Positions 1-64,000 of a stretch of DNA of 64,000 nucleotides are shown in pieces; the first letter of the stretch is position 1; each line of letters begins with the position of its first letter. The DNA lies in contig NZ_JAHWDF010000002.1 in the NCBI RefSeq assembly GCF_019311235.1, positions 248,001 to 312,000 of the forward strand, read 5' to 3'. Source of the DNA: Mesonia aestuariivivens. GTDB taxonomy: Bacteria; Bacteroidota; Bacteroidia; Flavobacteriales; Flavobacteriaceae. Under the pieces are notes generated by a model. That model saw only the letters and a list, made by a program, of their open reading frames with translations. It had not been told where the DNA came from and ran no database searches. A program made the position numbers and the translations under genes.

Positions 1-515
1 GCCATACTAGATATTGAAAAAGGAACTGGTAATAAGGCGCCAACTACAATTAAAAAACCGCCCCATTTGCGCATATTTTTAATATGCTTAGCCATTTTAA
101 CTTCTAAATATACAAACACAGAAGGGATACTGGCAATACCTCTTCCCATAAAATAAGAAAGAATTCCTCCCATATAAGATAACGTAGCAATAGCTGCTAA
201 ATACCATTCTGGATGTGCAGATTTTCCTGCCCAAGCAATAAAAATTTCAGGAGGAATTAGTCCTAAAATAGATTCTGAAGCAAAAAATACAGATAAAACA
301 CCAATAGGCGGAAAATTATCTGTAATGTAAATTAAAATATCATTAATATCGATGACAAAAAAATGTACACATACTAAAGCAGCAATAAATATTAAAATAG
401 GGATTGCAGCTTTAAGTAAACTTTTTCCTACAAAACTATAAAACCCAGTATATGAGTAATATTGGTGTAGTAATTTCCATCTAGGTTTTCTATTGGTTGG
501 GCGGTTGTTCTTCAT
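1..515 (-). CDS. VTT-domain (SNARE-associated/DedA-like) membrane protein, partial
   Basis: Reading the minus strand from an ATG at 515 gives an open frame that runs off the left edge of the window, so only about 171 N-terminal residues are present. A basic N-terminus is followed by a membrane segment (about residues 35-55). Next comes a stretch containing SESILGLIPPE and AGKSAHPEWYL, then SYMGGILSYFMGRGIA. This matches the acidic/proline re-entrant pattern of the SNARE-associated (VTT, DedA-like) family, whose members are inner-membrane proteins linked to lipid flipping or transport. The exact substrate cannot be told from the sequence. The gene lies upstream of, and in the same direction as, the MscS-like gene that starts at 1867. 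Confidence 0.8.
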   Translation of the reverse strand, partial: MKNNRPTNRKPRWKLLHQYYSYTGFYSFVGKSLLKAAIPILIFIAALVCVHFFVIDINDILIYITDNFPPIGVLSVFFASESILGLIPPEIFIAWAGKSAHPEWYLAAIATLSYMGGILSYFMGRGIASIPSVFVYLEVKMAKHIKNMRKWGGFLIVVGALLPVPFSISSM

Positions 516-586
516 AGTAATGGCGTAAAAATAATAGGTAATTTAACAGCATACAATATTTAAATGGTAAGAATAAGTTAATATAA

Positions 587-1867
587 TTAGGCTTTAAACA
601 TTGGGTTGTTTTTATTGAATTCTCTTATATCAAATCCGGTTGGTAATTCATATAGATCTAAATTAAAATAAGGGGTAGCTGCTAATAAATGATCAAAAAT
701 ATCTGCAATAATATGTTCGTAATTTTGCCACACTTTATCTTTGCTAAATGCGTAGATCTCTAGTGGTATTCCTTGAGGGGTGGGATCTAATTGTCGCGTC
801 ATAATCAACATATCTTTATTAATTGCAGAATGTTGATTAAGATAAGCATCTACGTATTTTCGAAAAATCCCAAAATTTGTCATATTTCTTCCATTTAAGA
901 GAATATCTTTATTAACCTTGTGGTCTTTATTATAGTTATTAATATCAGTTTGGCGATTTTCTAAATAATCGGTGATAAGTTGTATTTTTTTAAACTCTTC
1001 AAATTCTTCATCGCTAATATAATGAATACTAGTAGCTTGAATAAGTAGCGCTCTTTTAATTCTTCTTCCGCCAGAAACACTCATACCTCGCCAGTTTTTA
1101 AAAGAATCTGATATTAAATAATAGGTAGGTATTGTAGTGATGGTATTATCAAAATTTCTAACCTTTACAGAAGCAAGATTAATTTCGATCACATCACCAT
1201 CAGCACCATATTTCTCCATCGTAATCCAGTCTCCAATTCTTACAGTGTCATTTACAGTAACCTGAATACTCGCTACAAAACCTAATATAGTGTCTTTGAA
1301 GATTAATAAAATAATAGCTGAAACCGCTCCCAATGCGGTTAGAAATTCTACGATAGATTTTCCAGTTAAAATAGTAAAGACTACAATAAAGCCGATACTC
1401 CAAGAAAATATTAAAAAAACTTGAAGGTAACTTTCAATAGGTTTATCTTTAAAATTAGCTAAATTATTTAAAAAGTCTTTCACCGTTAACAGCACACTTC
1501 TAATTAACCAGATCACTAAAAAAACGGTTACAATATCTAGAAATGTATCGACTTCATTTTTTATACCAGGATACCCCCATAAAACTGAAGGAATAATCAT
1601 CTTTATTATGAAAACGGAAAGTAAATGACAAAAATTTAAAAATACTTTATTGTGAAAAAGATGATCATCAAACTCAGTTATGGTTTTACGTATAACCATC
1701 CCGAGTACTCGCTTAAAAATGTTACGTAAAATTCTATTAAAAAAGTAGGTGGCAGTAAGTAATATGGTCGTGTTTACAACTACGTTTGTTAAATTAGCTA
1801 AGTCTTTTCCCCAACCAAGATCAACCAAGAAATCATAAAAATAATGCGTAACTTTATGTAATTCCAT
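587..1867 (-). CDS. MscS-family mechanosensitive ion channel (YbdG-like)
   Basis: This is an inner-membrane channel expected to open under membrane tension and protect against osmotic shock. Several hydrophobic helices span residues 25-170. They are followed by the pore-lining segment around 170-203, with SIVEFLTALGAVSA and FKDTILGFVASIQ, and then the beta domain with VRIGDWITMEKYGADGDV (207-226). The long insertion with NWRGMSVSGGRRIKRALL is typical of the YbdG/MscM subgroup rather than the small MscS proteins. The length of 426 residues is normal for that subgroup. The start is the ATG at 1867. The gene is divergent from the FUSC-like gene at 2012, and the two share a 144-bp intergenic region. 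Confidence 0.92.
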   Translation of the reverse strand: MELHKVTHYFYDFLVDLGWGKDLANLTNVVVNTTILLTATYFFNRILRNIFKRVLGMVIRKTITEFDDHLFHNKVFLNFCHLLSVFIIKMIIPSVLWGYPGIKNEVDTFLDIVTVFLVIWLIRSVLLTVKDFLNNLANFKDKPIESYLQVFLIFSWSIGFIVVFTILTGKSIVEFLTALGAVSAIILLIFKDTILGFVASIQVTVNDTVRIGDWITMEKYGADGDVIEINLASVKVRNFDNTITTIPTYYLISDSFKNWRGMSVSGGRRIKRALLIQATSIHYISDEEFEEFKKIQLITDYLENRQTDINNYNKDHKVNKDILLNGRNMTNFGIFRKYVDAYLNQHSAINKDMLIMTRQLDPTPQGIPLEIYAFSKDKVWQNYEHIIADIFDHLLAATPYFNLDLYELPTGFDIREFNKNNPMFKA

Positions 1868-1980
1868 TTATTATTTCAAATTTTTCGCAAAAGTACGTTC
1901 GATATTTTGCATCAGCAAGAACTATGGTGTTTACCTTTATAAACTATTCTTAAAGAAACTTAAAAATTGACTAGTTTGAA

Positions 1981-1988
1981 TACCTTTG
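1981..1988 (+). promoter_or_regulatory. -7 promoter box (TAnnTTTG type) for the FUSC-like gene
   Basis: The octamer TACCTTTG matches the Bacteroidota -7 consensus TAnnTTTG and lies 23 bases before the ATG at 2012. No well-spaced -33 TTTG box was found, so the call rests on the -7 match and its position. Confidence 0.4.
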
Positions 1989-2011
1989 CCAAATAATTCT
2001 AAACTTTATTA

Positions 2012-4258
2012 ATGGATTTTCAAAGCCTTAAAATACACTTTCTAAGATACGTTTCTGGTACAGATTTCTCTAAGGCGGTAATTTTGGCGTTTGATATGGT
2101 TCTGAAAGTTTCTGTAGCTTACTATTTTGATGCCGTACCTATTGGTATTAGTTTAGCATTAGGTTCTTTTTTGGTGGCACCTAGTGATGTAGTTGGAAAT
2201 TTAAAACACCGGCTTTTAGGGATGTTTAGCGCTTTGTTTTTAGGCGTGAGCATAACGCTACTATTAGCGTTTCTTAATTTTAATATTTGGCTTTCTTTAC
2301 CCATATATTTTGTTATTATTTTCGGTATTGCTTATATATCTACCTATGGATTTAGGGCTTCATTAGTAACCTTTACGGGGCTTATCGCGTTTGTTTTGGC
2401 TTTTGCGAAATTGGGAGGAGATGATATTTTATTACACGTAACATTAATCACATTGGGAGGATTATGGTTTATTTTAATATCTAGTATTTATTGGTTACTA
2501 CGACCAGAAAAACACCAAGAACTTTTATTAGGAGAAACAGCTCAGCTAACAAGTGAATTTCTGTCAATACGGTCTAAATTAGGTGATAAAGAAAATAGGG
2601 AGAATTGGTTAAAAGAACAATTTAATCTTCAAATAAAAATTAATGAACTTCATGAAAGTTTAAGGGAAAATTTAATAGGAAATAGAAAAAGTTCAGGAAA
2701 ATCTAATTCATCTAGAAGAAAAATCTTAGTATTTATAGAACTGGTAGATATTCTAGAAATAAGTATTGCACACCCAGTAAATTTTGAAAAAGTAGATGAA
2801 TTAAATAAAGAATATCCTGAAATGATTGAGGCAATAGAAAACTTGCTTCATCTTATGAGTAAAAGGCTAACCGAAATCTCAGAATTTTTTATAGATGGTA
2901 AAACCTTAAAAACTAATTCTGAAATTGTAAATAAACTAAATCATTTAGATCATTTAATTGAAACGTATAAAGAAACAGCACCTTATCCAGCATCAAGATC
3001 TATGGTGCTTTTAATGCGAAATTTATTGAGTTATGAATATAATAGACACGAAAAAATTCAATCTATAGAAAGAATTTTAGGAGCTATAAATGATAGAAAT
3101 AAGGTTAGCTTAGGTCATAAAAAAATAGAACAATTTATAACCCCAACAGATTACTCATTTAGTATTTTAAAAGAGAATTTTAGTTTATCATCAACAATTT
3201 TTAGGCATAGTTTACGCTTAGCAATTGTTATGATTATTGGCATTTTGGTGGGTAACTTCTTTCATTTACAAAATTCTTATTGGATTTTGTTAACCATCGT
3301 GGTTATAATGCGTCCAAATTACGGATTAACCAAAGAGCGTTCAAAACACAGAATTATAGGTACATTAATTGGTGGTGCTATTGCATTAGGCATGGTTTTA
3401 ATTATAGAAAACCCTTGGATATATGTTTGCTTTGGAGTACTAAGTTTAATTTTAGCTATTTCTATGCTGCAAAAAAACTATGTTGGTGCAGCTACCTTTA
3501 TTACGTTAATGGTTGTATTTCTTTATACGTTAATTCAGCCCAACGCTGTTAATGTAATTCAGTATCGAATTATTGATACTGTAATTGGAGCGGTATTGGT
3601 TATTATAGGTAATAAATTTATTCTACCTGCTTGGGAGCATTTAGCTATTGAAAATACCATAGTTAATGCCATTGAAAAAAATATTGCTTACTTAAAAGAA
3701 ATCGATAGTTATTACCATAACAAAGAAAAACTATCTAATTCTTACAAGCTTGCAAGAAAAGAAGCTTTCTTGGCTATAGGTAATTTAAGTGCAGCATTTC
3801 AGCGTACTTCTCAAGAGCCAAAATCTAACCAAAAACAATATCCTTCAATTTATAGGTATACGGTTTTAAATTATACCTTTTTATCATCTCTGGCTAGCTT
3901 GGGTACTTTTATTAGAACTCATAAAACTACAGAAGCATCTATTTATTTTGAGACCTATGTCAATCATATTTTAAAAAATCTAGAAGTAGCAATGGAAAAG
4001 CTTAATAAAAATGTAAAATTAGATTATGATGAAAAATTGAGTCTAGATGATGCAGAGAAGTTTTTACATACAGAAAATAAAAAACTACACACGATAAGAG
4101 ATCAAGAAATTAAAGATGGTTATCGTGAAATTAGTTCAGACTTAAGAGTGAAAATGCAAGAAGTACAATTAATTTCAGAACAATTAAAATGGCTTCACCA
4201 AGTTTCTTTAAATTTGCGCAATATTAAGAATAAAGTAAGTTATGAAAGACTATTTTAA
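2012..4258 (+). CDS. FUSC/YccS-family inner-membrane protein
   Basis: This large membrane protein has two blocks of about five or six transmembrane helices (roughly residues 20-160 and 395-530), each followed by a long soluble helical region. That is the layout of YccS/YhfK and the aromatic-acid exporter-like FUSC family. The second block carries the characteristic VVIMRPNYGLTKERSKHRIIGTLIGG-type stretch near 425-450, with the conserved RPNYGLT and R-x-x-GTxxG elements. FUSC proteins are thought to export aromatic or other organic acids; the substrate here is unknown. The length of 748 residues is usual. The 3' end overlaps the next gene by 17 bases, which suggests translational coupling. Confidence 0.9.
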   Translation: MDFQSLKIHFLRYVSGTDFSKAVILAFDMVLKVSVAYYFDAVPIGISLALGSFLVAPSDVVGNLKHRLLGMFSALFLGVSITLLLAFLNFNIWLSLPIYFVIIFGIAYISTYGFRASLVTFTGLIAFVLAFAKLGGDDILLHVTLITLGGLWFILISSIYWLLRPEKHQELLLGETAQLTSEFLSIRSKLGDKENRENWLKEQFNLQIKINELHESLRENLIGNRKSSGKSNSSRRKILVFIELVDILEISIAHPVNFEKVDELNKEYPEMIEAIENLLHLMSKRLTEISEFFIDGKTLKTNSEIVNKLNHLDHLIETYKETAPYPASRSMVLLMRNLLSYEYNRHEKIQSIERILGAINDRNKVSLGHKKIEQFITPTDYSFSILKENFSLSSTIFRHSLRLAIVMIIGILVGNFFHLQNSYWILLTIVVIMRPNYGLTKERSKHRIIGTLIGGAIALGMVLIIENPWIYVCFGVLSLILAISMLQKNYVGAATFITLMVVFLYTLIQPNAVNVIQYRIIDTVIGAVLVIIGNKFILPAWEHLAIENTIVNAIEKNIAYLKEIDSYYHNKEKLSNSYKLARKEAFLAIGNLSAAFQRTSQEPKSNQKQYPSIYRYTVLNYTFLSSLASLGTFIRTHKTTEASIYFETYVNHILKNLEVAMEKLNKNVKLDYDEKLSLDDAEKFLHTENKKLHTIRDQEIKDGYREISSDLRVKMQEVQLISEQLKWLHQVSLNLRNIKNKVSYERLF

Positions 4259-5144
4259 AAGTCCTCCCTTTTTTATAACCGTTGGTATTTTAGTTATGGT
4301 AGGTATTATTTATTACCTAGCAAAAGATAAATATTACATAGAATATACAGACACCAGCGAAATTAATATTGTCAATAATTGGCAGCTTCCTCGCGTATTA
4401 GAAGAAGTATCTGCTATTTGTTATTTAGATAAGCAAAGAGTGGCTTGTGTGCAAGATGAAGTAGGTGATATTTTTATTTATAATTTGATAAGTGAAAGAA
4501 TTGAAAAGCGTATTAATTTTGCAGATAATGATGATTTTGAAGGTTTAGCTATAGATGGCGAAAAAGCTTTTGCACTTAGAAGTGATGGTACTATTTTCGA
4601 AGTTAAAAATATTAATGTAGAAAACCCAGAAGTCATTAAACACCAAACTTCTCTTTCTTTTAAGTACGACTTTGAAGGATTATGTTTAGATAAAAAGCAC
4701 AATAGACTACTCATGGCAGCTAAAAGTTATGGGCCCAATAAAGCAGATCGCTTTAAACCAATTTTTGAGTTTAATTTAGTTAGTAAAAAATTAAACCCTA
4801 ATCCTATTTATGAATTATCCTATGATAATCCTATTTTTAGAGATTTAGAAACGGCAGGAACGTCTAGAGTATTTAGAACTTCAGAGATTGGTATTCATCC
4901 CATTACTGGTGAAATCTACTTGTTAGATGGGGTGATTGGTAAATTACTTATTTTAGGAAAAGGTTGGAAAGCTAAAAAACTTTATATTTTTAATCCTTCA
5001 GATTTCCCTCAACCAGAAGGCTTAACATTCTCACCTCAGGGTAAAATGTTTATTTCTAATGAAGGAGAATGGAATCCTGCTAATATTTTAGAAGTTGAGT
5101 TATTAAAAACTAAAACAGCGCAAAAACAAGAGCCCATAAATTAA
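4242..5144 (+). CDS. SdiA-regulated-domain beta-propeller protein
   Basis: The protein has an N-terminal membrane anchor (about residues 9-26, followed by charged residues), then a repeat-containing extracytoplasmic domain. Repeated D-F-E-G-L patterns (DDFEGLAIDG, YDFEGLCLD) and PQPEGLTFSPQG near the C-terminus identify the SdiA-regulated/YjiK family, a predicted beta-propeller with possible calcium or ligand binding. Its molecular function is not established. The start codon lies inside the 3' end of the FUSC-like gene, so the two are probably co-translated. No terminator is visible before the convergent PBP gene. Confidence 0.85.
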   Translation: MKDYFKSPPFFITVGILVMVGIIYYLAKDKYYIEYTDTSEINIVNNWQLPRVLEEVSAICYLDKQRVACVQDEVGDIFIYNLISERIEKRINFADNDDFEGLAIDGEKAFALRSDGTIFEVKNINVENPEVIKHQTSLSFKYDFEGLCLDKKHNRLLMAAKSYGPNKADRFKPIFEFNLVSKKLNPNPIYELSYDNPIFRDLETAGTSRVFRTSEIGIHPITGEIYLLDGVIGKLLILGKGWKAKKLYIFNPSDFPQPEGLTFSPQGKMFISNEGEWNPANILEVELLKTKTAQKQEPIN

Positions 5145-5170
5145 ATCTAAAAAATGGATTATTCCTTTTT

Positions 5171-7474
5171 TTATTTTTCTTGTTTTCGTTTCAAGAAAGA
5201 GAAAATTCCTCCCTTTTTCTTTTTAGCTTTTTTAAATTGCTTTTCGTTTTTATCGCTTCCAAATAATTTTTTAAAGAAACCATTTTCTTTGGTAAGCTCA
5301 CAGTCAAGATCTTTAATAATTCTGGGGTTGGTTTTTTCAAATTTAGCACGAGTAATAGCATTAAATTTTTCATCTTTATTTAACGCTTGCATAAACTCAC
5401 CAAAGATAGGTAAAGCAGAATTTGCTCCTTGGCCAATTCTTGTGTTACTAAAACCAATGCGTTGGTCATCATTGCCTACCCAAGTAACAGTGACAAGTTT
5501 TGGAGTAATCCCTACAAACCACCCATCTTTATTATCTTGCGTGGTTCCGGTTTTGCCTGCAATGTTATTTGGTAAATGATATATATTTCTAAGTCTAGTT
5601 GCTGTCCCTTCATCGATGGTAGCTTTCATAAATTCTAACATCACTTGTCTTGTGTAATCACTAAAAACTTTCTCTTTCTTTTCTGAAGAAGCTTTATTTT
5701 CGTAAATTAATTTTCCATGTTTATCTTCAATTTTAGTAATAAAAAATGGAGTAGAGGGTTGGCTGTCATTAACAAAAGTTGTGTAGGCTTTAGTTAATTC
5801 TAACAAGCCTAAATTTTCTGTTCCTAAAGCAATAGATGGCACTTCTTCAATTTCGCTTTTGATACCCATTTGGTGAGCCATATCAATTACTTTTTTAATT
5901 CCTACTTCGTTAATCACTTTAACGGCAATTGTGTTTACAGAATTGCTTAATGCTTTCTTTAGGCTGTAATTTAAATCAGGATCGTTAAGACCTCCCGCGT
6001 TTTTAGGGGTCCAATTATTCATATCTGTATAAGTAACTTCTTTAACAGGAAAGTAAGTACATGGGTCCATCCCGTTCTCTATGGCAGCGGTATAGACAAA
6101 AGGCTTGAATGTAGAGCCAACTTGGCGCTTACTTTGACTCACGTGATCGTACTTAAAGTAGCGATAATCAATTCCGCCAATATAAGCTTTTACCGCTCCA
6201 TTTTTAGGGTCTAAGGCTAACATTCCACTGTTTAAAAATTTCAAATAGTGTTGTAAACTATCTATAGTTGAAGCTTGAACGACTTTATTTTCTTTCCATT
6301 CAAATAACTCTATTTCTTTTTTTAAGCTTAAACTATCATGAATTTGGTCTTCGGTAAGTCCTGATTCTTTAAGTTGCTGGTAGCGTTTTAATTTTTTTAA
6401 ATTACTTTCTAATATATTTTTTTGGGTAAGCCAAGGAGCATTTTTTCCATAAGCCTTCTCGTAGGTTTGCTGAAGGTTAGCCATGTGTTTTTGCATGGCT
6501 TTTTCTGCATATTTCTGCATGGTTAAGTCTAGTGTCGTGTAAACTTTTAAGCCATCTCTATAAATATTATAATCAGAACCGTCAGGTTTTTGATATTTAT
6601 TAGCTTTTAAAAGTTTTTCTGTTTTCTTTTTAACGACTTCTCTAAAGTAAGGAGCTACCCCTTGATTAGGCGCATAATATTGATAATCTAATTTAATTTT
6701 AGAATGCGTAGCATTTGCAGCTTGGGTTTGGTTAATATAATTATAACGTACCATTTGTTGTATCACCACATCACGACGCAATTGGCTGCGTTCAGGAAAT
6801 AATCTAGGATTATAGCTATGATTAGCTTTTAAAGAACCGACAAGCGTAGCTGCTTCTGGTAAACTTAGCTCTGAAGTGTGCTTATTGAAAAACTTTAGTG
6901 AGGCACTCTCTATACCATAAGTATTGTCACTAAAAGGAACAGTGTTAAAATACATGGTTATAATCTCTTTTTTAGAATAAAGTTCTTCCATGCGTTTGGC
7001 CACAATACTTTCTCGAATTTTATTCACTACGATCCCAAGTTGACCGTAATTATTTCTTCCGAATAGGTTTTTAGCTAACTGTAGTGTAATGGTACTTCCT
7101 CCTCCAGAAGAATCATCAGAGAGTAAAATGGTTTTAAAAAAAACTCGTAATAAACTTTTATTATCTACGCCATCATGTTCATAAAAACGTGCATCTTCTG
7201 TAGCAATTAATGCGTCAATTAAAGATTGAGGTAAATCATTGTAATGAACACTTTGTCTGTCAAATACGTAAAATTTACCAATAAGACGATTTTCATTATC
7301 TAAGATTTGAGTAGCTTGACTTTGCTTTAATTCACTCAACTCTTTTTTGGTAGGAAGTTTACCCCAAAATCCAAAATAAATACTGGCATAAAAACCAGCA
7401 AAAGCTATGACTAAAAAAAAGAATAAATAGATAATTGCTTTCATCCATTTATTCTTAAAAATCTTTTTCAACAT
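5171..7474 (-). CDS. Class A penicillin-binding protein (PBP1A-type transglycosylase/transpeptidase)
   Basis: This is a bifunctional peptidoglycan synthase anchored in the inner membrane by one N-terminal helix (about residues 12-35). The GT51 glycosyltransferase domain shows ATEDARFYEHDG (91-102, catalytic Glu) and GGSTITLQLAKN (125-136). The transpeptidase domain has the serine motif STFK (454-457), SVN (512-514) and KTGTT (641-645). A low-complexity basic tail of Lys-rich sequence ends the protein. The length of 767 residues is typical for Bacteroidota PBP1A. Only 12 bases separate it from the upstream DUF1206 gene, so the two probably form an operon. Confidence 0.96.
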   Translation of the reverse strand: MLKKIFKNKWMKAIIYLFFFLVIAFAGFYASIYFGFWGKLPTKKELSELKQSQATQILDNENRLIGKFYVFDRQSVHYNDLPQSLIDALIATEDARFYEHDGVDNKSLLRVFFKTILLSDDSSGGGSTITLQLAKNLFGRNNYGQLGIVVNKIRESIVAKRMEELYSKKEIITMYFNTVPFSDNTYGIESASLKFFNKHTSELSLPEAATLVGSLKANHSYNPRLFPERSQLRRDVVIQQMVRYNYINQTQAANATHSKIKLDYQYYAPNQGVAPYFREVVKKKTEKLLKANKYQKPDGSDYNIYRDGLKVYTTLDLTMQKYAEKAMQKHMANLQQTYEKAYGKNAPWLTQKNILESNLKKLKRYQQLKESGLTEDQIHDSLSLKKEIELFEWKENKVVQASTIDSLQHYLKFLNSGMLALDPKNGAVKAYIGGIDYRYFKYDHVSQSKRQVGSTFKPFVYTAAIENGMDPCTYFPVKEVTYTDMNNWTPKNAGGLNDPDLNYSLKKALSNSVNTIAVKVINEVGIKKVIDMAHQMGIKSEIEEVPSIALGTENLGLLELTKAYTTFVNDSQPSTPFFITKIEDKHGKLIYENKASSEKKEKVFSDYTRQVMLEFMKATIDEGTATRLRNIYHLPNNIAGKTGTTQDNKDGWFVGITPKLVTVTWVGNDDQRIGFSNTRIGQGANSALPIFGEFMQALNKDEKFNAITRAKFEKTNPRIIKDLDCELTKENGFFKKLFGSDKNEKQFKKAKKKKGGIFSFLKRKQEK

Positions 7475-7486
7475 AAATTCTAATAG

Positions 7487-8257
7487 TTAATCATCAAATC
7501 TTTTATACTTCGACAAAAGAAGCACAAAAATACCATAACTTGCTAATCCGGCAGCTACTAAACCCATTAAAATTGTGCCATAACTCGATTCTTGTAAAAA
7601 AGAAAATGCTTCTTTCGTTCCTTTAATTTCATTGTTACCAGAATACAGTCCTGCTTTTAAAAAGAAAAAGGCAACAATACCAATAACTATAGCCCTAGCA
7701 TAGTAACCTAAGTACCCAGCATATTTAGCTAGCTTATGAAACTTAAGATCGTCAATAGAGAATTCTTTTAAAAATTTTTTATCTACTGCTTTTTTAAAGT
7801 GAAAAATAGCTTTTCCAGCCATAGCGAGTCCAATAATGATAAAAGCAATAGTTATAGTAGTGGGTCCAAACTTATCTACATAATTTTGGCTACCTGATCC
7901 TCCAGAGCTAAAAAATACTTTTTTAATAGCAATTCCTGCTATTACTAAATAAATTATTGCACTTACTGCAAAACCAATACGCTTAATTACTCCTTTAGCA
8001 TCATTGCCGTTATCTTCTGGGTCGTTAAAACTCTGAATAAACCTCCAAATGGAATAGGAAATAAGCCCTAAAGCTAAAATTACTAAGAGAACGTTACCTA
8101 AAGGTTGTTTCTGTAAAAAATCTAATACTCTAAATTTTCCAGACATCGCGCCTCCCATGTTCAAAGCAGCGAGTAATGTGAGTATTCCTGAAATTAAATA
8201 AATAAGACCTTTGGCTGCCAAACCAAATTTGGCAATTTTTTTAGTAGAGCTTTTCAT
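7487..8257 (-). CDS. DUF1206 membrane protein
   Basis: The protein is built of three repeats of a two-helix membrane unit (about residues 10-75, 90-150 and 175-255). Each repeat starts with a pattern like KFGLAAKGLIYLISG, RIGFAVSAIIYLVIAG or YAGYLGYYARAIVIG. This is the DUF1206 family, and no function is known. The frame is open further upstream, but the ATG at 8257 (KSSTKKIAKFGLAAKG) fits family members; a start at 8299 would add an unconserved polar tail. It sits just upstream of the PBP gene and is likely transcribed with it. Confidence 0.88.
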   Translation of the reverse strand: MKSSTKKIAKFGLAAKGLIYLISGILTLLAALNMGGAMSGKFRVLDFLQKQPLGNVLLVILALGLISYSIWRFIQSFNDPEDNGNDAKGVIKRIGFAVSAIIYLVIAGIAIKKVFFSSGGSGSQNYVDKFGPTTITIAFIIIGLAMAGKAIFHFKKAVDKKFLKEFSIDDLKFHKLAKYAGYLGYYARAIVIGIVAFFFLKAGLYSGNNEIKGTKEAFSFLQESSYGTILMGLVAAGLASYGIFVLLLSKYKRFDD

Positions 8258-8436
8258 TTTCAAATGATTAGTTGTTGAATTTGACAATTTACAAGACATC
8301 TAGTGAAGAATGAATTGAATTGATAGAAGTTTAACAATGATTTTTCAAACGTTAAAATCTTCCAAAACCCCTCTACTTGTTCTAAATTCTATTTTATCTA
8401 TAATATCTTTATACAAGAAAAATAAATATTAAGCAT

Positions 8437-9162
8437 ATGAATAAATTAAAAAATAAAGCAGCTTTTATTACCGGCGGCAGCAAAGGAATAGGTTTTGGTA
8501 TAGCTCAGGCATTAATTAATGAAGGTATAGATGTAGCCATTACCAGTAGATCGTTAAAAACTGCTCAAGATGCTGCAGAAAAACTATCTACTAATCAAGC
8601 TAAAGCCATAGGATTAAAAGCTGATGTAAGAAATTTAATAGATCAACAAGAAGCGGTTAAAAAAGCGGTAGCTGAATTTGGACAATTAGACTATGTAATT
8701 GCTAATGCAGGTTTAGGTCATTTTGGTAGTATAGAAGAGCTTACCGATAAGCAATGGAGAGAGACTATTGACACTAATTTATCTGGTGTTTTTTACACTA
8801 TTAAATCGTCTTTAAGTGAATTAAAAAAATCTGAAGGTTATTTTATTACCATTTCTAGTTTAGCGGGTACTAATTTCTTTGCAGGAGGTTCTGCTTATAA
8901 TGCAAGTAAATTTGGTTTAACTGGGTTTACACAATCGGTGATGTTGGATCTAAGAAATGATGGGATAAGCGTTTCTACCATCATGCCAGGTTCTGTTTCT
9001 ACACATTTTAACGGTAACAACCCAGAAGAAAAGAAAGAAGATGAAGCTTGGAAAATTCAGATTGAAGACATAGGAGAGTTGGTGGTAGACCTTTTTAAAA
9101 TGAATAAAAGAACGCTTCCTAGTAAGATAGAGATCCGACCTTCACAACCTTCAAAAAAATAA
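8437..9162 (+). CDS. Short-chain dehydrogenase/reductase (SDR)
   Basis: This is a classical SDR of 241 residues. The Rossmann glycine motif is TGGSKGIGFGIA (near residues 12-23), NAGLGH follows strand 4, the catalytic Ser is in ITISSLAG, and the YNASK active-site pair lies near 155-159. It should reduce or oxidise a carbonyl or alcohol with NAD(P)H; the substrate is unknown. It is followed after 2 bases by an aldo/keto reductase, so the two probably form an operon. The start ATG at 8437 fits the family start KNKAAFITGGSKGIG. Confidence 0.93.
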   Translation: MNKLKNKAAFITGGSKGIGFGIAQALINEGIDVAITSRSLKTAQDAAEKLSTNQAKAIGLKADVRNLIDQQEAVKKAVAEFGQLDYVIANAGLGHFGSIEELTDKQWRETIDTNLSGVFYTIKSSLSELKKSEGYFITISSLAGTNFFAGGSAYNASKFGLTGFTQSVMLDLRNDGISVSTIMPGSVSTHFNGNNPEEKKEDEAWKIQIEDIGELVVDLFKMNKRTLPSKIEIRPSQPSKK

Positions 9163-9164
9163 AA

Positions 9165-10115
9165 ATGAAAACTAAAAAATTTGGAAACTCTAACTTAGAA
9201 ACAAATCCTATTATTTTTGGAGGTAACGTTTTTGGGTGGACTTTAGATGAAAAAGAGTCATTTAAACTATTAGACGAATTATTTGAAAAAGGCTATCGAA
9301 CTATCGATACTGCTGATGTTTATTCTCGTTGGGCAGAAGGAAACCAAGGGGGAGAGTCAGAAGCTATTTTAGGTAAATGGATGAAAGAACGTGGTGTTCG
9401 TGATCAGATAAGTTTACATACCAAAGTAGGCGCAGATATGGGACAAGGGCATAACGATATCTCTAAATCTTATATTTTAAAAGCAGCAGAAGATTCTTTA
9501 AACAGATTACAGACAGATTACATAGATTTGTATTACACCCACTGGGATGACAATAAAACTCCAGTAGAAGAAACATTAGCAGCATATCAAAAACTTATAA
9601 ACGACGGTAAAGTAAACCATATTGGAGCTTCTAATTTATCTCCTAAACGTTTAAAAGAATCTTTAAAAGCTGCAGAAGAGCAATCTTTACCTAAGTATGA
9701 AGTTTTTCAGCAGCAATATAATTTAGTAGAAAGAAATGATTTTGAAGGAGCTATACATGATATTTGTGTAGAAAATGGAGTAGGGGTTTCAACCTATTTT
9801 TCATTAGCAAGTGGTTTTCTTACTGGGAAATATAGAAAAGAAGAAGATTTTCAAGGCAAAGAACGAAAGGGTTTTGTTGAAAAATATTTAAACAGGCAAG
9901 GCTTAGAAATTTTAGATACTCTAGATAAAATTTCAGAAACTCACCAAGTAAGTAACGCTGCGGTAGCTTTAGCTTGGCTGATGCATAGACCTGGAGTCAC
10001 TGCGCCTATCGCGAGTGCTACAAAATCATCTCAATTACAAGCTTTTGATGAAGCTTTAAATTTAAATCTTTCTGATGAAGAAATGAGTAAACTTAACGAA
10101 GTGAGTAAAAAGTAA
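9165..10115 (+). CDS. Aldo/keto reductase
   Basis: This is a TIM-barrel NADPH-dependent oxidoreductase of 316 residues. The conserved tetrad is visible as DTADVYS (Asp and Tyr, near 49-55), the Lys in HTKVGAD and the His in YYTHWDD. The C-terminal cofactor-binding region is RPGVTAPIASATK. It belongs to the YghZ/Tas-like group. The substrate is unknown, but coupling with the SDR gene 2 bases upstream suggests a shared carbonyl-detoxifying or sugar-related role. A terminator follows directly. Confidence 0.93.
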   Translation: MKTKKFGNSNLETNPIIFGGNVFGWTLDEKESFKLLDELFEKGYRTIDTADVYSRWAEGNQGGESEAILGKWMKERGVRDQISLHTKVGADMGQGHNDISKSYILKAAEDSLNRLQTDYIDLYYTHWDDNKTPVEETLAAYQKLINDGKVNHIGASNLSPKRLKESLKAAEEQSLPKYEVFQQQYNLVERNDFEGAIHDICVENGVGVSTYFSLASGFLTGKYRKEEDFQGKERKGFVEKYLNRQGLEILDTLDKISETHQVSNAAVALAWLMHRPGVTAPIASATKSSQLQAFDEALNLNLSDEEMSKLNEVSKK

Positions 10116-10120
10116 ACATA

Positions 10121-10153
10121 AAAAAAGCGTGATTTTTAAATCACGCTTTTTTT
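10121..10153. terminator. Bidirectional hairpin terminator between aldo/keto reductase and rpoD
   Basis: The stem AAGCGTGATTT pairs with AAATCACGCTT around a very short loop. It is flanked by an A-run on one side and a T-run on the other, so it can serve both convergent genes. Confidence 0.88.
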
Positions 10154-10161
10154 ATAAATTA

Positions 10162-11028
10162 TTATCCTAAATATTTTTTAAGCATTTTATTTTTAGACTG
10201 ATGCTTTAAGCGTCTAATTCCTTTTTCTCTAATTTGTCTTACGCGCTCTCTACTTAGATCAAAAGTATCTCCAATTTCTTGAAGTGTCATCGCAGGCTGA
10301 TTGCCAATTCCATAATTTAAACGAATAACATCTGCCTCTCGTGTAGAAAGTGTATCCAGAGCTCTGTTAATCTCGATGCTTAATGAATCTCTCATTAGCA
10401 TATCGTCAGGATTTGGTGATTCACCAGAACTTAATACATCATACAGGTTAGAATCATTTTCTCCTTCTTTAAATGGAGCATCCATCGATAAATGTCTACC
10501 AGAATTTTTCATGGCTGTTTTTACCTGAGAGATAGACATATCTAATTCTTTTGCTACTTCTGGAGCAGAAGGTGGTCGTTCTAAAGATTGTTCTAAGTGA
10601 GAATAAGCTTTATTTATTTTATTAATGACCCCAATTTTATTAAGCGGTAACCTTACTACTCTAGATTGTTCTGCTAAAGCTTGTAAAATAGATTGTCTAA
10701 TCCACCAAACCGCATAAGAAATAAACTTAAAACCACGAGTTTCGTCAAAACGTTTCGCAGCTTTTACCAATCCAACGTTACCTTCGTTAATTAAATCAGG
10801 TAATTTTAACCCTTGATTTTGATATTGTTTAGCAACAGAAACCACAAATCTAAGATTTGCATTTGTTAATTTTTCAAGAGCACGTTGATCGCCCTCTCTA
10901 ATTCGCTGAGCCAACTCTACTTCTTCATCTGCAGTTATTAAATCTACTTTACTAATATCTTGTAAATATTTGTCTAAAGATTTAGATTCTCTATTGGTAA
11001 CCTGCTTGGTAATTTTAAGTTGTCTCAT
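10162..11028 (-). CDS. rpoD: RNA polymerase primary sigma factor RpoD/SigA
   Basis: This is the housekeeping sigma-70 factor. The short N-terminus carries region 1.2 ([10 protein letters not shown]). Region 2 contains [18 protein letters not shown] and the -10-recognition stretch [15 protein letters not shown] (near residues 103-117). Region 4 ends in a helix-turn-helix, [21 protein letters not shown] (near 248-268). The length of 288 residues is typical of Bacteroidota RpoD, which lacks the large region 1.1 and non-conserved insert of proteobacterial forms and recognises TTTG/TAnnTTTG promoters. The start ATG at 11028 matches the family start [14 protein letters not shown]. Confidence 0.97.
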
Positions 11029-11130
11029 GCTTATACGAATTTATAATTGATATACTTTAACATTATAAGTAAATTTAGGCTTAATACCAAATATTTCATA
11101 TAGATAAAACTTATAGTGTTATAAACAAAA

Positions 11131-11161
11131 AAATCACAGATGAGTTACCCATCTGTGATTA
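11131..11161 (-). terminator. Terminator after the FKBP gene
   Basis: AATCACAGATG and CATCTGTGATT form an 11-bp stem with a short loop. On the minus strand a T-run follows, which fits termination of the FKBP transcript upstream of rpoD. Confidence 0.85.
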
Positions 11162-11184
11162 TATGTGAAAATTTTTAGATGAAA

Positions 11185-11613
11185 TTATTTAATTTCTACT
11201 ACTTCAACATCAAAAATTAAATCTTTTCCTGCAAGTGGGTGATTAGCATCAATAACTATAGACTCATCTTTAACTTCAGCTACCCTAAGTTGACGCTCAG
11301 AACCATCAGGGTTTTTAGCTACTAATCCCATTCCTACTTCTGGAGTAATTTCTTGTGGAAGTTGATCTTTAGGAACTTCTTGAAAAAGTTCTTCTTGAAC
11401 TTCTCCGTAAGCTTCAGTCTGAGGAATTTCAATAGTTTTCTTATCGTTTACTTTCATATCAATAAGTCCTTTTTCAAGTCCTGGGATAATTTGACCGCCT
11501 CCAATCGTGAATTCAATAGGCTCTCTTTCTAAAGAACTATCAAAAACTTGACCGTCTTCAAGTTTACCGGTATAGTGAATTTTTACTGTGTCATTCTCTT
11601 TTACTAGACTCAT
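11185..11613 (-). CDS. FKBP-type peptidyl-prolyl isomerase (SlyD-like)
   Basis: This is a prolyl isomerase and probable folding helper. Its N-terminus, VKIHYTGKLEDGQVFDSS, is the FKBP signature, and it continues with IIPGLEKGLIDM. An IF (insert-in-flap) segment with VGMGL and a final NHPLAGKDLIFDVEV follow, the order seen in SlyD-type proteins. There is no His/Cys-rich nickel-binding tail. I chose the ATG at 11613 (SLVKENDTVKIHYTG); the frame is open five codons further to a TTG, which is less likely. It appears to be a single-gene unit with its own terminator. Confidence 0.94.
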   Translation of the reverse strand: MSLVKENDTVKIHYTGKLEDGQVFDSSLEREPIEFTIGGGQIIPGLEKGLIDMKVNDKKTIEIPQTEAYGEVQEELFQEVPKDQLPQEITPEVGMGLVAKNPDGSERQLRVAEVKDESIVIDANHPLAGKDLIFDVEVVEIK

Positions 11614-11859
11614 AAATTTGCTTTTCAATTTTAATAAACTGAAAACTAACTATATAGAAAGTTTTCTTAAGTTGCAAAATTACAAATATGTATTTGGACA
11701 GCCATAGAGAATTGAATGAAATACACCGCATTAAGAAAAACTTAACAATAATGCTAAATTTTAAAACTCAATGTAACCTAGTTAGAAGAAATAAATTAAG
11801 ATATGATTAATAATGGTTTAATACTATTATAGTTAAATTTATGTATTGTAGTAAAATTA

Positions 11860-13971
11860 TTAGTTGTCTTTTTCAATAGCGCTTAAAGCTAGTCTTATTT
11901 CGTGATAAGAAATTTTTTCTTCAAAATGTTCAAAATAAGGTTTTAGGCCTTCTGGGTAGTCTAAGTACTTTTGGGCTTTCTCTATTTTTTTTATGGTTTT
12001 TTTTTCAATAAAATCATAAACGTTAATACCTTTATTTTCGGTATATAATTTCGCAATATGCGAGTAAATGGTGGTTGGAGATAGGTTTCTTTTTTCAGCA
12101 ATTTCTTCAATATTTAGCCCTTGCTTATATAGGTCTAAGGTTACTTTATGTGTATTCGCTTTTTTCTTTTTTGTTTGGTTAAAATTTTTAATTTCTTCCA
12201 TAAATTGGTCACCATAAACTTCTAGTTTTCGCTCTCCAACACCGCTAATTTTCAAGAAATCTTCATCTGTTAATGGTCTTTCGCGTTCAATCTCTTTAAG
12301 CGTTGCATCATTAAATACTAAATAAGCAGGAATATTTTCTTTTTGAGAAATTTGATAACGTAATTGCTTTAGTTTATCAAACAAAGTTTCTTTTTTGTTT
12401 TTCCTTTCTTTAACCGAAGTTTTACCAGATTTTTTAGTCTGATCTTTGATGTTGGTAGGTTTGGTGAGTAGTACTTTATTTTTTTCAAACAACACCTTTT
12501 TAGCAACCTCTGTTAGCTGAAGTGCGTTTTGTTTATGAAAAGCAATCTCACAATAACCTTGATTAATAAGCTGTGTTAAATAATGTTGCCAATCTCTCCA
12601 AGTGGTTTCTTTTCCAGCGCCATAAGTTTTAATTTGCTGATAATTTTTAGCTAGTATACTGGCATTTTGAGCGCCCCGTAAAACATCAATGACAATTCCA
12701 GAGGGTTCACTGTTTTTAAGCCTGGCGATGCAAGAAAGTAATTTTTGAGCAAAAATGGTTCCATCAAAAAATCGAGGTGGATTCTCACAAACATCACAGT
12801 TTCCGCAATTTTCCTCTAAATATTCTCCAAAATAACCTAGCAAAATTTTTCTACGACAATCTGTTGCTTCCGCAAATTCTTTCATGCGGTCTAGCTTTGC
12901 ATTTTGCAAATCTTCGTTAGTGGCCCCCTCGGTAAACCTTCGGAGCTGAATCACATCTGCATAGGTATGAAATAGCAAAGCGTTTGACGTTAAACCATCT
13001 CGCCCAGCTCGACCAATTTCTTGGTAATAACCTTCAATGTTTTTAGGCATATTATAGTGAATAACATACCTTACATTAGATTTATCGATTCCCATTCCAA
13101 AGGCAACTGTAGCGCAAACTACTTTTGTTTTATCGAAAATAAAATCTTCTTGAACTTGAGACCGTTCATCAAAACTTAATCCTGCGTGATAAGCGGTTGC
13201 TTTAATTCCTTTAGCCTTAAGTTTTGCGGCTATAGTTTCAGTTCCTTTTCTACTTAAACAATAAATAATTCCAGATTCATCAGTTCTTTTCCCTACAAAA
13301 TCTAGAATTTGAGTGACTCTATTTTCTGCTGGCCTTACTTCTAAATGAATGTTTTTTCTATCAAAAGAACTTAGGTATTGCTTAGCGTGCGAAACATTTA
13401 ACTGGTTTAAAATATCTTGTCGTGTGGCTTTATCTGCCGTAGCGGTTAAAGCAATAATTGGAATTTCTGGTAACGAGCGCTTTAAAAAACCCAATTGCTG
13501 ATAACTGGGCCTAAAATCATGTCCCCAAGAAGATATACAATGTGCTTCATCAATAGCTACGCAGCTGATGTATTTTTCTTTTAAAATATCATTTAATGAA
13601 GCAAGACTTTCTGGAGCTACATAGAGTAATTTTAGTTTTTTGTGGACTACTTTATCTATAATTTCTTGTTGTTGAAGCTGATCTTGACTACTATTGAAAT
13701 AATCGGCTTCAATTCCGTTTGCATTTAAACCATCTACTTGATCTTTCATTAAAGCAATTAGTGGCGAAATTACCAAGGTAATTCCATCTAGTAATAAGGC
13801 AGGTAGTTGGTAGCAGATAGATTTTCCGCCGCCAGTAGGCATAATAACTAAGGTGTCGTTACCCTCTAAAACATTGGTGATAATTTCTTCTTGTTGGGGT
13901 CTAAATTTATCGTAACCAAAATATTTTTTTAAAGTAGGGAAGAGGTATTCGTTTTGAATTATTTTAGTCAT
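11860..13971 (-). CDS. recQ: ATP-dependent DNA helicase RecQ
   Basis: RecQ is a 3'-5' DNA helicase for recombination and repair. Walker A is MPTGGGKS (about residues 44-51), the DEAH box is at about 141-144, and the GRAGRDG motif VI is near 320. The RQC zinc cluster has Cys at about 372, 389, 392 and 395 (CGNCDVC). A winged-helix segment follows, then an HRDC domain around 530-610 and a C-terminal helix-turn-helix (LNIEEIAEKRNLSPTTIYSH) used by many Gram-positive and Bacteroidota RecQ proteins. The ATG at 13971 is preferred to the TTG two codons upstream. Confidence 0.96.
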   Translation of the reverse strand: MTKIIQNEYLFPTLKKYFGYDKFRPQQEEIITNVLEGNDTLVIMPTGGGKSICYQLPALLLDGITLVISPLIALMKDQVDGLNANGIEADYFNSSQDQLQQQEIIDKVVHKKLKLLYVAPESLASLNDILKEKYISCVAIDEAHCISSWGHDFRPSYQQLGFLKRSLPEIPIIALTATADKATRQDILNQLNVSHAKQYLSSFDRKNIHLEVRPAENRVTQILDFVGKRTDESGIIYCLSRKGTETIAAKLKAKGIKATAYHAGLSFDERSQVQEDFIFDKTKVVCATVAFGMGIDKSNVRYVIHYNMPKNIEGYYQEIGRAGRDGLTSNALLFHTYADVIQLRRFTEGATNEDLQNAKLDRMKEFAEATDCRRKILLGYFGEYLEENCGNCDVCENPPRFFDGTIFAQKLLSCIARLKNSEPSGIVIDVLRGAQNASILAKNYQQIKTYGAGKETTWRDWQHYLTQLINQGYCEIAFHKQNALQLTEVAKKVLFEKNKVLLTKPTNIKDQTKKSGKTSVKERKNKKETLFDKLKQLRYQISQKENIPAYLVFNDATLKEIERERPLTDEDFLKISGVGERKLEVYGDQFMEEIKNFNQTKKKKANTHKVTLDLYKQGLNIEEIAEKRNLSPTTIYSHIAKLYTENKGINVYDFIEKKTIKKIEKAQKYLDYPEGLKPYFEHFEEKISYHEIRLALSAIEKDN

Positions 13972-14100
13972 AGACAAGAAAAATTAGAACTAACAAAATT
14001 AGTTAAAATGAAAATAGTTAAAAAACTTAATCATCATTTTACATAAAAATATATTATGCTAGCTATAAGTTTAATTTTGAATGCTATTATATTTATAGCA

Positions 14101-14133
14101 AAAAAAATACTGAAGTATGTTCAGTATTTTTTT
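14101..14133. terminator. Hairpin terminator between recQ and the acidic small protein
   Basis: AAATACTGA pairs with TCAGTATTT around a 7-base loop, flanked by A- and T-runs. It lies just past the stop of the minus-strand gene at 14152 and would terminate that transcript before recQ. Confidence 0.82.
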
Positions 14134-14151
14134 TCATAACATAAGAAAAAA

Positions 14152-14424
14152 TCACTTTGCGCTATGATCTTCTTCCAGATCATTATTATTTCCTCCTTGG
14201 CTATAAAAATCATTTTCTTCGTCTTTTAGTCCAATAGAGCCACGATTCTTTTTTGCGGGATTGCTCTCGGGTACATCTAAATCACTCGCAGTGAAGTCTA
14301 ACTCTTTTTCTCTATTTGTTAAGTCTTCATCATCACCACCTGTTCGATGTATATTTTCTTGATTAAGCATTTCTTTTTCTTGGTTGGTAATTTCTGAATT
14401 ATATTTATTTTCTTGCTTTTTCAT
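14152..14424 (-). CDS. Conserved acidic hypothetical protein, 90 residues
   Basis: This is a small, highly charged and probably disordered protein rich in Asp, Glu, Asn and Lys. The middle segment, DFTASDLDVPESNPAKKN, resembles a pattern I recall from small hypothetical proteins in many Bacteroidota (D-L-D-V-P-G near the middle); that is memory, not a search. There is no signal peptide, membrane segment or recognisable domain. It is a monocistronic unit with its own terminator. The function is unknown; abundance under stress would be plausible but is unsupported here. Confidence 0.75.
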   Translation of the reverse strand: MKKQENKYNSEITNQEKEMLNQENIHRTGGDDEDLTNREKELDFTASDLDVPESNPAKKNRGSIGLKDEENDFYSQGGNNNDLEEDHSAK

Positions 14425-14577
14425 TTTTTATTTTCAAGTTAAATGAATTGACTTTTATAGCCGAAATTTTTAACGTGAATTAACACCTTTTTTAAATGAA
14501 TTTATAATTAGCTAAATTGAAGCCGATTTTATTTCATTTTAAAGAATGAAAGCTTATTTTGCTACAAATTATTGACG

Positions 14578-15486
14578 ATGAATTTAAAAACAATTGGTAT
14601 ACTTTTAACCTTACTATCATTCAATATGTACGGTCAAGATTCAACTTTCAAAATTTGGGAAAACGTGCCTAATGCTATAAAAGTTAATTATGATGAAGAG
14701 GTAACCTACGAAAATGGTAAAGTGTGGAGCACAAGTAAAGTAACTGCCCCTACACTCACTGCCTTTATCGCAAAAGGAAATAGCTCAAAAACCGCAATAT
14801 TAATCTGTCCTGGGGGTGGTTATACTCATTTAGCGATGGAAAAAGAAGGTTTTAAAGTTGCAGAGTGGTTAAATACCTTGGGGATTCATGCCTTTGTTCT
14901 AAAGTATAGAATGCCATCTTCAGCAAGTATGGAAAACCCTGCAGTGGGGCCTTTACAAGATGCTCAAAAAGCTTTGCGTCTAATTAAATCTAAAAATTTT
15001 GATGTAGAAATAGATCAGGTAGGTGTTATGGGTTTTTCTGCAGGCGGACATTTAGCTTCTACCTTGGCGACACATTACAATCAGCAGATTTATAAAGAAA
15101 AAAGTAACTATTCAGCAAAACCAGATTTTTCAGTTCTGATCTATCCGGTAATTTCAATGGAAAAAGGTATTACGCACCAAGGGTCTAAAACCAATTTATT
15201 AGGAGTGAATGCTCCACAAAATACAGTAGATTATTATTCAAATGAAAAACAAGTTGATGAAAATACACCTATATCATTTTTAGTTCATGCTACGAATGAT
15301 ACTTCGGTTCCCGTAGAAAATAGTATTAATTACTATTTGCAATTAAAGAAATATGGAGTTAGTGCAGAAATGCATCTTTATGAAGACGGAGGTCATGGAT
15401 TTGGACTTGGTAAAGAAGGTACCAATACCAATTGGCCTAAAGCTTTACATAATTGGTTAAAAGTAAATCATTACATTCAAAAATAA
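14578..15486 (+). CDS. Secreted alpha/beta hydrolase (BD-FAE/esterase-like)
   Basis: The start at 14578 gives a signal peptide (NLKTIGILLTLLSFNMYGQD). The mature protein is an alpha/beta hydrolase: an oxyanion-hole PGGGYTHLA near residue 80, the nucleophile elbow GFSAGGHLAS near 155, an Asp in the ATNDTSVP segment and the catalytic His in EDGGHGFGLG near 284. This pattern matches acetyl-xylan-esterase-like and lipase-like enzymes exported by Bacteroidota. The exact substrate is unknown. The open frame extends two codons to a TTG, but the ATG places the signal peptide correctly. A Crp-type regulator follows 4 bases later, so the two are probably co-transcribed. Confidence 0.9.
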   Translation: MNLKTIGILLTLLSFNMYGQDSTFKIWENVPNAIKVNYDEEVTYENGKVWSTSKVTAPTLTAFIAKGNSSKTAILICPGGGYTHLAMEKEGFKVAEWLNTLGIHAFVLKYRMPSSASMENPAVGPLQDAQKALRLIKSKNFDVEIDQVGVMGFSAGGHLASTLATHYNQQIYKEKSNYSAKPDFSVLIYPVISMEKGITHQGSKTNLLGVNAPQNTVDYYSNEKQVDENTPISFLVHATNDTSVPVENSINYYLQLKKYGVSAEMHLYEDGGHGFGLGKEGTNTNWPKALHNWLKVNHYIQK

Positions 15487-15490
15487 AAAA

Positions 15491-16063
15491 ATGATGTCTG
15501 CTATACTTCAACATGTATTAGAAATTATCGATTTATCACCCAAAGAGCAAGATGAATTTTTAAGTGTATTAAAAGAAAAAAAAGTTTCAAAAAAGTCTAT
15601 GTTAATTAAACCGGGAGAGTTGGTTAATGAAGAATTTTATGTGCTTAAAGGTTGTTTGGTGGCCTATTATTTAGATGAGTTAGGCAATAAGCATATCATA
15701 CAATTTGCGGTAGAAGATTGGTGGATTAGTGATTTTGAATCTTTCTTTAATGATGAACCTGCTAAGTTGTATATAGAAGCGCTAGAAGACTGCTCTTTAT
15801 TAGCAATTAATAAAGAAGTTTTGGAAGAACTTTACAAACGTATTCCAGAATTTGAACGCTTTTTTAGAATAAAAACCACTAAAGCTTTTGTGGCTTTAAG
15901 AAGTAGAATACTTTCTACTTTACAAAAATCTGCCAAAGAACGCTACCTCGATTTTTGTAAAACTTATCCTGCTATAGAAAAGCGTTTGGCTAATTATCAG
16001 ATAGCAAATTATCTTGGAGTACAACCTGAGAGTTTGAGCAGAATTAGAAAAGAATTAGTTTAA
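15491..16063 (+). CDS. Crp/Fnr-family transcriptional regulator
   Basis: The N-terminal cyclic-nucleotide-binding-like beta barrel (about residues 20-120) contains KPGELVNEEFYVLKGCL and a C-helix with RIPEFERFFR. The C-terminal helix-turn-helix is RLANYQIANYLGVQPESLSRIRKE. It lacks an Fnr-type N-terminal Cys cluster. The pocket residues for cAMP (RPGE and RS/T) are not clearly conserved, so the ligand is unknown. The location directly after the esterase gene and 75 bases before the OYE-type reductase gene suggests it controls one or both of them. Confidence 0.9.
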   Translation: MMSAILQHVLEIIDLSPKEQDEFLSVLKEKKVSKKSMLIKPGELVNEEFYVLKGCLVAYYLDELGNKHIIQFAVEDWWISDFESFFNDEPAKLYIEALEDCSLLAINKEVLEELYKRIPEFERFFRIKTTKAFVALRSRILSTLQKSAKERYLDFCKTYPAIEKRLANYQIANYLGVQPESLSRIRKELV

Positions 16064-16138
16064 CTATAGTTTAACGACTTAAATTAACGTATATCATTCG
16101 CGAATTTTGCTATTTATTCTAATTTTGTAGAAAAAAGA

Positions 16139-17248
16139 ATGAGTGCAAATTCAGAACAAGCTTTACTAAAAGCTATAGATTTAAACGGATTAAGATTACC
16201 TAACAGAGTTGTTATGGCTCCTATGACTAGAAGTAGAGCAGACAATGAAGGAAATGTAGCTACTGCAGATTTGCAAGGAGAATATTACAGACAACGAGCT
16301 TCTGCAGGTTTGATTATTGCAGAAGGTTCTCAAATTTCAGAAGAAGCAGTTGGTTACATCAACACCCCAGGAATACACACCGAGGCTCAAGTAGAAGGAT
16401 GGAAAGAAGTGACGAAAATGGTGCACGAAGCTGATGGAAGAATTTTTCTTCAACTTTGGCATGTAGGAAGAATGTCACACCCAGATTTTCATCAAGGAAA
16501 GAAGCCCTTAGCTCCTTCAGCTATTAATCCTGAAGCTAAATCTTTTACTTATGAAGGTTTTAAAGATACGGTGACACCTAAAGCGATGACTTTAGAAGAT
16601 ATTAAACGTACCATTCAAGATTATAAAATTGCAGCAAAAAATGCAATCAATGCTGGTTTTGATGGTGTAGAAATACATTCTTCTAACGGTTATCTTCTTC
16701 ATCAGTTTTTTAATAAAACTTCAAATGTAAGGGAAGATGAATATGGCGGAAGCATGGAAAATAGAGCGAAAATTTTATTTGAGGTTTTAGATGAAATAAA
16801 AAAAGTAGTGCCCACAAATAAAATAGGAGTTCGTTTAAATCCTTCTTTACACGGAATTTTTGGAATGACGATGGATGAAGAAACCATCCCTACATTCGAT
16901 TATATTGTTGAAAAGCTTAATGATTACAACTTGTCTTACTTACATTTATCAGAGCCTTTTAATGATGTGTCCGATGTTCCCTATGCGGTGAGTGAAATCG
17001 CAAAGCATTACCGTCCTTTATATAAGGGTAATTTAATGATTAATACGAATTTTGATCAAGAAAAAGGGAATAAAGTAATAGAAGATGAGTTAGCAGATTT
17101 AGTAGCTTTTGGAAAGCCTTATATCTCAAATCCAGATTTAGTAGAGCGTTTCGCTCAAGGGGTTGAACTTAGTGAGTGGGATCAAGACACTTTTTATGTA
17201 CCTGGCAAAAAAGGTTATCTAGATTACAAAAAGAAAACAGATTCTTAA
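16139..17248 (+). CDS. Alkene reductase, Old Yellow Enzyme family (NemA-like)
   Basis: This FMN-dependent reductase acts on activated C=C bonds. It opens with LPNRVVMAPMTRSRA (FMN-binding loop), has WHVGRMSHPDF near residue 105, and the substrate-anchoring His-x-x-Asn pair in GVEIHSSNGYLLHQFF (near 180-195). EYGGSMENRA and SNPDLVERF follow, as in NemA and OYE. The length of 369 residues is typical. A -7-like box (TAATTTTG, 16120-16127) lies shortly before the ATG, so the gene may have its own promoter. A hairpin terminator follows. The physiological substrate is not known; a detoxification role is an inference. Confidence 0.94.
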   Translation: MSANSEQALLKAIDLNGLRLPNRVVMAPMTRSRADNEGNVATADLQGEYYRQRASAGLIIAEGSQISEEAVGYINTPGIHTEAQVEGWKEVTKMVHEADGRIFLQLWHVGRMSHPDFHQGKKPLAPSAINPEAKSFTYEGFKDTVTPKAMTLEDIKRTIQDYKIAAKNAINAGFDGVEIHSSNGYLLHQFFNKTSNVREDEYGGSMENRAKILFEVLDEIKKVVPTNKIGVRLNPSLHGIFGMTMDEETIPTFDYIVEKLNDYNLSYLHLSEPFNDVSDVPYAVSEIAKHYRPLYKGNLMINTNFDQEKGNKVIEDELADLVAFGKPYISNPDLVERFAQGVELSEWDQDTFYVPGKKGYLDYKKKTDS

Positions 17249-17270
17249 TTAAAAATTCAATTTGAAAGAA

Positions 17271-17303
17271 TAAAAAGCGAGTTTTATAACTCGTTTTTTT
17301 TTG
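17271..17303 (+). terminator. Terminator after the OYE-type reductase
   Basis: CGAGTT and AACTCG form a stem around TTAT, preceded by an A-run and followed by nine or more T residues. It lies just after the stop at 17248. Confidence 0.88.
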
Positions 17304-17344
17304 TGTTAAACTGAAATTGTTATAAAAATAGACTATAAATTAAT

Positions 17345-17455
17345 TTAAAACAATCTAAAAAATAATTGCATAAAAAATAATACTACAATTATTAATGCGG
17401 GAATTAACTGTAGGTAGTTTATGATTTGTTTCTGTAGGGTTAATTTACTTTTCAT
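17345..17455 (-). CDS. Possible 36-residue single-helix membrane protein
   Basis: On the minus strand an ATG at 17455 opens a short frame ending at TAA (17345-17347). It begins with polar and basic residues (KSKLTLQKQ) and then carries a strongly hydrophobic helix (LIPALIIVVLFFMQLFF), a plausible one-pass membrane peptide. There is no clear Shine-Dalgarno sequence, but most genes here lack one. Nothing identifies its function. The call rests only on frame length and the charge/hydrophobic pattern, so it could be chance in AT-rich DNA. Confidence 0.35.
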   Translation of the reverse strand: MKSKLTLQKQIINYLQLIPALIIVVLFFMQLFFRLF

Positions 17456-17870
17456 AATTTTTAATCTTGATAGTAGTTCGTAATAACTATAAAACAAAAA
17501 TAAGTAAAAAAACCATTCGATTAATAAAATTATGTTATTTAATCCTTGATAAACACATTTAATCGGTTAATTTTGATTTAACACTAGATTAAATGCGTAA
17601 AAAATAGCTGTGCGTCTCAAATGAAAAAAGTTTTAATGGAATAAAATCCTTCAGAAATCATAAGGAACTTATGTTATTTATCAATAATTAATTATTAGAG
17701 ATTAGAGATTAAATTTTAATGATAAACTCAAAGAAAAATCTAACAGATATTTTCAGAAAAAAACACTATGATAAGTTGGGTATTAATTTAGAGGTGCTGT
17801 TTTTGATTTTTTACCAATAGATAGAAGTGATGATTTAAAATTTAAGCATCAGGTCTCATTTTTAAAATAA
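17456..17870. other. Gene-free AT-rich stretch
   Basis: No open frame longer than a few dozen codons and no convincing RNA gene was seen between the small ORF and the terminator at 17871. The sequence contains a short doubled ATTAGAG motif near 17694-17710 and scattered stop codons on both strands, and looks like degenerate sequence. Confidence 0.5.
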
Positions 17871-17904
17871 AAAAGTGCTCAACCCCTTTAAAGATAAAGC
17901 ACTT
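17871..17904 (-). terminator. Terminator after the SRPBCC-family gene
   Basis: AAGTGCT and AGCACTT form a stem around a 16-base loop. On the minus strand a T-rich tract follows. It is placed just past the stop of the gene at 17976. Confidence 0.65.
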
Positions 17905-17975
17905 ATATGCAGAAACATCAAATGTTCTAGAAAGAAACACTTGGAATATGTTAATATTACTAATTACTTATTTTA

Positions 17976-18392
17976 CTATTTAAAATAAGCTTCAGTGTGT
18001 TTTTTAAAATTATCTAAAATAGTTTGCCAATCTTTTTCTTGATCTTCTAATGGAGCCTCTTCGTCAGCTTCAAAAGTTTGAGTAATGTATGTTTCATCAC
18101 CTTCCACGTCAAAAAGAATATTTACTTTACGTCCGTCGTCTAAAAGGTAAACAATTTCCTCTTTAGGAATTACAATTTCATAAACTCCAGAAAATTCATA
18201 ACTTTTACTTCCATCTTTGGCTTCCCTCTTAAATGAGAACTCGCCACTAGGTTCTAATTGTTGTATAACTTTAGAACATTTCCAATTAGGAGAGGTAAAA
18301 TTCCATTGTTTAATGTGTTTTGGGTTTGTCCAGGATTCCCAAACCTGATGTACCGGTGTTAATAAAGAAGTTTCAACCGTAATCGTATCCAT
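17976..18392 (-). CDS. SRPBCC/AHSA1-type ligand-binding domain protein
   Basis: This 138-residue protein has the START-like (activator of Hsp90 ATPase homologue 1-like) fold signature. It begins VETSLLTPVHQVWESWTNP followed by HIKQWNF, has a central segment of beta strands (EFSFKREAKDGSKSYEFSGVY), and ends with a long amphipathic helix (DWQTILDNFKKHTEAY). Such proteins bind hydrophobic ligands or act as stress-response factors; no catalytic residues can be assigned. It is a single gene with its own terminator, divergent from the DEAD-box gene at 18570. Confidence 0.9.
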   Translation of the reverse strand: MDTITVETSLLTPVHQVWESWTNPKHIKQWNFTSPNWKCSKVIQQLEPSGEFSFKREAKDGSKSYEFSGVYEIVIPKEEIVYLLDDGRKVNILFDVEGDETYITQTFEADEEAPLEDQEKDWQTILDNFKKHTEAYFK

Positions 18393-18526
18393 GATTGTTT
18401 TATAAAAGTTTTATGCTTTGATTTTCAAATATAAATTATAAAAATGAATTACCTAAAATTTTTGGAAGAACTATACTTTAAAAATTTAAAATTCGTTTTT
18501 TTTTTCTATTAAGGAAGCTTTCAGAT

Positions 18527-18559
18527 TTTGTTATTGGTAAAAATATTAGTCTATTTTTG
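18527..18559 (+). promoter_or_regulatory. Promoter of the DEAD-box helicase gene at 18570
   Basis: A -33 TTTG (18527-18530) and a -7 TATTTTTG (18552-18559) are spaced by 21 bases, which fits the Bacteroidota promoter consensus. The ATG follows 10 bases after the -7 box, so the leader would be very short. Confidence 0.5.
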
Positions 18560-18569
18560 CAACAAATGA

Positions 18570-19931
18570 ATGAACATGGAATTATTTGAAGATTTTAAAA
18601 TAAATAGACAATTACAATACGCCATTGAAGATTTAGGGTTTAAAAAACCAACACCTATTCAGTCTAAATCTTTTCCTGTTATTATGAGCGGGAGAGATGT
18701 GGTAGGTATTGCGCAAACAGGTACAGGTAAAACTTTTGCCTATATGCTGCCTATTTTGCAAAATTTAAAATTTTCAAAACAAAAGCATCCGCGTGTTCTT
18801 ATAATGGTGCCTACAAGAGAATTGGTAATTCAGGTAGAGCAGGAGATCTCAAAATTTGCTAAGTACTTAAACCTTAGAGTGGCAGCGGTTTATGGAGGAG
18901 TGAATATGAATACACATCATCAATTAGTAGCCCAAGGTTGTGATATAGTGGTAGCAACGCCAGGTAGATTATATGATTTAACCTTAAGTAGAGCGCTTCA
19001 ACTAAAACAGATTAAACAATTAGTGATAGATGAAGTAGATGTGATGCTAGATTTAGGATTTAGATTTCAGCTTACCAATATTTTAGAAGTGCTTCCGCCT
19101 AAAAAACAAAATATTATGTTTTCGGCAACCATGACCGATGATGTAAAACTTTTTATTGATGATTTTTTTAAGACTCCAGAGAATATTTCGGTTGCGGTAA
19201 GCGGTACTCCTTTAGATAATATAGACCAAACATGTTATTCGGTTCCTAATTTTTACACCAAGGTTAACCTGCTTCAATATCTATTAAAAGATAAAAGTCT
19301 ATTTCAAAAAGTATTGATATTTGTACCTAATAAAAAGAGTGCAGATTTAGTCTTTACCTTATTAGAAGAAAAATACACTAATGAAGTTGCGGTTATACAC
19401 TCTAATAAAACACAAAATTACCGTATACGTTCTATAGAAAGCTTTAATAAAGAAGAAGTTCGCATATTAGTGACCAGTGACGTGATGTCTCGCGGGTTAG
19501 ATTTATATAAAATTACCCATGTAATTAATTTTGATACGCCTTTATTTCCTGAAAATTATATGCATCGTATCGGAAGAACTGGTCGTGCAGAAGAGCAAGG
19601 AAGTTCTGTCTTATTATATACCGAAAAAGAAGAACCCGCAAAAGAAGCGATTGAGGAGTTGATGGATTATGAAATTACGAAATTAGAGCTTCCAACTGAA
19701 GTTGAAATTTCTAAAGAACTTACTCCAGAAGAAAGACCACAACATCGCGAGAAAGATTTTACCAAGCAAAAGAAAGATGAAGAAATTGGTGGCGCTGCCT
19801 TTCATGAAAAGAAAGAGAAGAACCAAAAAGAAAATTTGGGAGGCTCTTACCGTAGAAAAATACAAGAGAAATATAAAAAGCCAAAAACAAGAGGAGATAA
19901 AAATTATAATAAGCGAAATAAAAACAAATAA
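18570..19931 (+). CDS. DEAD-box RNA helicase (RhlE-like)
   Basis: This is an ATP-dependent RNA helicase with both RecA domains. The Q motif is FKKPTPIQSKSFP, motif I AQTGTGKT (about residues 49-56), and Ia PTRELV. Motif II is DEVD instead of the textbook DEAD (near 154), motif III SAT, and motif VI HRIGRTGRAE. The C-terminus is a Lys/Arg/Glu-rich disordered tail with GGSYRRKIQEKYKKP, likely for RNA contact. A start at 18570 or at the second ATG two codons later is possible. It is one of five DEAD-box-type genes in this window. Confidence 0.93.
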   Translation: MNMELFEDFKINRQLQYAIEDLGFKKPTPIQSKSFPVIMSGRDVVGIAQTGTGKTFAYMLPILQNLKFSKQKHPRVLIMVPTRELVIQVEQEISKFAKYLNLRVAAVYGGVNMNTHHQLVAQGCDIVVATPGRLYDLTLSRALQLKQIKQLVIDEVDVMLDLGFRFQLTNILEVLPPKKQNIMFSATMTDDVKLFIDDFFKTPENISVAVSGTPLDNIDQTCYSVPNFYTKVNLLQYLLKDKSLFQKVLIFVPNKKSADLVFTLLEEKYTNEVAVIHSNKTQNYRIRSIESFNKEEVRILVTSDVMSRGLDLYKITHVINFDTPLFPENYMHRIGRTGRAEEQGSSVLLYTEKEEPAKEAIEELMDYEITKLELPTEVEISKELTPEERPQHREKDFTKQKKDEEIGGAAFHEKKEKNQKENLGGSYRRKIQEKYKKPKTRGDKNYNKRNKNK

Positions 19932-20162
19932 TAGATCACTTTTTCCGTACAAGAAAGGCTAATCTGCTTTTTTATAGCAAATTAAAGTTGAAAAAAAACA
20001 AAAAATTCTACTAAAATCAGCTTTAAATGCATTTGTATCTATATAAATAACTAGCAATCAGTGAATTGTAATTATTTGAAAATAAATGAATTAAATGCCT
20101 TGAGAACCAATAATTAGTCTCATATTTACAATATTATAAATAACAATTTTAATTACATTACA

Positions 20163-20354
20163 ATGAATAAAGGAACAGTAAAATTCTTCAATGACACTAA
20201 AGGTTTTGGATTTATCACTGAAGAAGGTGCAGACAAAGATCATTTTGTGCACATCTCTGGATTAATTGATGAAGTTCGTGAAGGTGACGAAGTAGAGTTT
20301 GATTTACAAGAAGGAAACAGAGGATTAAACGCAGTAAACGTAAAAGTTATCTAA
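20163..20354 (+). CDS. Cold-shock protein (CspA family)
   Basis: This is a 63-residue OB-fold nucleic-acid chaperone. RNP1 is KGFGFI (near residues 14-19) and the RNP2-like segment is DHFVHIS (near 26-32), with GDEVEFDLQEGNRGLNAVNV at the end. It is expected to bind single-stranded RNA or DNA and melt mRNA structure. The 230-base gene-free region upstream could hold a structured cold-responsive leader, as is common in csp genes, but I did not identify a specific fold. A strong terminator follows at 20382. Confidence 0.96.
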   Translation: MNKGTVKFFNDTKGFGFITEEGADKDHFVHISGLIDEVREGDEVEFDLQEGNRGLNAVNVKVI

Positions 20355-20381
20355 CATATACACGTTAAAAGGTTTATTAGT

Positions 20382-20412
20382 AAAGCCCATCTTTTTTAAG
20401 GTGGGCTTTTTG
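20382..20412 (+). terminator. Terminator of the cold-shock gene
   Basis: AAAGCCCATCTT pairs with AAGGTGGGCTTT (one G-U pair) around TTTT and is followed by a T-run. This is a classic intrinsic terminator 28 bases after the stop codon. Confidence 0.92.
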
Positions 20413-20684
20413 TATTATAATTTATAGAGTTATGGGTAATTTTATCTGGCTAAAAAAAGATTACTTTCTATTTTTTGAAGAATTATTAGATAAAGAAGAA
20501 TAGTTACTGCATATTGGTTCAGTTTGATATAGAAAAGAAGATTATTTTATCTAAAATATTTATTAGTGAAAATAAAACTATCGTGATTATTACGCTACAT
20601 GAAAATCTAAATAAAAAGCAAATTACCAGCTAGTGATAGAATTTTTTGTGTTTTTAAATAGTTACCTAAAAGTTTAGCTTACTA
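20413..20684. other. Gene-free stretch, nothing recognised
   Basis: This is AT-rich sequence between the csp terminator and the convergent lipoprotein gene. The only frame from an ATG on the plus strand near 20431 is 23 codons long and has no supporting features. No RNA or repeat was recognised. Confidence 0.5.
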
Positions 20685-21350
20685 TTATTCAGTCACAAAA
20701 ATTTCTTCTTCTTTTAAGTCTTCAATAAATTCTTTAGTAAAAAGTTTTAAACCTTCGCTGACCAGGTAATCAGAGTCAAAAGCTTGCTTAATATCAATAT
20801 TAATTTTCCAAATTAAATCTTCTTCTTCATTTTTTTCGCAAATACAATATAAATTAGAAGCTACTCGGTGTACGGTATAATCTTTAAAACCTTCTTCTGC
20901 AGAATATAATTCTTTATTTTTAGTTACATCTTCTTTAAAACTACCAAAAAATTCATTGTAATACCTAATAATTGCTGATTTTGAATCTTTACCAGTTTCT
21001 CCGATAACCTTAGTAATTAAAACCGAATCAAATTTTTGTTCCTCTAATTGATTAATATAGGGGAGCCAAGCTTCCATCGTTTGGGGAATAGTTTTCATAT
21101 CGTCTTTAAAAAAAGACAAACTTCCTTCAGCATTAATTCCATTTTTCAGCAATGTCGCAGTAAGTTGTTGCTCAAAATGTTCTCGTATCGTTACATTATT
21201 TGTCATTCCTAATACTAAAACTTTGTGTAATTTTACATCTTCAGATGCTGGTTTTCGCCAATTACTTACTTGTTTAGTACTGGAACAAGAGATTATGATC
21301 AAAACTAATACAGTTAGGTTAAGAAAAGATAGTTGTCGAGGAATACGCAT
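20685..21350 (-). CDS. Hypothetical lipoprotein, 221 residues
   Basis: A short basic N-terminus and hydrophobic stretch end in a lipobox with Cys (LIIISCSSTKQVSNWR, Cys about residue 22), so the protein is probably membrane-anchored on the periplasmic side. After the lipobox it has VSNWRKPASEDVKLHKVLVLGMTNNVTIREHFEQQL, a pattern I recall from other small Bacteroidota and proteobacterial lipoproteins of unknown role (SxWxxP, then KVLVLGxxxxxxxRxxFE). There is no catalytic motif. It is flanked downstream by the csp unit and upstream by a large repeat-rich tract. Confidence 0.8.
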   Translation of the reverse strand: MRIPRQLSFLNLTVLVLIIISCSSTKQVSNWRKPASEDVKLHKVLVLGMTNNVTIREHFEQQLTATLLKNGINAEGSLSFFKDDMKTIPQTMEAWLPYINQLEEQKFDSVLITKVIGETGKDSKSAIIRYYNEFFGSFKEDVTKNKELYSAEEGFKDYTVHRVASNLYCICEKNEEEDLIWKINIDIKQAFDSDYLVSEGLKLFTKEFIEDLKEEEIFVTE

Positions 21351-21505
21351 CGTTATAAAATTGAAATGTTAATTTTTCTACCAAAGTTAACCAATAAGCT
21401 TAAGAGGAACTGATAAAATAATTCTAATTTTCTCTTTAAATGGTTTTTTAACCACGGGATAATAGCTAGAGGGTGGAGGTGAGTATTGAGTGCAAAGTAA
21501 GATTG

Positions 21506-21538
21506 ACCCTTCGACAAGCTCAGTGAGACATTGCTGAA
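21506..21538 (+). repeat. Repeat family R1, copy a
   Basis: The core CCCTTCGACAAGCTCAGTGA, followed by GACATTGCTGAA, recurs in slightly changed form at 21856. The core is partly palindromic and resembles a REP-like element. Confidence 0.75.
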
Positions 21539-21606
21539 TACGAAGTTGAAGTTGAAACTGAAATTGAAAAAATATAGAATTGAAACGACATATCGAGTAA
21601 AGTATT

Positions 21607-21673
21607 GAAAATCAAGATAGCGGCGCAGGGAAAAAGATAAAAAGCTGTTTGACCGTAGGGGGTTCTTTTTATC
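21607..21673 (+). repeat. Repeat family R2, copy a
   Basis: The segment contains GAAAATCAAG, then AAAAGCTGTTTGACCG and a GTTCTTTT end. It aligns along its length with 24171-24240. I recall a similar AAGCTGTTTGA-containing repeat in other flavobacterial genomes. Confidence 0.75.
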
Positions 21674-21855
21674 TGTGGAGGAGGGTACCGTAGTATTTTC
21701 TTATACTTTTCTCGTCAGCCTAGATTTTTTGCGTCTTTTTCATCTATGAAAAATAAGGGAAGAGCCCTAGATAAAGTTGAAATTGAAAAACATCCATACC
21801 GTCTGTTGGGCAAACAGTTGGTGAGTTTTGAGAGATGGGAGATGAGATGAAAATA

Positions 21856-21889
21856 ACCCTTCGACAGGCTCAGGGGTGACATTGCTGAA
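21856..21889 (+). repeat. Repeat family R1, copy b
   Basis: This copy has the core CCCTTCGACAGGCTCAGGGG followed by TGACATTGCTGAA. It differs from copy a at a few positions only. Confidence 0.75.
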
Positions 21890-22004
21890 AATGAAAACTA
21901 CTGCCTACTGCTCACACCTTTTACTCCCCAAGCAGTTGAAACTGACTTTTTTTCTGGTACAAAGTCCCTTATTTCCACCCATGCAAAGCTTAAGCTAAGC
22001 CATA

Positions 22005-22083
22005 GCTTCTTCGATACTCCTTCGAGATTTCCTTGAGTAAAGTACCGTATTTCCTAGAAAACACGAATAAAACTCGAAGAAGC
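22005..22083. repeat. Inverted repeat pair, 10 bp arms
   Basis: GCTTCTTCGA (22005-22014) and its exact complement TCGAAGAAGC (22074-22083) flank 59 bases. Further CTTCGAG-like words lie on both sides, so the element could fold into a longer imperfect hairpin. Confidence 0.55.
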
Positions 22084-22465
22084 TTCGAGCTACCTAGGAA
22101 TTTGCTAGGGGAAATCCGAGGTTAAAATGGTGATTTTGGAGGTGTATGGAACAGAGGAATTTTAAGTGACTTTAAAGAGATTGAGCTTAATTGGTCACCG
22201 GAATCTTTTTATAGATCGATTATAAATGAGGAATAAGTATATTTAACTATAAACTTATGTTTAATGATAGCCAAAAATGGGTTTTTGTACCATAAGCTTA
22301 TGGTATGATTATTTTTAAAATATTGATTTGCAATAATTTAGATTAATAACTAAGTAGTGATTTTTGTTGAACGAGAAGCTGAACTTGAAATCGAAAAATA
22401 CTACTTACTTCCTCCTGCCAAATGAAGACTCAACTCTCATCACTAACCATTCACAAACTCAACTC

Positions 22466-22523
22466 CTTCTCGATACAATTTTATCCTCGCTATCGCTCGG
22501 CTAAAATCCCTCGAAGTGACTGG
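22466..22523 (+). repeat. Repeat family R4, copy a
   Basis: CTTCTCGATACAATTTTATC is followed by a CGCTATCG segment and TCGAAGTGACTGGA. It matches 23682-23745. Confidence 0.7.
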
Positions 22524-22692
22524 AGTAATGGTGAGTTTTTGAGTTGATGAGTAGTGATTATAGACAAGGATTAAAACTGAAGTTGAATTCGAAATTGATC
22601 AAGATTTCTCCTAGCGTCGAAATGACAGTGTGGAGTTTAGGTAGTAGGTTGTAGGAAATAGATAGTTGGGAGTATATTGTAGGAAGTGGAGA

Positions 22693-22740
22693 GTTAGCTT
22701 AGAGAACTTAGATCATAGCATATAGAACCTAGACTTGGAG
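22693..22740 (+). repeat. Repeat family R3, copy a
   Basis: GTTAGCTTAGAGAACTTAGA then TATAGAACCTAGACTTGGAG. Related copies are at 23561, 23757 and 24073. Confidence 0.75.
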
Positions 22741-22761
22741 AGCGGGTAGTTCGTGATTATT

Positions 22762-22791
22762 CACGTATCTTTGATAAATAATAAATACGTG
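22762..22791 (+). promoter_or_regulatory. Inverted-repeat operator upstream of the toxin-antitoxin operon
   Basis: CACGTAT (22762-22768) and ATACGTG (22785-22791) are exact inverted copies separated by 16 bases. They lie 15 bases before a -7 box (TATATTTG, 22806-22813) and 52 bases before the antitoxin ATG, the usual place for an autoregulatory toxin-antitoxin operator. Confidence 0.55.
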
Positions 22792-22805
22792 TAAAAAAAT
22801 CTTTT

Positions 22806-22813
22806 TATATTTG
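22806..22813 (+). promoter_or_regulatory. -7 promoter box of the toxin-antitoxin operon
   Basis: TATATTTG matches the TAnnTTTG consensus and lies 30 bases before the ATG at 22843. No well-spaced -33 box was seen. Confidence 0.45.
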
Positions 22814-22842
22814 TAATTGAGTAAGCTCAAAACTATGCTGAT

Positions 22843-23097
22843 ATGAATACTAAATTAACATTGACGATTGAACAAGAAATCATCAAAAAGGCAAAAGAAT
22901 ATGCTAAAGATAAAAATCGTAGCTTATCAGATATTGTTGAAAATTACTTAAAAATCTTAACTGGAGCTGAGCAAAAAGAAAAAACAAAAAAGCTTCAACC
23001 TATGGTTAAGTCCTTAAAAGGTTCTTTTAAAATACCAACACCGGATATGGATTACAAAAAGGAACTTAAAAACAGGTTAGAAGAAAAATATTCTTAA
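22843..23097 (+). CDS. DUF6364-type antitoxin (ribbon-helix-helix-like)
   Basis: The 84-residue protein starts with NTKLTLTIEQEIIKKAKEYA and then DKNRSLSDIVENYL. This is the strand-helix-helix layout of ribbon-helix-helix DNA-binding antitoxins in the DUF6364 family. The C-terminal half (after residue 45) is Lys-rich and probably wraps the toxin. Its stop overlaps the start of the PIN-domain gene by one base (TAATG), so the two are translationally coupled. It should bind its own operator, and the inverted repeat at 22762-22791 is the candidate. Confidence 0.88.
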   Translation: MNTKLTLTIEQEIIKKAKEYAKDKNRSLSDIVENYLKILTGAEQKEKTKKLQPMVKSLKGSFKIPTPDMDYKKELKNRLEEKYS

Positions 23098-23525
23098 TGG
23101 ATAAGGTACTGATTGATACCGACGTAATTTTAGATTTCTTTTACGATCGTGAACCTTTTGCAGAGTTTGCCACTCAACTTTTAAACCTCTGTGAAGCTGA
23201 TAAAATAAAAGCATATACCACACCGGTAATCATCTGTAATGTTTATTATTTACTCAGAAAAAGCGCCAAGCACGAAATAATCATTGAAAAAATCAAACAG
23301 CTTTTAACGATCATCGAGATCATCGCTATGGATAAAGAAGTTGTCTATAGGGCACTGAATTCCGGTTTTAAAGATTTTGAAGATGCATTACAAAACTTTT
23401 CAGCTATAGAAAATGGACAAATAAAGCTGATCCTCACTAGAAACGTAAAAGACTATAAAAAAAGTAAATTAGCGGTGCTAACACCAGAAACTTATTTAAA
23501 AGGAAATTTCGGAAGTGAGCGATAA
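23097..23525 (+). CDS. PIN-domain toxin (VapC-like ribonuclease)
   Basis: This 142-residue PIN domain protein carries the acidic residues expected for a metal-dependent RNase. They are Asp in LIDTDVILDFFYDREP (near 7-18), a Glu in the helical middle, the FEDALQ segment (near 95-100), and LTRNVKDYKKSKL with the final Asp. It is partnered with the DUF6364 antitoxin through a TAATG overlap. The module is known to act by cleaving tRNA or other RNA; the target here is unknown. Repeat-dense DNA lies on both sides, which suggests acquisition or rearrangement. Confidence 0.9.
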   Translation: MDKVLIDTDVILDFFYDREPFAEFATQLLNLCEADKIKAYTTPVIICNVYYLLRKSAKHEIIIEKIKQLLTIIEIIAMDKEVVYRALNSGFKDFEDALQNFSAIENGQIKLILTRNVKDYKKSKLAVLTPETYLKGNFGSER

Positions 23526-23560
23526 GATACTGCGAAGGTAGTTGGAAGCTGGGAGTTTGA

Positions 23561-23600
23561 AGAGAGCTTAGATGATAGAATATAGATTCTAGACATTTGG
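23561..23600 (+). repeat. Repeat family R3, copy b
   Basis: GAGCTTAGATGATAGAATAT then AGATTCTAGACATTTGG. It is shorter at its left end than copies a, c and d. Confidence 0.65.
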
Positions 23601-23681
23601 AAAGTAGTGAGCTTTTGAGTTTGTGAGTTGAGTGTAGATAAAGAATGAAATTGAAAAAACTGATTACTGTTCACTAAAAAA

Positions 23682-23745
23682 CTTCTCGATACAATTTTAT
23701 CCTCTCTAGGCGCTCGCTATCCTAAAACCATTCGAAGAGACAGAA
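23682..23745 (+). repeat. Repeat family R4, copy b
   Basis: CTTCTCGATACAATTTTATC followed by a GCGCTCGCTATCC segment and TTCGAAGAGACAGAA. It aligns with 22466-22523. Confidence 0.7.
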
Positions 23746-23756
23746 TGAAGTTGGAA

Positions 23757-23805
23757 GTTAGCCTAGAGAACTTAGATGATAGAATATAGACCCTAGACTT
23801 TGGGA
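23757..23805 (+). repeat. Repeat family R3, copy c
   Basis: GTTAGCCTAGAGAACTTAGA then GATAGAATATAGACCCTAG. This is one of the best-preserved copies of the family. Confidence 0.75.
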
Positions 23806-23885
23806 GTGAGGAGATTTTGAGTTCGTGAGTGATGAGTATAGAGAAAGATTGAAATAGAACATCAAGAATCCTTAAAATGGCTTTT

Positions 23886-24005
23886 TTTTTAGATCTGTAG
23901 TAATGAGAAGAAATTTTAGAGCTTGGGCAGAGGAGGATGGGACGAGCGGTAGCGTTTGCCATCCGCAGGCGTCAAAATTTCTGTACTCATTCAAGGATCT
24001 AAAAA
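23886..24005. repeat. 120-bp element with terminal inverted repeats (MITE-like)
   Basis: TTTTTAGATC (23886-23895) and GATCTAAAAA (23996-24005) are perfect 10-bp inverted ends. Inside them AATGAG/AGAAATTTT and its complement form a second arm pair, and GGATGG (23935-23940) and CCATCC (23959-23964) form an inner stem. The whole element could fold into one long imperfect hairpin. AGAAATTTTAGAGC within it recurs exactly at 37485-37498. Confidence 0.6.
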
Positions 24006-24072
24006 TCACGCCTAGACTTTTGCTTCTTTTCGGCAATGGAAAAGAAGAGAGGATGTGAAGTTGAAGTTGAAA

Positions 24073-24120
24073 GTTAGCCTAGAGAACTTAGACGATAGAG
24101 TATAGATTCTAGACTTGGAG
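24073..24120 (+). repeat. Repeat family R3, copy d
   Basis: GTTAGCCTAGAGAACTTAGA then CGATAGAGTATAGATTCTAG and ACTTGGAG. Confidence 0.75.
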
Positions 24121-24170
24121 AGTAGTGAGTTGCTGAATAACATGAAACCCGGCCTACGAGAAAAACTTTA

Positions 24171-24240
24171 AAAATCAAGGTGGCAGCGTTGGGTTAGAGC
24201 TCAAAAGCTGTTTGACCGCAGGAAGTTCTTTTCAGCAATG
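24171..24240 (+). repeat. Repeat family R2, copy b
   Basis: AAAATCAAGGTGGCAGCG then CAAAAGCTGTTTGACCGC and AGTTCTTTTCAGCAATGG. It is in the same orientation as copy a at 21607. Confidence 0.75.
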
Positions 24241-24350
24241 GAAAAGAAGAGGGATTGTGAAGTTGAAGTTGAAGTCGATAAATATTGCCAGATGAAGACT
24301 TTTAACTAAAAATACCTGTCACTGCATGGTATTCTCCAGCAAGGGGTGGT

Positions 24351-24358
24351 TATCTTTG
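24351..24358 (+). promoter_or_regulatory. -7 promoter box of the DEAD-box gene pair
   Basis: TATCTTTG matches TAnnTTTG and lies 15 bases before the preferred ATG at 24373. Confidence 0.4.
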
Positions 24359-24372
24359 CTAAAAAATATTTC

Positions 24373-25710
24373 ATGTCAATACCATTTTCAGCGTTAGGAA
24401 TTCAAGAGGAACTTCAACAGGCTTTAGCCAATTTAAATATTTCTCAACCCACCGTTATTCAGCAAAAAGCAATTCCACTTATTCTTCAAGAAAAGGAAGA
24501 CTTGGTAGTTTTGTCAAAAACAGGAACCGGAAAAACTGCTGCTTTTGGTTTGCCAATATTGCAATTAGTTCATCCAGAACAACATCATATTCAAGCGCTT
24601 GTTTTGGCACCTACACGTGAATTAGGAAATCAAATCTATGAGAATTTAAAATCATTTGCAACTCAACTTCCTGAACTTAAAATCAATGGAGTATTTGGAG
24701 GAAATCCAATTAAACCGCAAATTGAAGAATTAAAAAATTTACCTCAAATCTTGGTAGCTACTCCAGGTAGGTTATTAGATTTAATCGAAAAAGGGGCTTT
24801 AAGTTTAGAAAAACTTGAATATTTAGTATTAGATGAAGTTGATGAAATGCTAAGTGCATTGAAAGAAGAAGTTGAGCTTATTTTGAAAACTGCCCCCAAG
24901 CAACGAAGAACCTTTTTGTTTACAGCAACTATGCCTGGAACTATTAAGCAGTTGGTTCAAAATTATATGGGTAAAAAGGTTTTCCATATTGAAGCAGATA
25001 TGCAAACTACTGGCCATCAAGGTATCGATCATCAATACGTGGTGGTCGAACCTATTGAGAAGCTAGAAGTTTTACTTCACTTTTTAAATACAAGAGAGGG
25101 AGAACGTGGTATTATTTTTTGTAAAACCAAAGCGGCCGTAAATAAACTGGCGAAGAAATTAGCCATCAATAAATTTTCTTCGGGCGCTATTCACGGAAGT
25201 TTAACCCAAGGGATTCGTGATCGAATCATGGGACAATTTAGAGAAGGGCATATCCAAATTTTAGTCGCTACAGATTTAGCAGCACGTGGGATCGATGTTA
25301 AAGATATTTCTTACGTAGTAAATTACCATTTACCCGATACCTTTGATGCTTATGTACACCGAAGCGGAAGAACCGCCAGAGCAGGAGCGAAGGGGTTTTC
25401 GTTAACTGTTTTGCAGGAAGAAGAAGTACACGAGATTGCCGATTTTGAAGAAGAATTAGGAATTCAATTTAAAGAATATCAAAAAGCCGATGCGCAAAGC
25501 ATAGAAGATAACAATACGCTTTTGTGGGCTAAAAAAGTATTTAAAACGAAACCTAATCGAGAAGTTTCAGAAGAATTAAAAACGAAGGTAAAAACCATTT
25601 TTCATCACTTGACTAAAGAAGAGTTGATCGAAAAAGCATTGGCGCATTATTTAAATCAAAAAACTTCTATTTCTGCTAACGATAATTCTACCAAGGATAA
25701 AAAACAATAA
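24373..25710 (+). CDS. DEAD-box RNA helicase (DeaD/CshA-like)
   Basis: The two-domain RNA helicase core is complete: Q motif ISQPTVIQQKAIP, motif I SKTGTGKT, Ia PTRELG, TPGR, motif II DEVD, motif III SAT, motif V ARGIDV and motif VI HRSGRTARAG. The C-terminus continues past the core for about 90 residues with a helical segment (LTKEELIEKALAHYLN) that resembles the start of the DeaD dimerisation/RNA-binding region but lacks a full RNA-binding domain. The ATG at 24373 (SIPFSALGIQEEL) is preferred to an upstream alternative start at 24346. It is followed 5 bases later by another DEAD-box gene. Confidence 0.93.
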   Translation: MSIPFSALGIQEELQQALANLNISQPTVIQQKAIPLILQEKEDLVVLSKTGTGKTAAFGLPILQLVHPEQHHIQALVLAPTRELGNQIYENLKSFATQLPELKINGVFGGNPIKPQIEELKNLPQILVATPGRLLDLIEKGALSLEKLEYLVLDEVDEMLSALKEEVELILKTAPKQRRTFLFTATMPGTIKQLVQNYMGKKVFHIEADMQTTGHQGIDHQYVVVEPIEKLEVLLHFLNTREGERGIIFCKTKAAVNKLAKKLAINKFSSGAIHGSLTQGIRDRIMGQFREGHIQILVATDLAARGIDVKDISYVVNYHLPDTFDAYVHRSGRTARAGAKGFSLTVLQEEEVHEIADFEEELGIQFKEYQKADAQSIEDNNTLLWAKKVFKTKPNREVSEELKTKVKTIFHHLTKEELIEKALAHYLNQKTSISANDNSTKDKKQ

Positions 25711-25715
25711 ATTTT

Positions 25716-27029
25716 ATGGCAACTACTATTAAAAATCAGGAAGATATTTTAGCGAAATTAAATATTCATGTTTTAAATCCTATGCAGGAAGAAGCAATTT
25801 CTGTTATTAAGCATAAAAAAAATATTGTTTTACTATCTCCTACAGGAACCGGAAAAACGCTGGCATTTTTATTACCGCTTTTAGAAATGTTAGCTCATGC
25901 TAATGAAGAAATTCAAGCTTTAATCATTGTACCCTCTAGAGAGTTGGCTATTCAAATCGAGCAAGTACTACGCGCTATGGGATCGGGTTATAAAGTGAAT
26001 GCGGTCTATGGCGGCAGACCTATGAGCAAAGATAAGATTGAATTAAAACACAAGCCTGCTATTCTAATTGGAACGCCTGGAAGAATTTTAGATCATTTCA
26101 ATAAAGAACGTTTCTCAAAAACAAGCATTAAAACACTTGTATTAGATGAGTTCGATAAGTCATTGGAAAATGGTTTTGAAGAAGAAATGAAAGGAATCAT
26201 CAACCAATTACCTAGTTTAAATAAACGTATTTTAACTTCTGCTACTCAAGGCGTAAGCATTCCTAAATTTGTACAGTTAGATAAGCCTCATATCATTAAC
26301 TATCTAAAAGAAAAAACAGTTTCTAAGTTGGTGCTTCAAACGGTGGTTTCTCCAGATAAAAGTAAATTAAATACCTTATTAAATTTATTAGAATACATTG
26401 GTGCTGAACCTGGAATTGTTTTCTGTAACCTAAAAGACAGCATTGCTCAGGTGAGTTCATTTTTGGAACGGAATAACGTAAGTCACGCTTGCTTTTCTGG
26501 CGGAATGGAACAAAAAGATCGAGAACGTGCTTTAATTAAATTTAGAAATGGAACTTGCCAATTATTATTAGCTACAGATTTAGCGGCGAGAGGAATAGAT
26601 ATTCCAGAAATGAAGTACATTATTCATTATGAATTGCCACGACATGAAGAAGAATTTATTCACCGAAATGGAAGAACAGCTAGGGTTAATGCCAAAGGTA
26701 CTGCTTACATATTACAGGGAAAAGATGAATTGCTACCTGAATTTATAAAAGGTACTAAAACCATCTCCATAGCGAAAAAAGCAGTGAGCAAACCTCAATA
26801 CTGGGAAACCTTATTCATTTCTGGCGGAAGAAAAGATAAAATTTCTAAAGGTGATATTGCTGGTTTATTCTTTAAACAAGGCGGACTTGATAAAGACCAA
26901 TTAGGGGTTATCGAGTTGAAACAAGACTGCACTTTTGTAGCTGTACCCTTAAGTATTGCAGATAGTTTAGTAGAAAAACTGAATAATTCTAGGTTAAAGA
27001 AGAAGAAAGTTAGAATTTCAGTATTGTAA
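25716..27029 (+). CDS. DEAD-box RNA helicase with DbpA-type RNA-binding domain
   Basis: The second gene of the helicase pair has motif I SPTGTGKT, Ia PSRELA, TPGR, motif II DEFD, a diverged motif III (SATQG), motif V ARGIDI and motif VI HRNGRTARVN. The last 75 residues, starting at about 365 with TLFISGGRKDKISKGDIAG and ending LKKKKVRISVL, form the DbpA C-terminal RRM-like domain that in E. coli DbpA binds 23S rRNA helix 92. A role in large-subunit ribosome assembly is therefore plausible. The two adjacent helicases probably arose by ancient paralogy, as their sequences differ widely. A terminator follows. Confidence 0.92.
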   Translation: MATTIKNQEDILAKLNIHVLNPMQEEAISVIKHKKNIVLLSPTGTGKTLAFLLPLLEMLAHANEEIQALIIVPSRELAIQIEQVLRAMGSGYKVNAVYGGRPMSKDKIELKHKPAILIGTPGRILDHFNKERFSKTSIKTLVLDEFDKSLENGFEEEMKGIINQLPSLNKRILTSATQGVSIPKFVQLDKPHIINYLKEKTVSKLVLQTVVSPDKSKLNTLLNLLEYIGAEPGIVFCNLKDSIAQVSSFLERNNVSHACFSGGMEQKDRERALIKFRNGTCQLLLATDLAARGIDIPEMKYIIHYELPRHEEEFIHRNGRTARVNAKGTAYILQGKDELLPEFIKGTKTISIAKKAVSKPQYWETLFISGGRKDKISKGDIAGLFFKQGGLDKDQLGVIELKQDCTFVAVPLSIADSLVEKLNNSRLKKKKVRISVL

Positions 27030-27080
27030 AGAGTTAATGTGAGGTTGAATTCTATTTTTTTTCAAATTCAATTTATACAG

Positions 27081-27118
27081 AAAACAGGCTTAATATACAT
27101 TTTATTAAGCCTGTTTTT
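27081..27118 (+). terminator. Terminator after the DEAD-box gene pair
   Basis: AAAACAGGCTTAAT and ATTAAGCCTGTTTT form a long stem with a 9-base loop, ending in T residues. Confidence 0.9.
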
Positions 27119-27135
27119 ATGGCGTTAGTCATCAC

Positions 27136-27166
27136 AAGAATAGGCTATTCTTAAATATTCTAAGAA
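27136..27166. promoter_or_regulatory. Two overlapping palindromes upstream of the zinc-ribbon SDR gene
   Basis: AAGAATAG-G-CTATTCTT (27136-27152) is a perfect palindrome with a one-base centre. It overlaps TTCTTA-N7-TAAGAA (27148-27166). The element lies about 140 bases before the next gene, with no gene around it, and could be an operator or a second weak terminator. Confidence 0.35.
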
Positions 27167-27301
27167 TTTGCCGGTCAATGTTGTAAACTCAGGTAGTCGT
27201 ATATAGTTTCATAAGCCGAATTAAATTGAATCAACTTATCCCTATAAAATTTTATAATTTAGAAAAGAAATAAAACTATATTCGCAGCCAAAAAATAACT
27301 T

Positions 27302-28849
27302 ATGCAAGTGAACAAGGAAGTGGAAGGAGTGGTGAGCCAAGAAGAAATTGATCAGTGCATAATGATACTGGAAAACCTAAACACTCATACCAATCAAATT
27401 TTTGAAATTCCGAAGTCAAAAAGGACAGCTTTGATTAAAGCCGCTGGACAATTATCTAGACCTAGCCGAGAAGAATTTTCACGTAGAAAAAAAGATGCTA
27501 AAAAAGCTGCTAAACGCAAACAAGCTGCTCGCGATAAAAGTGCTCGTAAAGAAACGGGGATTAGAAGCGCAAGAGAAGCGCACGTATTTATAGCTCCAAA
27601 ATTATTGGCTGCTGCAGATCTAGAAAGTAAGGAAAGTCTTGAATTACAAACGCCTCGAAATTGTTATGTCTGTAAAACCTTATTCACCAAATTGCATCAT
27701 TTCTATGATACGATGTGTACAGAATGTGGTGATTTTAACTATGCTAAACGTTTCCAGACCGCGGATGTCGATGGTCAAGTTGCCGTGATTACTGGTTCTC
27801 GTTTAAAAATTGGTTACCACATTACTTTAATGTTATTACGAGGTGGGGCAACAGTCATAGCAACTACTCGTTTTCCAGTAGATTCTGCACTTCGGTTTTC
27901 TAAAGAAGAAGATTTCCATCAATGGAAAGACAGGTTACATATTCACGGATTGGATTTAAGGCATATCCCAAGCGTGGAAATTTTCTGTAATTATATCGAA
28001 CAAAAATATGATCGCTTAGATATCTTAATCAATAATGCGGCACAAACCGTAAGAAGACCTGCTGGATTTTATGCGCATTTAATGCATAACGAAGAACAGC
28101 CGTTAGAAAATTTACCTAAAAGCGTCCAAGATTTATTAGCAGATCACTCCGATTGTTTAACTGAATTGAAATCTTTTTCAACAGGAGCTTCTCCTAATAA
28201 AAATATGCCAGTAACTTGGCACGGACCAGAACCAGGAATTGGACTCAGGGCTTCCGCTAAGCTTTCTCAAATCCCTTATAGTTTCGATAATTCATTAGTG
28301 GCACAAGAAGTTTTTCCAGTAGGAGAATTAGATGCCGATTTACAACAAGTAGACTTAAGAAAAACCAACTCTTGGCGTTTAAAGTTGGGTGCCATAGAAA
28401 CTACTGAAATGATTGAAGTTCAACTGGTAAATTCGGTTGCTCCTTTTGTGCTGTGTAATCGTTTAGCGGAGTTGATGAAGAAAGAAAACACGGGTCAAAA
28501 ACACATTATTAATGTGACCGCGATGGAAGGGAAGTTTCATCGTTTTTTTAAAGAATCTCGCCATCCGCACACCAATATGGCCAAGGCAGCGTTAAATATG
28601 TTAACCCATACTGCCGCTGGAGATTTGGCAAAAGATGGAATTTATATGAATGCCGTAGATACGGGTTGGGTAACCGATGAAGATCCCGCAGAACTGGCTA
28701 AAAGAAAGCAAGAATTGCACGATTTTCAGCCTCCACTAGATATTGTAGATGGCGCCGCTCGAGTAATGGATCCGTTGTTTGATGGCATTAACACCGGAAA
28801 ACATTGGTGCGGTAAATTTTTAAAAGATTACAGACCTATAGATTGGTAA
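27302..28849 (+). CDS. SDR-like protein with N-terminal basic region and zinc ribbon
   Basis: The 515 residues comprise a helical, Lys/Arg-rich region (about 50-95, [19 protein letters not shown]) and a four-Cys zinc ribbon near 120-140 (CYVCKTLF and MCTECGDF). A Rossmann domain then starts at about 155 with [12 protein letters not shown] and contains LINNAAQT. The usual SDR Tyr-x-x-x-Lys is replaced by Thr-Asn-Met-Ala-Lys (TNMAKAAL), and the middle Gly of TGxxxGIG is Lys. It may bind nucleotide without normal dehydrogenase chemistry, or act on nucleic acid. The next gene, VF530, starts immediately after its stop. Confidence 0.85.
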
Positions 28850-29074
28850 ATGATGAGCGAAACACAACCTAATAACCCGCTACATGGAGTAAAACTTGCA
28901 GATATGCTTAACTATTTGCAAGATTATTATGGCTGGGATGGTTTGGCCGAACGTGTAAATATTAATTGCTTTAAGTCGAATCCTACCATAAAATCAAGTC
29001 TTAAATTTTTACGCAAAACCGATTGGGCAAGAACAAAAGTAGAAATACTCTATTTAAAAACGATTAAAAGATAG
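28850..29074 (+). CDS. VF530 (DUF2132) family DNA-binding protein
   Basis: This is a 74-residue protein. [20 protein letters not shown], then [13 protein letters not shown] and the C-terminal [20 protein letters not shown] are the hallmark of the VF530/DUF2132 family, a small helical fold with reported DNA-binding character. The role is unknown. The stop of the SDR-like gene directly abuts this ATG (a second ATG follows), so the two are co-translated. Confidence 0.92.
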
Positions 29075-29167
29075 TTAATTTTCTATTATTGAAATGTTTA
29101 TATTTTTTGAATTGAGATTTAAAATTAAATAGCGACACTGAATATAAATATGTAATTGTAGCCGAAG

Positions 29168-29202
29168 TTTTGTCATTACTATAGAAATAACACTTACTTT
29201 CG
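29168..29202 (+). promoter_or_regulatory. Candidate promoter of the J-domain/KTSC gene
   Basis: A -33 TTTTG (29168-29172) and a -7-like TACTTTCG (29195-29202) are spaced 22 bases apart and lie just before the ATG at 29225. The -7 box has one mismatch to TAnnTTTG. Confidence 0.35.
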
Positions 29203-29224
29203 CGCCTTGATTTAAAATAAAGAT

Positions 29225-29671
29225 ATGAAGCGAATTAACGAATATAAAAAGCTGTTTGAAGTAGAAAAAGAAATTGAACTCAAAGCTTTAAAAAAGAGTT
29301 ACCGTAACCTGGTAAAAGAATGGCATCCCGATAAATTTCAAAATGGTGACCCTAAACAAGTAGAGGCAGAAATGCAAAGTCGTAAAATTATTGACGGCTA
29401 TCATTTTTTAGTAAGTATTGCTCCAGAAACTAAAGAAGCAAATTTACCCGAATATACGGCAGCGATTAATTCTGGAATTGCAGATTATCAGCATAAAGGC
29501 TTATTGTTAGAGATCAGTTATCTTGATGGTTCTACCTACGAATATTTTGGGGTTACTAAACCTGTATTTGTGAAAATGATGCAGAGTAATAAATTAAATC
29601 GTTATGCAAAACGTGCAATTTATCCAAATTATTTATATAGAAAATCTAAGCGTACTCAAGAAGAAGAATAG
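29225..29671 (+). CDS. J-domain protein fused to a KTSC domain
   Basis: The N-terminal half is a short J-domain with helix II and the HPD tripeptide (LKKSYRNLVKEWHPDKFQ, about residues 22-39). The C-terminal half matches the KTSC domain: LLEISYLDGSTYEYFGVTKP followed by a helix and YAKRAIYPNYLY. J-domains stimulate DnaK ATPase; KTSC domains are small and occur in nucleic-acid-related and phage proteins. The combination suggests recruitment of DnaK to an RNA or DNA client, which is inference. It is a monocistronic gene with a terminator. Confidence 0.88.
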   Translation: MKRINEYKKLFEVEKEIELKALKKSYRNLVKEWHPDKFQNGDPKQVEAEMQSRKIIDGYHFLVSIAPETKEANLPEYTAAINSGIADYQHKGLLLEISYLDGSTYEYFGVTKPVFVKMMQSNKLNRYAKRAIYPNYLYRKSKRTQEEE

Positions 29672-29728
29672 GTTTTTAGATAGATAATTCATCTAAACAT
29701 AGAGTTAAACATACTCAATAAAAAAATA

Positions 29729-29760
29729 ATAACCCTTGAAGTTTTTTCAGGGGTTTTTTA
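29729..29760 (+). terminator. Terminator after the J-domain/KTSC gene
   Basis: AACCCTTGAA and TTCAGGGGTT form a stem (one G-U pair) around a short T-rich loop, followed by a T-run. Confidence 0.85.
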
Positions 29761-29781
29761 GTTGAAAATGTTTAGTTAGAT

Positions 29782-30420
29782 TTAATCAAAAGTATGACGC
29801 TTTTCTTGCGTTGAAGAAGCTTGTAGTAAATCGTGAAAAGCGCTAATTAAATTAAAGTTTTCAGTAATTGCATCATCAATGGCCAATCCTGAAACTCCAG
29901 TTCCTAAAATAGCTTTTACACCTTCAAGACTAATTTCGCCAAAAGCCAACAGAGGTGTTTCAGTAGTTAGCGCTTCTTGTATGAATGAAAAACCAGTAAT
30001 TCCTAAACTTGCTGCGTTATTTTCTGGATTTGTATTTTGAAACGGTCCTAAATATAGATAGTCTAATTCTTGTGATATTAATCTTTCGGCATCTTCTAAG
30101 TGATAAGCCGTAGCGCCTATTAATTGCCAGGTGTGTAAATGTTTTCTTACAGAACTGGTACTAGCGATACTTTTCTCTAAATGAACACCATCTGCTTTAA
30201 TTTGCTTTGCAACTTTATAGTGATCTTGAACAATTAATCGCGTTTGAAAATGAGCCGTAATTTCGCGAGCTTTTTCTGCATATTTTAGTACTTTTTTTTC
30301 ACTTAAATGGTTTAATCTTAATAGCACCAGTTCTGCTCCAGAAGTACACGCTTTTTGCACGTTTTCTAGATGTTCTTGAGGGGTGTTACCTTGAGTTAAG
30401 TAATGTAATTTAGCGATCAT
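29782..30420 (-). CDS. Thiamine-phosphate-synthase-like protein (ThiE/TenI family), divergent
   Basis: This TIM-barrel protein of 212 residues aligns with ThiE/TenI: AELVLLRLNHLSEK (helix 2 region), RLIVQDHYKVA, ADGVHLEKS, IGATAYHLEDAERL, LDYLYLGPFQNT and the phosphate-binding VSGLAID end. Several ThiE active-site residues are changed. The usual ND pair is QD, the GVHLGQxD Asp is absent, and the TxTK segment is replaced by TNPENN. Catalysis of HMP-PP and THZ-P condensation is therefore doubtful, and a TenI-like or other role is possible. No other thiamine genes are nearby. Confidence 0.82.
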   Translation of the reverse strand: MIAKLHYLTQGNTPQEHLENVQKACTSGAELVLLRLNHLSEKKVLKYAEKAREITAHFQTRLIVQDHYKVAKQIKADGVHLEKSIASTSSVRKHLHTWQLIGATAYHLEDAERLISQELDYLYLGPFQNTNPENNAASLGITGFSFIQEALTTETPLLAFGEISLEGVKAILGTGVSGLAIDDAITENFNLISAFHDLLQASSTQEKRHTFD

Positions 30421-30460
30421 AAATGAATGAAATTAAAAAGTGACCAAGAATTGAATGTGC

Positions 30461-31075
30461 TTAAGAAAGACTTATTTTTTTTGAATACTCCATAAAGTAA
30501 CTATCATAACGAGCTAACTTTGCTGTCATTTCTTCAGCATAAATTACGTACTGGCATTTGATAACACTTTGGGTTATCGATAATAATGCGGCATAAGCTG
30601 TTTGCTGAATTAAAAAATCGGCATCATCAATACTAAATATCTTTAGTTGTGAGGTATGTACACCATTTAATAAAAACAATTTATTTAGATTCTTAGGTGT
30701 TGAAATGAGAATATCTATTCCTTCTAAAATTTCTGATTTCTGTAAATCTATATGCATTTTTTCATGGGCTACATAAGGCCTTAAAGAAGTATGACGCGTA
30801 TAGACCAAAAATTGATCTAGTATCTCTAGGGCTTTCTCTTTATTTTCTACTAAGATAATAGCTCGCGGCGCATCACCTACGGCTTCACATTTTAACTTTT
30901 GTAAAGTGGTTAAAATAAGCGTGGTAGTTTTTCCTGCACCTTTAGGAGCGGTGCAATACAAATTCATTCCGCTTTTAATTACGGGAATACTTTTGCGTTG
31001 CAGTGGAGTAGGTGTTTCAATTTCTAGCTTAGCTAGTTTCTCTTTAATTTCGGGATGTAACTTTTTAAAAGGCAT
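30461..31075 (-). CDS. DEAD-box-like protein with only the first RecA domain
   Basis: This 204-residue protein has a Q motif (IETPTPLQRKSIP), a Walker A (APKGAGKTT) and an altered motif II (IDDADF instead of DEAD). Motif Ia is not the usual PTRELA (VENKEKALE) and TPGR is TPKN. The second RecA domain is absent. The frame is intact and ends cleanly, and no helicase C remnant lies downstream, so it looks like a stable short protein rather than a recent truncation. It may bind RNA or ATP without unwinding. It lies upstream of the ThiE-like gene on the same strand. Confidence 0.8.
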   Translation of the reverse strand: MPFKKLHPEIKEKLAKLEIETPTPLQRKSIPVIKSGMNLYCTAPKGAGKTTTLILTTLQKLKCEAVGDAPRAIILVENKEKALEILDQFLVYTRHTSLRPYVAHEKMHIDLQKSEILEGIDILISTPKNLNKLFLLNGVHTSQLKIFSIDDADFLIQQTAYAALLSITQSVIKCQYVIYAEEMTAKLARYDSYFMEYSKKISLS

Positions 31076-32149
31076 TTGGCAAAGGTAATCATTTCTGAAA
31101 TCTTTTGTATTGTTTGAATTGGTGAATTACACGAAGAAATACCTAAAAAAGATGTTGGAAATTATTTAAGGGTTTTAATTGATTAATAGGAAAGCGTAAT
31201 GCTTGTGGAATGATTTTAAAGAACTTTAATAACAAGTTGACATAAAAATATCATTATAAATCAAAAAACAAAATTTTACCGCTTAAGCAATAAGTATTCT
31301 TAAAAGTTACTATTATACCATGGATTTTCCGATGTTTTCTAAAATATAGTGAATGGCCATGTATCGTCCCGAATTTAAATTCTCTGAATATATTTTATTA
31401 CAAACGCTTATAGCTTAATTAAAATCATCCACTTTATTTTGGTTTGTTAAAATAAAATCTTCATAAATTTAAAAAATTACTACAAGTAAATATCTCAATA
31501 TAAGTGTTTTAAGCGATTCAATCGCAAGTTAGACTTTACACTATGAGACAGCTTAAACGTGCTGTTTTAAACCCTTAGAAATGCCTCTAAACGGTTAAAT
31601 AACAGTGTTTTAAAATAGCTCTTTTTAAGCTTCATTTTTGAAATTTTCGAGAAATTAGTTACTCAAAACTTGCTGAATCAGTTTTAATAAGAAATGATTT
31701 TAGTGGAAAAAATTTCTTAGTCATAAAGGATTTAAAGATTTTTTTAAATAAATGATCTATGAGCTAATGACATTTGCTAAAGATTAGTCGTAAACAATAA
31801 TACTAAGCAGCTTAAGTTGTAATCATTGTTTTTGTGAAAACAGCATTAAAAGATGTTTTTCTCTACTTTTTACAAAGAATACATTTGTTTTATAATGTTC
31901 TGCGTTATGTAACTTTGCTTTGGGAAAAAGCGAAATTCTTTACCCCCAATTTTCTTGGATTTTTTTCTTTCTAAAAGTTTCTTTAAAAAATGTAATGGAA
32001 TACTCTTTGCCCGAAGCGACGGTAGGAGCGAAGTGGGAATGTGTATGGAATGGTTTATTCTCTCTAATTTCCAATTAATTACGGAATCCCATAATAAGTT
32101 AATTATTACAATTTTGTATATTTAAAAAGTATAAAAACACTTTTAAGAA
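31076..32149. other. Long gene-poor flank of the accessory island (left)
   Basis: These are about 1.07 kb of AT-rich sequence with no credible gene on either strand. It contains one copy of a 20-bp direct repeat (31330-31349) shared with the right flank, and a locally GC-richer segment near 32010-32035 (CCCGAAGCGACGGTAGGAGC) of the kind seen in flavobacterial dispersed repeats. No tRNA or attachment core was recognised. Confidence 0.6.
31330..31349 (+). repeat. Island-flanking direct repeat, left copy
   Basis: CGATGTTTTCTAAAATATAG occurs here and exactly at 37338-37357. Similarity continues for about 20 more bases (GAATGGCCATGTATCGT against GACTGAGCCGTACATTGT). Confidence 0.65.
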
Positions 32150-32350
32150 ATGAATAAATATGAACTAAAAATTGTCTCAATTATTGATGACGAACGTGTT
32201 GTTTTATTACAAGCATTTTTATATGCTGAAAATGAAACTATTGCTAATACAATGGCTGACAACATTTTTACTACATACCAAGATAATAGTAATTATACTG
32301 AATATTATGAGGGTATTGTTGTACAAAGACCATTAACTTTAGTTGAGTAA
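32150..32350 (+). CDS. Hypothetical protein, 66 residues
   Basis: A small acidic soluble protein with alternating strand-like and helix-like segments (YELKIVSIIDDERVVLLQAF, then NETIANTMADNIFTTYQ). No motif, signal peptide or membrane segment is visible, and I do not recognise the family. It is followed 23 bases later by the Cys-cluster protein gene in the same direction, so they probably form an operon. It is the first gene after the long left flank of the island. Confidence 0.6.
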   Translation: MNKYELKIVSIIDDERVVLLQAFLYAENETIANTMADNIFTTYQDNSNYTEYYEGIVVQRPLTLVE

Positions 32351-32373
32351 ATTCCTAATCGATTATAAATTGA

Positions 32374-32991
32374 ATGCACTATAAATTAACACAGGAAATA
32401 ATAAAACTGAGTGAGTCAGATTATTGGCATAGTGCTAAAAATGAATGGAATTTTGAATATGCATATTATAGCGATGAATTACAGAGATGTCTTTGTGGAC
32501 ATTATCCAATTAAAAATGTCTGTGTCATTAAAAACACCATAAATAATAGACATACTGAGGTTGGGAATTGTTGTGTGAATAAATTTTTAGGAATAGATGA
32601 AGGAAACAAAATTTTCACATCAATTAAACGATTAAAAGAAGACCCAACAAAAAGTATGAGTCCAGAAGTTTTGGAGTACCTATTTAATAAAAAGGCATTA
32701 ACCAACTTTGAATATAAATTTTACTTAGATACAATTAGGAAACGTAAATTTTCTTACAAACAACTTGAAATACGTAAAAAAATAAATCAAAAGTTAATTG
32801 ATTTCACGAGTTATGAATCTAACTCTAATTTTTCAAGAATCAATTTAGTATTAAAATGGGCAGAAGAGAATACTTGGTTTGACACAAGCTTTGTTCATTC
32901 TTTGAAGCAGAATTGCGAAAGAAGAGGAAAATTGACTGAAAACCAATCTAAAGCTCTTGAGAACATAATTAAAAAACTAAAAATTGAATAA
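32374..32991 (+). CDS. Hypothetical protein with a four-Cys zinc-binding-like cluster
   Basis: In this 205-residue protein, residues 39-70 contain CLCGHYPIKNVCVIKN and VGNCCVNKF. This CxCG...N...VGxxCxxxF pattern recurs in phage and mobile-element proteins and probably forms a treble-clef or zinc knuckle. The remaining C-terminal 130 residues are helical and basic (IRKRKFSYKQLEIRKKINQK), consistent with nucleic-acid binding. I recall the pattern but cannot name a family. A convergent gene of the island follows, separated by a hairpin. Confidence 0.65.
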   Translation: MHYKLTQEIIKLSESDYWHSAKNEWNFEYAYYSDELQRCLCGHYPIKNVCVIKNTINNRHTEVGNCCVNKFLGIDEGNKIFTSIKRLKEDPTKSMSPEVLEYLFNKKALTNFEYKFYLDTIRKRKFSYKQLEIRKKINQKLIDFTSYESNSNFSRINLVLKWAEENTWFDTSFVHSLKQNCERRGKLTENQSKALENIIKKLKIE

Positions 32992-33019
32992 TTCTTTTGG
33001 TATTTAAATTGGAAAAGAC

Positions 33020-33050
33020 AAGAAGCCCTTTCCCAAGGAAAGAACTTCTT
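33020..33050. terminator. Hairpin between convergent island genes
   Basis: AAGAAG...CTTCTT and TTTCC...GGAAA form a two-part stem around CAA. No long T-run follows, so termination strength is uncertain. It overlaps the stop codon of the minus-strand gene at 33049. Confidence 0.4.
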
Positions 33051-33978
33051 ATGATGCTTTACCGTAAAGCTGTATTAATTTTTCTATGTCTATAGATGGA
33101 TAATGAGATTTTACATAATCCTGAAAATTAATTAAAGAACCACTATAACTTTTAACATATTCAATTAATTTATGTTTTGGTTTTCTGTAATGGCTATTAA
33201 TGTTTTTTATTATAGCTTTTTTAGTACCGTCTTTTAATTCGTTGATAAAACTATCATTTCCATCTGTATTTATATTTCCTTCTATAATATCTTTAGACAA
33301 ATAGTTGCTAGAAATAAACCAATTATAATGATTAGTATAAATTCTTTGGCCACTTGTCAAAAACTGAGGTACTAGAATAATGCATTTTCCTTTGTAATGA
33401 GGTAACATAACTTTTTTAGTAACCCATTTTTTTGAAGAATGTTCATAATATTCAATTTTGGTTTCTTCGACATCTATACTATATTTTAAACATTGCTGAA
33501 ATGTAAATTCAGCCAAAATATCTCTACAAACATTTGCTAAAGTGTCCGACATATTATCTTGACCAATGCCTTTTACTAAAAGTAGTACATTATGAGCTTC
33601 ATTAGTTACTGTAATTCCTGCTTTAACTAATTTATTAGCTCTTAATGAATCAAAAATTATTTCAGCTTTTGTTGGTCCAATTCCTTTACCTTTAATATTA
33701 TAAGAGTAACCTAAATGGTATTCATTAGCTTCTCCTAAATGAGATAAGAAATTCAATCCGTTATTTCTATCATTAGGAATAATAAATGTTCTATTCAAAG
33801 TTTCTAAAAAAGATTTACTTCTTACATACATCTTTTTTGCAATCATATTATCTAAATTATTAGCAATATGATAAGGGTCAATAAATGCTTCTAAATCATT
33901 TTCCATTAAAATGTTTAGATGTTCCGTGGTATTACTTTTAATACCGAAATGTTCGTTAAATGTTTTTAAATGTATCAT
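33049..33978 (-). CDS. Unknown 309-residue protein of the accessory island
   Basis: This is a soluble protein with no signal peptide or membrane segment. Notable stretches are LEAFIDPYHIAN (near residues 30-41), GEANEYHLGYS with GKGIGPTKAEII (near 82-106), and VKGIGQDNMSDTLANVCRDI followed by EFTFQQC (near 134-161), then ILVPQFLTSGQ. I recall GxGxDxxSDxxxN...FTxxQC in unassigned proteins of other genomic islands, but cannot give it a name. The start is the ATG at 33978 with an A-rich leader. It lies 94 bases after a 41-residue ORF on the same strand, with a 9-bp inverted repeat between them. Confidence 0.7.
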   Translation of the reverse strand: MIHLKTFNEHFGIKSNTTEHLNILMENDLEAFIDPYHIANNLDNMIAKKMYVRSKSFLETLNRTFIIPNDRNNGLNFLSHLGEANEYHLGYSYNIKGKGIGPTKAEIIFDSLRANKLVKAGITVTNEAHNVLLLVKGIGQDNMSDTLANVCRDILAEFTFQQCLKYSIDVEETKIEYYEHSSKKWVTKKVMLPHYKGKCIILVPQFLTSGQRIYTNHYNWFISSNYLSKDIIEGNINTDGNDSFINELKDGTKKAIIKNINSHYRKPKHKLIEYVKSYSGSLINFQDYVKSHYPSIDIEKLIQLYGKAS

Positions 33979-34011
33979 TTTTTAATTTTTTAAAATTTAT
34001 ATTCTTATTTT

Positions 34012-34047
34012 AAATCTGTCCATAAAAATTAATCTATAGACAGATTT
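34012..34047 (-). promoter_or_regulatory. 9-bp inverted repeat between the 41-residue ORF and the 309-residue gene
   Basis: AAATCTGTC (34012-34020) and GACAGATTT (34039-34047) are exact complements with an 18-base loop. On the minus strand the element follows the small ORF stop and precedes the next start. It could be an attenuator, a processing site or an operator; there is no T-run to make it a clear terminator. Confidence 0.45.
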
Positions 34048-34072
34048 TAATTTTTAATATTTAAGGTTACTA

Positions 34073-34198
34073 TTATTTACCTTTACTATCACTTCTGTTA
34101 CTTCTCACGTGTGGCTTAACTTTTATTGTTTTACCTCCAACTTTTTTAGTATAACCAGGAATTCTGTTGTATTTTCTACCTTCTGAATCTTTTGCCAT
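34073..34198 (-). CDS. 41-residue basic protein with strong Shine-Dalgarno sequence
   Basis: On the minus strand an ATG at 34198 opens 41 codons ending at TAA (34073-34075). The product is very basic. It starts AKDSEGRKYNRIPGYTKKVG and ends KPHVRSNRSDSKGK, resembling the GYTR-x-x-G-x-x-V-x-x-H-x-R-S motif found at the ends of larger proteins in other bacteria. GAAAGGAGGTG lies 6 bases before the ATG, a near-perfect Shine-Dalgarno sequence, which is rare in this genome. No function is known. It may form an operon with the 309-residue gene or act as a leader. Confidence 0.7.
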   Translation of the reverse strand: MAKDSEGRKYNRIPGYTKKVGGKTIKVKPHVRSNRSDSKGK

Positions 34199-34204
34199 AT
34201 TTTA

Positions 34205-34215
34205 CACCTCCTTTC
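34205..34215 (-). promoter_or_regulatory. Near-perfect Shine-Dalgarno site of the 41-residue ORF
   Basis: Read on the minus strand the site is GAAAGGAGGTG, with 6 bases to the ATG. Most genes in this window have A-rich leaders without such a motif, so this site is unusual and supports the small ORF. Confidence 0.75.
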
Positions 34216-34257
34216 TAATTTTTTTTAATTATTTATGTAAATTGTTAACCATTAACC

Positions 34258-34284
34258 TTCTACATAATACTATTAACTGTAGAA
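34258..34284. promoter_or_regulatory. Inverted repeat in the divergent island promoter region
   Basis: TTCTACA (34258-34264) and TGTAGAA (34278-34284) are exact inverted copies with a 13-base spacer, midway between the divergent genes at 34198 and 34331. A second small stem, CCCCA-AAA-TGGGG, lies about 10 bases further right. They are candidate operators or a promoter for an alternative sigma factor. Confidence 0.45.
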
Positions 34285-34330
34285 AATAAAAGTTCCCCAA
34301 AATGGGGTAAAAAAAATATTTGCGATTAAT

Positions 34331-34981
34331 ATGATTATAGAAGATATTGGCAAATTCTTTGAATCCAACTCAAAAAAACTTGATAAAATCAGTAATGTTG
34401 AATGGAAGATTGCAATCAAAAAGTGTGAGAAACATTTGTTCTTCAAGCTAATGAATAAAACAAAGTATGGAGCACATACAGTTGAAAATTTGGGAATACC
34501 AGCTAAGGATTATTATTTAGAATATGCTTATTCTAGTATAATTGATGGTTTTTGGGAATGGAAAGACAGCTTTGACCTTACTGAACAGTTAATAAGAATT
34601 ATAGATAGTAGAATTTCTACAGTAGTTAAATCGTATAAAAATGCTAAAGAAAATGATGAAAAAAGAGAAGAAGAAGGTAAATATCCATTAAAGACAGTAA
34701 TAAGAAGTCAGGATATCGAAAATACATTTTATAACTTGCGGTCTGAGGACGAAGTTGATGAAACCGAGCTACTTGCAATAGAAGATGACTATAATAAAAT
34801 AGAGCTATTTGTAAATGAGAGTAAGGACGATGATATTAAAACGTTTTGGGAATGCACAAAAGAAGGATATAAAAGAGCTGAAATAGCTGAAATTATGGAA
34901 GTAACACCAAAACAACTAGATAAGATTAAAGAGAAATTTTTAAGGCAAACAAGAAAACAAATCGAGAAAAATGGAAACTAA
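34331..34981 (+). CDS. Sigma-70-family-like (ECF-type) factor of the island operon
   Basis: This 216-residue protein has a region-2-like segment at about 50-100 (LGIPAKDYYLEYAYSSIIDG followed by FWEWKDSF and LIRIIDSRISTVVKSYK). The C-terminal region-4-like helix-turn-helix is YKRAEIAEIMEVTPKQLDKI followed by KEKFLRQTRK. The linker is acidic and variable. This is the layout of a compact extracytoplasmic-function-like sigma factor, but it is very divergent, so DNA binding is more certain than promoter recognition. Its stop overlaps the next gene by 11 bases. It probably directs transcription of the island, including the divergent pair. Confidence 0.75.
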   Translation: MIIEDIGKFFESNSKKLDKISNVEWKIAIKKCEKHLFFKLMNKTKYGAHTVENLGIPAKDYYLEYAYSSIIDGFWEWKDSFDLTEQLIRIIDSRISTVVKSYKNAKENDEKREEEGKYPLKTVIRSQDIENTFYNLRSEDEVDETELLAIEDDYNKIELFVNESKDDDIKTFWECTKEGYKRAEIAEIMEVTPKQLDKIKEKFLRQTRKQIEKNGN

Positions 34982-35372
34982 TAAAGCATTAAAAGCGTTA
35001 GATAATCTTTATGGTTTACTATTAGAAATGAATTACCATAAAGAACCAATAGATTTTTTAAGTGAAATAGAGGAAGATGATGTTTTTGTTTCTAAACATT
35101 TAAGAAATGTTATGCTAAGGCGTTCTAAAACTAAAGCACTCTTAGTACAAAATAAGTACAAAAAATTAAGAGAAGAATTTTTACGTCTTAAAGAGTATGG
35201 TTTTGAAAAATTACAAGAACTATTGACCCCAAAAGAAAAAATAGAATTGCAACCTCTATTTAATAAATTTAAAGAGTTAGAAGAAAAAGATGAAATAGAT
35301 ATCAATGAAGACCAAGATTTTTTAATCTTCATTTCTAAGATTAAAGATAAAATTGACGATGATGAATCTTAA
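34971..35372 (+). CDS. Unknown 133-residue protein between sigma-like and ImmA/IrrE genes
   Basis: An all-helical, highly charged protein. The basic centre, LRRSKTKALLVQNKYKKLRE, is followed by an acidic C-terminus (EEKDEIDINEDQDF and KDKIDDDES). No known domain was recognised. It overlaps both neighbours (11 bases upstream, 14 bases downstream), so the three are translated from one message in fixed stoichiometry. By position it could be an anti-sigma factor or an adaptor cleaved by the protease; this is inference only. Confidence 0.65.
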   Translation: METNKALKALDNLYGLLLEMNYHKEPIDFLSEIEEDDVFVSKHLRNVMLRRSKTKALLVQNKYKKLREEFLRLKEYGFEKLQELLTPKEKIELQPLFNKFKELEEKDEIDINEDQDFLIFISKIKDKIDDDES

Positions 35373-36135
35373 TAAGCCTCAAAAAGAAGCAAATAAATTA
35401 TTAGATTCATTAGGATGGGCAAAACCAGGAGATTTAACATTAACAGAAATTGCTTATGCCTCTAATGCAGATGTGAAAGAGTCAGACTTAGGTGGTTCAA
35501 GAGGTCGGATTTTAATGAATGGAGACTCAGCTATAATAACAATAGATTCAAAAGTCAAATTAGAGTCTAAACGAAATTTTATTCTTGCTCACGAAATTGG
35601 CCATTTGATTTTGCATAAAAAAATAACGCCTCTTTTTTCAGATACTAATAAAACACTAAGCGAATGGTATGCAAAGGGAAAACACGAAATTGAAGCAAAT
35701 CAATTTGCTTCTGAATTATTAATGCCTAGCCATTTATTTAAGCCAAAAGTTAATGGCAAAACATTAACTTTAGATTTAATTAGAGAAACTGCAGATTTTT
35801 TTGGAACTTCTCAAACTGCTACTTTATTAAAATATAAGGATTTAGGTGATTTTTCAGTTTCTATAATCTATATGGAAGATGGTATTGTACAATGGAAAAC
35901 TGAATCTAACGATTTTCCTTTAAAATTTTTGCAAAAAGGGAGTAATGCTCCAGAAGGTTCTGTTGCAGGAGACTTCTTTAAAGGTAGAGACTTAGAAGAA
36001 GAGCCAGTATTAGTAGAAGCGATTGAATGGTTCCCTGAAGATTTTGAAATAGAGAATCATTTAACAACTGAATTGTATGAACATAATTTTAGAATAGGTT
36101 CAAACGGATTATTATGCTGTTTATGGATGCAATAA
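35359..36135 (+). CDS. ImmA/IrrE-family zinc metallopeptidase
   Basis: The N-terminal part precedes the zinc-protease motif HEIGHLILHK (residues about 78-87), with a third ligand Glu in HEIEANQFASELLMP (near 110-125). A winged-helix-like region follows (LIRETADFFGTSQTATLLKY) and then a C-terminal beta domain ending in Cys-Cys. ImmA/IrrE proteins cleave repressors such as ImmR or DdrO and so activate mobile-element or stress genes. ATG codons at 35359 and 35362 are both possible; the start lies inside the preceding gene. The likely target is a protein of this operon or the XRE regulator nearby. Confidence 0.9.
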   Translation: MMNLNKPQKEANKLLDSLGWAKPGDLTLTEIAYASNADVKESDLGGSRGRILMNGDSAIITIDSKVKLESKRNFILAHEIGHLILHKKITPLFSDTNKTLSEWYAKGKHEIEANQFASELLMPSHLFKPKVNGKTLTLDLIRETADFFGTSQTATLLKYKDLGDFSVSIIYMEDGIVQWKTESNDFPLKFLQKGSNAPEGSVAGDFFKGRDLEEEPVLVEAIEWFPEDFEIENHLTTELYEHNFRIGSNGLLCCLWMQ

Positions 36136-36146
36136 TTTTATTAAAA

Positions 36147-36344
36147 TTATTCAAGTTTCCCTGTTCCATAATTAACACGCTTCTTAAAGTCAATCACTTC
36201 ATCCTTTAATTTCTTATTAGCATTTTCAATAAGTTCATTTTGAAGTTTCATAATACGTAACAAGTCGTGAATGGCGTTTAAATTATCTAGTTGAGTATAT
36301 ACGATTTTTTCAAGGTCGGCTTTGGTGTATTTAGGATATGGCAT
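36147..36344 (-). CDS. Hypothetical coiled-coil protein, 65 residues
   Basis: The protein begins PYPKYTKADLEKIVYTQLDN and continues as a long helix with heptad-like leucines (LLRIMKLQNELIENANKKLKD). It is probably a short dimerising helical protein. It is convergent with the protease gene, 11 bases after its stop, and divergent from the XRE regulator. No function is known. Confidence 0.6.
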   Translation of the reverse strand: MPYPKYTKADLEKIVYTQLDNLNAIHDLLRIMKLQNELIENANKKLKDEVIDFKKRVNYGTGKLE

Positions 36345-36404
36345 AAAATTTGAAATAAAGTTATTAACAACAAAAATTTAATTAAAAATTACATTTATAT
36401 AATT

Positions 36405-36423
36405 TTAACTTATATAAAGTTAA
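36405..36423. promoter_or_regulatory. 19-bp palindrome, candidate operator of the XRE regulator
   Basis: TTAACTT-ATATA-AAGTTAA is a perfect palindrome in the intergenic region between the divergent small gene (start 36344) and the XRE gene (start 36539). Related AACTTAT words follow at 36427-36436 and 36479-36487. Confidence 0.5.
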
Positions 36424-36538
36424 TTCAAACTTATAAATTAAATTTTAAAAACACAAGTTTAGATTACTAAAATTCAACTTAAACTTATGTTTTGATAAGT
36501 ATGTATTATATATTTAAGGTGGAATACATCAAATAATT

Positions 36539-36745
36539 ATGACAATAGAAAGGATAAATAGAATAAAAGAAGTTCTGGTGATTCAAGGAAAATCGCAGGT
36601 ATGGCTTGCGGAAGAACTTGGAAAAAGCACGACTTCTGTAACCGCTATTTGCAATAATAAATCACAACCTCATTTAAAAGATTTAAAAAGGATTGCAGAA
36701 ATACTTGATGTAGATATTAGAGAGTTATTAGTTCCTACAAAATGA
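36539..36745 (+). CDS. XRE-family (Cro/C1-type) transcriptional regulator
   Basis: A 68-residue single-domain helix-turn-helix protein. KSQVWLAEELGKSTTSVTAI forms helices 2 and 3, and HLKDLKRIAEILDVDIRELL is the typical Cro/C1 tail. It probably binds the palindrome at 36405-36423 and represses its own operon, as such pairs often do. It overlaps the next gene by 4 bases (ATGA), so the two form a translationally coupled pair. Confidence 0.9.
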   Translation: MTIERINRIKEVLVIQGKSQVWLAEELGKSTTSVTAICNNKSQPHLKDLKRIAEILDVDIRELLVPTK

Positions 36746-37152
36746 TTGCCTTAGAGTTCCTAAAATCAGAATTAAAGAAACATAGTATAGAATTAACCGC
36801 CAAACCCGATGGGAGGGAAGGGGTTGATTTTTTAATAGGAAAACACCAAATATACTTACAACCGCTAGACTTAGATACTATAAAACAGAGTGTTAAAATT
36901 CCAAAGCAAGATTTAGGAGAACTAAACGATAACTTATTTATCGCTTTAGTTTTAATCATAGAAAAACAACCCAGAGTTGTGTATTTAATTTCATCTAAGC
37001 AATTACGAGATTCTACTAACAATTACTTTATAAATAACGAAGTGAGTTTAATGCCTAGTTTATCTAATTGGGAGATTAAAATATCAAGCAAATCCATTGA
37101 AGAGCTTGAAAAATATGCTTTAAACAATATGATTAATAAACTAAAAGTTTAG
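36742..37152 (+). CDS. Unknown 136-residue protein coupled to the XRE regulator
   Basis: The sequence contains VDFLIGKHQIYLQPLDLDTI, KIPKQDLGELNDNLFIALVL and VVYLISSKQL. These mixed strands and helices resemble a degenerate PD-(D/E)xK-like core, although the lysine expected in the third position is not clear (LQPLD instead of QxK). I recall similar sequences as stand-alone unnamed proteins in Bacteroidota, often beside XRE regulators. It could be an inactive nuclease-like partner. The 4-base overlap with the regulator gene suggests a functional pair. Confidence 0.6.
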   Translation: MIALEFLKSELKKHSIELTAKPDGREGVDFLIGKHQIYLQPLDLDTIKQSVKIPKQDLGELNDNLFIALVLIIEKQPRVVYLISSKQLRDSTNNYFINNEVSLMPSLSNWEIKISSKSIEELEKYALNNMINKLKV

Positions 37153-37337
37153 TTATATATTATTATGTAAAATAGTAGCAGTGCGTTTTTACCCAGATGA
37201 AGCGTTGGCAAAACGGCCTCAGAAAACTTTGTTTAAAACAATAGGTGAATGAGCGTACATATTTTAGAGGGCTAGCAATAGATACTCTTAATAATCTAAG
37301 AATTTTAAAGCAAGTTCTAAGCAATCTTAATGAGTTA

Positions 37338-37357
37338 CGATGTTTTCTAAAATATAG
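37338..37357 (+). repeat. Island-flanking direct repeat, right copy
   Basis: CGATGTTTTCTAAAATATAG is identical to 31330-31349, with weaker similarity continuing to about 37376. Confidence 0.65.
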
Positions 37358-37904
37358 CGACTGAGCCGTACATTGTTTCCAAAGGTTTGTGCAGCCTTGA
37401 TTTTTTTGTTTCTTTTTGTATCAAGACAAAAAGATATGCAAACACTTAAAAATTTAAATAAAAGCACAATTAGAACAAGTGTATAGAAATTTTAGAGCGT
37501 GGATTAGAGCCAGGAAAAATTTTATACTCTTGTGGCTAGCTTGCGAGAATGGCGTAGAAAAAAATTTTACGGGATTTTCCTTGAATACGAGAATTATAAT
37601 TAATAGCAAAAGGTTTAGCTTTTTTTGGTGTGGCCAAGCGGTGGCAAATTGAGTTTAAAAATAAATGCCATAAAGCATTTAATTTTTTAAAAACAATAAA
37701 GCGGTTGGGCGCGGCAATTTTACATAGCGTCTAATTATAGTACAAACAGCAGAATGTTTCTTATTCAGTACTAAACCCAAGAGCCTAATGTTTAATGACC
37801 CCAGTACTACAGTTTATTGTGTATTCAAGACTTTCTGGGATATTTTACATAATATGGAATTATAGCTTACGAATATAAAAGAAATTCAGGTCGTAAAATG
37901 GCTG

Positions 37905-37963
37905 TAACATAATTGTTGACGATATAAAACACTGACGTGTTAGTTATATCTACAATTATGTTA
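37905..37963. repeat. Long imperfect inverted repeat (12-bp perfect outer arms)
   Basis: TAACATAATTGT (37905-37916) and ACAATTATGTTA (37952-37963) are exact complements. Inside, GATATAA and TTATATC extend the stem around an AACAC/GTGTT pair. GTAAAATG words outside the arms (37894 and the complement near 37981) suggest the unit may be longer. Confidence 0.6.
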
Positions 37964-38068
37964 AATACACTGTATTCGTCATTTTACTCGAATATTATAT
38001 TTGTACTATAATTTATATTATGTAAAATAGAATTTTTTGTAGTAGAATACTATAAAATAATTTAATTC

Positions 38069-38587
38069 TTACTCTTCTTTTTCATCTGTTCCAGAGATAG
38101 TTCCATCGTAAGAAATATTGTCTCGCTGACTAGTCGTTACATGCGTATGAACATTATGATTAGGATAAATAGTAATCTTAAATTGATAGTGTTCCGTTTT
38201 TGCGCTGGTTTTAAAATTTATTGTATATTCTTCTTCGTTATTTTTGATTATTTCTAAGTTTTCTGGAACACCTTCAAATTCGATACCACTAGCGGTTCCA
38301 TAATCGCCACCAAATTGGCGAACGCCAAAATATGGTAAGAAAACTTCTACTTGGTCTCCATATATTTTAATAAAATTAGGATTTCCTATTAAAGAAATTT
38401 GTTGTCCACGTAAAGGATTCATCCAACGATGTTCAATTTGAAAAGTAGAATCTTGCATCCACTTGTTAAGTTGTTTTTTTTGTAGTGATTCTTGCTGTAT
38501 TTTTTGTTGCCCGGCGCAGCTTAACAACAGAGATACAAAGATTATAACACCTAAAAATGAAGTAAACTTTGATGGAAATGTTTTCAT
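38069..38587 (-). CDS. DUF4251 lipoprotein
   Basis: The signal peptide ends in a lipobox (SLLLSCAGQQ, Cys near residue 24). The mature part has FQIEHRWMNPLRGQQISLIG, then VEVFLPYFGVRQFGGDYG and an ISYDGTI end, which is the DUF4251 family pattern. These are periplasmic or outer-membrane-associated proteins of unknown function, common in Bacteroidota. The gene ends close to the island's right flank and marks the return to core genome. Confidence 0.9.
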   Translation of the reverse strand: MKTFPSKFTSFLGVIIFVSLLLSCAGQQKIQQESLQKKQLNKWMQDSTFQIEHRWMNPLRGQQISLIGNPNFIKIYGDQVEVFLPYFGVRQFGGDYGTASGIEFEGVPENLEIIKNNEEEYTINFKTSAKTEHYQFKITIYPNHNVHTHVTTSQRDNISYDGTISGTDEKEE

Positions 38588-38733
38588 CTTCTTGATTTTT
38601 AATTAAAATACGACTATTATTTAAAGTTTGTTATCTTTTGATAAAGCCTTAACATCATAAGAATTTACAGAAGAAAAATAATTTAGATAAATTGCAATCT
38701 TATAGGCTTAGTGGTCTTAAATTTTGAATAAAA

Positions 38734-39069
38734 ATGATTGTATGTAAAAATGAATTAAAGCTCTTAGTTTTCCTTTTAAGTTTCATATTGGTTGTTGCTT
38801 GCCAAAAAGAAAATACAATAGTGAAGAGAAAAGCATTAATCATAAACAAATCTAAACTATCAAATCAAGAACTGCAGTATACTTATAGTTTCGTGTATAA
38901 AGAAGATACTTTAATACGAAAATTTAAAACCTCATTTTCTAAAGTTACAATCCCCTATCAAGTTGGCGATAGTATTCTACTTTATCATGAAGCGGATAAA
39001 AAATTTAATGTATTAAAGACAGAAATTTATTCTTCTTTTCAGTGGCATAAAGATTCTCGTGTACACTAA
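38734..39069 (+). CDS. Hypothetical lipoprotein, 111 residues
   Basis: A short hydrophobic signal (LLVFLLSFILVVACQKEN) with a lipobox Cys near residue 23 suggests membrane anchoring. The rest is a small beta-rich domain (TYSFVYKEDTLIRKFKTSF, then VGDSILLYHEADKKFN). I recognise no family. It is convergent with the next gene and overlaps it by 4 bases at the stop codons. Confidence 0.7.
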   Translation: MIVCKNELKLLVFLLSFILVVACQKENTIVKRKALIINKSKLSNQELQYTYSFVYKEDTLIRKFKTSFSKVTIPYQVGDSILLYHEADKKFNVLKTEIYSSFQWHKDSRVH

Positions 39070-39719
39070 TCTTTATCGGTTTTAACTACGATAAAAGAAG
39101 CTTTATAACCAGTAGCTAAATTCCAAATGTTAGAAGTTATAATTCTCCCACTTTCATCAATTACTTTAAATTCTGCAGTATTAGGTCCAGATTGCCCCTG
39201 ATTTAAAGCTTCTACTTCTATTTTGTTAAATCCTTGTTTTAAGTCCAAATATACGGTTGTATACTTAGCTACTAGGTTAATTTTATCAACCACTACTTCT
39301 CCATCTTTATAAACCCTAACCATATCACCATCAATCGCTTGATGATCCCTACAAATCACTTTTATTTGTCCACTTTTCGTTTTAAAATCACCTAAATATA
39401 AATTTTTCTTATACTTGTCTGCCATTTCTTTTTCAGGTTCTTGCTTTAAGTACTTAGGATCAAAATCTATTTCAGGATCAATAAATCCTTCATTTTCGGT
39501 AATATCCATTTTTTCTTCCTTCTCCTCTAGCCTTGCGGACTGTGGTCTTCTGTAAAAACTATTATTTTTAGTACTTAAGCTAGGCGCCGTTCTACTACTT
39601 GAATTTAATTGTCTGGGGGTACTTAAGCTATTTCCGTTAGATATAGTGTTTGGACTATCTAATTGAGCAAAGCCTACATAGCTTAAAAATAAAAAAATGA
39701 ATAAAATGATATTTTTCAT
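39066..39719 (-). CDS. Secreted Bacteroidota hypothetical protein
   Basis: A signal peptide (NIILFIFLFLSYVGFAQLD) is followed by a Ser/Asn-rich linker, an acidic stretch and then a compact beta domain from about residue 105 (GDFKTKSGQIKVICRDHQAI). That domain ends with a VYKDGEVVVDKINL pattern and NTAEFKVIDESGR. The C-terminal half resembles an immunoglobulin-like domain. I recall this two-part layout in flavobacterial secreted proteins of unknown role. The gene is divergent from the OmpA-family lipoprotein gene at 39920. Confidence 0.75.
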   Translation of the reverse strand: MKNIILFIFLFLSYVGFAQLDSPNTISNGNSLSTPRQLNSSSRTAPSLSTKNNSFYRRPQSARLEEKEEKMDITENEGFIDPEIDFDPKYLKQEPEKEMADKYKKNLYLGDFKTKSGQIKVICRDHQAIDGDMVRVYKDGEVVVDKINLVAKYTTVYLDLKQGFNKIEVEALNQGQSGPNTAEFKVIDESGRIITSNIWNLATGYKASFIVVKTDKD

Positions 39720-39919
39720 AAGTAAAGGGTAAAATTTGAATGTACTAATTTAAGATAATATTAATGTTTTAGAATCAATAATCTTACCAAAGATATGTTT
39801 TGAATAGGGTTGTGTAAAATTTCTACAAGTCACTTTTAACAAAACTATAAGTTTTCTGAAAGAAAATTTAAGAATGTAAACCTCTTAGTTTGTTTTCAGT
39901 AAAACTCAATAAAATTTAA

Positions 39920-40750
39920 ATGATGAAAAAAGTAATGTTGATTTCAGCAGTTTCGCTAAGTCTTGTATTAGGTTCTTGTGTTTCTAAAAAGAAATATACA
40001 GAAATTGAAAACGAATTGGACAATACGCGTAGCGAATTAATGAAAACCAGAGTGGCTAAAGAAGATTGCGAAGAAAAATATGGCAAGGTTCAAGAACAAG
40101 TCTCTAATTATTATGCTAAAATAAATTCTTTACAAGAAGAAAGTGATCAAAAATTAGAAATGGTCGATAATATTGCCGCAATGTCGGTAAAGTCTAAAGA
40201 AGCTATGCGCAAGACCTTAGCAAAAGTTGATCCTGAAAAATTAAAAGGAGTTGAAACTTTAAGTGATTCGATTGATGTAGCTATTTCTTACAATTTGACG
40301 CAATCTTTAAATGAAGGAGAAGATGAGGGAATTGATATTCACGTAGACCAAACTGTTGTGCAGATTACTATTTCTGATGAATTATTATTTAAAAGTGGAA
40401 GTTACTGGGTGAATCCAAGAGCTAATAGGCTTCTAGAAAAAATAGCTAAAGTAGTAAAGTCTGAGCCTTCTATGGAAGTGTTGGTAGAAGGCCATACTGA
40501 TAACCAAACGATCGTGAAAGATTCTTACTTAGAAGATAACTGGGATTTAAGTGTGCGTAGAGCAACTTCTATTGTAAGAGTTTTACAAGATAAATATAAA
40601 GTTGATGGAAAACAATTAATTGCTTCTGGACGTAGTAGTTATATGCCTTTAGAAGACAACTCTACAGCTGAAGGTAGAGAAAGTAACCGAAGAACTCGTA
40701 TTGTAATTTTACCAAACTTAGATAAGTTTTTAGCAATGTTAGAATCTTAA
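39920..40750 (+). CDS. OmpA-family lipoprotein with coiled coil
   Basis: The lipobox signal (VSLSLVLGSCVSKKK, Cys near residue 20) is followed by a coiled-coil helix (about 25-80). The OmpA/MotB-like peptidoglycan-binding domain then spans about 155-265, with MEVLVEGHTDN and NWDLSVRRATSIVRVL plus SNRRTRIVI. It probably links the outer membrane to peptidoglycan. A start at the first or second ATG (39920 or 39923) is possible. A strong bidirectional terminator follows. Confidence 0.93.
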   Translation: MMKKVMLISAVSLSLVLGSCVSKKKYTEIENELDNTRSELMKTRVAKEDCEEKYGKVQEQVSNYYAKINSLQEESDQKLEMVDNIAAMSVKSKEAMRKTLAKVDPEKLKGVETLSDSIDVAISYNLTQSLNEGEDEGIDIHVDQTVVQITISDELLFKSGSYWVNPRANRLLEKIAKVVKSEPSMEVLVEGHTDNQTIVKDSYLEDNWDLSVRRATSIVRVLQDKYKVDGKQLIASGRSSYMPLEDNSTAEGRESNRRTRIVILPNLDKFLAMLES

Positions 40751-40773
40751 TTGATCCCTAAGATTGCTATAAT

Positions 40774-40809
40774 AAAAAAGCCGCTGAAATTTTCAGCGGC
40801 TTTTTTTTA
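40774..40809. terminator. Bidirectional terminator between OmpA lipoprotein and DEAD-box gene
   Basis: AAGCCGCTGAAA and TTTCAGCGGCTT form a long stem with a tiny loop between an A-run and a T-run. A nearly identical hairpin occurs at 45042. Confidence 0.92.
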
Positions 40810-41922
40810 TAATGTTTTTTGTTTAAACTTTATATTAAGAGATTTTTCTATTTGTTTCACTTCAGGCAATTCGTGCGGTAAAATAAGAGCTATAGAAATT
40901 CCTGAGTTTCCTCCCCTTGCGGTTCTTCCGCTTCGATGAGTGTAATAAGCTAAACTTTCTGGAAGTTGATAATGAAGTACAAAAGCTAAATTATTCACAT
41001 CAATACCTCGCGCAGAAACATCTGTAGAGACTAAGTATTGTAAACTTCCTTTTTTAAATGCTCGCATTACTTTTTCTCGATCGCGTTGTTGCATATTTCC
41101 TTCTAACGCATCTACAGAAAAACCTTCTTCTTTTAAAAATTTAGTAAGCTTTTGCGCACCAGCTTTGGTACGCGAAAATATAATTCCGCGTTCTTGCTGG
41201 TGCTGATCTAAGAATTTTAATAAAGCATCGTCTTTATCTGTACGACTTACACTAATATACTGGTGTGTAATATTACTGTTTACCTGATTTCCATTAGGTT
41301 CAACTTTAATAGCTTTGGGGGACATGTACTTTTTAATTAACTGATTAAGCTCTGTAGGCATAGTTGCAGAAAATAACCATGTTTTTTTTGATGTCCCAGT
41401 ATATTTTAAAATTTTGTCTAAATCTTCTTTAAACCCCATACTTAGCATCTCATCTGCCTCGTCTAAAACTAAGGTTTTAATATGTTTTAAATCTAAAGAG
41501 CCACGTTCAATTAAATCTAATAATCTTCCTGGAGTGGCTACTACAATATGTGTAGGTCGCTTTAAATTGGCAATCTGTATATTTATTTTCTCACCACCAT
41601 AAACTTCTTCCGTGAAAATTTTACCATCTACATGTTTGGTAAATTTAAACAGTTGTTTTTTTATTTGTTGTGCTAATTCTCGAGTTGGCGCTAAAATTAA
41701 AGCTTGTATAACTTTATTTTCAATCTCTATATCTTGTAGAATTGGTAATCCGTAGGCAGCAGTTTTTCCAGTTCCTGTTGGTGCTAGCCCTATAAAATCG
41801 GTGGCATTACTTAATAATTGCGGAATGGTTTCTTCTTGAATTTGAGTAGGATTAACAATTCCTAAGTCTTTTAAACCTTTAATTAAATCTTTACGAATTC
41901 CTAATTGTTGAAACGTATTCAT
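40807..41922 (-). CDS. DEAD-box RNA helicase (compact)
   Basis: This 371-residue helicase has the full core: Q motif IVNPTQIQEETIP, motif I APTGTGKT, Ia PTRELAQ, TPGR, motif II DEAD, motif III SAT, RGIDV and HRSGRTARGG. There is no long tail, unlike the helicase at 18570. The ATG at 41922 (NTFQQLGIRKDLIKGL) is chosen over a TTG further upstream. It ends at the shared terminator. Five DEAD-box-type genes in one 64-kb window is a high number. Confidence 0.93.
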   Translation of the reverse strand: MNTFQQLGIRKDLIKGLKDLGIVNPTQIQEETIPQLLSNATDFIGLAPTGTGKTAAYGLPILQDIEIENKVIQALILAPTRELAQQIKKQLFKFTKHVDGKIFTEEVYGGEKINIQIANLKRPTHIVVATPGRLLDLIERGSLDLKHIKTLVLDEADEMLSMGFKEDLDKILKYTGTSKKTWLFSATMPTELNQLIKKYMSPKAIKVEPNGNQVNSNITHQYISVSRTDKDDALLKFLDQHQQERGIIFSRTKAGAQKLTKFLKEEGFSVDALEGNMQQRDREKVMRAFKKGSLQYLVSTDVSARGIDVNNLAFVLHYQLPESLAYYTHRSGRTARGGNSGISIALILPHELPEVKQIEKSLNIKFKQKTL

Positions 41923-42075
41923 AGTTTTATTTTCTTGATGCAAAGTTACTTTATAAATCCTACCAAATCTTAATTTTATAGAGATAATTCAGCTTCCTAA
42001 AAAAATGATAAAAACTTTCTCAATTAATCGTATTGAACGTACTTTATGATAATTGCTAATCATTAAAATTAAATT

Positions 42076-42480
42076 ATGTCAGTCATAGCTAAAAACCAAC
42101 GACAACTCACTGTATATTATGATTCTAAAAGCGAACTAGGTAAAAAGATTAGAGCGCGAGCAGAATCTTCAAATTTAGAAGTTTTAACTATCGATTTGTT
42201 ACAAACAAATCTTACCGGAACTGAATGGACAGAAATTGCTGAAATGTTAGGGGTAACGGTTGATAAATTAATAGATCAAGACCACCCAATATTTAAAGAA
42301 TTATATGGAGATGATCACGTAGATCTTGATAAAAATGATTCTATTAAAGTTTTAGAAAAAAATCCTGAAACTTTGGTTTTTCCTATTGGTGTTCGTGGAG
42401 AAAGAGCTGTTCAAGTAAAACTATTGAGCGATTTAAACCCGTTATTTGATTCAGATACTGGTGAAATTCCGCAGCCATAA
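42076..42480 (+). CDS. ArsC/Spx-like thioredoxin-fold protein without the catalytic Cys
   Basis: The 134-residue protein has the ArsC-like layout. LTVYYDSKSELGKKIRARAE occupies the position of the CxxC/Cys loop but has no Cys. A helix with LTGTEWTEIAEMLG follows, then LEKNPETLVFPIGVRG (where the cis-Pro loop is expected). Without the nucleophilic Cys it cannot be an arsenate reductase; a binding or regulatory role is likely. The gene is single, followed by a long palindromic terminator. Confidence 0.75.
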   Translation: MSVIAKNQRQLTVYYDSKSELGKKIRARAESSNLEVLTIDLLQTNLTGTEWTEIAEMLGVTVDKLIDQDHPIFKELYGDDHVDLDKNDSIKVLEKNPETLVFPIGVRGERAVQVKLLSDLNPLFDSDTGEIPQP

Positions 42481-42511
42481 AATTAATTTATTGATATAAA
42501 CAAAGAATCAT

Positions 42512-42553
42512 ATCCAAAAAAAGCCTGAAAATATTTTCAGGCTTTTTTTGGAT
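42512..42553. terminator. Palindromic terminator between ArsC-like gene and aconitase
   Basis: A near-perfect palindrome with core AAGCCTGAAAATATTTTCAG and flanking A- and T-runs. It serves the convergent genes ending at 42480 and 42574. Confidence 0.9.
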
Positions 42554-42573
42554 AATGCTTAGAGATTAGGAGA

Positions 42574-44541
42574 CTAATTCAACTTTTCTTTAAAATCGTT
42601 AATAATACCTCCTTTTAGCAATACTCTAATTTGCCGATCACTCATTGTATGTTTGGTAGGAATCTCTATTGAATCTCCATTTTCCTTTATGATTTCAACT
42701 TTAATCGTTTCTCTATTTTTTACTGAACTTCTTAGATTTTTAAATTTTATGGTATCATTTTGTTCGAACTTATCATAATCGTCTAGGTTTTCAAATTCTA
42801 ACGGAAGAATTCCAAAATTCACTAAATTTTGCCATGCAATTCTCGCATAACTTTTTGCAATGACCGCAATCTGGCCTAAGTATTTTGGAGCGATAGCAGC
42901 ATGTTCCCTACTCGATCCTTGTGCATAATTTTCTGCAGCTACCACAATATGTCCGCCAAATTCATCTTTCGTTTTTAAGGCACGATCATAATAGGTTTCA
43001 TCAATAACAGTAAATGCATATTTGCTAATTTCTGGTAAGTTACTTCTAAACGGTAACACTTCTGCACCTGCTTTTAAAATCTCATCGGTAGAAACATTAT
43101 CGCCCATCTTTAGTAAAACTGGAACTTCAGCTTTATCTTTTAATTCTTCAATATGAGGTAGTGACTTAATATTAGGTCCTTTTTGTAATTCTACATTTTC
43201 ATTATCTTCTGGGGGAGCTACAAGCATTTCTGTATTAATAATATGAATTTCAGGATCTACATATTCTGGGTATTTCATATGATACAATTTTTCAAGGTCT
43301 CGTGGATCGGTAATTTTTCCTGTTAATGCTGAAGCTGCAGCGGTTTCAGGACTGCATAAGTGTACTTGATCGTCTTTAGTGCCACTTCTGTCTGGAAAAT
43401 TTCTAGGCATAGTTCTTAAACTAATGGTACCACTCGCTGGTGCTTGTCCCATACCAATACATCCCATACAACCACTTTGGTGATAGCGTGCACCTGCAGT
43501 AATTAAATTTCCAAAGGTTTTAATATCAATCATATTTTGAATAATCTGCCTAGAAGTAGGATTAATATCTAAACTTACTTCTGGATGAACCGCATTTCCT
43601 TTTACAATTTCTCCGGCAATCCAAAAATCGCGTAAGCCTGGATTGGCAGAAGAACCTATTACACACTGGCTTATTTTTTTTCCGGCCACTTCACTTACGG
43701 GAACAACATTTCCTGGGCTGGTAGGCAAAGCAATTAAAGGAACCAATTCGTCTAATACAATCTCATCATGAAAATCATATTCGCAACCTTCGTCTGCTTT
43801 TAATTCTATCCAATCTTCTTCTCGAGTTTGAGATTTTAAAAAACGTTTTGTTTCTTCATCACTAGGAAAAACAGTAGTTGTAGCGCCCAGCTCTGCACCC
43901 ATATTGGCAATTACGTGGCGGTCCATGGCACTTAAATATTGAAGTCCGTCTCCATAATATTCAATAATCTTCCCTACTCCGCCTTTTACATCGTGTCGGC
44001 GAAGCATTTCTAAAATAACATCTTTAGCGCTCACCCAAGCTGGTAATTTACCAGTGAGTTTTACACCCATTACTTGTGGCATTTTCACGTAATAAGGTTC
44101 ACCAGCAATAGCTGCTGCAACATCTAAACCTCCTGTACCAATGGCTAACATGCCTAAAGAACCGGCTGCGCAACTGTGACTGTCTGAACCTACTAATGTT
44201 TTACCAGGTTTCCCAAAACGTTCCATATGAACAGGGTGACTTACTCCATTGCCTGGTCTACTAAACCATAAACCAAATCGTTGAGCGGCAGATTTTAAGA
44301 ACAAGTGGTCATCGGCATTTTTAAAATCGGTCTGTAATAAGTTATGATCTACATATTGTACAGCTACTTCTGTTTTAGCTCGGTCTAACCCCATTGCTTC
44401 TAATTCTAGCTGTACTAAAGTTCCTGTAGCATCTTGAAGTAAAGCTTGATCTATTTTTATACCTATTTCTTTTCCAGGAATAAGCTCCCCTTCAATTAAA
44501 TGATCATTGATGAGTTTTTGAGTAACGTTGAGTGCTGACAT
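42574..44541 (-). CDS. Aconitate hydratase
   Basis: This aconitase of 655 residues has the [4Fe-4S] ligands in VGSDSHSCAAGSLG (near 118-131) and SGCMGCIGMG (two Cys, near 360). The C-terminal swivel domain holds GSSREHAA and the substrate loop NYAQ. It isomerises citrate to isocitrate in the TCA cycle. The length is shorter than AcnA of about 900 residues and matches the bacterial short type with large and small domains in one chain. It is a single gene with its own terminator, and the leader is AT-rich. Confidence 0.95.
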   Translation of the reverse strand: MSALNVTQKLINDHLIEGELIPGKEIGIKIDQALLQDATGTLVQLELEAMGLDRAKTEVAVQYVDHNLLQTDFKNADDHLFLKSAAQRFGLWFSRPGNGVSHPVHMERFGKPGKTLVGSDSHSCAAGSLGMLAIGTGGLDVAAAIAGEPYYVKMPQVMGVKLTGKLPAWVSAKDVILEMLRRHDVKGGVGKIIEYYGDGLQYLSAMDRHVIANMGAELGATTTVFPSDEETKRFLKSQTREEDWIELKADEGCEYDFHDEIVLDELVPLIALPTSPGNVVPVSEVAGKKISQCVIGSSANPGLRDFWIAGEIVKGNAVHPEVSLDINPTSRQIIQNMIDIKTFGNLITAGARYHQSGCMGCIGMGQAPASGTISLRTMPRNFPDRSGTKDDQVHLCSPETAAASALTGKITDPRDLEKLYHMKYPEYVDPEIHIINTEMLVAPPEDNENVELQKGPNIKSLPHIEELKDKAEVPVLLKMGDNVSTDEILKAGAEVLPFRSNLPEISKYAFTVIDETYYDRALKTKDEFGGHIVVAAENYAQGSSREHAAIAPKYLGQIAVIAKSYARIAWQNLVNFGILPLEFENLDDYDKFEQNDTIKFKNLRSSVKNRETIKVEIIKENGDSIEIPTKHTMSDRQIRVLLKGGIINDFKEKLN

Positions 44542-44722
44542 TTTTTATTCTTTTAATTAACTTTTAGACATTAATTTAAAGAATATAGTTGTGTATTCAT
44601 TGAGTTTAACACGCTTTTAATTTAAAAAGGGTTGAAGTATGAAATCTTGCTAAAACCGTATTAAAAAAATAGGATTAAAGCCACTGAAATCGTACCTTTA
44701 TAACGAATTAAAATAATTAACT

Positions 44723-45028
44723 ATGGATACAAACTTTAATTACGTTCACGTAGCAGCAAGTGAAAGATTAGAAGAGTTCACTAAAGAGAAACTTAATAAA
44801 TTAAAAGAAAGATTTGATTTTATTGTAAGTGCCGAAGTCTTTTTTAAAACCGAAAATTCAAGTGCTAAACAAGAAGGAAGAATTGCTGAAATAAAATTAA
44901 GCGTTCCTGGTCCTCAAATTTTTGCTTCAGCTAATGAAGAGAATTTTGATATGGCTGTGAACAAAACCATTTCAGAGTTAAAAACTCAACTACAAAAGAA
45001 AAAAGAAAAGATGCAAACGCATCATTAA
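44723..45028 (+). CDS. raiA: Ribosome hibernation-promoting factor (HPF/RaiA family)
   Basis: A 101-residue short HPF. NFNYVHVAASERLEEFTKEK is followed by an alpha-beta fold and a basic C-terminus (LKTQLQKKKEKMQTHH). Such proteins bind the small subunit's decoding site and inactivate or dimerise ribosomes in stationary phase. It lacks the long C-terminal domain of long HPF, so it is the short type. A strong terminator follows at 45042. Confidence 0.92.
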   Translation: MDTNFNYVHVAASERLEEFTKEKLNKLKERFDFIVSAEVFFKTENSSAKQEGRIAEIKLSVPGPQIFASANEENFDMAVNKTISELKTQLQKKKEKMQTHH

Positions 45029-45041
45029 AAATAATATTCAT

Positions 45042-45077
45042 AAAAAAAGCCGCTGAAAATTTCAGCGGCTTTTTTTA
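45042..45077. terminator. Bidirectional terminator between HPF and OmpA/glycine-zipper lipoprotein
   Basis: AAAGCCGCTGAAA and TTTCAGCGGCTTT form the stem, flanked by A- and T-runs. It is nearly identical to the terminator at 40774. Confidence 0.92.
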
Positions 45078-45097
45078 TATGATCAACTAATTTAAAA

Positions 45098-45793
45098 TTA
45101 GTTTGCTTTTTGTTGAGCTTCTTCCTTCATTTCTTCACTAGCAACAATAGCTAACTCTACTCTTCTGTTTTTAGCTCTTCCTTCAGCGGTAGAATTATCA
45201 TATTTAGGTTGATCTTGACCGTACCATTTTGTAGTAAATCTTCCTCCAGATAAACCTTGACTCGTTAAATAATTTGTAACAGACATGGCTCTTTCTTTAG
45301 ATAATTTCATGTTATAAGAAGCGGCACCCGTATTATCGGTATGTCCTTCTACTAAAACATTAGTGTCTGGATATTCACTAAAAATACCTACTAATTTATT
45401 TAATGTTTCTTGAGATTTATCGTTAATGTTAGATTTGTTAGTTGCAAAATAAACTCCGCTATTTTCATTAAAAGTTACGCTAATTCCTTCACCTACTCTA
45501 GTTACTTCTGCTCCAGGAATCTCTTGTTCAATTTCTTTAGCCTGTTTATCCATTCTATGACCAATGTAAGTACCTGCAGCACCACCAACAACACCTCCAA
45601 TGATAGCTCCTAATGCGGTATTATTTCCATCGCCTACATTATTTCCAATCACTCCGCCGATTACAGCACCACCAGCAGCTCCAGCGGCTCCGCCTTTTTG
45701 TGTGTTATTGGCATTTTTAATAGCATCACAGCCAGTAAAAACAAGTGATAATGATAATACTCCTACTAAAGTCTTATTTACTATATTTTTCAT
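45098..45793 (-). CDS. OmpA-family lipoprotein with glycine-zipper domain
   Basis: The signal peptide ends in a lipobox (LSLVFTGCDA, Cys near 23). Residues 35-80 contain alternating Gly-rich helices (GGAAGAAGGAVIGGVIG, then ALGAIIGGVVGGAAG), a glycine-zipper membrane-inserting segment. The OmpA-like domain follows with NVLVEGHTDNTG, NMKLSKERAMSVTNYL and KNRRVELAI. It anchors the outer membrane to peptidoglycan, as in YiaD. It lies 31 bases downstream of the lipocalin-type gene on the same strand, so the two form a probable operon. Confidence 0.94.
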   Translation of the reverse strand: MKNIVNKTLVGVLSLSLVFTGCDAIKNANNTQKGGAAGAAGGAVIGGVIGNNVGDGNNTALGAIIGGVVGGAAGTYIGHRMDKQAKEIEQEIPGAEVTRVGEGISVTFNENSGVYFATNKSNINDKSQETLNKLVGIFSEYPDTNVLVEGHTDNTGAASYNMKLSKERAMSVTNYLTSQGLSGGRFTTKWYGQDQPKYDNSTAEGRAKNRRVELAIVASEEMKEEAQQKAN

Positions 45794-45824
45794 AATTTTA
45801 TTTTAAGGTTGAATTAATTATAAA

Positions 45825-46304
45825 TTACATTTTTGTAAAACTCATTCTTATTTTAAAAGGTTTTCCTTCATAAGAAACAGTTTGTTCCCATATCATATTT
45901 GTATCGGTTAAAGACACTAAGTTTAGTCTATAACCAGTATCTATTCTTCTAGCATTTTCACCTTCTCCTATAGGTTTTAAAGTGAAATCATATAAACCTG
46001 CTTCTGGATTTTCTTCTTGAACCATCCAAGAGAAATTTCTAGTTCCTGAATTACAGTTTGCTCCAGTTAGAGTATAAACTCCTTTGTTATTGTTAGAGAC
46101 AAAATTCCATTGGGAATTTCTAAAACAATTGGCAGTAGCATCTTGAAACAATGTTACATCTACAAATCCACTATTATTGGGGTAAGTAATGGTATTTAGC
46201 GTCCAGCTCCCTTTAAAAGTTCGTTCTGCTTGTCGTTCAATTTTGGTTGTACCACAAGCTACTAAAAGTAGACATACAGTTACAACAGAAAAAAATCTTT
46301 TCAT
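45825..46304 (-). CDS. Lipocalin-like lipoprotein
   Basis: The lipobox Cys is near residue 17 (VVTVCLLLVACGTTK). The mature part starts FKGSWTLNTITYPNNSG, the conserved first strand of Bacteroidota lipocalin-like domains. It continues as a beta barrel with Cys residues at CFRNSQWNFVSNN and GANCNSG that may form a disulfide. It could bind a small hydrophobic ligand at the outer membrane; this is an inference from the fold. It precedes the OmpA/glycine-zipper gene. Confidence 0.85.
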   Translation of the reverse strand: MKRFFSVVTVCLLLVACGTTKIERQAERTFKGSWTLNTITYPNNSGFVDVTLFQDATANCFRNSQWNFVSNNNKGVYTLTGANCNSGTRNFSWMVQEENPEAGLYDFTLKPIGEGENARRIDTGYRLNLVSLTDTNMIWEQTVSYEGKPFKIRMSFTKM

Positions 46305-46427
46305 AATTTAAAAATGATTGGTTATCAAAGTATTTTAATGATTGCGATCAAATTTAAATTTGGTAATGGTTTTTCTGTTATAAATTAAGAATGTTTAACG
46401 ATCACTTGTTAAAGTTTAGCTAACAAA

Positions 46428-48437
46428 TTAATAGGCTAATAGTTGCTCTATACAATCGTTTATGCGGTATTTAGCAAGGTATTTTTCTTCTAAATTTTTA
46501 GCAAAAGGAATTGGGGTTGGTAAGCTTGCCACTCTTTTGATAGGCGCGTCTAAATACTCAAAACAATTTTCAGAAATTAAAGCCGAAATATCAGACATAA
46601 TTCCGCCAAACATAGAGTCTTCTTGCAGTAATAAAACTTTGCCCGTCTGCTTAACTGATTCAAAAATAGCTTCTTCATCTAAAGGTTGAAGCGATCTTAA
46701 ATCTATCACATCGGCACTAATCATTTTATTTTCTTCTAAGTAATCTAAAATCCAATGTACACCAGCTCCATAAGTAATAATACTAAGTTGTGTTCCTGTT
46801 TTTAGCTGGGCAGCTTTCCCGATTGGAATAGTAAAGTAACTTTCTGAAACTTCTTGCCGAATACTTCTATACAAAGCTTTATGCTCAAAAAATAAAACGG
46901 GATTAGGATCTTCAATAGCTGCATTTAATAAGCCTTTGGCATCTTGAGGAAATGCTGGATAAACTACTTTTAAACCAGGAGTTTTAGTGAACCAAGCTTC
47001 ATTGGTTTGGCTGTGAAATGGCCCTGCTCCAACTCCAGCTCCGCAAGGCATTCTAACGACCACATCTGCATGTTGATTCCATCTATAATGTATTTTAGCC
47101 AAGTAATTAACAATGGGATTAAAACCACTAGAAACAAAATCTCCAAACTGCATTTCTACAATAGCTTTCATCCCTTTTATAGATAATCCCATGGCCGTGG
47201 CAATAATTCCGGATTCACAAATGGGAGTATTTCTAATTCTATTTTTTCCAAACGCTTTAACAAAACCCTCAGTAATTTTAAAAACACCACCATAATCGGC
47301 TACATCTTGCCCCATTAATATTAAATTATCATATTTCTGAAGGGATTGTTGTAAGCTTTCTGCAATGGCATCAATAAATCTAATTTCTTTGGTCGTTGAT
47401 GTCGCTTTAATTTCTTTAAAATTGAAAGCGGCATAAACATCTCTTAACTCCTCTTCTACTGTTGAAGTTATTGGGACTTCAGCATTAGCAATCTTAAGAT
47501 GCTCATTAATTTCTTTCTTTATCGCTGTTCTAAACTTTAGATCTTCTTCTTCAGTTAAAATTTTATTTTCTAACAAATATTCCTGAAAATTATTAATAGG
47601 ATCCTTTTTCTCCCAAGTAGCTATTTGTTCTTCAGGAACGTATGCGGTACCGCTGGCTTCTTCATGGCCACGCATTCTAAAAGTTTTAAATTCGATTAAA
47701 ATAGGTCTTGGGTTTTGACGTACACTTTGGGCAATTTCATTTACTTTTTGATAGATTTCTAAAATATTATTACCATCAATAATATGTGCTTCCATACCGT
47801 AACCCTTACCTTTATCTGCAATATGTTCACAGAAATACTGCTCTCGAGTAGGAGTTGAAAGCCCATAACCATTATTTTCAATACAAAAAAGTACGGGCAG
47901 TTGCCAAACAGAAGCTATATTAAGGGCTTCGTGAAAGTCTCCTTCACTAGTGCCTCCTTCTCCTGAAAATACAGCAGTTACTTTTTTTTCATTTTTTAAT
48001 TTATGAGCAAGAGCTATCCCATCGGCTACGCCTAATTGCGGACCTAAATGAGAAATCATTCCTATAATTTTAAATTCTTGTGTCCCAAAATGAAAACTAC
48101 GGTCTCTACCTTTTGTGAACCCATTTTTTTTTCCTTGCCATTGAGAAAACAATCGGTATAAAGGTATTTCTCGGGTAGTAAAGACTCCTAGATTTCTGTG
48201 CATTGGCAAAATATATTCATCTTCATTTAATGCTGAAGTTACACCAACAGCAATTGCTTCTTGCCCAATACCACTAAACCATTTAGAAATTTTACCTTGC
48301 CTTAGTAAAATCAACATTTTTTCTTCTATCAAACGTGGTTTTAATAAGCGCTTGTAAAGTACTAGTTGCAATTCTTTGGTGATTTGATGTGGAGTAGAAT
48401 TGAATGCTGATTTTGGAGCAGTACTTACCGATTTCAT
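46428..48437 (-). CDS. 2-oxoacid dehydrogenase E1, fused alpha and beta subunits
   Basis: The first part (about 1-320) is an E1-alpha: GQEAIAVGVTSALN, HLGPQLGVADGIALAHK and the thiamine-diphosphate motif GEGGTSEGDFHEALN with NNGYGLST. The second part (about 345-669) is E1-beta: LMGQDVADYGGVFKIT, PICESGIIATAMG and VDLRSLQPLDEEAI. This is the fused branched-chain (2-oxoisovalerate) or similar 2-oxoacid dehydrogenase E1 of Bacteroidota. It decarboxylates 2-oxo acids and passes acyl groups to an E2 that is not in this window. The precise substrate is uncertain. Confidence 0.92.
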   Translation of the reverse strand: MKSVSTAPKSAFNSTPHQITKELQLVLYKRLLKPRLIEEKMLILLRQGKISKWFSGIGQEAIAVGVTSALNEDEYILPMHRNLGVFTTREIPLYRLFSQWQGKKNGFTKGRDRSFHFGTQEFKIIGMISHLGPQLGVADGIALAHKLKNEKKVTAVFSGEGGTSEGDFHEALNIASVWQLPVLFCIENNGYGLSTPTREQYFCEHIADKGKGYGMEAHIIDGNNILEIYQKVNEIAQSVRQNPRPILIEFKTFRMRGHEEASGTAYVPEEQIATWEKKDPINNFQEYLLENKILTEEEDLKFRTAIKKEINEHLKIANAEVPITSTVEEELRDVYAAFNFKEIKATSTTKEIRFIDAIAESLQQSLQKYDNLILMGQDVADYGGVFKITEGFVKAFGKNRIRNTPICESGIIATAMGLSIKGMKAIVEMQFGDFVSSGFNPIVNYLAKIHYRWNQHADVVVRMPCGAGVGAGPFHSQTNEAWFTKTPGLKVVYPAFPQDAKGLLNAAIEDPNPVLFFEHKALYRSIRQEVSESYFTIPIGKAAQLKTGTQLSIITYGAGVHWILDYLEENKMISADVIDLRSLQPLDEEAIFESVKQTGKVLLLQEDSMFGGIMSDISALISENCFEYLDAPIKRVASLPTPIPFAKNLEEKYLAKYRINDCIEQLLAY

Positions 48438-48588
48438 AAATTGTAGTTATGTTTTTTATCAAAATTATAATAATTCATCATTTACCCTAATAAAATTCAG
48501 AGTATTTTAGTTAAGAATGCCATTTAAAATAATATTAGGACAGCTAATTATTAAAAATTGAAGAAAATTCTTAGCTTTGATATTTAAA

Positions 48589-49560
48589 ATGAATACTATG
48601 TCAATTAACAATATACCTAGCGTTGATCTTGCAGATTTTATTGCTGATGATCCCAAGCGTAAACAAAAGTTTGTCAATGAAATTGGTAAAGCCTATGAAG
48701 AAATTGGCTTTGTATCGCTAAAGCATCATTTTTTAAGTGAGGAATTAGTAGATGAACTCTACAAAGAAGTAAAAGCTTTTTTTGATTTACCTATTGAGAT
48801 CAAGAAAAAATACGAAATAGAAGGTCTTGGTGGTCAGCGTGGTTATATCTCGTTTGGTAAAGAACATGCAAAAGGAAAAAAAGAAGGTGATTTAAAAGAA
48901 TTTTGGCACTTTGGACAAGAACCTGATGAAGATGCTAATTTAAAAGAAGATTATCCCGATAATGTTAAAGTTGAAGAATTAAAAGATTTTAACCACACTG
49001 GGATGGAGGCTTATAGAATGTTAGAAAAAACTGGCATTTATGTACTTAGAGCTCTAGCACTTTATATAGGTTTAGAAGAACATTATTTTGACCATTGGGC
49101 TAGTAACGGAAATAGTATTTTAAGACCTATTCACTATCCCCCTATTACTGAAGAGCCTAAAGGCGCAGTAAGAGCTGGGGCGCATGGCGATATTAACCTT
49201 ATCACACTTTTAATGGGAGCTTCTACTGGAGGACTTCAAGTTTTAAGAAAAGATGGAGAGTGGATAGATGCTAAGCCTTCAGAAGATGAATTAGTAATTA
49301 ATGTTGGAGATATGTTAGAGCGCCATACCAATAATAAATTACGCTCTACCATTCATCGCGTAATTAATCCTCCAAAAGAACAATGGGCTGAACCACGATA
49401 TTCCATTCCATTTTTTTTACACCCTAGAAGTGATATGCGCTTAGATTGCCTAGAAGAATGTATAGATAAAGATCACCCTAAACATTATGAAGATATAACT
49501 GCAGGAGATTTTTTACACCAACGTTTGGTAGAAATTGGTTTAATAAAAGAAGAAAAATAA
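48589..49560 (+). CDS. Isopenicillin-N-synthase-like 2-oxoglutarate/Fe(II) oxygenase
   Basis: The double-stranded beta-helix oxygenase carries the Fe(II) ligands in AHGDINLITLLM (His and Asp, near residues 198-200) and IHRVINPPKE (distal His, near 255). RYSIPFFLHP supplies the cosubstrate-binding Arg-x-Ser. The N-terminal DIOX_N part is ADDPKRKQKFVNEIGKAYEE. The natural substrate is unknown. ATG codons at 48589 or 48598 could be used, and TAGCTTTG at 48572 is a possible -7 box. It heads a tight gene group: SUI1 follows after 6 bases. Confidence 0.9.
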   Translation: MNTMSINNIPSVDLADFIADDPKRKQKFVNEIGKAYEEIGFVSLKHHFLSEELVDELYKEVKAFFDLPIEIKKKYEIEGLGGQRGYISFGKEHAKGKKEGDLKEFWHFGQEPDEDANLKEDYPDNVKVEELKDFNHTGMEAYRMLEKTGIYVLRALALYIGLEEHYFDHWASNGNSILRPIHYPPITEEPKGAVRAGAHGDINLITLLMGASTGGLQVLRKDGEWIDAKPSEDELVINVGDMLERHTNNKLRSTIHRVINPPKEQWAEPRYSIPFFLHPRSDMRLDCLEECIDKDHPKHYEDITAGDFLHQRLVEIGLIKEEK

Positions 49561-49566
49561 CCAAGA

Positions 49567-49893
49567 ATGGATTTACAAGATCAGCTTAAAAATTTATTTC
49601 CAGATCACGAACCCGAAGAAACTCCGCAAGAAGAACCTCAAGATAATCTTTGGCTTCAAGATGATCCTTTAATCTGCAAATACGAAAAGCGTAAAGGAAA
49701 ACCCATTACCATTATTGAAGGATATACGGGCACCGATGAAGATTTTAAAAAACTAGCTAAAGAAATTAAAACTACTTTAGGTGTTGGCGGAAGCTTTAAG
49801 CAAGAAAAAATTATTATTCAAGGCGATTATCGTCCGCAAATCATGGAAATGCTTCAGAATAAAGGATTTCAAGTAAAACGCGTTGGCGGATAA
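49567..49893 (+). CDS. Translation initiation factor SUI1/eIF1-like
   Basis: The 108-residue protein has an acidic N-terminal stretch, then the SUI1 fold with GKPITIIEGYTGT, DFKKLAKEIKTTLGVGGSFK and IIIQGDYRPQIMEML. These correspond to the YciH/eIF1 family, which can influence start-codon selection on the ribosome. It is the second gene of the compact group 48589-54679, separated by 3 bases from the next gene. Confidence 0.93.
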   Translation: MDLQDQLKNLFPDHEPEETPQEEPQDNLWLQDDPLICKYEKRKGKPITIIEGYTGTDEDFKKLAKEIKTTLGVGGSFKQEKIIIQGDYRPQIMEMLQNKGFQVKRVGG

Positions 49894-49896
49894 TAT

Positions 49897-50829
49897 ATGG
49901 GAAATAAAATTCTTCATATTACCAATGGTGACGGTCTAACCGAAAAAATGAGCCATCTTCATCTTTCTGGGCAAGTGATTAGTTGGAGAGAAATGCTTTG
50001 TGAAGGGAAAACCGTTCAAGAGGTAGGTAGCAAAGAATTTATAGCAACACGTAAACACTTTTTAAATGAACACTACCAAATAACTGCTGAAGATTATGAA
50101 CTGAAATTTGTAGCAGAATTAGAAAAATTAACTACTGTCAAAGATTATGAAGCAATCATTCTTTGGTTTGAATTCGATCTATTCTGCCATATTAATATGA
50201 TTGCCTTAATTTCTTTTTTGTTTCAGCAAAATATTCAAAAGCCAATTTATTTAGTTTGTAGTAAACGTCTGAAAGGCGAAGAAAAATTACAAGGCCTATC
50301 TCAGTTAAATGATAAAGAGCTACAAAATCATTTTGATCATAAAATTTTACTGAACATAGACGATTTAGAGTTAGCAGAGTTAGTTTGGAAACTTTACTGC
50401 GGCAATAATCCTCTTCGTTTAAAGTCTGAAATAAAGAAAAGTTCAAATTTTGAATATTTATCAAGTTGTTTACGAGCCCATATTGAGCGTTTTCCTAATG
50501 TTAAATCTGGTCTAAATACTTTAGAGGCTAATATTTTAAAGTTAGTGGCAACACAACAAATTTCTAGTCAAAACCAATTTTTAGGCTATTCATTAGAATA
50601 TCAAGGTTATTATGGATACGGAGATGAACAAATGCTAAGAATTATTAATAATTTAAAAGCATTTATATATTTTGATAATAAAAAATTTGCACTTACAGAA
50701 GAAGGTAAAATGGCCTTAAATAAATCTCAAAATTTTTATCAAGAGTTAAAAGATAATTTATATTACGGTGGTGCTAAAAAATATGATTTTTTATATGATG
50801 ATGAATCGCACCACTTACTAAAATTATAA
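49897..50829 (+). CDS. DUF1835 domain protein
   Basis: The N-terminus, NKILHITNGDGLTEKMSHLH followed by LSGQVISWREMLCEGK, is the DUF1835 signature. A Glu/Asp-rich middle segment and a C-terminal helical half follow. The domain is uncharacterised, and no catalytic residues can be proposed with confidence. Spacing of 3 and 1 bases to its neighbours puts it firmly in the SUI1/nucleoside-phosphorylase operon. Confidence 0.85.
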   Translation: MGNKILHITNGDGLTEKMSHLHLSGQVISWREMLCEGKTVQEVGSKEFIATRKHFLNEHYQITAEDYELKFVAELEKLTTVKDYEAIILWFEFDLFCHINMIALISFLFQQNIQKPIYLVCSKRLKGEEKLQGLSQLNDKELQNHFDHKILLNIDDLELAELVWKLYCGNNPLRLKSEIKKSSNFEYLSSCLRAHIERFPNVKSGLNTLEANILKLVATQQISSQNQFLGYSLEYQGYYGYGDEQMLRIINNLKAFIYFDNKKFALTEEGKMALNKSQNFYQELKDNLYYGGAKKYDFLYDDESHHLLKL

Positions 50830-50830
50830 T

Positions 50831-51706
50831 ATGCCCATTAAAGAATCTGAACTTGTTTTAAATGAAGACGGTAGTATTTACCACCTTCATCTTTTTCCAC
50901 ATCAAATTGCCGATACTATTATTACAGTAGGTGATCCAGATCGCGTAGATAAAGTTACCCAGTATTTTGATGAAATTGAAGTAAAAGTGAGTAAGCGAGA
51001 GTTTCACACTCAAACCGGTACTTATCAAGGAAAACGATTAACCGTAATTTCTACAGGTATAGGTACCGATAATATAGATATTGTATTTAATGAATTAGAT
51101 GCATTAGCAAATATCGATCTTCAAACCCGTGAGGTAAACACTAATCTAAAAAAACTAAATTTTATAAGAATTGGTACTTCTGGAGCGATACAAAAAGACA
51201 TCCCTATTAATACCATTCTTGCTACACAAACCGCTATAGGTTTTGATAGCTTGCTACATTTTTATAAAAGTGAAACTATTCAAGAAACAAAAATTGCTTC
51301 TGAAGTAGCGCAACAATTAGTACAGGCTAGTTTTAAATCTAGGCCATACGTTATTAATGGTTCAAAAAAATTATTGAAATATTTTTCTTCTTTCGAAGAA
51401 ATTAAAACAGGAATGACGGCCACTAATGTTGGTTTTTATGCCCCCCAAGGACGCGTATTACGTGCAGATTTACAAGATGAAAACTTTATACAAAAGCTTT
51501 CAGATTTTAAATATAAGAAACAAAAAATCACAAACTTAGAAATGGAAACGAGTGGTATTTATGGCATGTCTAAATTATTAGGACACCGTGCTATCTCTCT
51601 AAATGCTATTTTAGCCAATAGAATAACTGGCGAATTTAGTAAAAACCCAGGAGTGATTGTAGAGCGTCTCATTAAATTCACCTTAGACAAAATAAAAGAT
51701 CTATAA
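50831..51706 (+). CDS. Nucleoside phosphorylase
   Basis: The family signature is visible as TIITVGDPDRVDKVTQYFDE, VISTGIGTDNIDIVFNEL, FIRIGTSGAIQ, GFDSLLHF and NLEMETSGIYGMSKLLG (the conserved Met-Glu ribose-binding pair). These belong to the uridine-phosphorylase/NP-I fold. It should cleave a nucleoside with phosphate to base and ribose-1-phosphate; the base preference is uncertain. Being next to ppk1, it may connect nucleoside salvage and phosphate metabolism. Confidence 0.93.
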   Translation: MPIKESELVLNEDGSIYHLHLFPHQIADTIITVGDPDRVDKVTQYFDEIEVKVSKREFHTQTGTYQGKRLTVISTGIGTDNIDIVFNELDALANIDLQTREVNTNLKKLNFIRIGTSGAIQKDIPINTILATQTAIGFDSLLHFYKSETIQETKIASEVAQQLVQASFKSRPYVINGSKKLLKYFSSFEEIKTGMTATNVGFYAPQGRVLRADLQDENFIQKLSDFKYKKQKITNLEMETSGIYGMSKLLGHRAISLNAILANRITGEFSKNPGVIVERLIKFTLDKIKDL

Positions 51707-51776
51707 ATATTTTATTTAACACAACTTTAAAAACGGCTAAGCGGGCTTATTTGTAGTTTTAACAAAAAAATATTTG

Positions 51777-53825
51777 ATGGCAGAGACAGAAGAGCATAGA
51801 TTTCAGCATAGAGATTTAGATTGGCTTAACTTTAATGAACGGGTTTTACAAGAGGCGGCAGATAAAAGTAATCCGGTTTTAGAACGTTTAAGGTTCTTAG
51901 CTATTTTTTCTTCTAATTTAGATGAATATTATAGAGTTCGTGTTTCTCAACTTCGTCAAATAAAAAAAATAAAAAAAAGTTTACGTAAAAAATTAGCTTT
52001 AAAACCAACAAAGAAGGTTAAGCAAATTATAAAAGAAGTTAAAGCGCAACAAGTTCAGTTTGGTGAATTATTCAAAAATGAAATTTTACCAGAATTAGCA
52101 AAACAGCATATTCATCTTATTCAAGAAAAAGATTTTTCTAAAAGTCAACGTTCTGAATCTAAAGATATTTATACAACTAAAATTAAAGCAAAACTTCAAC
52201 CTCAATTGGTAGATTTTGAAAAGAAAAATCAGCTCTTTCTAGAAAATAATACCATTTATTTTTTCGTTGCATTTAACGATTGTAAAGAAGCTGGTGTCGT
52301 AAATATACCTGTTCATGAAGTTGGTAGGTTTTTAGAATTAGAAAGCAATAAAGCTGAATATTACATCACCTTTTTAGATGATATTATTCGTGCAGAAATT
52401 CACGATGTTTTTCCTCATAAAAAAGTAGAAGGAATTTATCAGGTAAAAATGTCTCGTGATGCTGAGTTATATATAGACGATCAATATAACGGGGTTTTAG
52501 CCGAAAAAATTTACGAATCTTTAGCACAACGTACAGATGGGCAACCCACGCGTTTACTCTATGACGCAGAAATGCCTAAAGAGCTTCAGAAAAAACTAAG
52601 AAAACATTTTAACCTAGGTAAGATAGATATGATGCCCGGTGGAAAATATCATAATTTTAGTGATTTTTTCTCTTTTCCCGATCCTACTCAAAATGCAGCA
52701 TTAACATACGAGAAGCTCAAGCCTATTGCTCATCAAGCATTCGAGGCAAAAGATAATTATTTTAAGGTCATTAAAGAAAAAGATCAGTTGCTTCATTTTC
52801 CATATATGTCGTTTTCATATGTAGAAAATCTTATGGAACAAGCTGCAGAAGATGAAGATGTAATTTCGATAAAAATTTCGCTTTATAGAGTAGCCGATGA
52901 ATCTGCCTTAACGACTTCGCTTTTAAAAGCCTTAAAAAAGGGTAAAGAAGTAACCGTGTTTATTGAAGCTAAAGCACGTTTTGATGAAGAAAATAATATT
53001 AGCTGGGGAAGAAAATTTGAAGAAAAAGGCGCACACGTTATCTATAGTTATCCTAAAATAAAAGTACACTCCAAGATTTTTTTAATCGATAGAATTGAAA
53101 ATGGAGAAAGCATAAAATACGCTTATATTGGTACCGGTAACTTTAATGCAGAAACCAGTAAAATATATTGTGATCATGCATTATTTACTGCTCAGAGAAA
53201 GCTCACAAAAGAGTTAGATCGTGTATTTAAAGTCTTAGAAGGAGAGCTTATTATACCACGCGCAAAAAATTTATTGGTTTCACCTTTTGATACCCGTAGA
53301 GAATTCACTCAAATGATTCTTCATGAAATAGATGAAGCAGAAGCAGGAAGACCCGCAAAAATAACAGCAAAAATGAATAGTCTTGAAGATCAAGAAATGA
53401 TAGATTTGTTGTATAGAGCAAATAAAAGTGGTGTTGAAATTAGACTTTTAGTAAGAGGCTTTACCTCTTTAATTGCAGGCGTAGAAAATTTAAGTGAAAA
53501 CATTTATATTACCAGCATTTTAGATCGATTCTTGGAACATGGAAGAATTTATGTGTTTCATAATGGCGGTGATGAACGTGTTTTTATGGGAAGTGCAGAT
53601 TGGATGGATCGTAACCTAGACCGTCGCATAGAAGTATTAGCCCCTATTTTAGATGAAGATATTAAAAAAGAACTAGCAGATATTTTACAAATTCAATTAA
53701 ATGATAATGTAAAAGCAAGAGTTCAAGATTATACACAACAGAATGAATATGTAGCTCATGATTCTAAAAATCCTATTCGTTCTCAAGTTGAAATTTATAA
53801 GTATTTAAAGAAAAAACATTCTTAA
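51777..53825 (+). CDS. ppk1: Polyphosphate kinase 1
   Basis: This full-length PPK1 of about 682 residues starts at the ATG at 51777 (AETEEHRFQHRDLDWLNFNE). The N-terminal domain has FNERVLQEAADKSNPVLERL and FSSNLDEYYRVRVSQLRQ. The catalytic histidines sit in KVHSKIFLID (near 430) and FLEHGRIYVFHNGG (near 580). It polymerises ATP gamma-phosphate into inorganic polyphosphate. The following gene starts on the TAATG stop overlap. It lies 70 bases after the phosphorylase gene. Confidence 0.96.
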   Translation: MAETEEHRFQHRDLDWLNFNERVLQEAADKSNPVLERLRFLAIFSSNLDEYYRVRVSQLRQIKKIKKSLRKKLALKPTKKVKQIIKEVKAQQVQFGELFKNEILPELAKQHIHLIQEKDFSKSQRSESKDIYTTKIKAKLQPQLVDFEKKNQLFLENNTIYFFVAFNDCKEAGVVNIPVHEVGRFLELESNKAEYYITFLDDIIRAEIHDVFPHKKVEGIYQVKMSRDAELYIDDQYNGVLAEKIYESLAQRTDGQPTRLLYDAEMPKELQKKLRKHFNLGKIDMMPGGKYHNFSDFFSFPDPTQNAALTYEKLKPIAHQAFEAKDNYFKVIKEKDQLLHFPYMSFSYVENLMEQAAEDEDVISIKISLYRVADESALTTSLLKALKKGKEVTVFIEAKARFDEENNISWGRKFEEKGAHVIYSYPKIKVHSKIFLIDRIENGESIKYAYIGTGNFNAETSKIYCDHALFTAQRKLTKELDRVFKVLEGELIIPRAKNLLVSPFDTRREFTQMILHEIDEAEAGRPAKITAKMNSLEDQEMIDLLYRANKSGVEIRLLVRGFTSLIAGVENLSENIYITSILDRFLEHGRIYVFHNGGDERVFMGSADWMDRNLDRRIEVLAPILDEDIKKELADILQIQLNDNVKARVQDYTQQNEYVAHDSKNPIRSQVEIYKYLKKKHS

Positions 53826-54679
53826 TGATTACGATTAAAGTTGGAGGAGTTCCTGAGCATTTTAATTACCCATGGCACGTTGCTATAGAGGAAAAGAAAT
53901 TTGAAGCTTTAGGAATAAAAGTAGAATGGATAGATTTTTATGGCGGGACTGGTGAATTAAGTGAAGCACTTAAAAATCATGAAATAGATATTGCACTGAT
54001 GCTTACCGAAGGAGTAATTAAAAAAATCACCGAAGGCAATCAATTTAAAATTTTACAAAATTATATTGCTAGTCCTTTAATTTGGGGAATTCACGTAGCT
54101 GCAGATTCTAAATTTAAAAAAATAGAAGACTTAGAAAATACTACGGCTGCCATAAGTCGTTATGGTTCAGGTTCGCATTTATTAGCCTATATTAATGCTA
54201 AAAATCAAGGTTGGAATACAGAAAGATTAGATTTTGAAGTGGTAAATGATTTATCAGGTGCGATTAAAGCTTTACCAGAAAATGATGCGCAATACTTTAT
54301 GTGGGAACATTTTACGACAAAGCCCCTAGTAGATGATGGTACTTTTAGAAGAGTTGGTGACTGCCCTAGCCCTTGGCCGTGTTTTGTTATTGCTTCTACA
54401 GATAACTTTGTAACTCAAAATTCAGCTTCAATTAAAAAAATACTTCAAGTACTTAATCAAATTACGATTGGATTTAAAAAAACTGAAAATCTAACTCGAA
54501 TTTTAGCTCAACGCTATGATCAAAAGGAAAAAGATATTTCTTTATGGTTAGAAAAAACAGAATGGGATCAAAAACAAATAAAAAAAGAAACTATAGAAGA
54601 GACTCAAAATCAGTTATTTGATTTAAATCTAATAGAGAGAAAACTAAGTTTTGAAAAATTTGTTGTGAATTTTAAATAA
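53825..54679 (+). CDS. Ca3427-like substrate-binding protein
   Basis: A type-2 periplasmic-binding-fold protein without a signal peptide. KVGGVPEHFNYPWHVAIEEK is the NMT1/THI5-like start with a substrate-binding aromatic site. DIALMLTEGVIKKI and the hinge GSGSHLLAYINAKNQGW follow. The Ca3427 group is cytosolic and found in fungi and bacteria, so it may be an enzyme or ligand carrier rather than a transport component; no permease or ATPase gene is nearby. The overlap with ppk1 (TAATG) suggests a shared message. Confidence 0.82.
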   Translation: MITIKVGGVPEHFNYPWHVAIEEKKFEALGIKVEWIDFYGGTGELSEALKNHEIDIALMLTEGVIKKITEGNQFKILQNYIASPLIWGIHVAADSKFKKIEDLENTTAAISRYGSGSHLLAYINAKNQGWNTERLDFEVVNDLSGAIKALPENDAQYFMWEHFTTKPLVDDGTFRRVGDCPSPWPCFVIASTDNFVTQNSASIKKILQVLNQITIGFKKTENLTRILAQRYDQKEKDISLWLEKTEWDQKQIKKETIEETQNQLFDLNLIERKLSFEKFVVNFK

Positions 54680-54753
54680 TAATTGAAAAAAAATGCGCAA
54701 CCTTTACGTTAATTTTACATCTACTTAATGTAGAAAACCATTTAAATTAACGC

Positions 54754-54927
54754 ATGCTTACTTTTTTTATCATTTTAGGAGTTTTATTAATCATCAATAT
54801 TTTACTTTTTATTTTCAGTAGAAATAAAGTAGAAGACAAGAAAAAGAGTGCTCCAAAAAGAGTAATTTACAATCCAACTGTAAATGCCTCCAATGTAGCT
54901 ACCACTCCACAGTTTCAAGATGCTTAG
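54754..54927 (+). CDS. Small one-helix membrane protein, 57 residues
   Basis: An ATG at 54754 opens 57 codons. A hydrophobic helix (LTFFIILGVLLIINILLFIF) is followed by a basic, polar tail (RNKVEDKKKSAPKRV, then NPTVNASNVATTP). The topology is N-out/C-in or the reverse, with no clear signal peptidase site. Its end overlaps the end of the ung gene on the other strand by 29 bases. I recall similar small proteins near ung in flavobacteria, but cannot confirm this. The function is unknown. Confidence 0.6.
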   Translation: MLTFFIILGVLLIINILLFIFSRNKVEDKKKSAPKRVIYNPTVNASNVATTPQFQDA

Positions 54928-55564
54928 AAACCAAGAATTCATTTGTTTTGCTAAAATGTTTGTTGCCAAACCAATATCCTCTATTAGCACTTAATGGTGA
55001 GGGATGACCTGAGGTTAAGATATGATGTTTTTGCGAATCTATAAGTTTAGCTTTTTTCTTAGCAAAACCTCCCCATAGTAAAAAAACAACATTTTCTTTT
55101 TTAGCAGAAATTGTTTTAATTACTTCATCTGTAAATTGTTCCCAACCTTTACCTTGGTGACTTGCCGCTTCGTGTGCTCTAACCGTTAAGGTTGCATTCA
55201 GTAATAAAACACCTTGTTTTGCCCAGCGTTCTAAGTTTCCCGTTTTAGGAAATGTTTTACCTAAATCATTTTCTATCTCTTTAAAAATATTAACTAAAGA
55301 GGGTGGCATTTTGATATCATCTTTTACCGAAAAACATAAACCGTTAGCTTGATCTACTCCGTGATAAGGATCTTGCCCAATAATCACCACTTTTAAATCT
55401 TCAAACTTACAATAGTCAAAAGCGGCAAAAATAGCATTACCATTAGGGTAACATTTGTGGTTTTGATATTCGGTTTTTACAAATAAAGCGAGTTGTTTAA
55501 AATATTCTTTATCAAATTCTTCACCTAATTCTTTTTTCCAGCTTTTATCTATGTCTACCTTCAT
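54899..55564 (-). CDS. ung: Uracil-DNA glycosylase
   Basis: This family-1 UDG has the catalytic and binding motifs VIIGQDPYHGVDQANG (catalytic Asp), CFSVKDDIKMPPSL, GVLLLNATLTVRAHEA, VVFLLWGGFAKK and TSGHPSPLSANRGYW (catalytic His). It excises uracil from DNA in base-excision repair. The length of 221 residues is typical. It is divergent from the MutS2-like gene with only 45 bases between the start codons, so the two share a promoter region. Confidence 0.97.
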   Translation of the reverse strand: MKVDIDKSWKKELGEEFDKEYFKQLALFVKTEYQNHKCYPNGNAIFAAFDYCKFEDLKVVIIGQDPYHGVDQANGLCFSVKDDIKMPPSLVNIFKEIENDLGKTFPKTGNLERWAKQGVLLLNATLTVRAHEAASHQGKGWEQFTDEVIKTISAKKENVVFLLWGGFAKKKAKLIDSQKHHILTSGHPSPLSANRGYWFGNKHFSKTNEFLVSKHLETVEW

Positions 55565-55575
55565 AAAATATTCTT

Positions 55576-55583
55576 TAAATTTG
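55576..55583 (+). promoter_or_regulatory. -7 box of the MutS2-like gene
   Basis: TAAATTTG matches TAnnTTTG and lies 26 bases before the ATG at 55610, inside the short ung/MutS2 divergent spacer. Confidence 0.4.
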
Positions 55584-55609
55584 CATCGCTACGAATGTAG
55601 AAAATTGCT

Positions 55610-57793
55610 ATGATAAAAATAACAGAAAAGACCCTTAAAGATTTAGAATTCCCTAGCGTTTGTGAACAAATTAGCGAATATTGTGTGACAGATATGGGGC
55701 AAGAGAAATGCTTGAAGATTCAACCGTTTTCAAAAGTTTCAGAAATTTTATTTTCTTTACATCAAACCAATGAATACAAATCTTCAGAACTTCAGGAAGC
55801 TAGAATTCCTAATCATGGTTTTGATGCTATAAATAATGAAATTAGATTTCTAAATATTGAAGGCTCTATTTTAGAAATTTCTGGGATCAGAAAAATTCAA
55901 TCTATTTCTAATACGGTTAATATTCAGATTAAATATTTCAGAAAGTACAGCGATATTTATCCCAATTTATATGAAACCACAGCAGAGGTAGAATATACCA
56001 AGCATTTGGTGGAGAAAATAGAAGAAGTGATTAATCCTTTTGGAGAAATTAAAGATGAGGCCTCTCCACTACTCCAACGCACACGTAGAGCGATTAATTT
56101 GGTACGCGGACAAATAAATTCTAGTTTTTCTAGTTCACTTTCTAAATACCACAGTGCTGGTTATTTAGATGAAATTAAAGAAACAGTAGTTGAAAATATA
56201 CGAGTTTTAGCGGTTTCTGCTATGCACCGTAGAAAGGTAAAAGGCTCCATTTTAGGAAGCTCAAAAACAGGAAGCATAGTTTACATTCAGCCAGAAACAA
56301 CCCTGCAACATGCTAGAGAACTCAATAATTTACAATACGAAGAAAAAGAAGAAGTTAAGCGAATTTTAAAAGAACTTACAGAATATATACGGCCTTTTCG
56401 CCCACTTTTAATTCAATATCAAGAATTGTTAAGTGAAATTGATGTTATTGCGGCCAAAGTAAATTATGCTAAACAATTAAATGCGGTTTTGCCTAAAATC
56501 ACCAAGCAACGAGATTTAGATTTAAAAGAAGCTTATCATCCGTTATTATTTTTAACCAATAAAAAAACCGATAAAATAACGCACCCCCAAGACATTTCTT
56601 TAACACCAGATAATCGAATTATCGTTATTTCTGGTCCTAACGCCGGTGGTAAGAGTATTACATTAAAAACTATCGGTCTTTTACAAGTAATGCTTCAAAG
56701 TGGAATGCTGGTTCCTGTACACGAATACAGTAGAATGTGTTTTTTTACTAAAATTTTGACTGATATAGGTGATAATCAAAGTATAGAAAACCATTTGAGT
56801 ACTTATTCTTATCGATTAAAGAATATGAAACATTTTCTTCGGAAATGCGACGATAAAACGCTATTTTTAATTGATGAATTTGGTACTGGTAGTGATCCTG
56901 AATTGGGTGGTGCTTTAGCTGAAACTTTTTTAGAAGTTTTTTACGAAAAAAATAGTTACGGAATTATCACTACACATTATGCCAATTTAAAAAAAATGGC
57001 GCAAGAAACCGAAGAGATTTCTAATGCCAATATGCTATTCGATTCTAAAACCTTAGAACCTGTTTATAAATTACACTTAGGTGAAGCTGGGAGTTCGTTT
57101 ACCTTTGAGGTAGCTCAGAAAAACGGAATTCCGTATAGTTTAATTAATCGCTCCAAAAAGAAGGTAGAACGCGGCAAACTTCGCTTTGATAAAAGTATTG
57201 CTAAATTACAACAAGAACGCTCTAAACTCTCTAAAACAACGTCTAGCTTAAAAGAAAAAGAAGAAAAAGCAGCCGAAGAAAAACGACGTCTAGATGAAGT
57301 TAATGCAAAAGTTCAACAAAAATTAGAAGGTTTTCAAGAGTTGTATGACAGCAATCAACGTATGATTTATTTAGGTCAGAAATTTGATGATTTGAGTGAA
57401 AAATTTTTCAATAACAATAATAAAAAAGATTTAATTGGAGAGTTTTTAAAATTAGTAGCGATAGAAAATTCTAAGCGTAAAAAAGAATCAAAAAAGAAGA
57501 AGGAAGCTAAGAAAAAACAAGAAAATAAAATTAAACAAGAGGCTGAAAAGAAAATTGAAGTTATTCGTGAACAGAAAAAAGAAGAAAAAAAGAAACAAGT
57601 AGAAAAAGAAAAAAAGGCAGAAGAAAAGAAAATTGTATCGTTTCGATTAGATGACCGTGTACGCTTAGAAGATAGCCGTTCTATAGGTACAATTGATAAA
57701 ATTGAAAAAGGAAAAGCGATTATTAACTACGGAATGTTTACTACAGAAGCCAATTTAAGTAAATTAGAACTAGTGCAACGCGCTAAAAAATAA
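55610..57793 (+). CDS. mutS2: MutS2-like protein without a visible Smr domain
   Basis: The MutS-type ATPase has Walker A SGPNAGGKSITLK (near 343-355), Walker B LFLIDEFGTGSDPELG and the TTHYANLKKMA signature. A long coiled coil with Glu/Lys-rich repeats (about 510-690) follows. The C-terminus is a short beta domain (VSFRLDDRVRLEDSRSIGTI). No C-terminal Smr nuclease domain is visible, unlike Bacillus MutS2, so a DNA- or ribosome-binding ATPase role is more likely than nuclease action. The stop overlaps the next gene by one base. Confidence 0.92.
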   Translation: MIKITEKTLKDLEFPSVCEQISEYCVTDMGQEKCLKIQPFSKVSEILFSLHQTNEYKSSELQEARIPNHGFDAINNEIRFLNIEGSILEISGIRKIQSISNTVNIQIKYFRKYSDIYPNLYETTAEVEYTKHLVEKIEEVINPFGEIKDEASPLLQRTRRAINLVRGQINSSFSSSLSKYHSAGYLDEIKETVVENIRVLAVSAMHRRKVKGSILGSSKTGSIVYIQPETTLQHARELNNLQYEEKEEVKRILKELTEYIRPFRPLLIQYQELLSEIDVIAAKVNYAKQLNAVLPKITKQRDLDLKEAYHPLLFLTNKKTDKITHPQDISLTPDNRIIVISGPNAGGKSITLKTIGLLQVMLQSGMLVPVHEYSRMCFFTKILTDIGDNQSIENHLSTYSYRLKNMKHFLRKCDDKTLFLIDEFGTGSDPELGGALAETFLEVFYEKNSYGIITTHYANLKKMAQETEEISNANMLFDSKTLEPVYKLHLGEAGSSFTFEVAQKNGIPYSLINRSKKKVERGKLRFDKSIAKLQQERSKLSKTTSSLKEKEEKAAEEKRRLDEVNAKVQQKLEGFQELYDSNQRMIYLGQKFDDLSEKFFNNNNKKDLIGEFLKLVAIENSKRKKESKKKKEAKKKQENKIKQEAEKKIEVIREQKKEEKKKQVEKEKKAEEKKIVSFRLDDRVRLEDSRSIGTIDKIEKGKAIINYGMFTTEANLSKLELVQRAKK

Positions 57794-58209
57794 TGCAGAA
57801 ACTCCCAGAACATAAAAAAATCATCTTATTTGATGGCGTTTGTAACCTTTGCAATAATGCTATTAATATTATTATAGATCACGATAAGAACGATATATTT
57901 CGATATGCGTCACTACAAAGTGAAACTGGGCAGCAACTCACTCAAGAACGAGGTATAGATACTTCAGCAATAGATTCAATAATTTTAATAGATCCTGGAA
58001 CAGCTTATTATATAAAATCTACCGCTGCTTTACAAATTGCCAAACACCTTTCTGGTGGTTATAAAATTTTAAGTTATTTTCTTTTTTTACCAGAAGGCTT
58101 TAGAAATATGATTTACGACTTTGTGGCTAAAAATCGCTATAAATGGTTTGGGAAAAAAAATAATTGCCGCATTCCTACTCCAGCATTAAGATCAAAATTT
58201 TTAGAGTAA
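57793..58209 (+). CDS. DCC-family thiol-disulfide oxidoreductase (DUF393)
   Basis: The N-terminal IILFDGVCNLCNNAINIII contains the DxVC-x-x-C motif of the DCC family. The rest has FRYASLQSETGQQL and LIDPGTAYYIKSTA, and ends KWFGKKNNCRIP. Members are predicted to transfer disulfide or metal-related functions; the role here is undefined. The TAATG overlap with the MutS2-like gene suggests co-translation, though a functional link is not obvious. Confidence 0.9.
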   Translation: MQKLPEHKKIILFDGVCNLCNNAINIIIDHDKNDIFRYASLQSETGQQLTQERGIDTSAIDSIILIDPGTAYYIKSTAALQIAKHLSGGYKILSYFLFLPEGFRNMIYDFVAKNRYKWFGKKNNCRIPTPALRSKFLE

Positions 58210-58230
58210 GTATTATAATGAAGAAGAAGA

Positions 58231-58268
58231 AAAACGAGATGCTAAAATATAGTTAACCTCTCGTTTTA
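58231..58268 (+). terminator. Probable terminator after the DCC gene
   Basis: AAAACGAGA (58231-58239) and TCTCGTTTT (58259-58267) form a 9-bp stem with a 19-base loop. The T-run is short, so strength is uncertain. Confidence 0.5.
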
Positions 58269-58333
58269 TAGTTGATGAATGTTGAAAAAAATTACTAAAT
58301 CGAACTATTTAATAATAGAGCTAGAGCGAAGTA

Positions 58334-59644
58334 TTATTTTCTATTTTTATAATTATCGTTCCAGTTTTTAACCAGTGGAATTTCACGAAGCCTTCCAACA
58401 GATTTTGCTATTAAAATCGAAACCGAAGCGTCTCCGGTAACGTTCACAGTAGTTCTACACATATCTAAAGGCCTATCGATAGCAAAGATTAGAGCCAATC
58501 CTGCCTCTGGTATTCCTGCTTGTGCTAAAACAATAACTAACATTACCATTCCTGCGCCTGGTACCGCTGCCGAACCAATTGAAGCTAATGTTGCTGTAGC
58601 AATGATGCCTAGTTGCGTACCAAAATCTAAATCCATCCCGAAAGCTTGGGCAATAAAAACAGCTGCTACTGCTTGGTAAAGACTAGTACCATCCATATTG
58701 ATAGTGGCTCCAATAGGCAATACAAAACTAGAAACTTCTTTTTCTACGCCTAAATGTTCTTCTACTCTTTCCATGGTTACAGGAAGTGTAGCTGCACTAG
58801 AACTAGTGGAAAATGCTAGTAATTGAGCAGGAGAAATTCCATTAATAAAAAAAGAAGGTGTTTTTTTAGTAAAAATCCATACCAAAGAGACATACACACC
58901 AATCATTAATAATAAACCTCCAATAACACATAACGCATACATCCCTAAAGCAGCAAAAAGATCAGCGCTTGGGGCTTCTACCACTAATGCTGCTAGTAAA
59001 GCAAATACTCCAAAAGGTGCGGCCAGCATTATAATATCAATCATTTTAAGAATAACTTCATTAAAGCCATCGAAGAATTTTTTAACAGGACTTGCTTGTT
59101 CTTCAGGAATTAAAATGAGTCCGATTCCAAAGAAAATTGCAAAGAATATTACTTGTAGCATGTTAGCATTGCTACCAGCGGCACCAACGATGTTACTGGG
59201 AACAATATCAACTAAAGCTTGTAAAGGACCAGCTTCTTTTTGTTTTTCAGCATTTTGCCTCGTTAAATCAGCATCACCGCCATAACTTTCTACGAGTTCA
59301 GCTCGTGTTTCTTCGGTAATTGTAGAGCCTGGTTTTACAAGATTTACTACCAATAAACCTATAGACACCGCGATAATGGTGGTGAGAATATAAGTTGCGA
59401 TAGTTCTAAAGCCCATTTTAGAAAGCTGAGAAATATCTTTTAGATCTGAAACTCCTTTTATTAACGAAGCTAATATTAACGGGACTGCAATTAATTTGAG
59501 TGCATTGATAAATATGGTTCCAAAAGGTTTTACCCAATCTTCAATAAAATCTGCTCCCCATGAAAAGTTAGTCATGATCAAGGCAAAGATTACCCCCAAT
59601 GCCATTCCTATTAATATTTGCCAATGTAATGCAAGTTTCTTCAT
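58334..59644 (-). CDS. Dicarboxylate/amino acid:cation symporter (GltP/DctA family)
   Basis: The eight-helix elevator transporter shows the substrate- and sodium-binding motifs: STSSSAATLPVTMERVEE (HP1), NMDGTSLYQAVAAVF (TM7), ASIGSAAVPGAGMVML (HP2) and DRPLDMCRTTVNVTGD (TM8, with the Asp and Arg). It imports glutamate, aspartate or C4-dicarboxylates with cations. The length of 436 residues fits. It lies 13 bases after the aroC stop in the same direction, so it may be in an operon with aroC. Confidence 0.95.
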   Translation of the reverse strand: MKKLALHWQILIGMALGVIFALIMTNFSWGADFIEDWVKPFGTIFINALKLIAVPLILASLIKGVSDLKDISQLSKMGFRTIATYILTTIIAVSIGLLVVNLVKPGSTITEETRAELVESYGGDADLTRQNAEKQKEAGPLQALVDIVPSNIVGAAGSNANMLQVIFFAIFFGIGLILIPEEQASPVKKFFDGFNEVILKMIDIIMLAAPFGVFALLAALVVEAPSADLFAALGMYALCVIGGLLLMIGVYVSLVWIFTKKTPSFFINGISPAQLLAFSTSSSAATLPVTMERVEEHLGVEKEVSSFVLPIGATINMDGTSLYQAVAAVFIAQAFGMDLDFGTQLGIIATATLASIGSAAVPGAGMVMLVIVLAQAGIPEAGLALIFAIDRPLDMCRTTVNVTGDASVSILIAKSVGRLREIPLVKNWNDNYKNRK

Positions 59645-59657
59645 CTATCTTTTTAAA

Positions 59658-60719
59658 TTATGCTTTTGTGGTTCTATTTAACAATAAAAAATCGGCGATA
59701 ACTAAGGCTGCCATTGCTTCTATAATAGGGACTGCTCTAGGAACTACGCAAGGATCATGGCGCCCCTTGCCTATCATTTCTACTTTTTCTCCTTTGTTAT
59801 TAATCGTTTCTTGCTTTTGCATTAAGGTAGCTACGGGTTTAAAGGCTACTTTAAAGTTGATATCCATCCCGTTAGAGATACCGCCTTGTATTCCACCACT
59901 GTTGTTAGACTTGGTAGTACCATCTTTTTTAAAATGATCATTATGATCACTTCCTTTCATTTTAGCTCCCTCAAATCCGCTTCCAAATTCAAAACCCTTT
60001 ACAGCATTTATGGATAACATTGCTTTCCCTAATTGAGCGTGAAGTTTATCAAAAACCGGTTCACCCAAACCTACAGGAACGTTTTTAATTACACAACAAA
60101 CGACGCCGCCTACTGTATCGCCTTCTTTTCGTATTTGCTTAATGTAATTTTCCATTTCTATAGCTTTTTCTGCATTAGCACAACGGACAGGATTTTTTTC
60201 TATTTCTTCAATATTAATGACATCATTTTCTTGAAGTTGAATATGGCCTACCGCAGAAACATAAGCTTGAAAATCTATAGTTTTTAAAAACTGTTTAGCA
60301 ACAGCGCCAGCTACAACTCTACAAGCGGTTTCTCGGGCAGAGCTTCTCCCGCCACCCCGATAATCTCTATTTCCATATTTTTGATCGTAAGTGTAATCTG
60401 CATGGCTTGGACGGTATACGTCTTTGATATGACTGTAATCTTTAGATTTTTGATTGGTGTTTTCTATGATAAACCCAATAGAAGTCCCTGTGGTTTTCCC
60501 TTCAAATATTCCAGATAGAAATTGAACGGTATCAGGTTCTTTACGTTGGGTGACAATTTTTGATTGACCAGGTTTGCGTCTATTTAATTCATTTTGAATA
60601 GCTTCTATATTAATTTCAACTCCAGAAGGGCAACCATCAATGATTCCTCCAAGCGCCTTTCCGTGAGATTCGCCAAATGTTGTGAGTTTAAATAGTGTTC
60701 CGAAGGTATTTCTTGCCAT
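59658..60719 (-). CDS. aroC: Chorismate synthase
   Basis: This FMN-dependent enzyme is the last step of the shikimate pathway. It begins [20 protein letters not shown], has the signature [20 protein letters not shown], and contains [20 protein letters not shown] and [16 protein letters not shown]. It converts EPSP to chorismate. The length of 353 residues is normal. It is probably transcribed with the symporter gene that follows on the same strand. Confidence 0.97.
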
Positions 60720-60927
60720 AGCTTGATTTTCAACAAATGTAAATTATTAAGCAGTAAATTAAAAATTGAAATTTTAATGTACGTAAAATTATATAGTTTT
60801 TTAATGCTAATGTTTTATTCATCTAATCTATGAAGAATAACTTTAAATTCAAGATAAGGTAAAGAAGAGTTAATGTTGTTGTAGATCTTCTTTTATTTCT
60901 TTGTTACTAAGTAAATATGTTATCGGG

Positions 60928-61758
60928 GTGAAAAAGAGAAAAGTTGATTTAGTAGTAATTTCAGATGTACATTTAGGAACGTTTGGTTGCCATGCAAAAG
61001 AATTACTCTTGTATTTAGATAGCATTAAACCTAAACGCATTATTCTTAACGGTGATATTGTAGATATTTGGCAGTTTAGAAAAAGATACTTTCCTAAATC
61101 GCACTTAGAGGTTATAAAAAAAATTATAGATCTTTCAGCTAAAGGTACAGAGGTAACTTATATTACTGGAAACCATGATGATTTACTTCGGAAATTTACC
61201 GATGTAGAAATGGGAAGAATTTCTTTAGTAGATAAATTGGTATTAGAGCTCGACGGAAAAAAAGCTTGGTTTTTTCACGGAGATGTTTTTGATGCTTCCA
61301 TCCAAAATGCGAAATGGTTAGCTAAATTAGGAGGGTGGGGATATGATTTTTTAATTATTATTAATCGTTTCTTAAATTGGTGTTTAACTAAAATGAATCG
61401 CGAAAAATTTTCTTTATCTAAGAAAATTAAAAACGGAGTAAAAAAAGCAGTTAAACATATTCAAGATTTTGAACAAGTAGCGTCAGATCTTGCTATAGAA
61501 AATAATTATAAGTATGTAATTTGCGGACATATTCATCAGCCACAAATGGTCAGGAAAGTTAATAAATTTGGAACTTGTCTTTATTTAAATTCTGGCGATT
61601 GGGTAGAAAATTTAACGTCTTTAGAATATCATAAAGAGCGTTGGGAGTTAAAGCATTTTCATAAAGAAGATTACCAAATAGAAGTTGCTAAAGAGCAAGA
61701 TTTCAGAGAAATGAAAAATTTAGTAGCGGCCATTACGATTACTTCACAAAAAAAATAA
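60928..61758 (+). CDS. Metallophosphoesterase, LpxH-like
   Basis: Calcineurin-type motifs are present in order: ISDVHLGTFGCHA, NGDIVDIWQF, ITGNHDDLL, FHGDVFD and CGHIHQPQ. This fits the UDP-2,3-diacylglucosamine pyrophosphatase group (LpxH/LpxG-like) in lipid A synthesis, though related bacterial enzymes hydrolyse other nucleotides. No ATG fits. The start is most likely the GTG at 60928 (KKRKVDLVVISDVHLG, as in relatives); a TTG at 60901 would add nine residues. Basic residues around 165-195 may help membrane association. Confidence 0.85.
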   Translation: MKKRKVDLVVISDVHLGTFGCHAKELLLYLDSIKPKRIILNGDIVDIWQFRKRYFPKSHLEVIKKIIDLSAKGTEVTYITGNHDDLLRKFTDVEMGRISLVDKLVLELDGKKAWFFHGDVFDASIQNAKWLAKLGGWGYDFLIIINRFLNWCLTKMNREKFSLSKKIKNGVKKAVKHIQDFEQVASDLAIENNYKYVICGHIHQPQMVRKVNKFGTCLYLNSGDWVENLTSLEYHKERWELKHFHKEDYQIEVAKEQDFREMKNLVAAITITSQKK

Positions 61759-61836
61759 CATATATAAACTTTATTGGAATAAATCATTATATTTATACGA
61801 AATAGTTATAATATATGATTTTGTAAAAAATTTATT

Positions 61837-62643
61837 TTGTTGCTTCTAGGTATTGTTACCTTAAGCTGTTCTAGTAGTGATGATGATAACCCTGATACTA
61901 ATGATGAAATTTATAATTACTTTCCCTTAAATACAGGTAATAGTTGGACCTATAATAATACAACTATTTATGATGGTAGTGATAATTTTAGTAATCAGGA
62001 AACCATTACTTTAGATTCTTCTAGTGAAGATTTAGGAGTTACTTATTACCAATTAAGTTCTAACCTTTCTATTATGAACCAAGGTTTTTTTACTGGAATT
62101 TTAACTAATGGGAATTTAATTAAGGCTGAAAATCAATTAGTCTATAACGGTGAGATTGATTTTAATAATTTTATTCCGGGATTAATTGAAAACTTGAAAT
62201 TTGAGTTAGCCAACATTATTCTATACGATACAGACGCAAATACCACAGATATTCTAAGTCTAGAAGAAGATCAATTCACCCAAACAATAAATATTCAAGG
62301 TAATAATGTTCCTATTACTTTTGCTTATATCATAACTTCTAAACAAGAAGGTGTTCTAAGCGATTATATGGCAGGAGAAGAAAATTTTGACAGTGTAATT
62401 CAAACAAATATTACTGTCAATTTAAAAGTTTTCGCGAGTTTGTTTGGAGCAAACATTCCAATATTAGCACCTCAAGATGCTATTAAAATTAAAAATTTTT
62501 ATGCAAATGATGTAGGGATGGTTTATAGTAATACCGTTGTTAATTATGAACTTGAAGATTTGAATATACCTAATTTTCCTGAAATCAAAAATGAAGATAT
62601 TAATTATACACAAGAAATTGATTCATATCTGGTTAATCAATAA
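61837..62643 (+). CDS. Hypothetical lipoprotein with probable frameshift in its signal peptide
   Basis: The open frame begins at a TTG (61837) with LLLGIVTLSCSSSDDD, that is, the second half of a lipobox signal peptide. An ATG at 61815, 22 bases earlier, is in another frame. Removing one T around 61818-61824 would join it into MILKKFILLLLGIVTLSC, a perfect lipoprotein start. The mature part is beta-rich, starting FPLNTGNSWTYNNTTIYDG, and resembles Bacteroidota hypothetical proteins with that NTGNSWTY start. It is either a sequencing error in a homopolymer run or a real frameshift (pseudogene or phase-variable gene). Confidence 0.7.
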   Translation: MLLLGIVTLSCSSSDDDNPDTNDEIYNYFPLNTGNSWTYNNTTIYDGSDNFSNQETITLDSSSEDLGVTYYQLSSNLSIMNQGFFTGILTNGNLIKAENQLVYNGEIDFNNFIPGLIENLKFELANIILYDTDANTTDILSLEEDQFTQTINIQGNNVPITFAYIITSKQEGVLSDYMAGEENFDSVIQTNITVNLKVFASLFGANIPILAPQDAIKIKNFYANDVGMVYSNTVVNYELEDLNIPNFPEIKNEDINYTQEIDSYLVNQ

Positions 62644-62654
62644 AAATTAAAGCT

Positions 62655-64000
62655 TTAGTTCAATAAAAAATTATTCAGAATACTTACTGGATGGTGAGCA
62701 TTTTTTTGTGTTCCATCTTTTATTTGGTGCCGGCAACTTGTACCATTAGCTACAATAATTGTTTTTGAATTCGCTTTTCTTACCGATGGAAAAAGTGTCT
62801 GCTCTCCTATTTGCATACTTAGAGAATAATGCTCTTTTTCATAACCAAAACTACCTGCCATACCACAACACCCTGAAGGAATAACTGTAACTTTAAAATT
62901 CTTAGGTAAATTTAAAAGATCAAAAGTGTATTTTACATTAGATAAGGATTTTTGATGGCAATGTGCGTGAATTTTTATTTCTTGCTCTTCATCGCTAAAA
63001 TTTTCTGATGTGATTTTTCCTTTTTTTATTTCTGATGAAAGAAATTCTTCAATTAAAAATACGTTTTTGCTCAATGTTACAGCATCTTCTCTTTTGTTTG
63101 CTAAGCGAAGGTATTCATCTCGAAAAGATAAAATAGCAGAAGGCTCGATCCCTATTAATGGGATTTCTTCAGAAATTAAGTTTTTAAATACTTCAATATT
63201 ATGATTCGCTAGAACTTTTGCTTCTTCTAAAAAGCCTTTAGAAATATAACTTCTACCACTTTCTTCGTGTTTTGTAGTTTTTACTTCGTATCCTAATTTC
63301 ACTAATAATTCTACCGCATCAATTCCTACGTTAGTATCTAATAAGTTCATAAATTCATCAATGAAGAGATAAATGCTTCCTTTTTTATTTTTTGGAATTA
63401 AATTTAACTTACCTTGTTCTATAAACTGTCTTAAACTTTTTTTAGCAATTTGCGGTAATGATCGTTCTTTAGCAACGCCCATTATTTTTTTTATAAAAGT
63501 ACTAGAAATAGAGTTTTGAAATAATATATTGGTGAGTCCAGAGAATTTAGAACCAAATTCATTAGCTTTATTATTGTGAGCAAAAATTTTATTCCTTAAG
63601 CTAAAACCATTCTCTTTTTGGTATTGGTATAAAAATTCAGCTTTATATAACGCCATATCTACATTAGATGGGCATTCGCTTTTACACCCTTTACAGCTAA
63701 GGCATAAATCTAGCACTTCTTTTATTTCTTGATGGTTAAATTGATTTGTTTGTTGACTATTGGTTAAAAATTCACGTAATACGTTAGCGCGACCTCGAGT
63801 GGTGTCTTTTTCATTTTTTGTAGCTCTATAACTTGGGCACATTGTCCCTCCAGCTTCCACGCTTTTGCGACAATCACCTGTACCGTTACATTTCTCGATA
63901 GCTTTTAAAATTCCTTGACTATCAGAAAAATCTTGAAATGTAATAATTTTTGGTTCGTCTCTATCGGGTACATAACGCAATGAACTTTCCATTGGTGCTG
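62655..64000 (-). CDS. FAD/Fe-S oxidoreductase, C-terminal part (D-lactate dehydrogenase-like), partial
   Basis: The frame continues past the right edge of the window (the ATG near 63992 is internal: codons for Pro and Ala precede it). SLRYVPDRDEPKIITFQDF and CNGTGDCRKS join an FAD-oxidase C-terminal part to a 4Fe-4S module (CLSCKGCKSECPSN). A CCG-type domain near the end has HCHQKSL and SGCCGMAGSFG. This is the arrangement of fused D-lactate or 2-hydroxyacid dehydrogenases of Bacteroidota (FAD domain plus ferredoxin and CCG). Electrons probably pass to quinone. The N-terminal FAD domain lies outside the window. Confidence 0.88.
   Translation of the reverse strand, partial: APMESSLRYVPDRDEPKIITFQDFSDSQGILKAIEKCNGTGDCRKSVEAGGTMCPSYRATKNEKDTTRGRANVLREFLTNSQQTNQFNHQEIKEVLDLCLSCKGCKSECPSNVDMALYKAEFLYQYQKENGFSLRNKIFAHNNKANEFGSKFSGLTNILFQNSISSTFIKKIMGVAKERSLPQIAKKSLRQFIEQGKLNLIPKNKKGSIYLFIDEFMNLLDTNVGIDAVELLVKLGYEVKTTKHEESGRSYISKGFLEEAKVLANHNIEVFKNLISEEIPLIGIEPSAILSFRDEYLRLANKREDAVTLSKNVFLIEEFLSSEIKKGKITSENFSDEEQEIKIHAHCHQKSLSNVKYTFDLLNLPKNFKVTVIPSGCCGMAGSFGYEKEHYSLSMQIGEQTLFPSVRKANSKTIIVANGTSCRHQIKDGTQKNAHHPVSILNNFLLN

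What the first reader, a model, noticed from the sequence alone, without database searches (positions are those of the whole stretch)
34331..36135. Overlapping sigma-like / 133-residue / ImmA-IrrE operon: candidate undescribed regulatory or defence system
Seen in the sequence: three genes overlap by 11 and 14 bases (sigma-70-like with HTH, an unknown charged helical protein, and a HEIGH zinc protease). They lie in an island with divergent unknown genes. Known: ImmA/IrrE proteases cleave repressors (ImmR, DdrO). Inference: the protease controls the sigma-like factor, perhaps by cleaving the middle protein as an anti-sigma, and the sigma factor fires the divergent 41-residue/309-residue operon in response to DNA damage, phage or mobile-element signals. 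A sigma-linked ImmA module is not one of the described ImmR/DdrO pairs.
Basis: partly seen in the sequence, partly recalled or inferred. Interest (0 to 1): 0.8.

Follow-up and report, generated by a model that had tools for sequence, protein, structure and literature searches.

The report
Protease-gated sigma switch for antiviral operons
Three overlapping genes (a sigma-factor-like protein, a small helical protein and a CapP-type protease) form a portable control module found opposite many different bacterial antiviral operons, and it looks like a new way of switching such defences on, though nothing has been tested at the bench.

Summary
The 216/133/257-residue genes overlap by 11 bases each. 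The protease is CapP-like along its whole length (PADLOC capP 3e-60; family profile against the CapP crystal structure 5e-32). CapP is the damage-sensing protease that cleaves the repressor CapH beside CBASS. Here CapH is replaced by a sigma-70/ECF-like protein and a helical middle protein.

I found 27 loci with this gene order in Bacteroidota, Alpha- and Gammaproteobacteria. In 14 of 27 the divergent neighbour is CBASS, Pycsar or a ubiquitin-like (Bil/Bub) operon. A relative of the window's own divergent 309-aa protein stands opposite an HTH+ImmA/IrrE (CapH+CapP-type) pair in Acinetobacter: controllers appear swapped over one effector family. Some intergenic regions hold mirrored double dyads resembling back-to-back ECF promoters (10 of 29).

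Best model: CapP cleaves the middle protein (anti-sigma); freed sigma transcribes the defence operon. No step is shown biochemically, and the window's sigma protein alone passes no curated cut-off. Verdict: new variant of a known kind, interest high.

The parts
34331..34981 (+). ECF/sigma-70-like protein, 216 aa
   Evidence: Alone it is below every curated cut-off: TIGR02937 E=0.033, PhyR sigma-like 0.041; best PHROG is a terminase small subunit family, 0.0025, over its HTH. Family profile A9 matches sigma-H 3mzy 2.7e-7 over regions 2-4. A profile made without the window group finds it at 1.6e-12. AF2 model pLDDT 54; best Foldseek match SigH 5e-3, prob 0.98, none at E<=0.001.
34971..35372 (+). 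Middle protein, 133 aa, helical; proposed anti-sigma and protease substrate
   Evidence: No family above a cut-off, no PDB match. AF2 all-helical, pLDDT 67. C-terminal segment FNKFKELEEKDEIDI resembles the RNLE.LSEEDI segment of relatives and the tails of CapH proteins.
35362..36135 (+). CapP-like zinc protease, 257 aa (ORF open from TTG 35353; ATGs at 35359 and 35362)
   Evidence: PADLOC capP 3e-60, residues 4-257 of the form started at 35359. Family profile matches CapP 7t5t 4.7e-32 over 38-257 of 259. HEIGH motif; zinc-site residues invariant in 17 relatives.
34073..34198 (-). 41-aa basic protein, first gene of the divergent operon
   Evidence: 90% identical in L002; similar ORF opposite the L082 triad by eye.
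33049..33978 (-). 309-aa candidate effector of the divergent operon
   Evidence: PADLOC PDC-M36A 7e-19, phrog_27295 1e-29. Relative opposite an HTH+ImmA/IrrE pair in A. schindleri.
34295..34307 (.). Central dyad CCCCAAAATGGGG of the divergent control region
   Evidence: Coordinates; conserved in L002; scores as mirrored double dyad.
34270..34298 (-). Putative ECF-like promoter of the divergent operon: GGGGAAC (34292-34298) and AGTTAATAG (34270-34278) on the minus strand
   Evidence: By eye on the dyad (ATTAA-N18-CCCCA half); conserved in L002.
34303..34330 (+). Mirror half-site facing the triad, TGGGG-N18-TTAAT; abuts the ATG, so doubtful as a promoter
34258..34284 (.). Further inverted repeat TTCTACA...TGTAGAA in the control region
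   Evidence: Coordinates; identical in L002.
34205..34214 (-). Perfect Shine-Dalgarno AAAGGAGGTG before the 41-aa gene
   Evidence: One of 3 such places with an ATG in the own genome.
34012..34047 (-). 15-bp hairpin between the 41-aa gene and the 309-aa gene
   Evidence: RNA fold z=-4.5; a hairpin of different sequence at the same place in L002, z=-5.5.

Best explanation
The three genes are a CapP-gated sigma/anti-sigma switch that controls the divergent 41-aa/309-aa operon. At rest the helical middle protein holds the ECF-like sigma factor inactive. When the CapP-like protease senses damage (by analogy with CapP, single-stranded DNA), it cuts the middle protein at its CapH-like C-terminal segment. 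The freed sigma then directs RNA polymerase to the promoter region between the operons, raising the defence operon and probably the triad itself. Shown here: gene order and its conservation, the family of the protease, the sigma-like profile match, recurrence beside known immune operons, an effector family shared with a CapH+CapP-type pair, and mirrored promoter-like dyads in some loci. Inferred: anti-sigma role, cleavage, signal, promoter use, and that the 309-aa protein is a defence effector.
For: (1) CapP identity. (2) Sigma identity: family profile against PDB; leave-out profile finds the window protein at 1.6e-12; relatives reach TIGR02937 at 1.6e-7, 2.3e-7 and 2.8e-8, still below its cut-off; Sigma70_r2 passes its Pfam cut-off in L079 and in the non-triad L089; two plasmid records name the first gene sigma-70 family. 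(3) Conserved triad: the 15 best of 37 CapP-like places in 395 Bacteroidia genomes are all third in such an operon by gene order, the 6 weaker places examined all follow an XRE gene, 16 were not examined. (4) Immune neighbours in 14 of 27 triads. (5) One effector family under two controllers. (6) Mirrored double dyads in 10 of 29 upstream regions (27 triads plus L009 and L089) against a mean of 1.0 and maximum of 4 in 100 shuffle rounds. (7) A profile of middle-protein tails scores 25 CapP-linked XRE tails above 25 unlinked XRE tails (p=7e-5) and above shuffled tails (p=1e-6). (8) Precedent: CalpL cleaves anti-sigma CalpT to free CalpS (abstract and passages of PMC12751052).
Against: The window sigma protein alone passes no curated threshold; its best PHROG match is a terminase small subunit family; its AF2 model is poor. 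L178, named sigma-70 in its record, gave no sigma match in my NCBIfam scan, nor did L172. L076 has weak support: sigma profile E=0.02, no middle match. The middle protein matches no known anti-sigma; middle proteins of classes A and B are not detectably related, A against C is only prob 40, and a class-A profile without the window group scores the window middle protein at E=0.82. The tail-motif test was framed after the motif had been seen, the tails that suggested it were not excluded, and against short-ImmA-linked XRE tails it gives p=0.06. Mirrored dyads are absent in 19 of 29 regions, some rest on A/T runs, 1 of 4 CapH-type controls also scores, and in the window the triad-facing half-site abuts the start codon. 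Some cargo is not obviously immune (TnsA-like in L076).
Confidence: 0.6

Rival explanations
1. Split repressor. The sigma-like protein has lost sigma activity and, with the middle protein, forms a two-subunit CapH-like repressor on the palindromic operator. CapP cuts the middle protein and derepresses the operon.
For: Operator-like dyads, one also in a CapH-type control (L181). CapH-like tail on the middle protein. HTH+CapP pairs and triads stand opposite the same cargo kinds: CBASS and the 309-aa family.
Against: Region 2, which sigma factors use to bind core RNA polymerase, is recognisable in the family profiles and in several members. Arm spacing of 13-18 bases in the strict count, 16-18 by eye from the GC-containing inner arm, fits -35/-10 spacing.
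Confidence: 0.2
2. Same three parts, other wiring: the protease cleaves the sigma-like protein itself, or the middle protein is an activating partner or adaptor rather than an anti-sigma.
For: No direct evidence for anti-sigma function; the middle protein has no recognisable anti-sigma fold.
Against: The CapH-like tail is on the middle protein. Sigma, anti-sigma and protease is the known Calp arrangement.
Confidence: 0.12
3. The triad is itself a toxin-antitoxin or stand-alone defence unit, and the divergent genes are unrelated neighbours.
For: No expression data exist; 13 of 27 triads have a neighbour that is not a recognised CBASS, Pycsar or ubiquitin-like operon.
Against: Divergent placement opposite several unrelated immune operons and a conserved control region.
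Confidence: 0.06

Closest known systems
CapH+CapP controller of CBASS and other immune operons
   Same: Same protease family over its full length; divergent placement opposite immune operons; a CapH-like tail motif on the middle protein; a shared effector family.
   Different: No XRE/HTH repressor. A sigma-like protein plus a middle protein replace CapH, implying activation rather than derepression.
CalpL-CalpT-CalpS (type III CRISPR-linked Lon protease, anti-sigma, sigma)
   Same: Three-part logic of sensor protease, small substrate and sigma factor in an immune setting (PMC12751052, abstract and passages).
   Different: The protease here is a CapP-like zinc peptidase, not Lon-SAVED; the proposed signal is ssDNA rather than cA4; the control is local, over a divergent operon. 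Homology of the small proteins was not tested.
CapW/BrxR and CapK+CapS controllers
   Same: Portable controllers placed beside CBASS, Bub and other immune operons, responding to DNA damage (passages of PMC13373217).
   Different: WYL repressor, and STAS repressor with a GHKL kinase. Neither uses a sigma factor or a protease.
ImmR/ImmA and DdrO/IrrE (PprI)
   Same: M78-family protease that releases gene expression after DNA damage (passages of PMC10904395 and PMC10233336).
   Different: The substrate there is an HTH repressor. Here IrrE matches only the N-terminal part of the protease profile.

Membership tests
CapP | M78 zinc peptidase with HExxH and a further glutamate | tested here: met
   Peptidase_M78 3.2e-15, above its cut-off. 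H77, E78, G80, H81 and E109 invariant in 17 relatives.
CapP | CapP-type C-terminal domain in addition to the peptidase | tested here: met
   PADLOC capP over residues 4-257; profile matches 7t5t over 38-257 of 259.
CapP | Activation by single-stranded DNA | not testable with these tools
   Needs biochemistry. Activity of CapP taken from passages.
CapH+CapP controller | HTH repressor (CapH) encoded directly with CapP | tested here: not met
   The two genes upstream of the protease are not XRE proteins. The nearest XRE gene, 36539-36745, lies downstream beyond a minus-strand ORF.
Sigma-70/ECF factors | Regions 2 and 4 | tested here: met
   By family profile: 3mzy 2.7e-7 across both regions, leave-out 1.6e-12. 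The single window sequence is below Pfam and NCBIfam cut-offs.
Sigma-70/ECF factors | Binding to core RNA polymerase and promoter recognition | not testable with these tools
   Promoter-like mirrored dyads are indirect.
Known anti-sigma factors | Recognisable anti-sigma domain | tested here: not met
   No Pfam, NCBIfam or PADLOC family above a cut-off, no PDB or Foldseek match for the middle protein.
Calp system | Lon-SAVED protease | tested here: not met
   The protease is M78/CapP-like.
ImmR/ImmA | HTH repressor as protease partner | tested here: not met

The most novel reading that the evidence does not exclude
A fourth class of portable immune-operon controller, and the first that works by positive sigma-factor activation: a CapP protease gates an ECF-like sigma through an anti-sigma that carries a CapH-like cleavable tail. 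It is spread over Bacteroidota and Proteobacteria and drives CBASS, Pycsar, Bil/Bub and undescribed effectors from mirrored divergent promoters.
Probability: 0.55. Interest if true: 0.85.

Novelty: new variant of a known kind. Interest (0 to 1): 0.78.

Why it matters
How abortive-infection systems are kept silent and then raised is an open question. The controllers named in the 2026 paper that I saw in part (PMC13373217) are repressor-based. A sigma-based controller would be a positive, possibly self-amplifying switch. It would link CapP to Calp-type logic and give a handle for finding undescribed effectors: whatever stands divergent to the triad. The 415-aa family (L002, L075, L083) and the window's 309-aa family are such candidates. 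It also yields testable promoter sequences.

Tried and rejected
Considered and rejected: ImmR/ImmA membership (no HTH partner in the operon); an ordinary ECF/FecR-type locus (L006, dropped after reading its neighbours). Phage origin has no support: single-sequence searches with the sigma protein found nothing in phages, plasmids or viral contigs, but the plasmid search also missed the divergent plasmid triads, so these searches are weak. Among 77 viral CapP-like proteases, 75 with an upstream neighbour, the best sigma or middle profile match of a neighbour was about E=0.05 (the script took the longest upstream ORF, which is not always the real gene).

Led nowhere: the protease profile of two sequences and the 41-aa profile in viral contigs; the middle protein against the PDB and Foldseek; Rfam (one sub-threshold miRNA match taken as chance); the 309-aa protein in phages.

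The rigid 42-pair symmetry test gave p<=0.05 in 9 of 19 regions and 5 of 10 plasmid regions. The window was not significant in it, because its dyad lies too near the gene, and L002's best centre was a different element. Class-B loci L078-L083 were all negative; class-B plasmid loci were one positive (L176) and one negative (L173).

Not done: prediction of the complex; whole-genome searches outside Bacteroidota; the other 16 of 37 protease places; most of the 132 and 99 plasmid records (14 regions picked by hand: 10 triads, 4 XRE type). Paper searches are limited to open-licence papers and their listings were capped (for example 20 of 84, 25 of 521, 10 of 485).

Full report
WHAT IS THERE. Three plus-strand genes, 34331-34981, 34971-35372 and 35362-36135 (the last ORF is open from a TTG at 35353), overlap by 11 and 11 bases, or 14 for the second overlap if the upstream ATG at 35359 is used. 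Divergent to them lie a 41-aa gene (34073-34198) and a 309-aa gene (33049-33978). The flanking genes 30461-31075 (helicase-like by eye) and 38069-38587 (lipoprotein-like by eye) have matches in 7 and 12 of 16 genomes of the genus, the own one included. Where both matches lie close together on one contig they are about 3.2 kb (G011), 9.6 kb (G013) and 10.8 kb (G002) apart, against 7.0 kb here, so the site looks variable. The sigma-like protein itself was found in 1 of 99 related genomes, its own.

THE PROTEASE IS CapP-LIKE. PADLOC's capP model matches residues 4-257 at 3e-60, 201.7 bits. A profile of 17 family members matches the CapP chain 7t5t at 4.7e-32 over positions 38-257 of 259; IrrE chains follow at 1e-11 to 3e-11 over the N-terminal part only. 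Zinc-site residues are invariant in the 17.

THE FIRST PROTEIN IS SIGMA-LIKE. The window sequence alone is below every curated cut-off (TIGR02937 0.033; PhyR sigma-like domain 0.041), and its best PHROG match is a terminase small subunit family at 0.0025 over the HTH. The class-A family profile (12 members) matches RNA polymerase sigma-H 3mzy at 2.7e-7 from region 2 to region 4, SigH at 2e-5 and SigW at 4e-4. A profile made without the window group recovers the window protein at 1.6e-12. The class-B profile matches region 2 of an ECF factor at 7e-4. Single relatives reach TIGR02937 at 2.8e-8 (L079), 1.6e-7 (L173) and 2.3e-7 (L174), all still below its cut-off; L172 gave no family and L178 no sigma family. 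Sigma70_r2 passes its Pfam cut-off in L079 and in the non-triad L089. Profile-profile comparison joins class A with the proteobacterial class C at 9e-11; class A with class B is weak. The records of the Chryseobacterium and Azospirillum plasmids name the first gene a sigma-70 family factor. The AF2 model (2 sequences, pLDDT 54) is poor. Its best Foldseek match is SigH (5e-3, prob 0.98), most of the 50 rows listed are sigma factors by their titles, and none reaches E<=0.001.

THE TRIAD IS CONSERVED. The genome-contig scan gave one relative, L002 (Flavobacteriaceae MAG UBA6231), with the same five-gene plan but a 415-aa effector unrelated by BLASTP. A two-sequence sigma profile found 4 of 395 Bacteroidota genomes, the own one included, at 5 places; one place was an ordinary ECF/FecR-type pair and was dropped. 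A protease profile found 28 of 395 Bacteroidia genomes, 37 places at E<=1e-12. All 15 best places (E<=6.4e-34) are third in a sigma-like/middle/protease operon. This was judged by gene order and length: class-A profiles support most class-A loci but only weakly L076 (sigma 0.02, no middle), and class-B loci are unlike class A. The 6 weaker places examined follow an XRE gene (by reading; L084 by profile); 16 places were not examined. The profile was built from triads, so its ranking favours them. Of 14 plasmid regions picked by hand, 10 are triads (Spirosoma, Pontibacter, Chryseobacterium, a Rhodobacteraceae strain, Fuscovulum, Segatella, Cereibacter, Azospirillum, Bradyrhizobium, Pseudoalteromonas) and 4 are XRE/CapH type. 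This makes 27 triads, the window included: 13 class A, 8 class B, 6 class C. The first two genes overlap in 20 of 27 and the last two in 24 of 27.

WHAT STANDS OPPOSITE. CBASS in 6 triads: L011, L073, L078, L082, L180 and L177 (record annotation). Pycsar in 1: L173 (record annotation). Ubiquitin-like Bil/Bub operons in 7: L071, L079 and, weakly by profile, L010, L081, L080 and L171 and L172 (record annotation). That is 14 of 27. The other 13 are the window (PDC-M36A-like); the 415-aa family in L002, L075 and L083 (kinship of the three by eye); a weak, sub-threshold trypsin-like protein in L072, a TnsA-like protein in L076 and a Beta protein in L178; DUF2188-containing (L174) and DUF3892 (L179) operons; a YegP-like protein in L074 (by eye); unknown proteins in L175 and L176; and a contig end in L077. 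Two further sigma-like loci are not triads: L009, beside a ubiquitin-like operon, followed by a protein with a CapP-like part (3e-19), and L089, where a middle-like N-terminus (by eye) is fused to an SNF2 helicase.

CONTROLLER SWAP. A relative of the window's 309-aa protein (29% identity, 2e-23, one of 13 plasmid records matched) stands divergent to an HTH gene followed by an ImmA/IrrE-family gene on Acinetobacter schindleri p3AsACE. One effector family is thus found under a CapH+CapP-type pair and under the triad.

PROMOTERS. Intergenic DNA between the 41-aa and sigma genes is identical to L002 at 117 of 132 aligned bases, against 55, 49 and 58% at third codon positions of the three genes. 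Upstream regions often hold an inner and an outer dyad in mirror register. Examples: TGTCCG-N16/17-CGCATA-like arms on both sides in alphaproteobacterial plasmids, and outer GAGCATA arms in several Bacteroidota. A strict count (exact 5-base arms, spacer 13-20) gives 10 of 29 regions (27 triads plus L009 and L089) against a shuffle mean of 1.0 and maximum of 4 in 100 rounds. Some of these rest on A/T runs, and 1 of 4 CapH-type controls also scores. The window scores, with ATTAA-N18-CCCCA and TGGGG-N18-TTAAT. I read this as two back-to-back ECF-like promoters; that reading is inference. In the window the triad-facing half abuts the start codon, which speaks against a simple promoter there.

THE MIDDLE PROTEIN. 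It is helical in the model and has no match above a cut-off. Its tail in class A ([FY]RN[LF]E.LSEEDI-like) resembles the tail of CapH proteins (FFRKYK.LS..D-like). A profile of 13 middle-protein tails scores 25 non-redundant CapP-linked XRE tails above 25 unlinked XRE tails (p=7e-5) and above shuffled tails (p=1e-6), but above 9 short-ImmA-linked tails only with p=0.06. The motif was noticed before the test, and the tails that suggested it were not excluded. That CapP cuts CapH near this place is recalled, not checked; the original CapH/CapP paper is not held.

MODEL AND LITERATURE. CapP is described as a protease activated by ssDNA that cleaves CapH (passages of PMC13373217, and of PMC10904395). 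The Calp system shows that a protease can free a sigma factor by cutting its anti-sigma (abstract and passages of PMC12751052). Joining the two gives the proposed switch. PMC13373217 (abstract and passages only) names CapW/BrxR, CapH+CapP and CapK+CapS as DNA-damage controllers of immune operons, and the places found by my terms mention no sigma-linked CapP module. Of PMC9122588 (CapW) I saw abstract and outline only. In the listings of my ten paper searches I saw no paper on such a module. They cover open-licence PMC papers only and several listings were capped, so prior description cannot be excluded.

CONFIDENCE. That the triad is a controller of the divergent operon: about 0.85. The full sigma/anti-sigma/cleavage mechanism: about 0.6.

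Noticed in passing
window 34205-34214 (-): A perfect Shine-Dalgarno (AAAGGAGGTG) precedes the 41-aa ORF; it is kept in L002 and, by eye, L083. With an ATG it occurs at only 3 places in the genome. Members of this phylum are not thought to rely on SD (recalled).
   Followed up: partly
window 34012-34047 (-): A 15-bp hairpin between the 41-aa gene and the 309-aa gene; L002 has a 15-bp hairpin of different sequence at the same place (z -4.5 and -5.5).
   Followed up: partly
window 34073-34198; L082, L075, L083, L072, L086, L074: Divergent operons under these controllers often begin with a tiny basic protein (41-aa type, DNARKGAVKGRSQ type, DUF2188-like, YegP-like; kinds by eye). Function unknown.
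   Followed up: no
L002 4403-5650; L075 6849-8099; L083 6822-8075: A 415-417-aa family (kinship by eye) of unknown function stands opposite three quite different triads; the L002 member has no PADLOC hit. A candidate undescribed effector.
   Followed up: no
L089 7391-10130: Sigma-like gene followed by a 729-aa protein whose N-terminus looks like a middle protein and whose rest is an SNF2 helicase (ZorD/DpdE-like), with HNH-like ORFs opposite (by eye).
   Followed up: partly
L076 7489-8334: A triad stands divergent to a Tn7 TnsA-like gene, so such modules may also control transposition.
   Followed up: partly
L009 9590-11203: 537-aa protein with a CapP-like peptidase part and a DarG-like C-terminal part beside a sigma-like gene and a ubiquitin-like operon, with no middle gene.
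   Followed up: partly
window 36539-37152: A separate XRE regulator (68 aa) overlapping a 136-aa gene of unknown function lies downstream of the triad.
   Followed up: no
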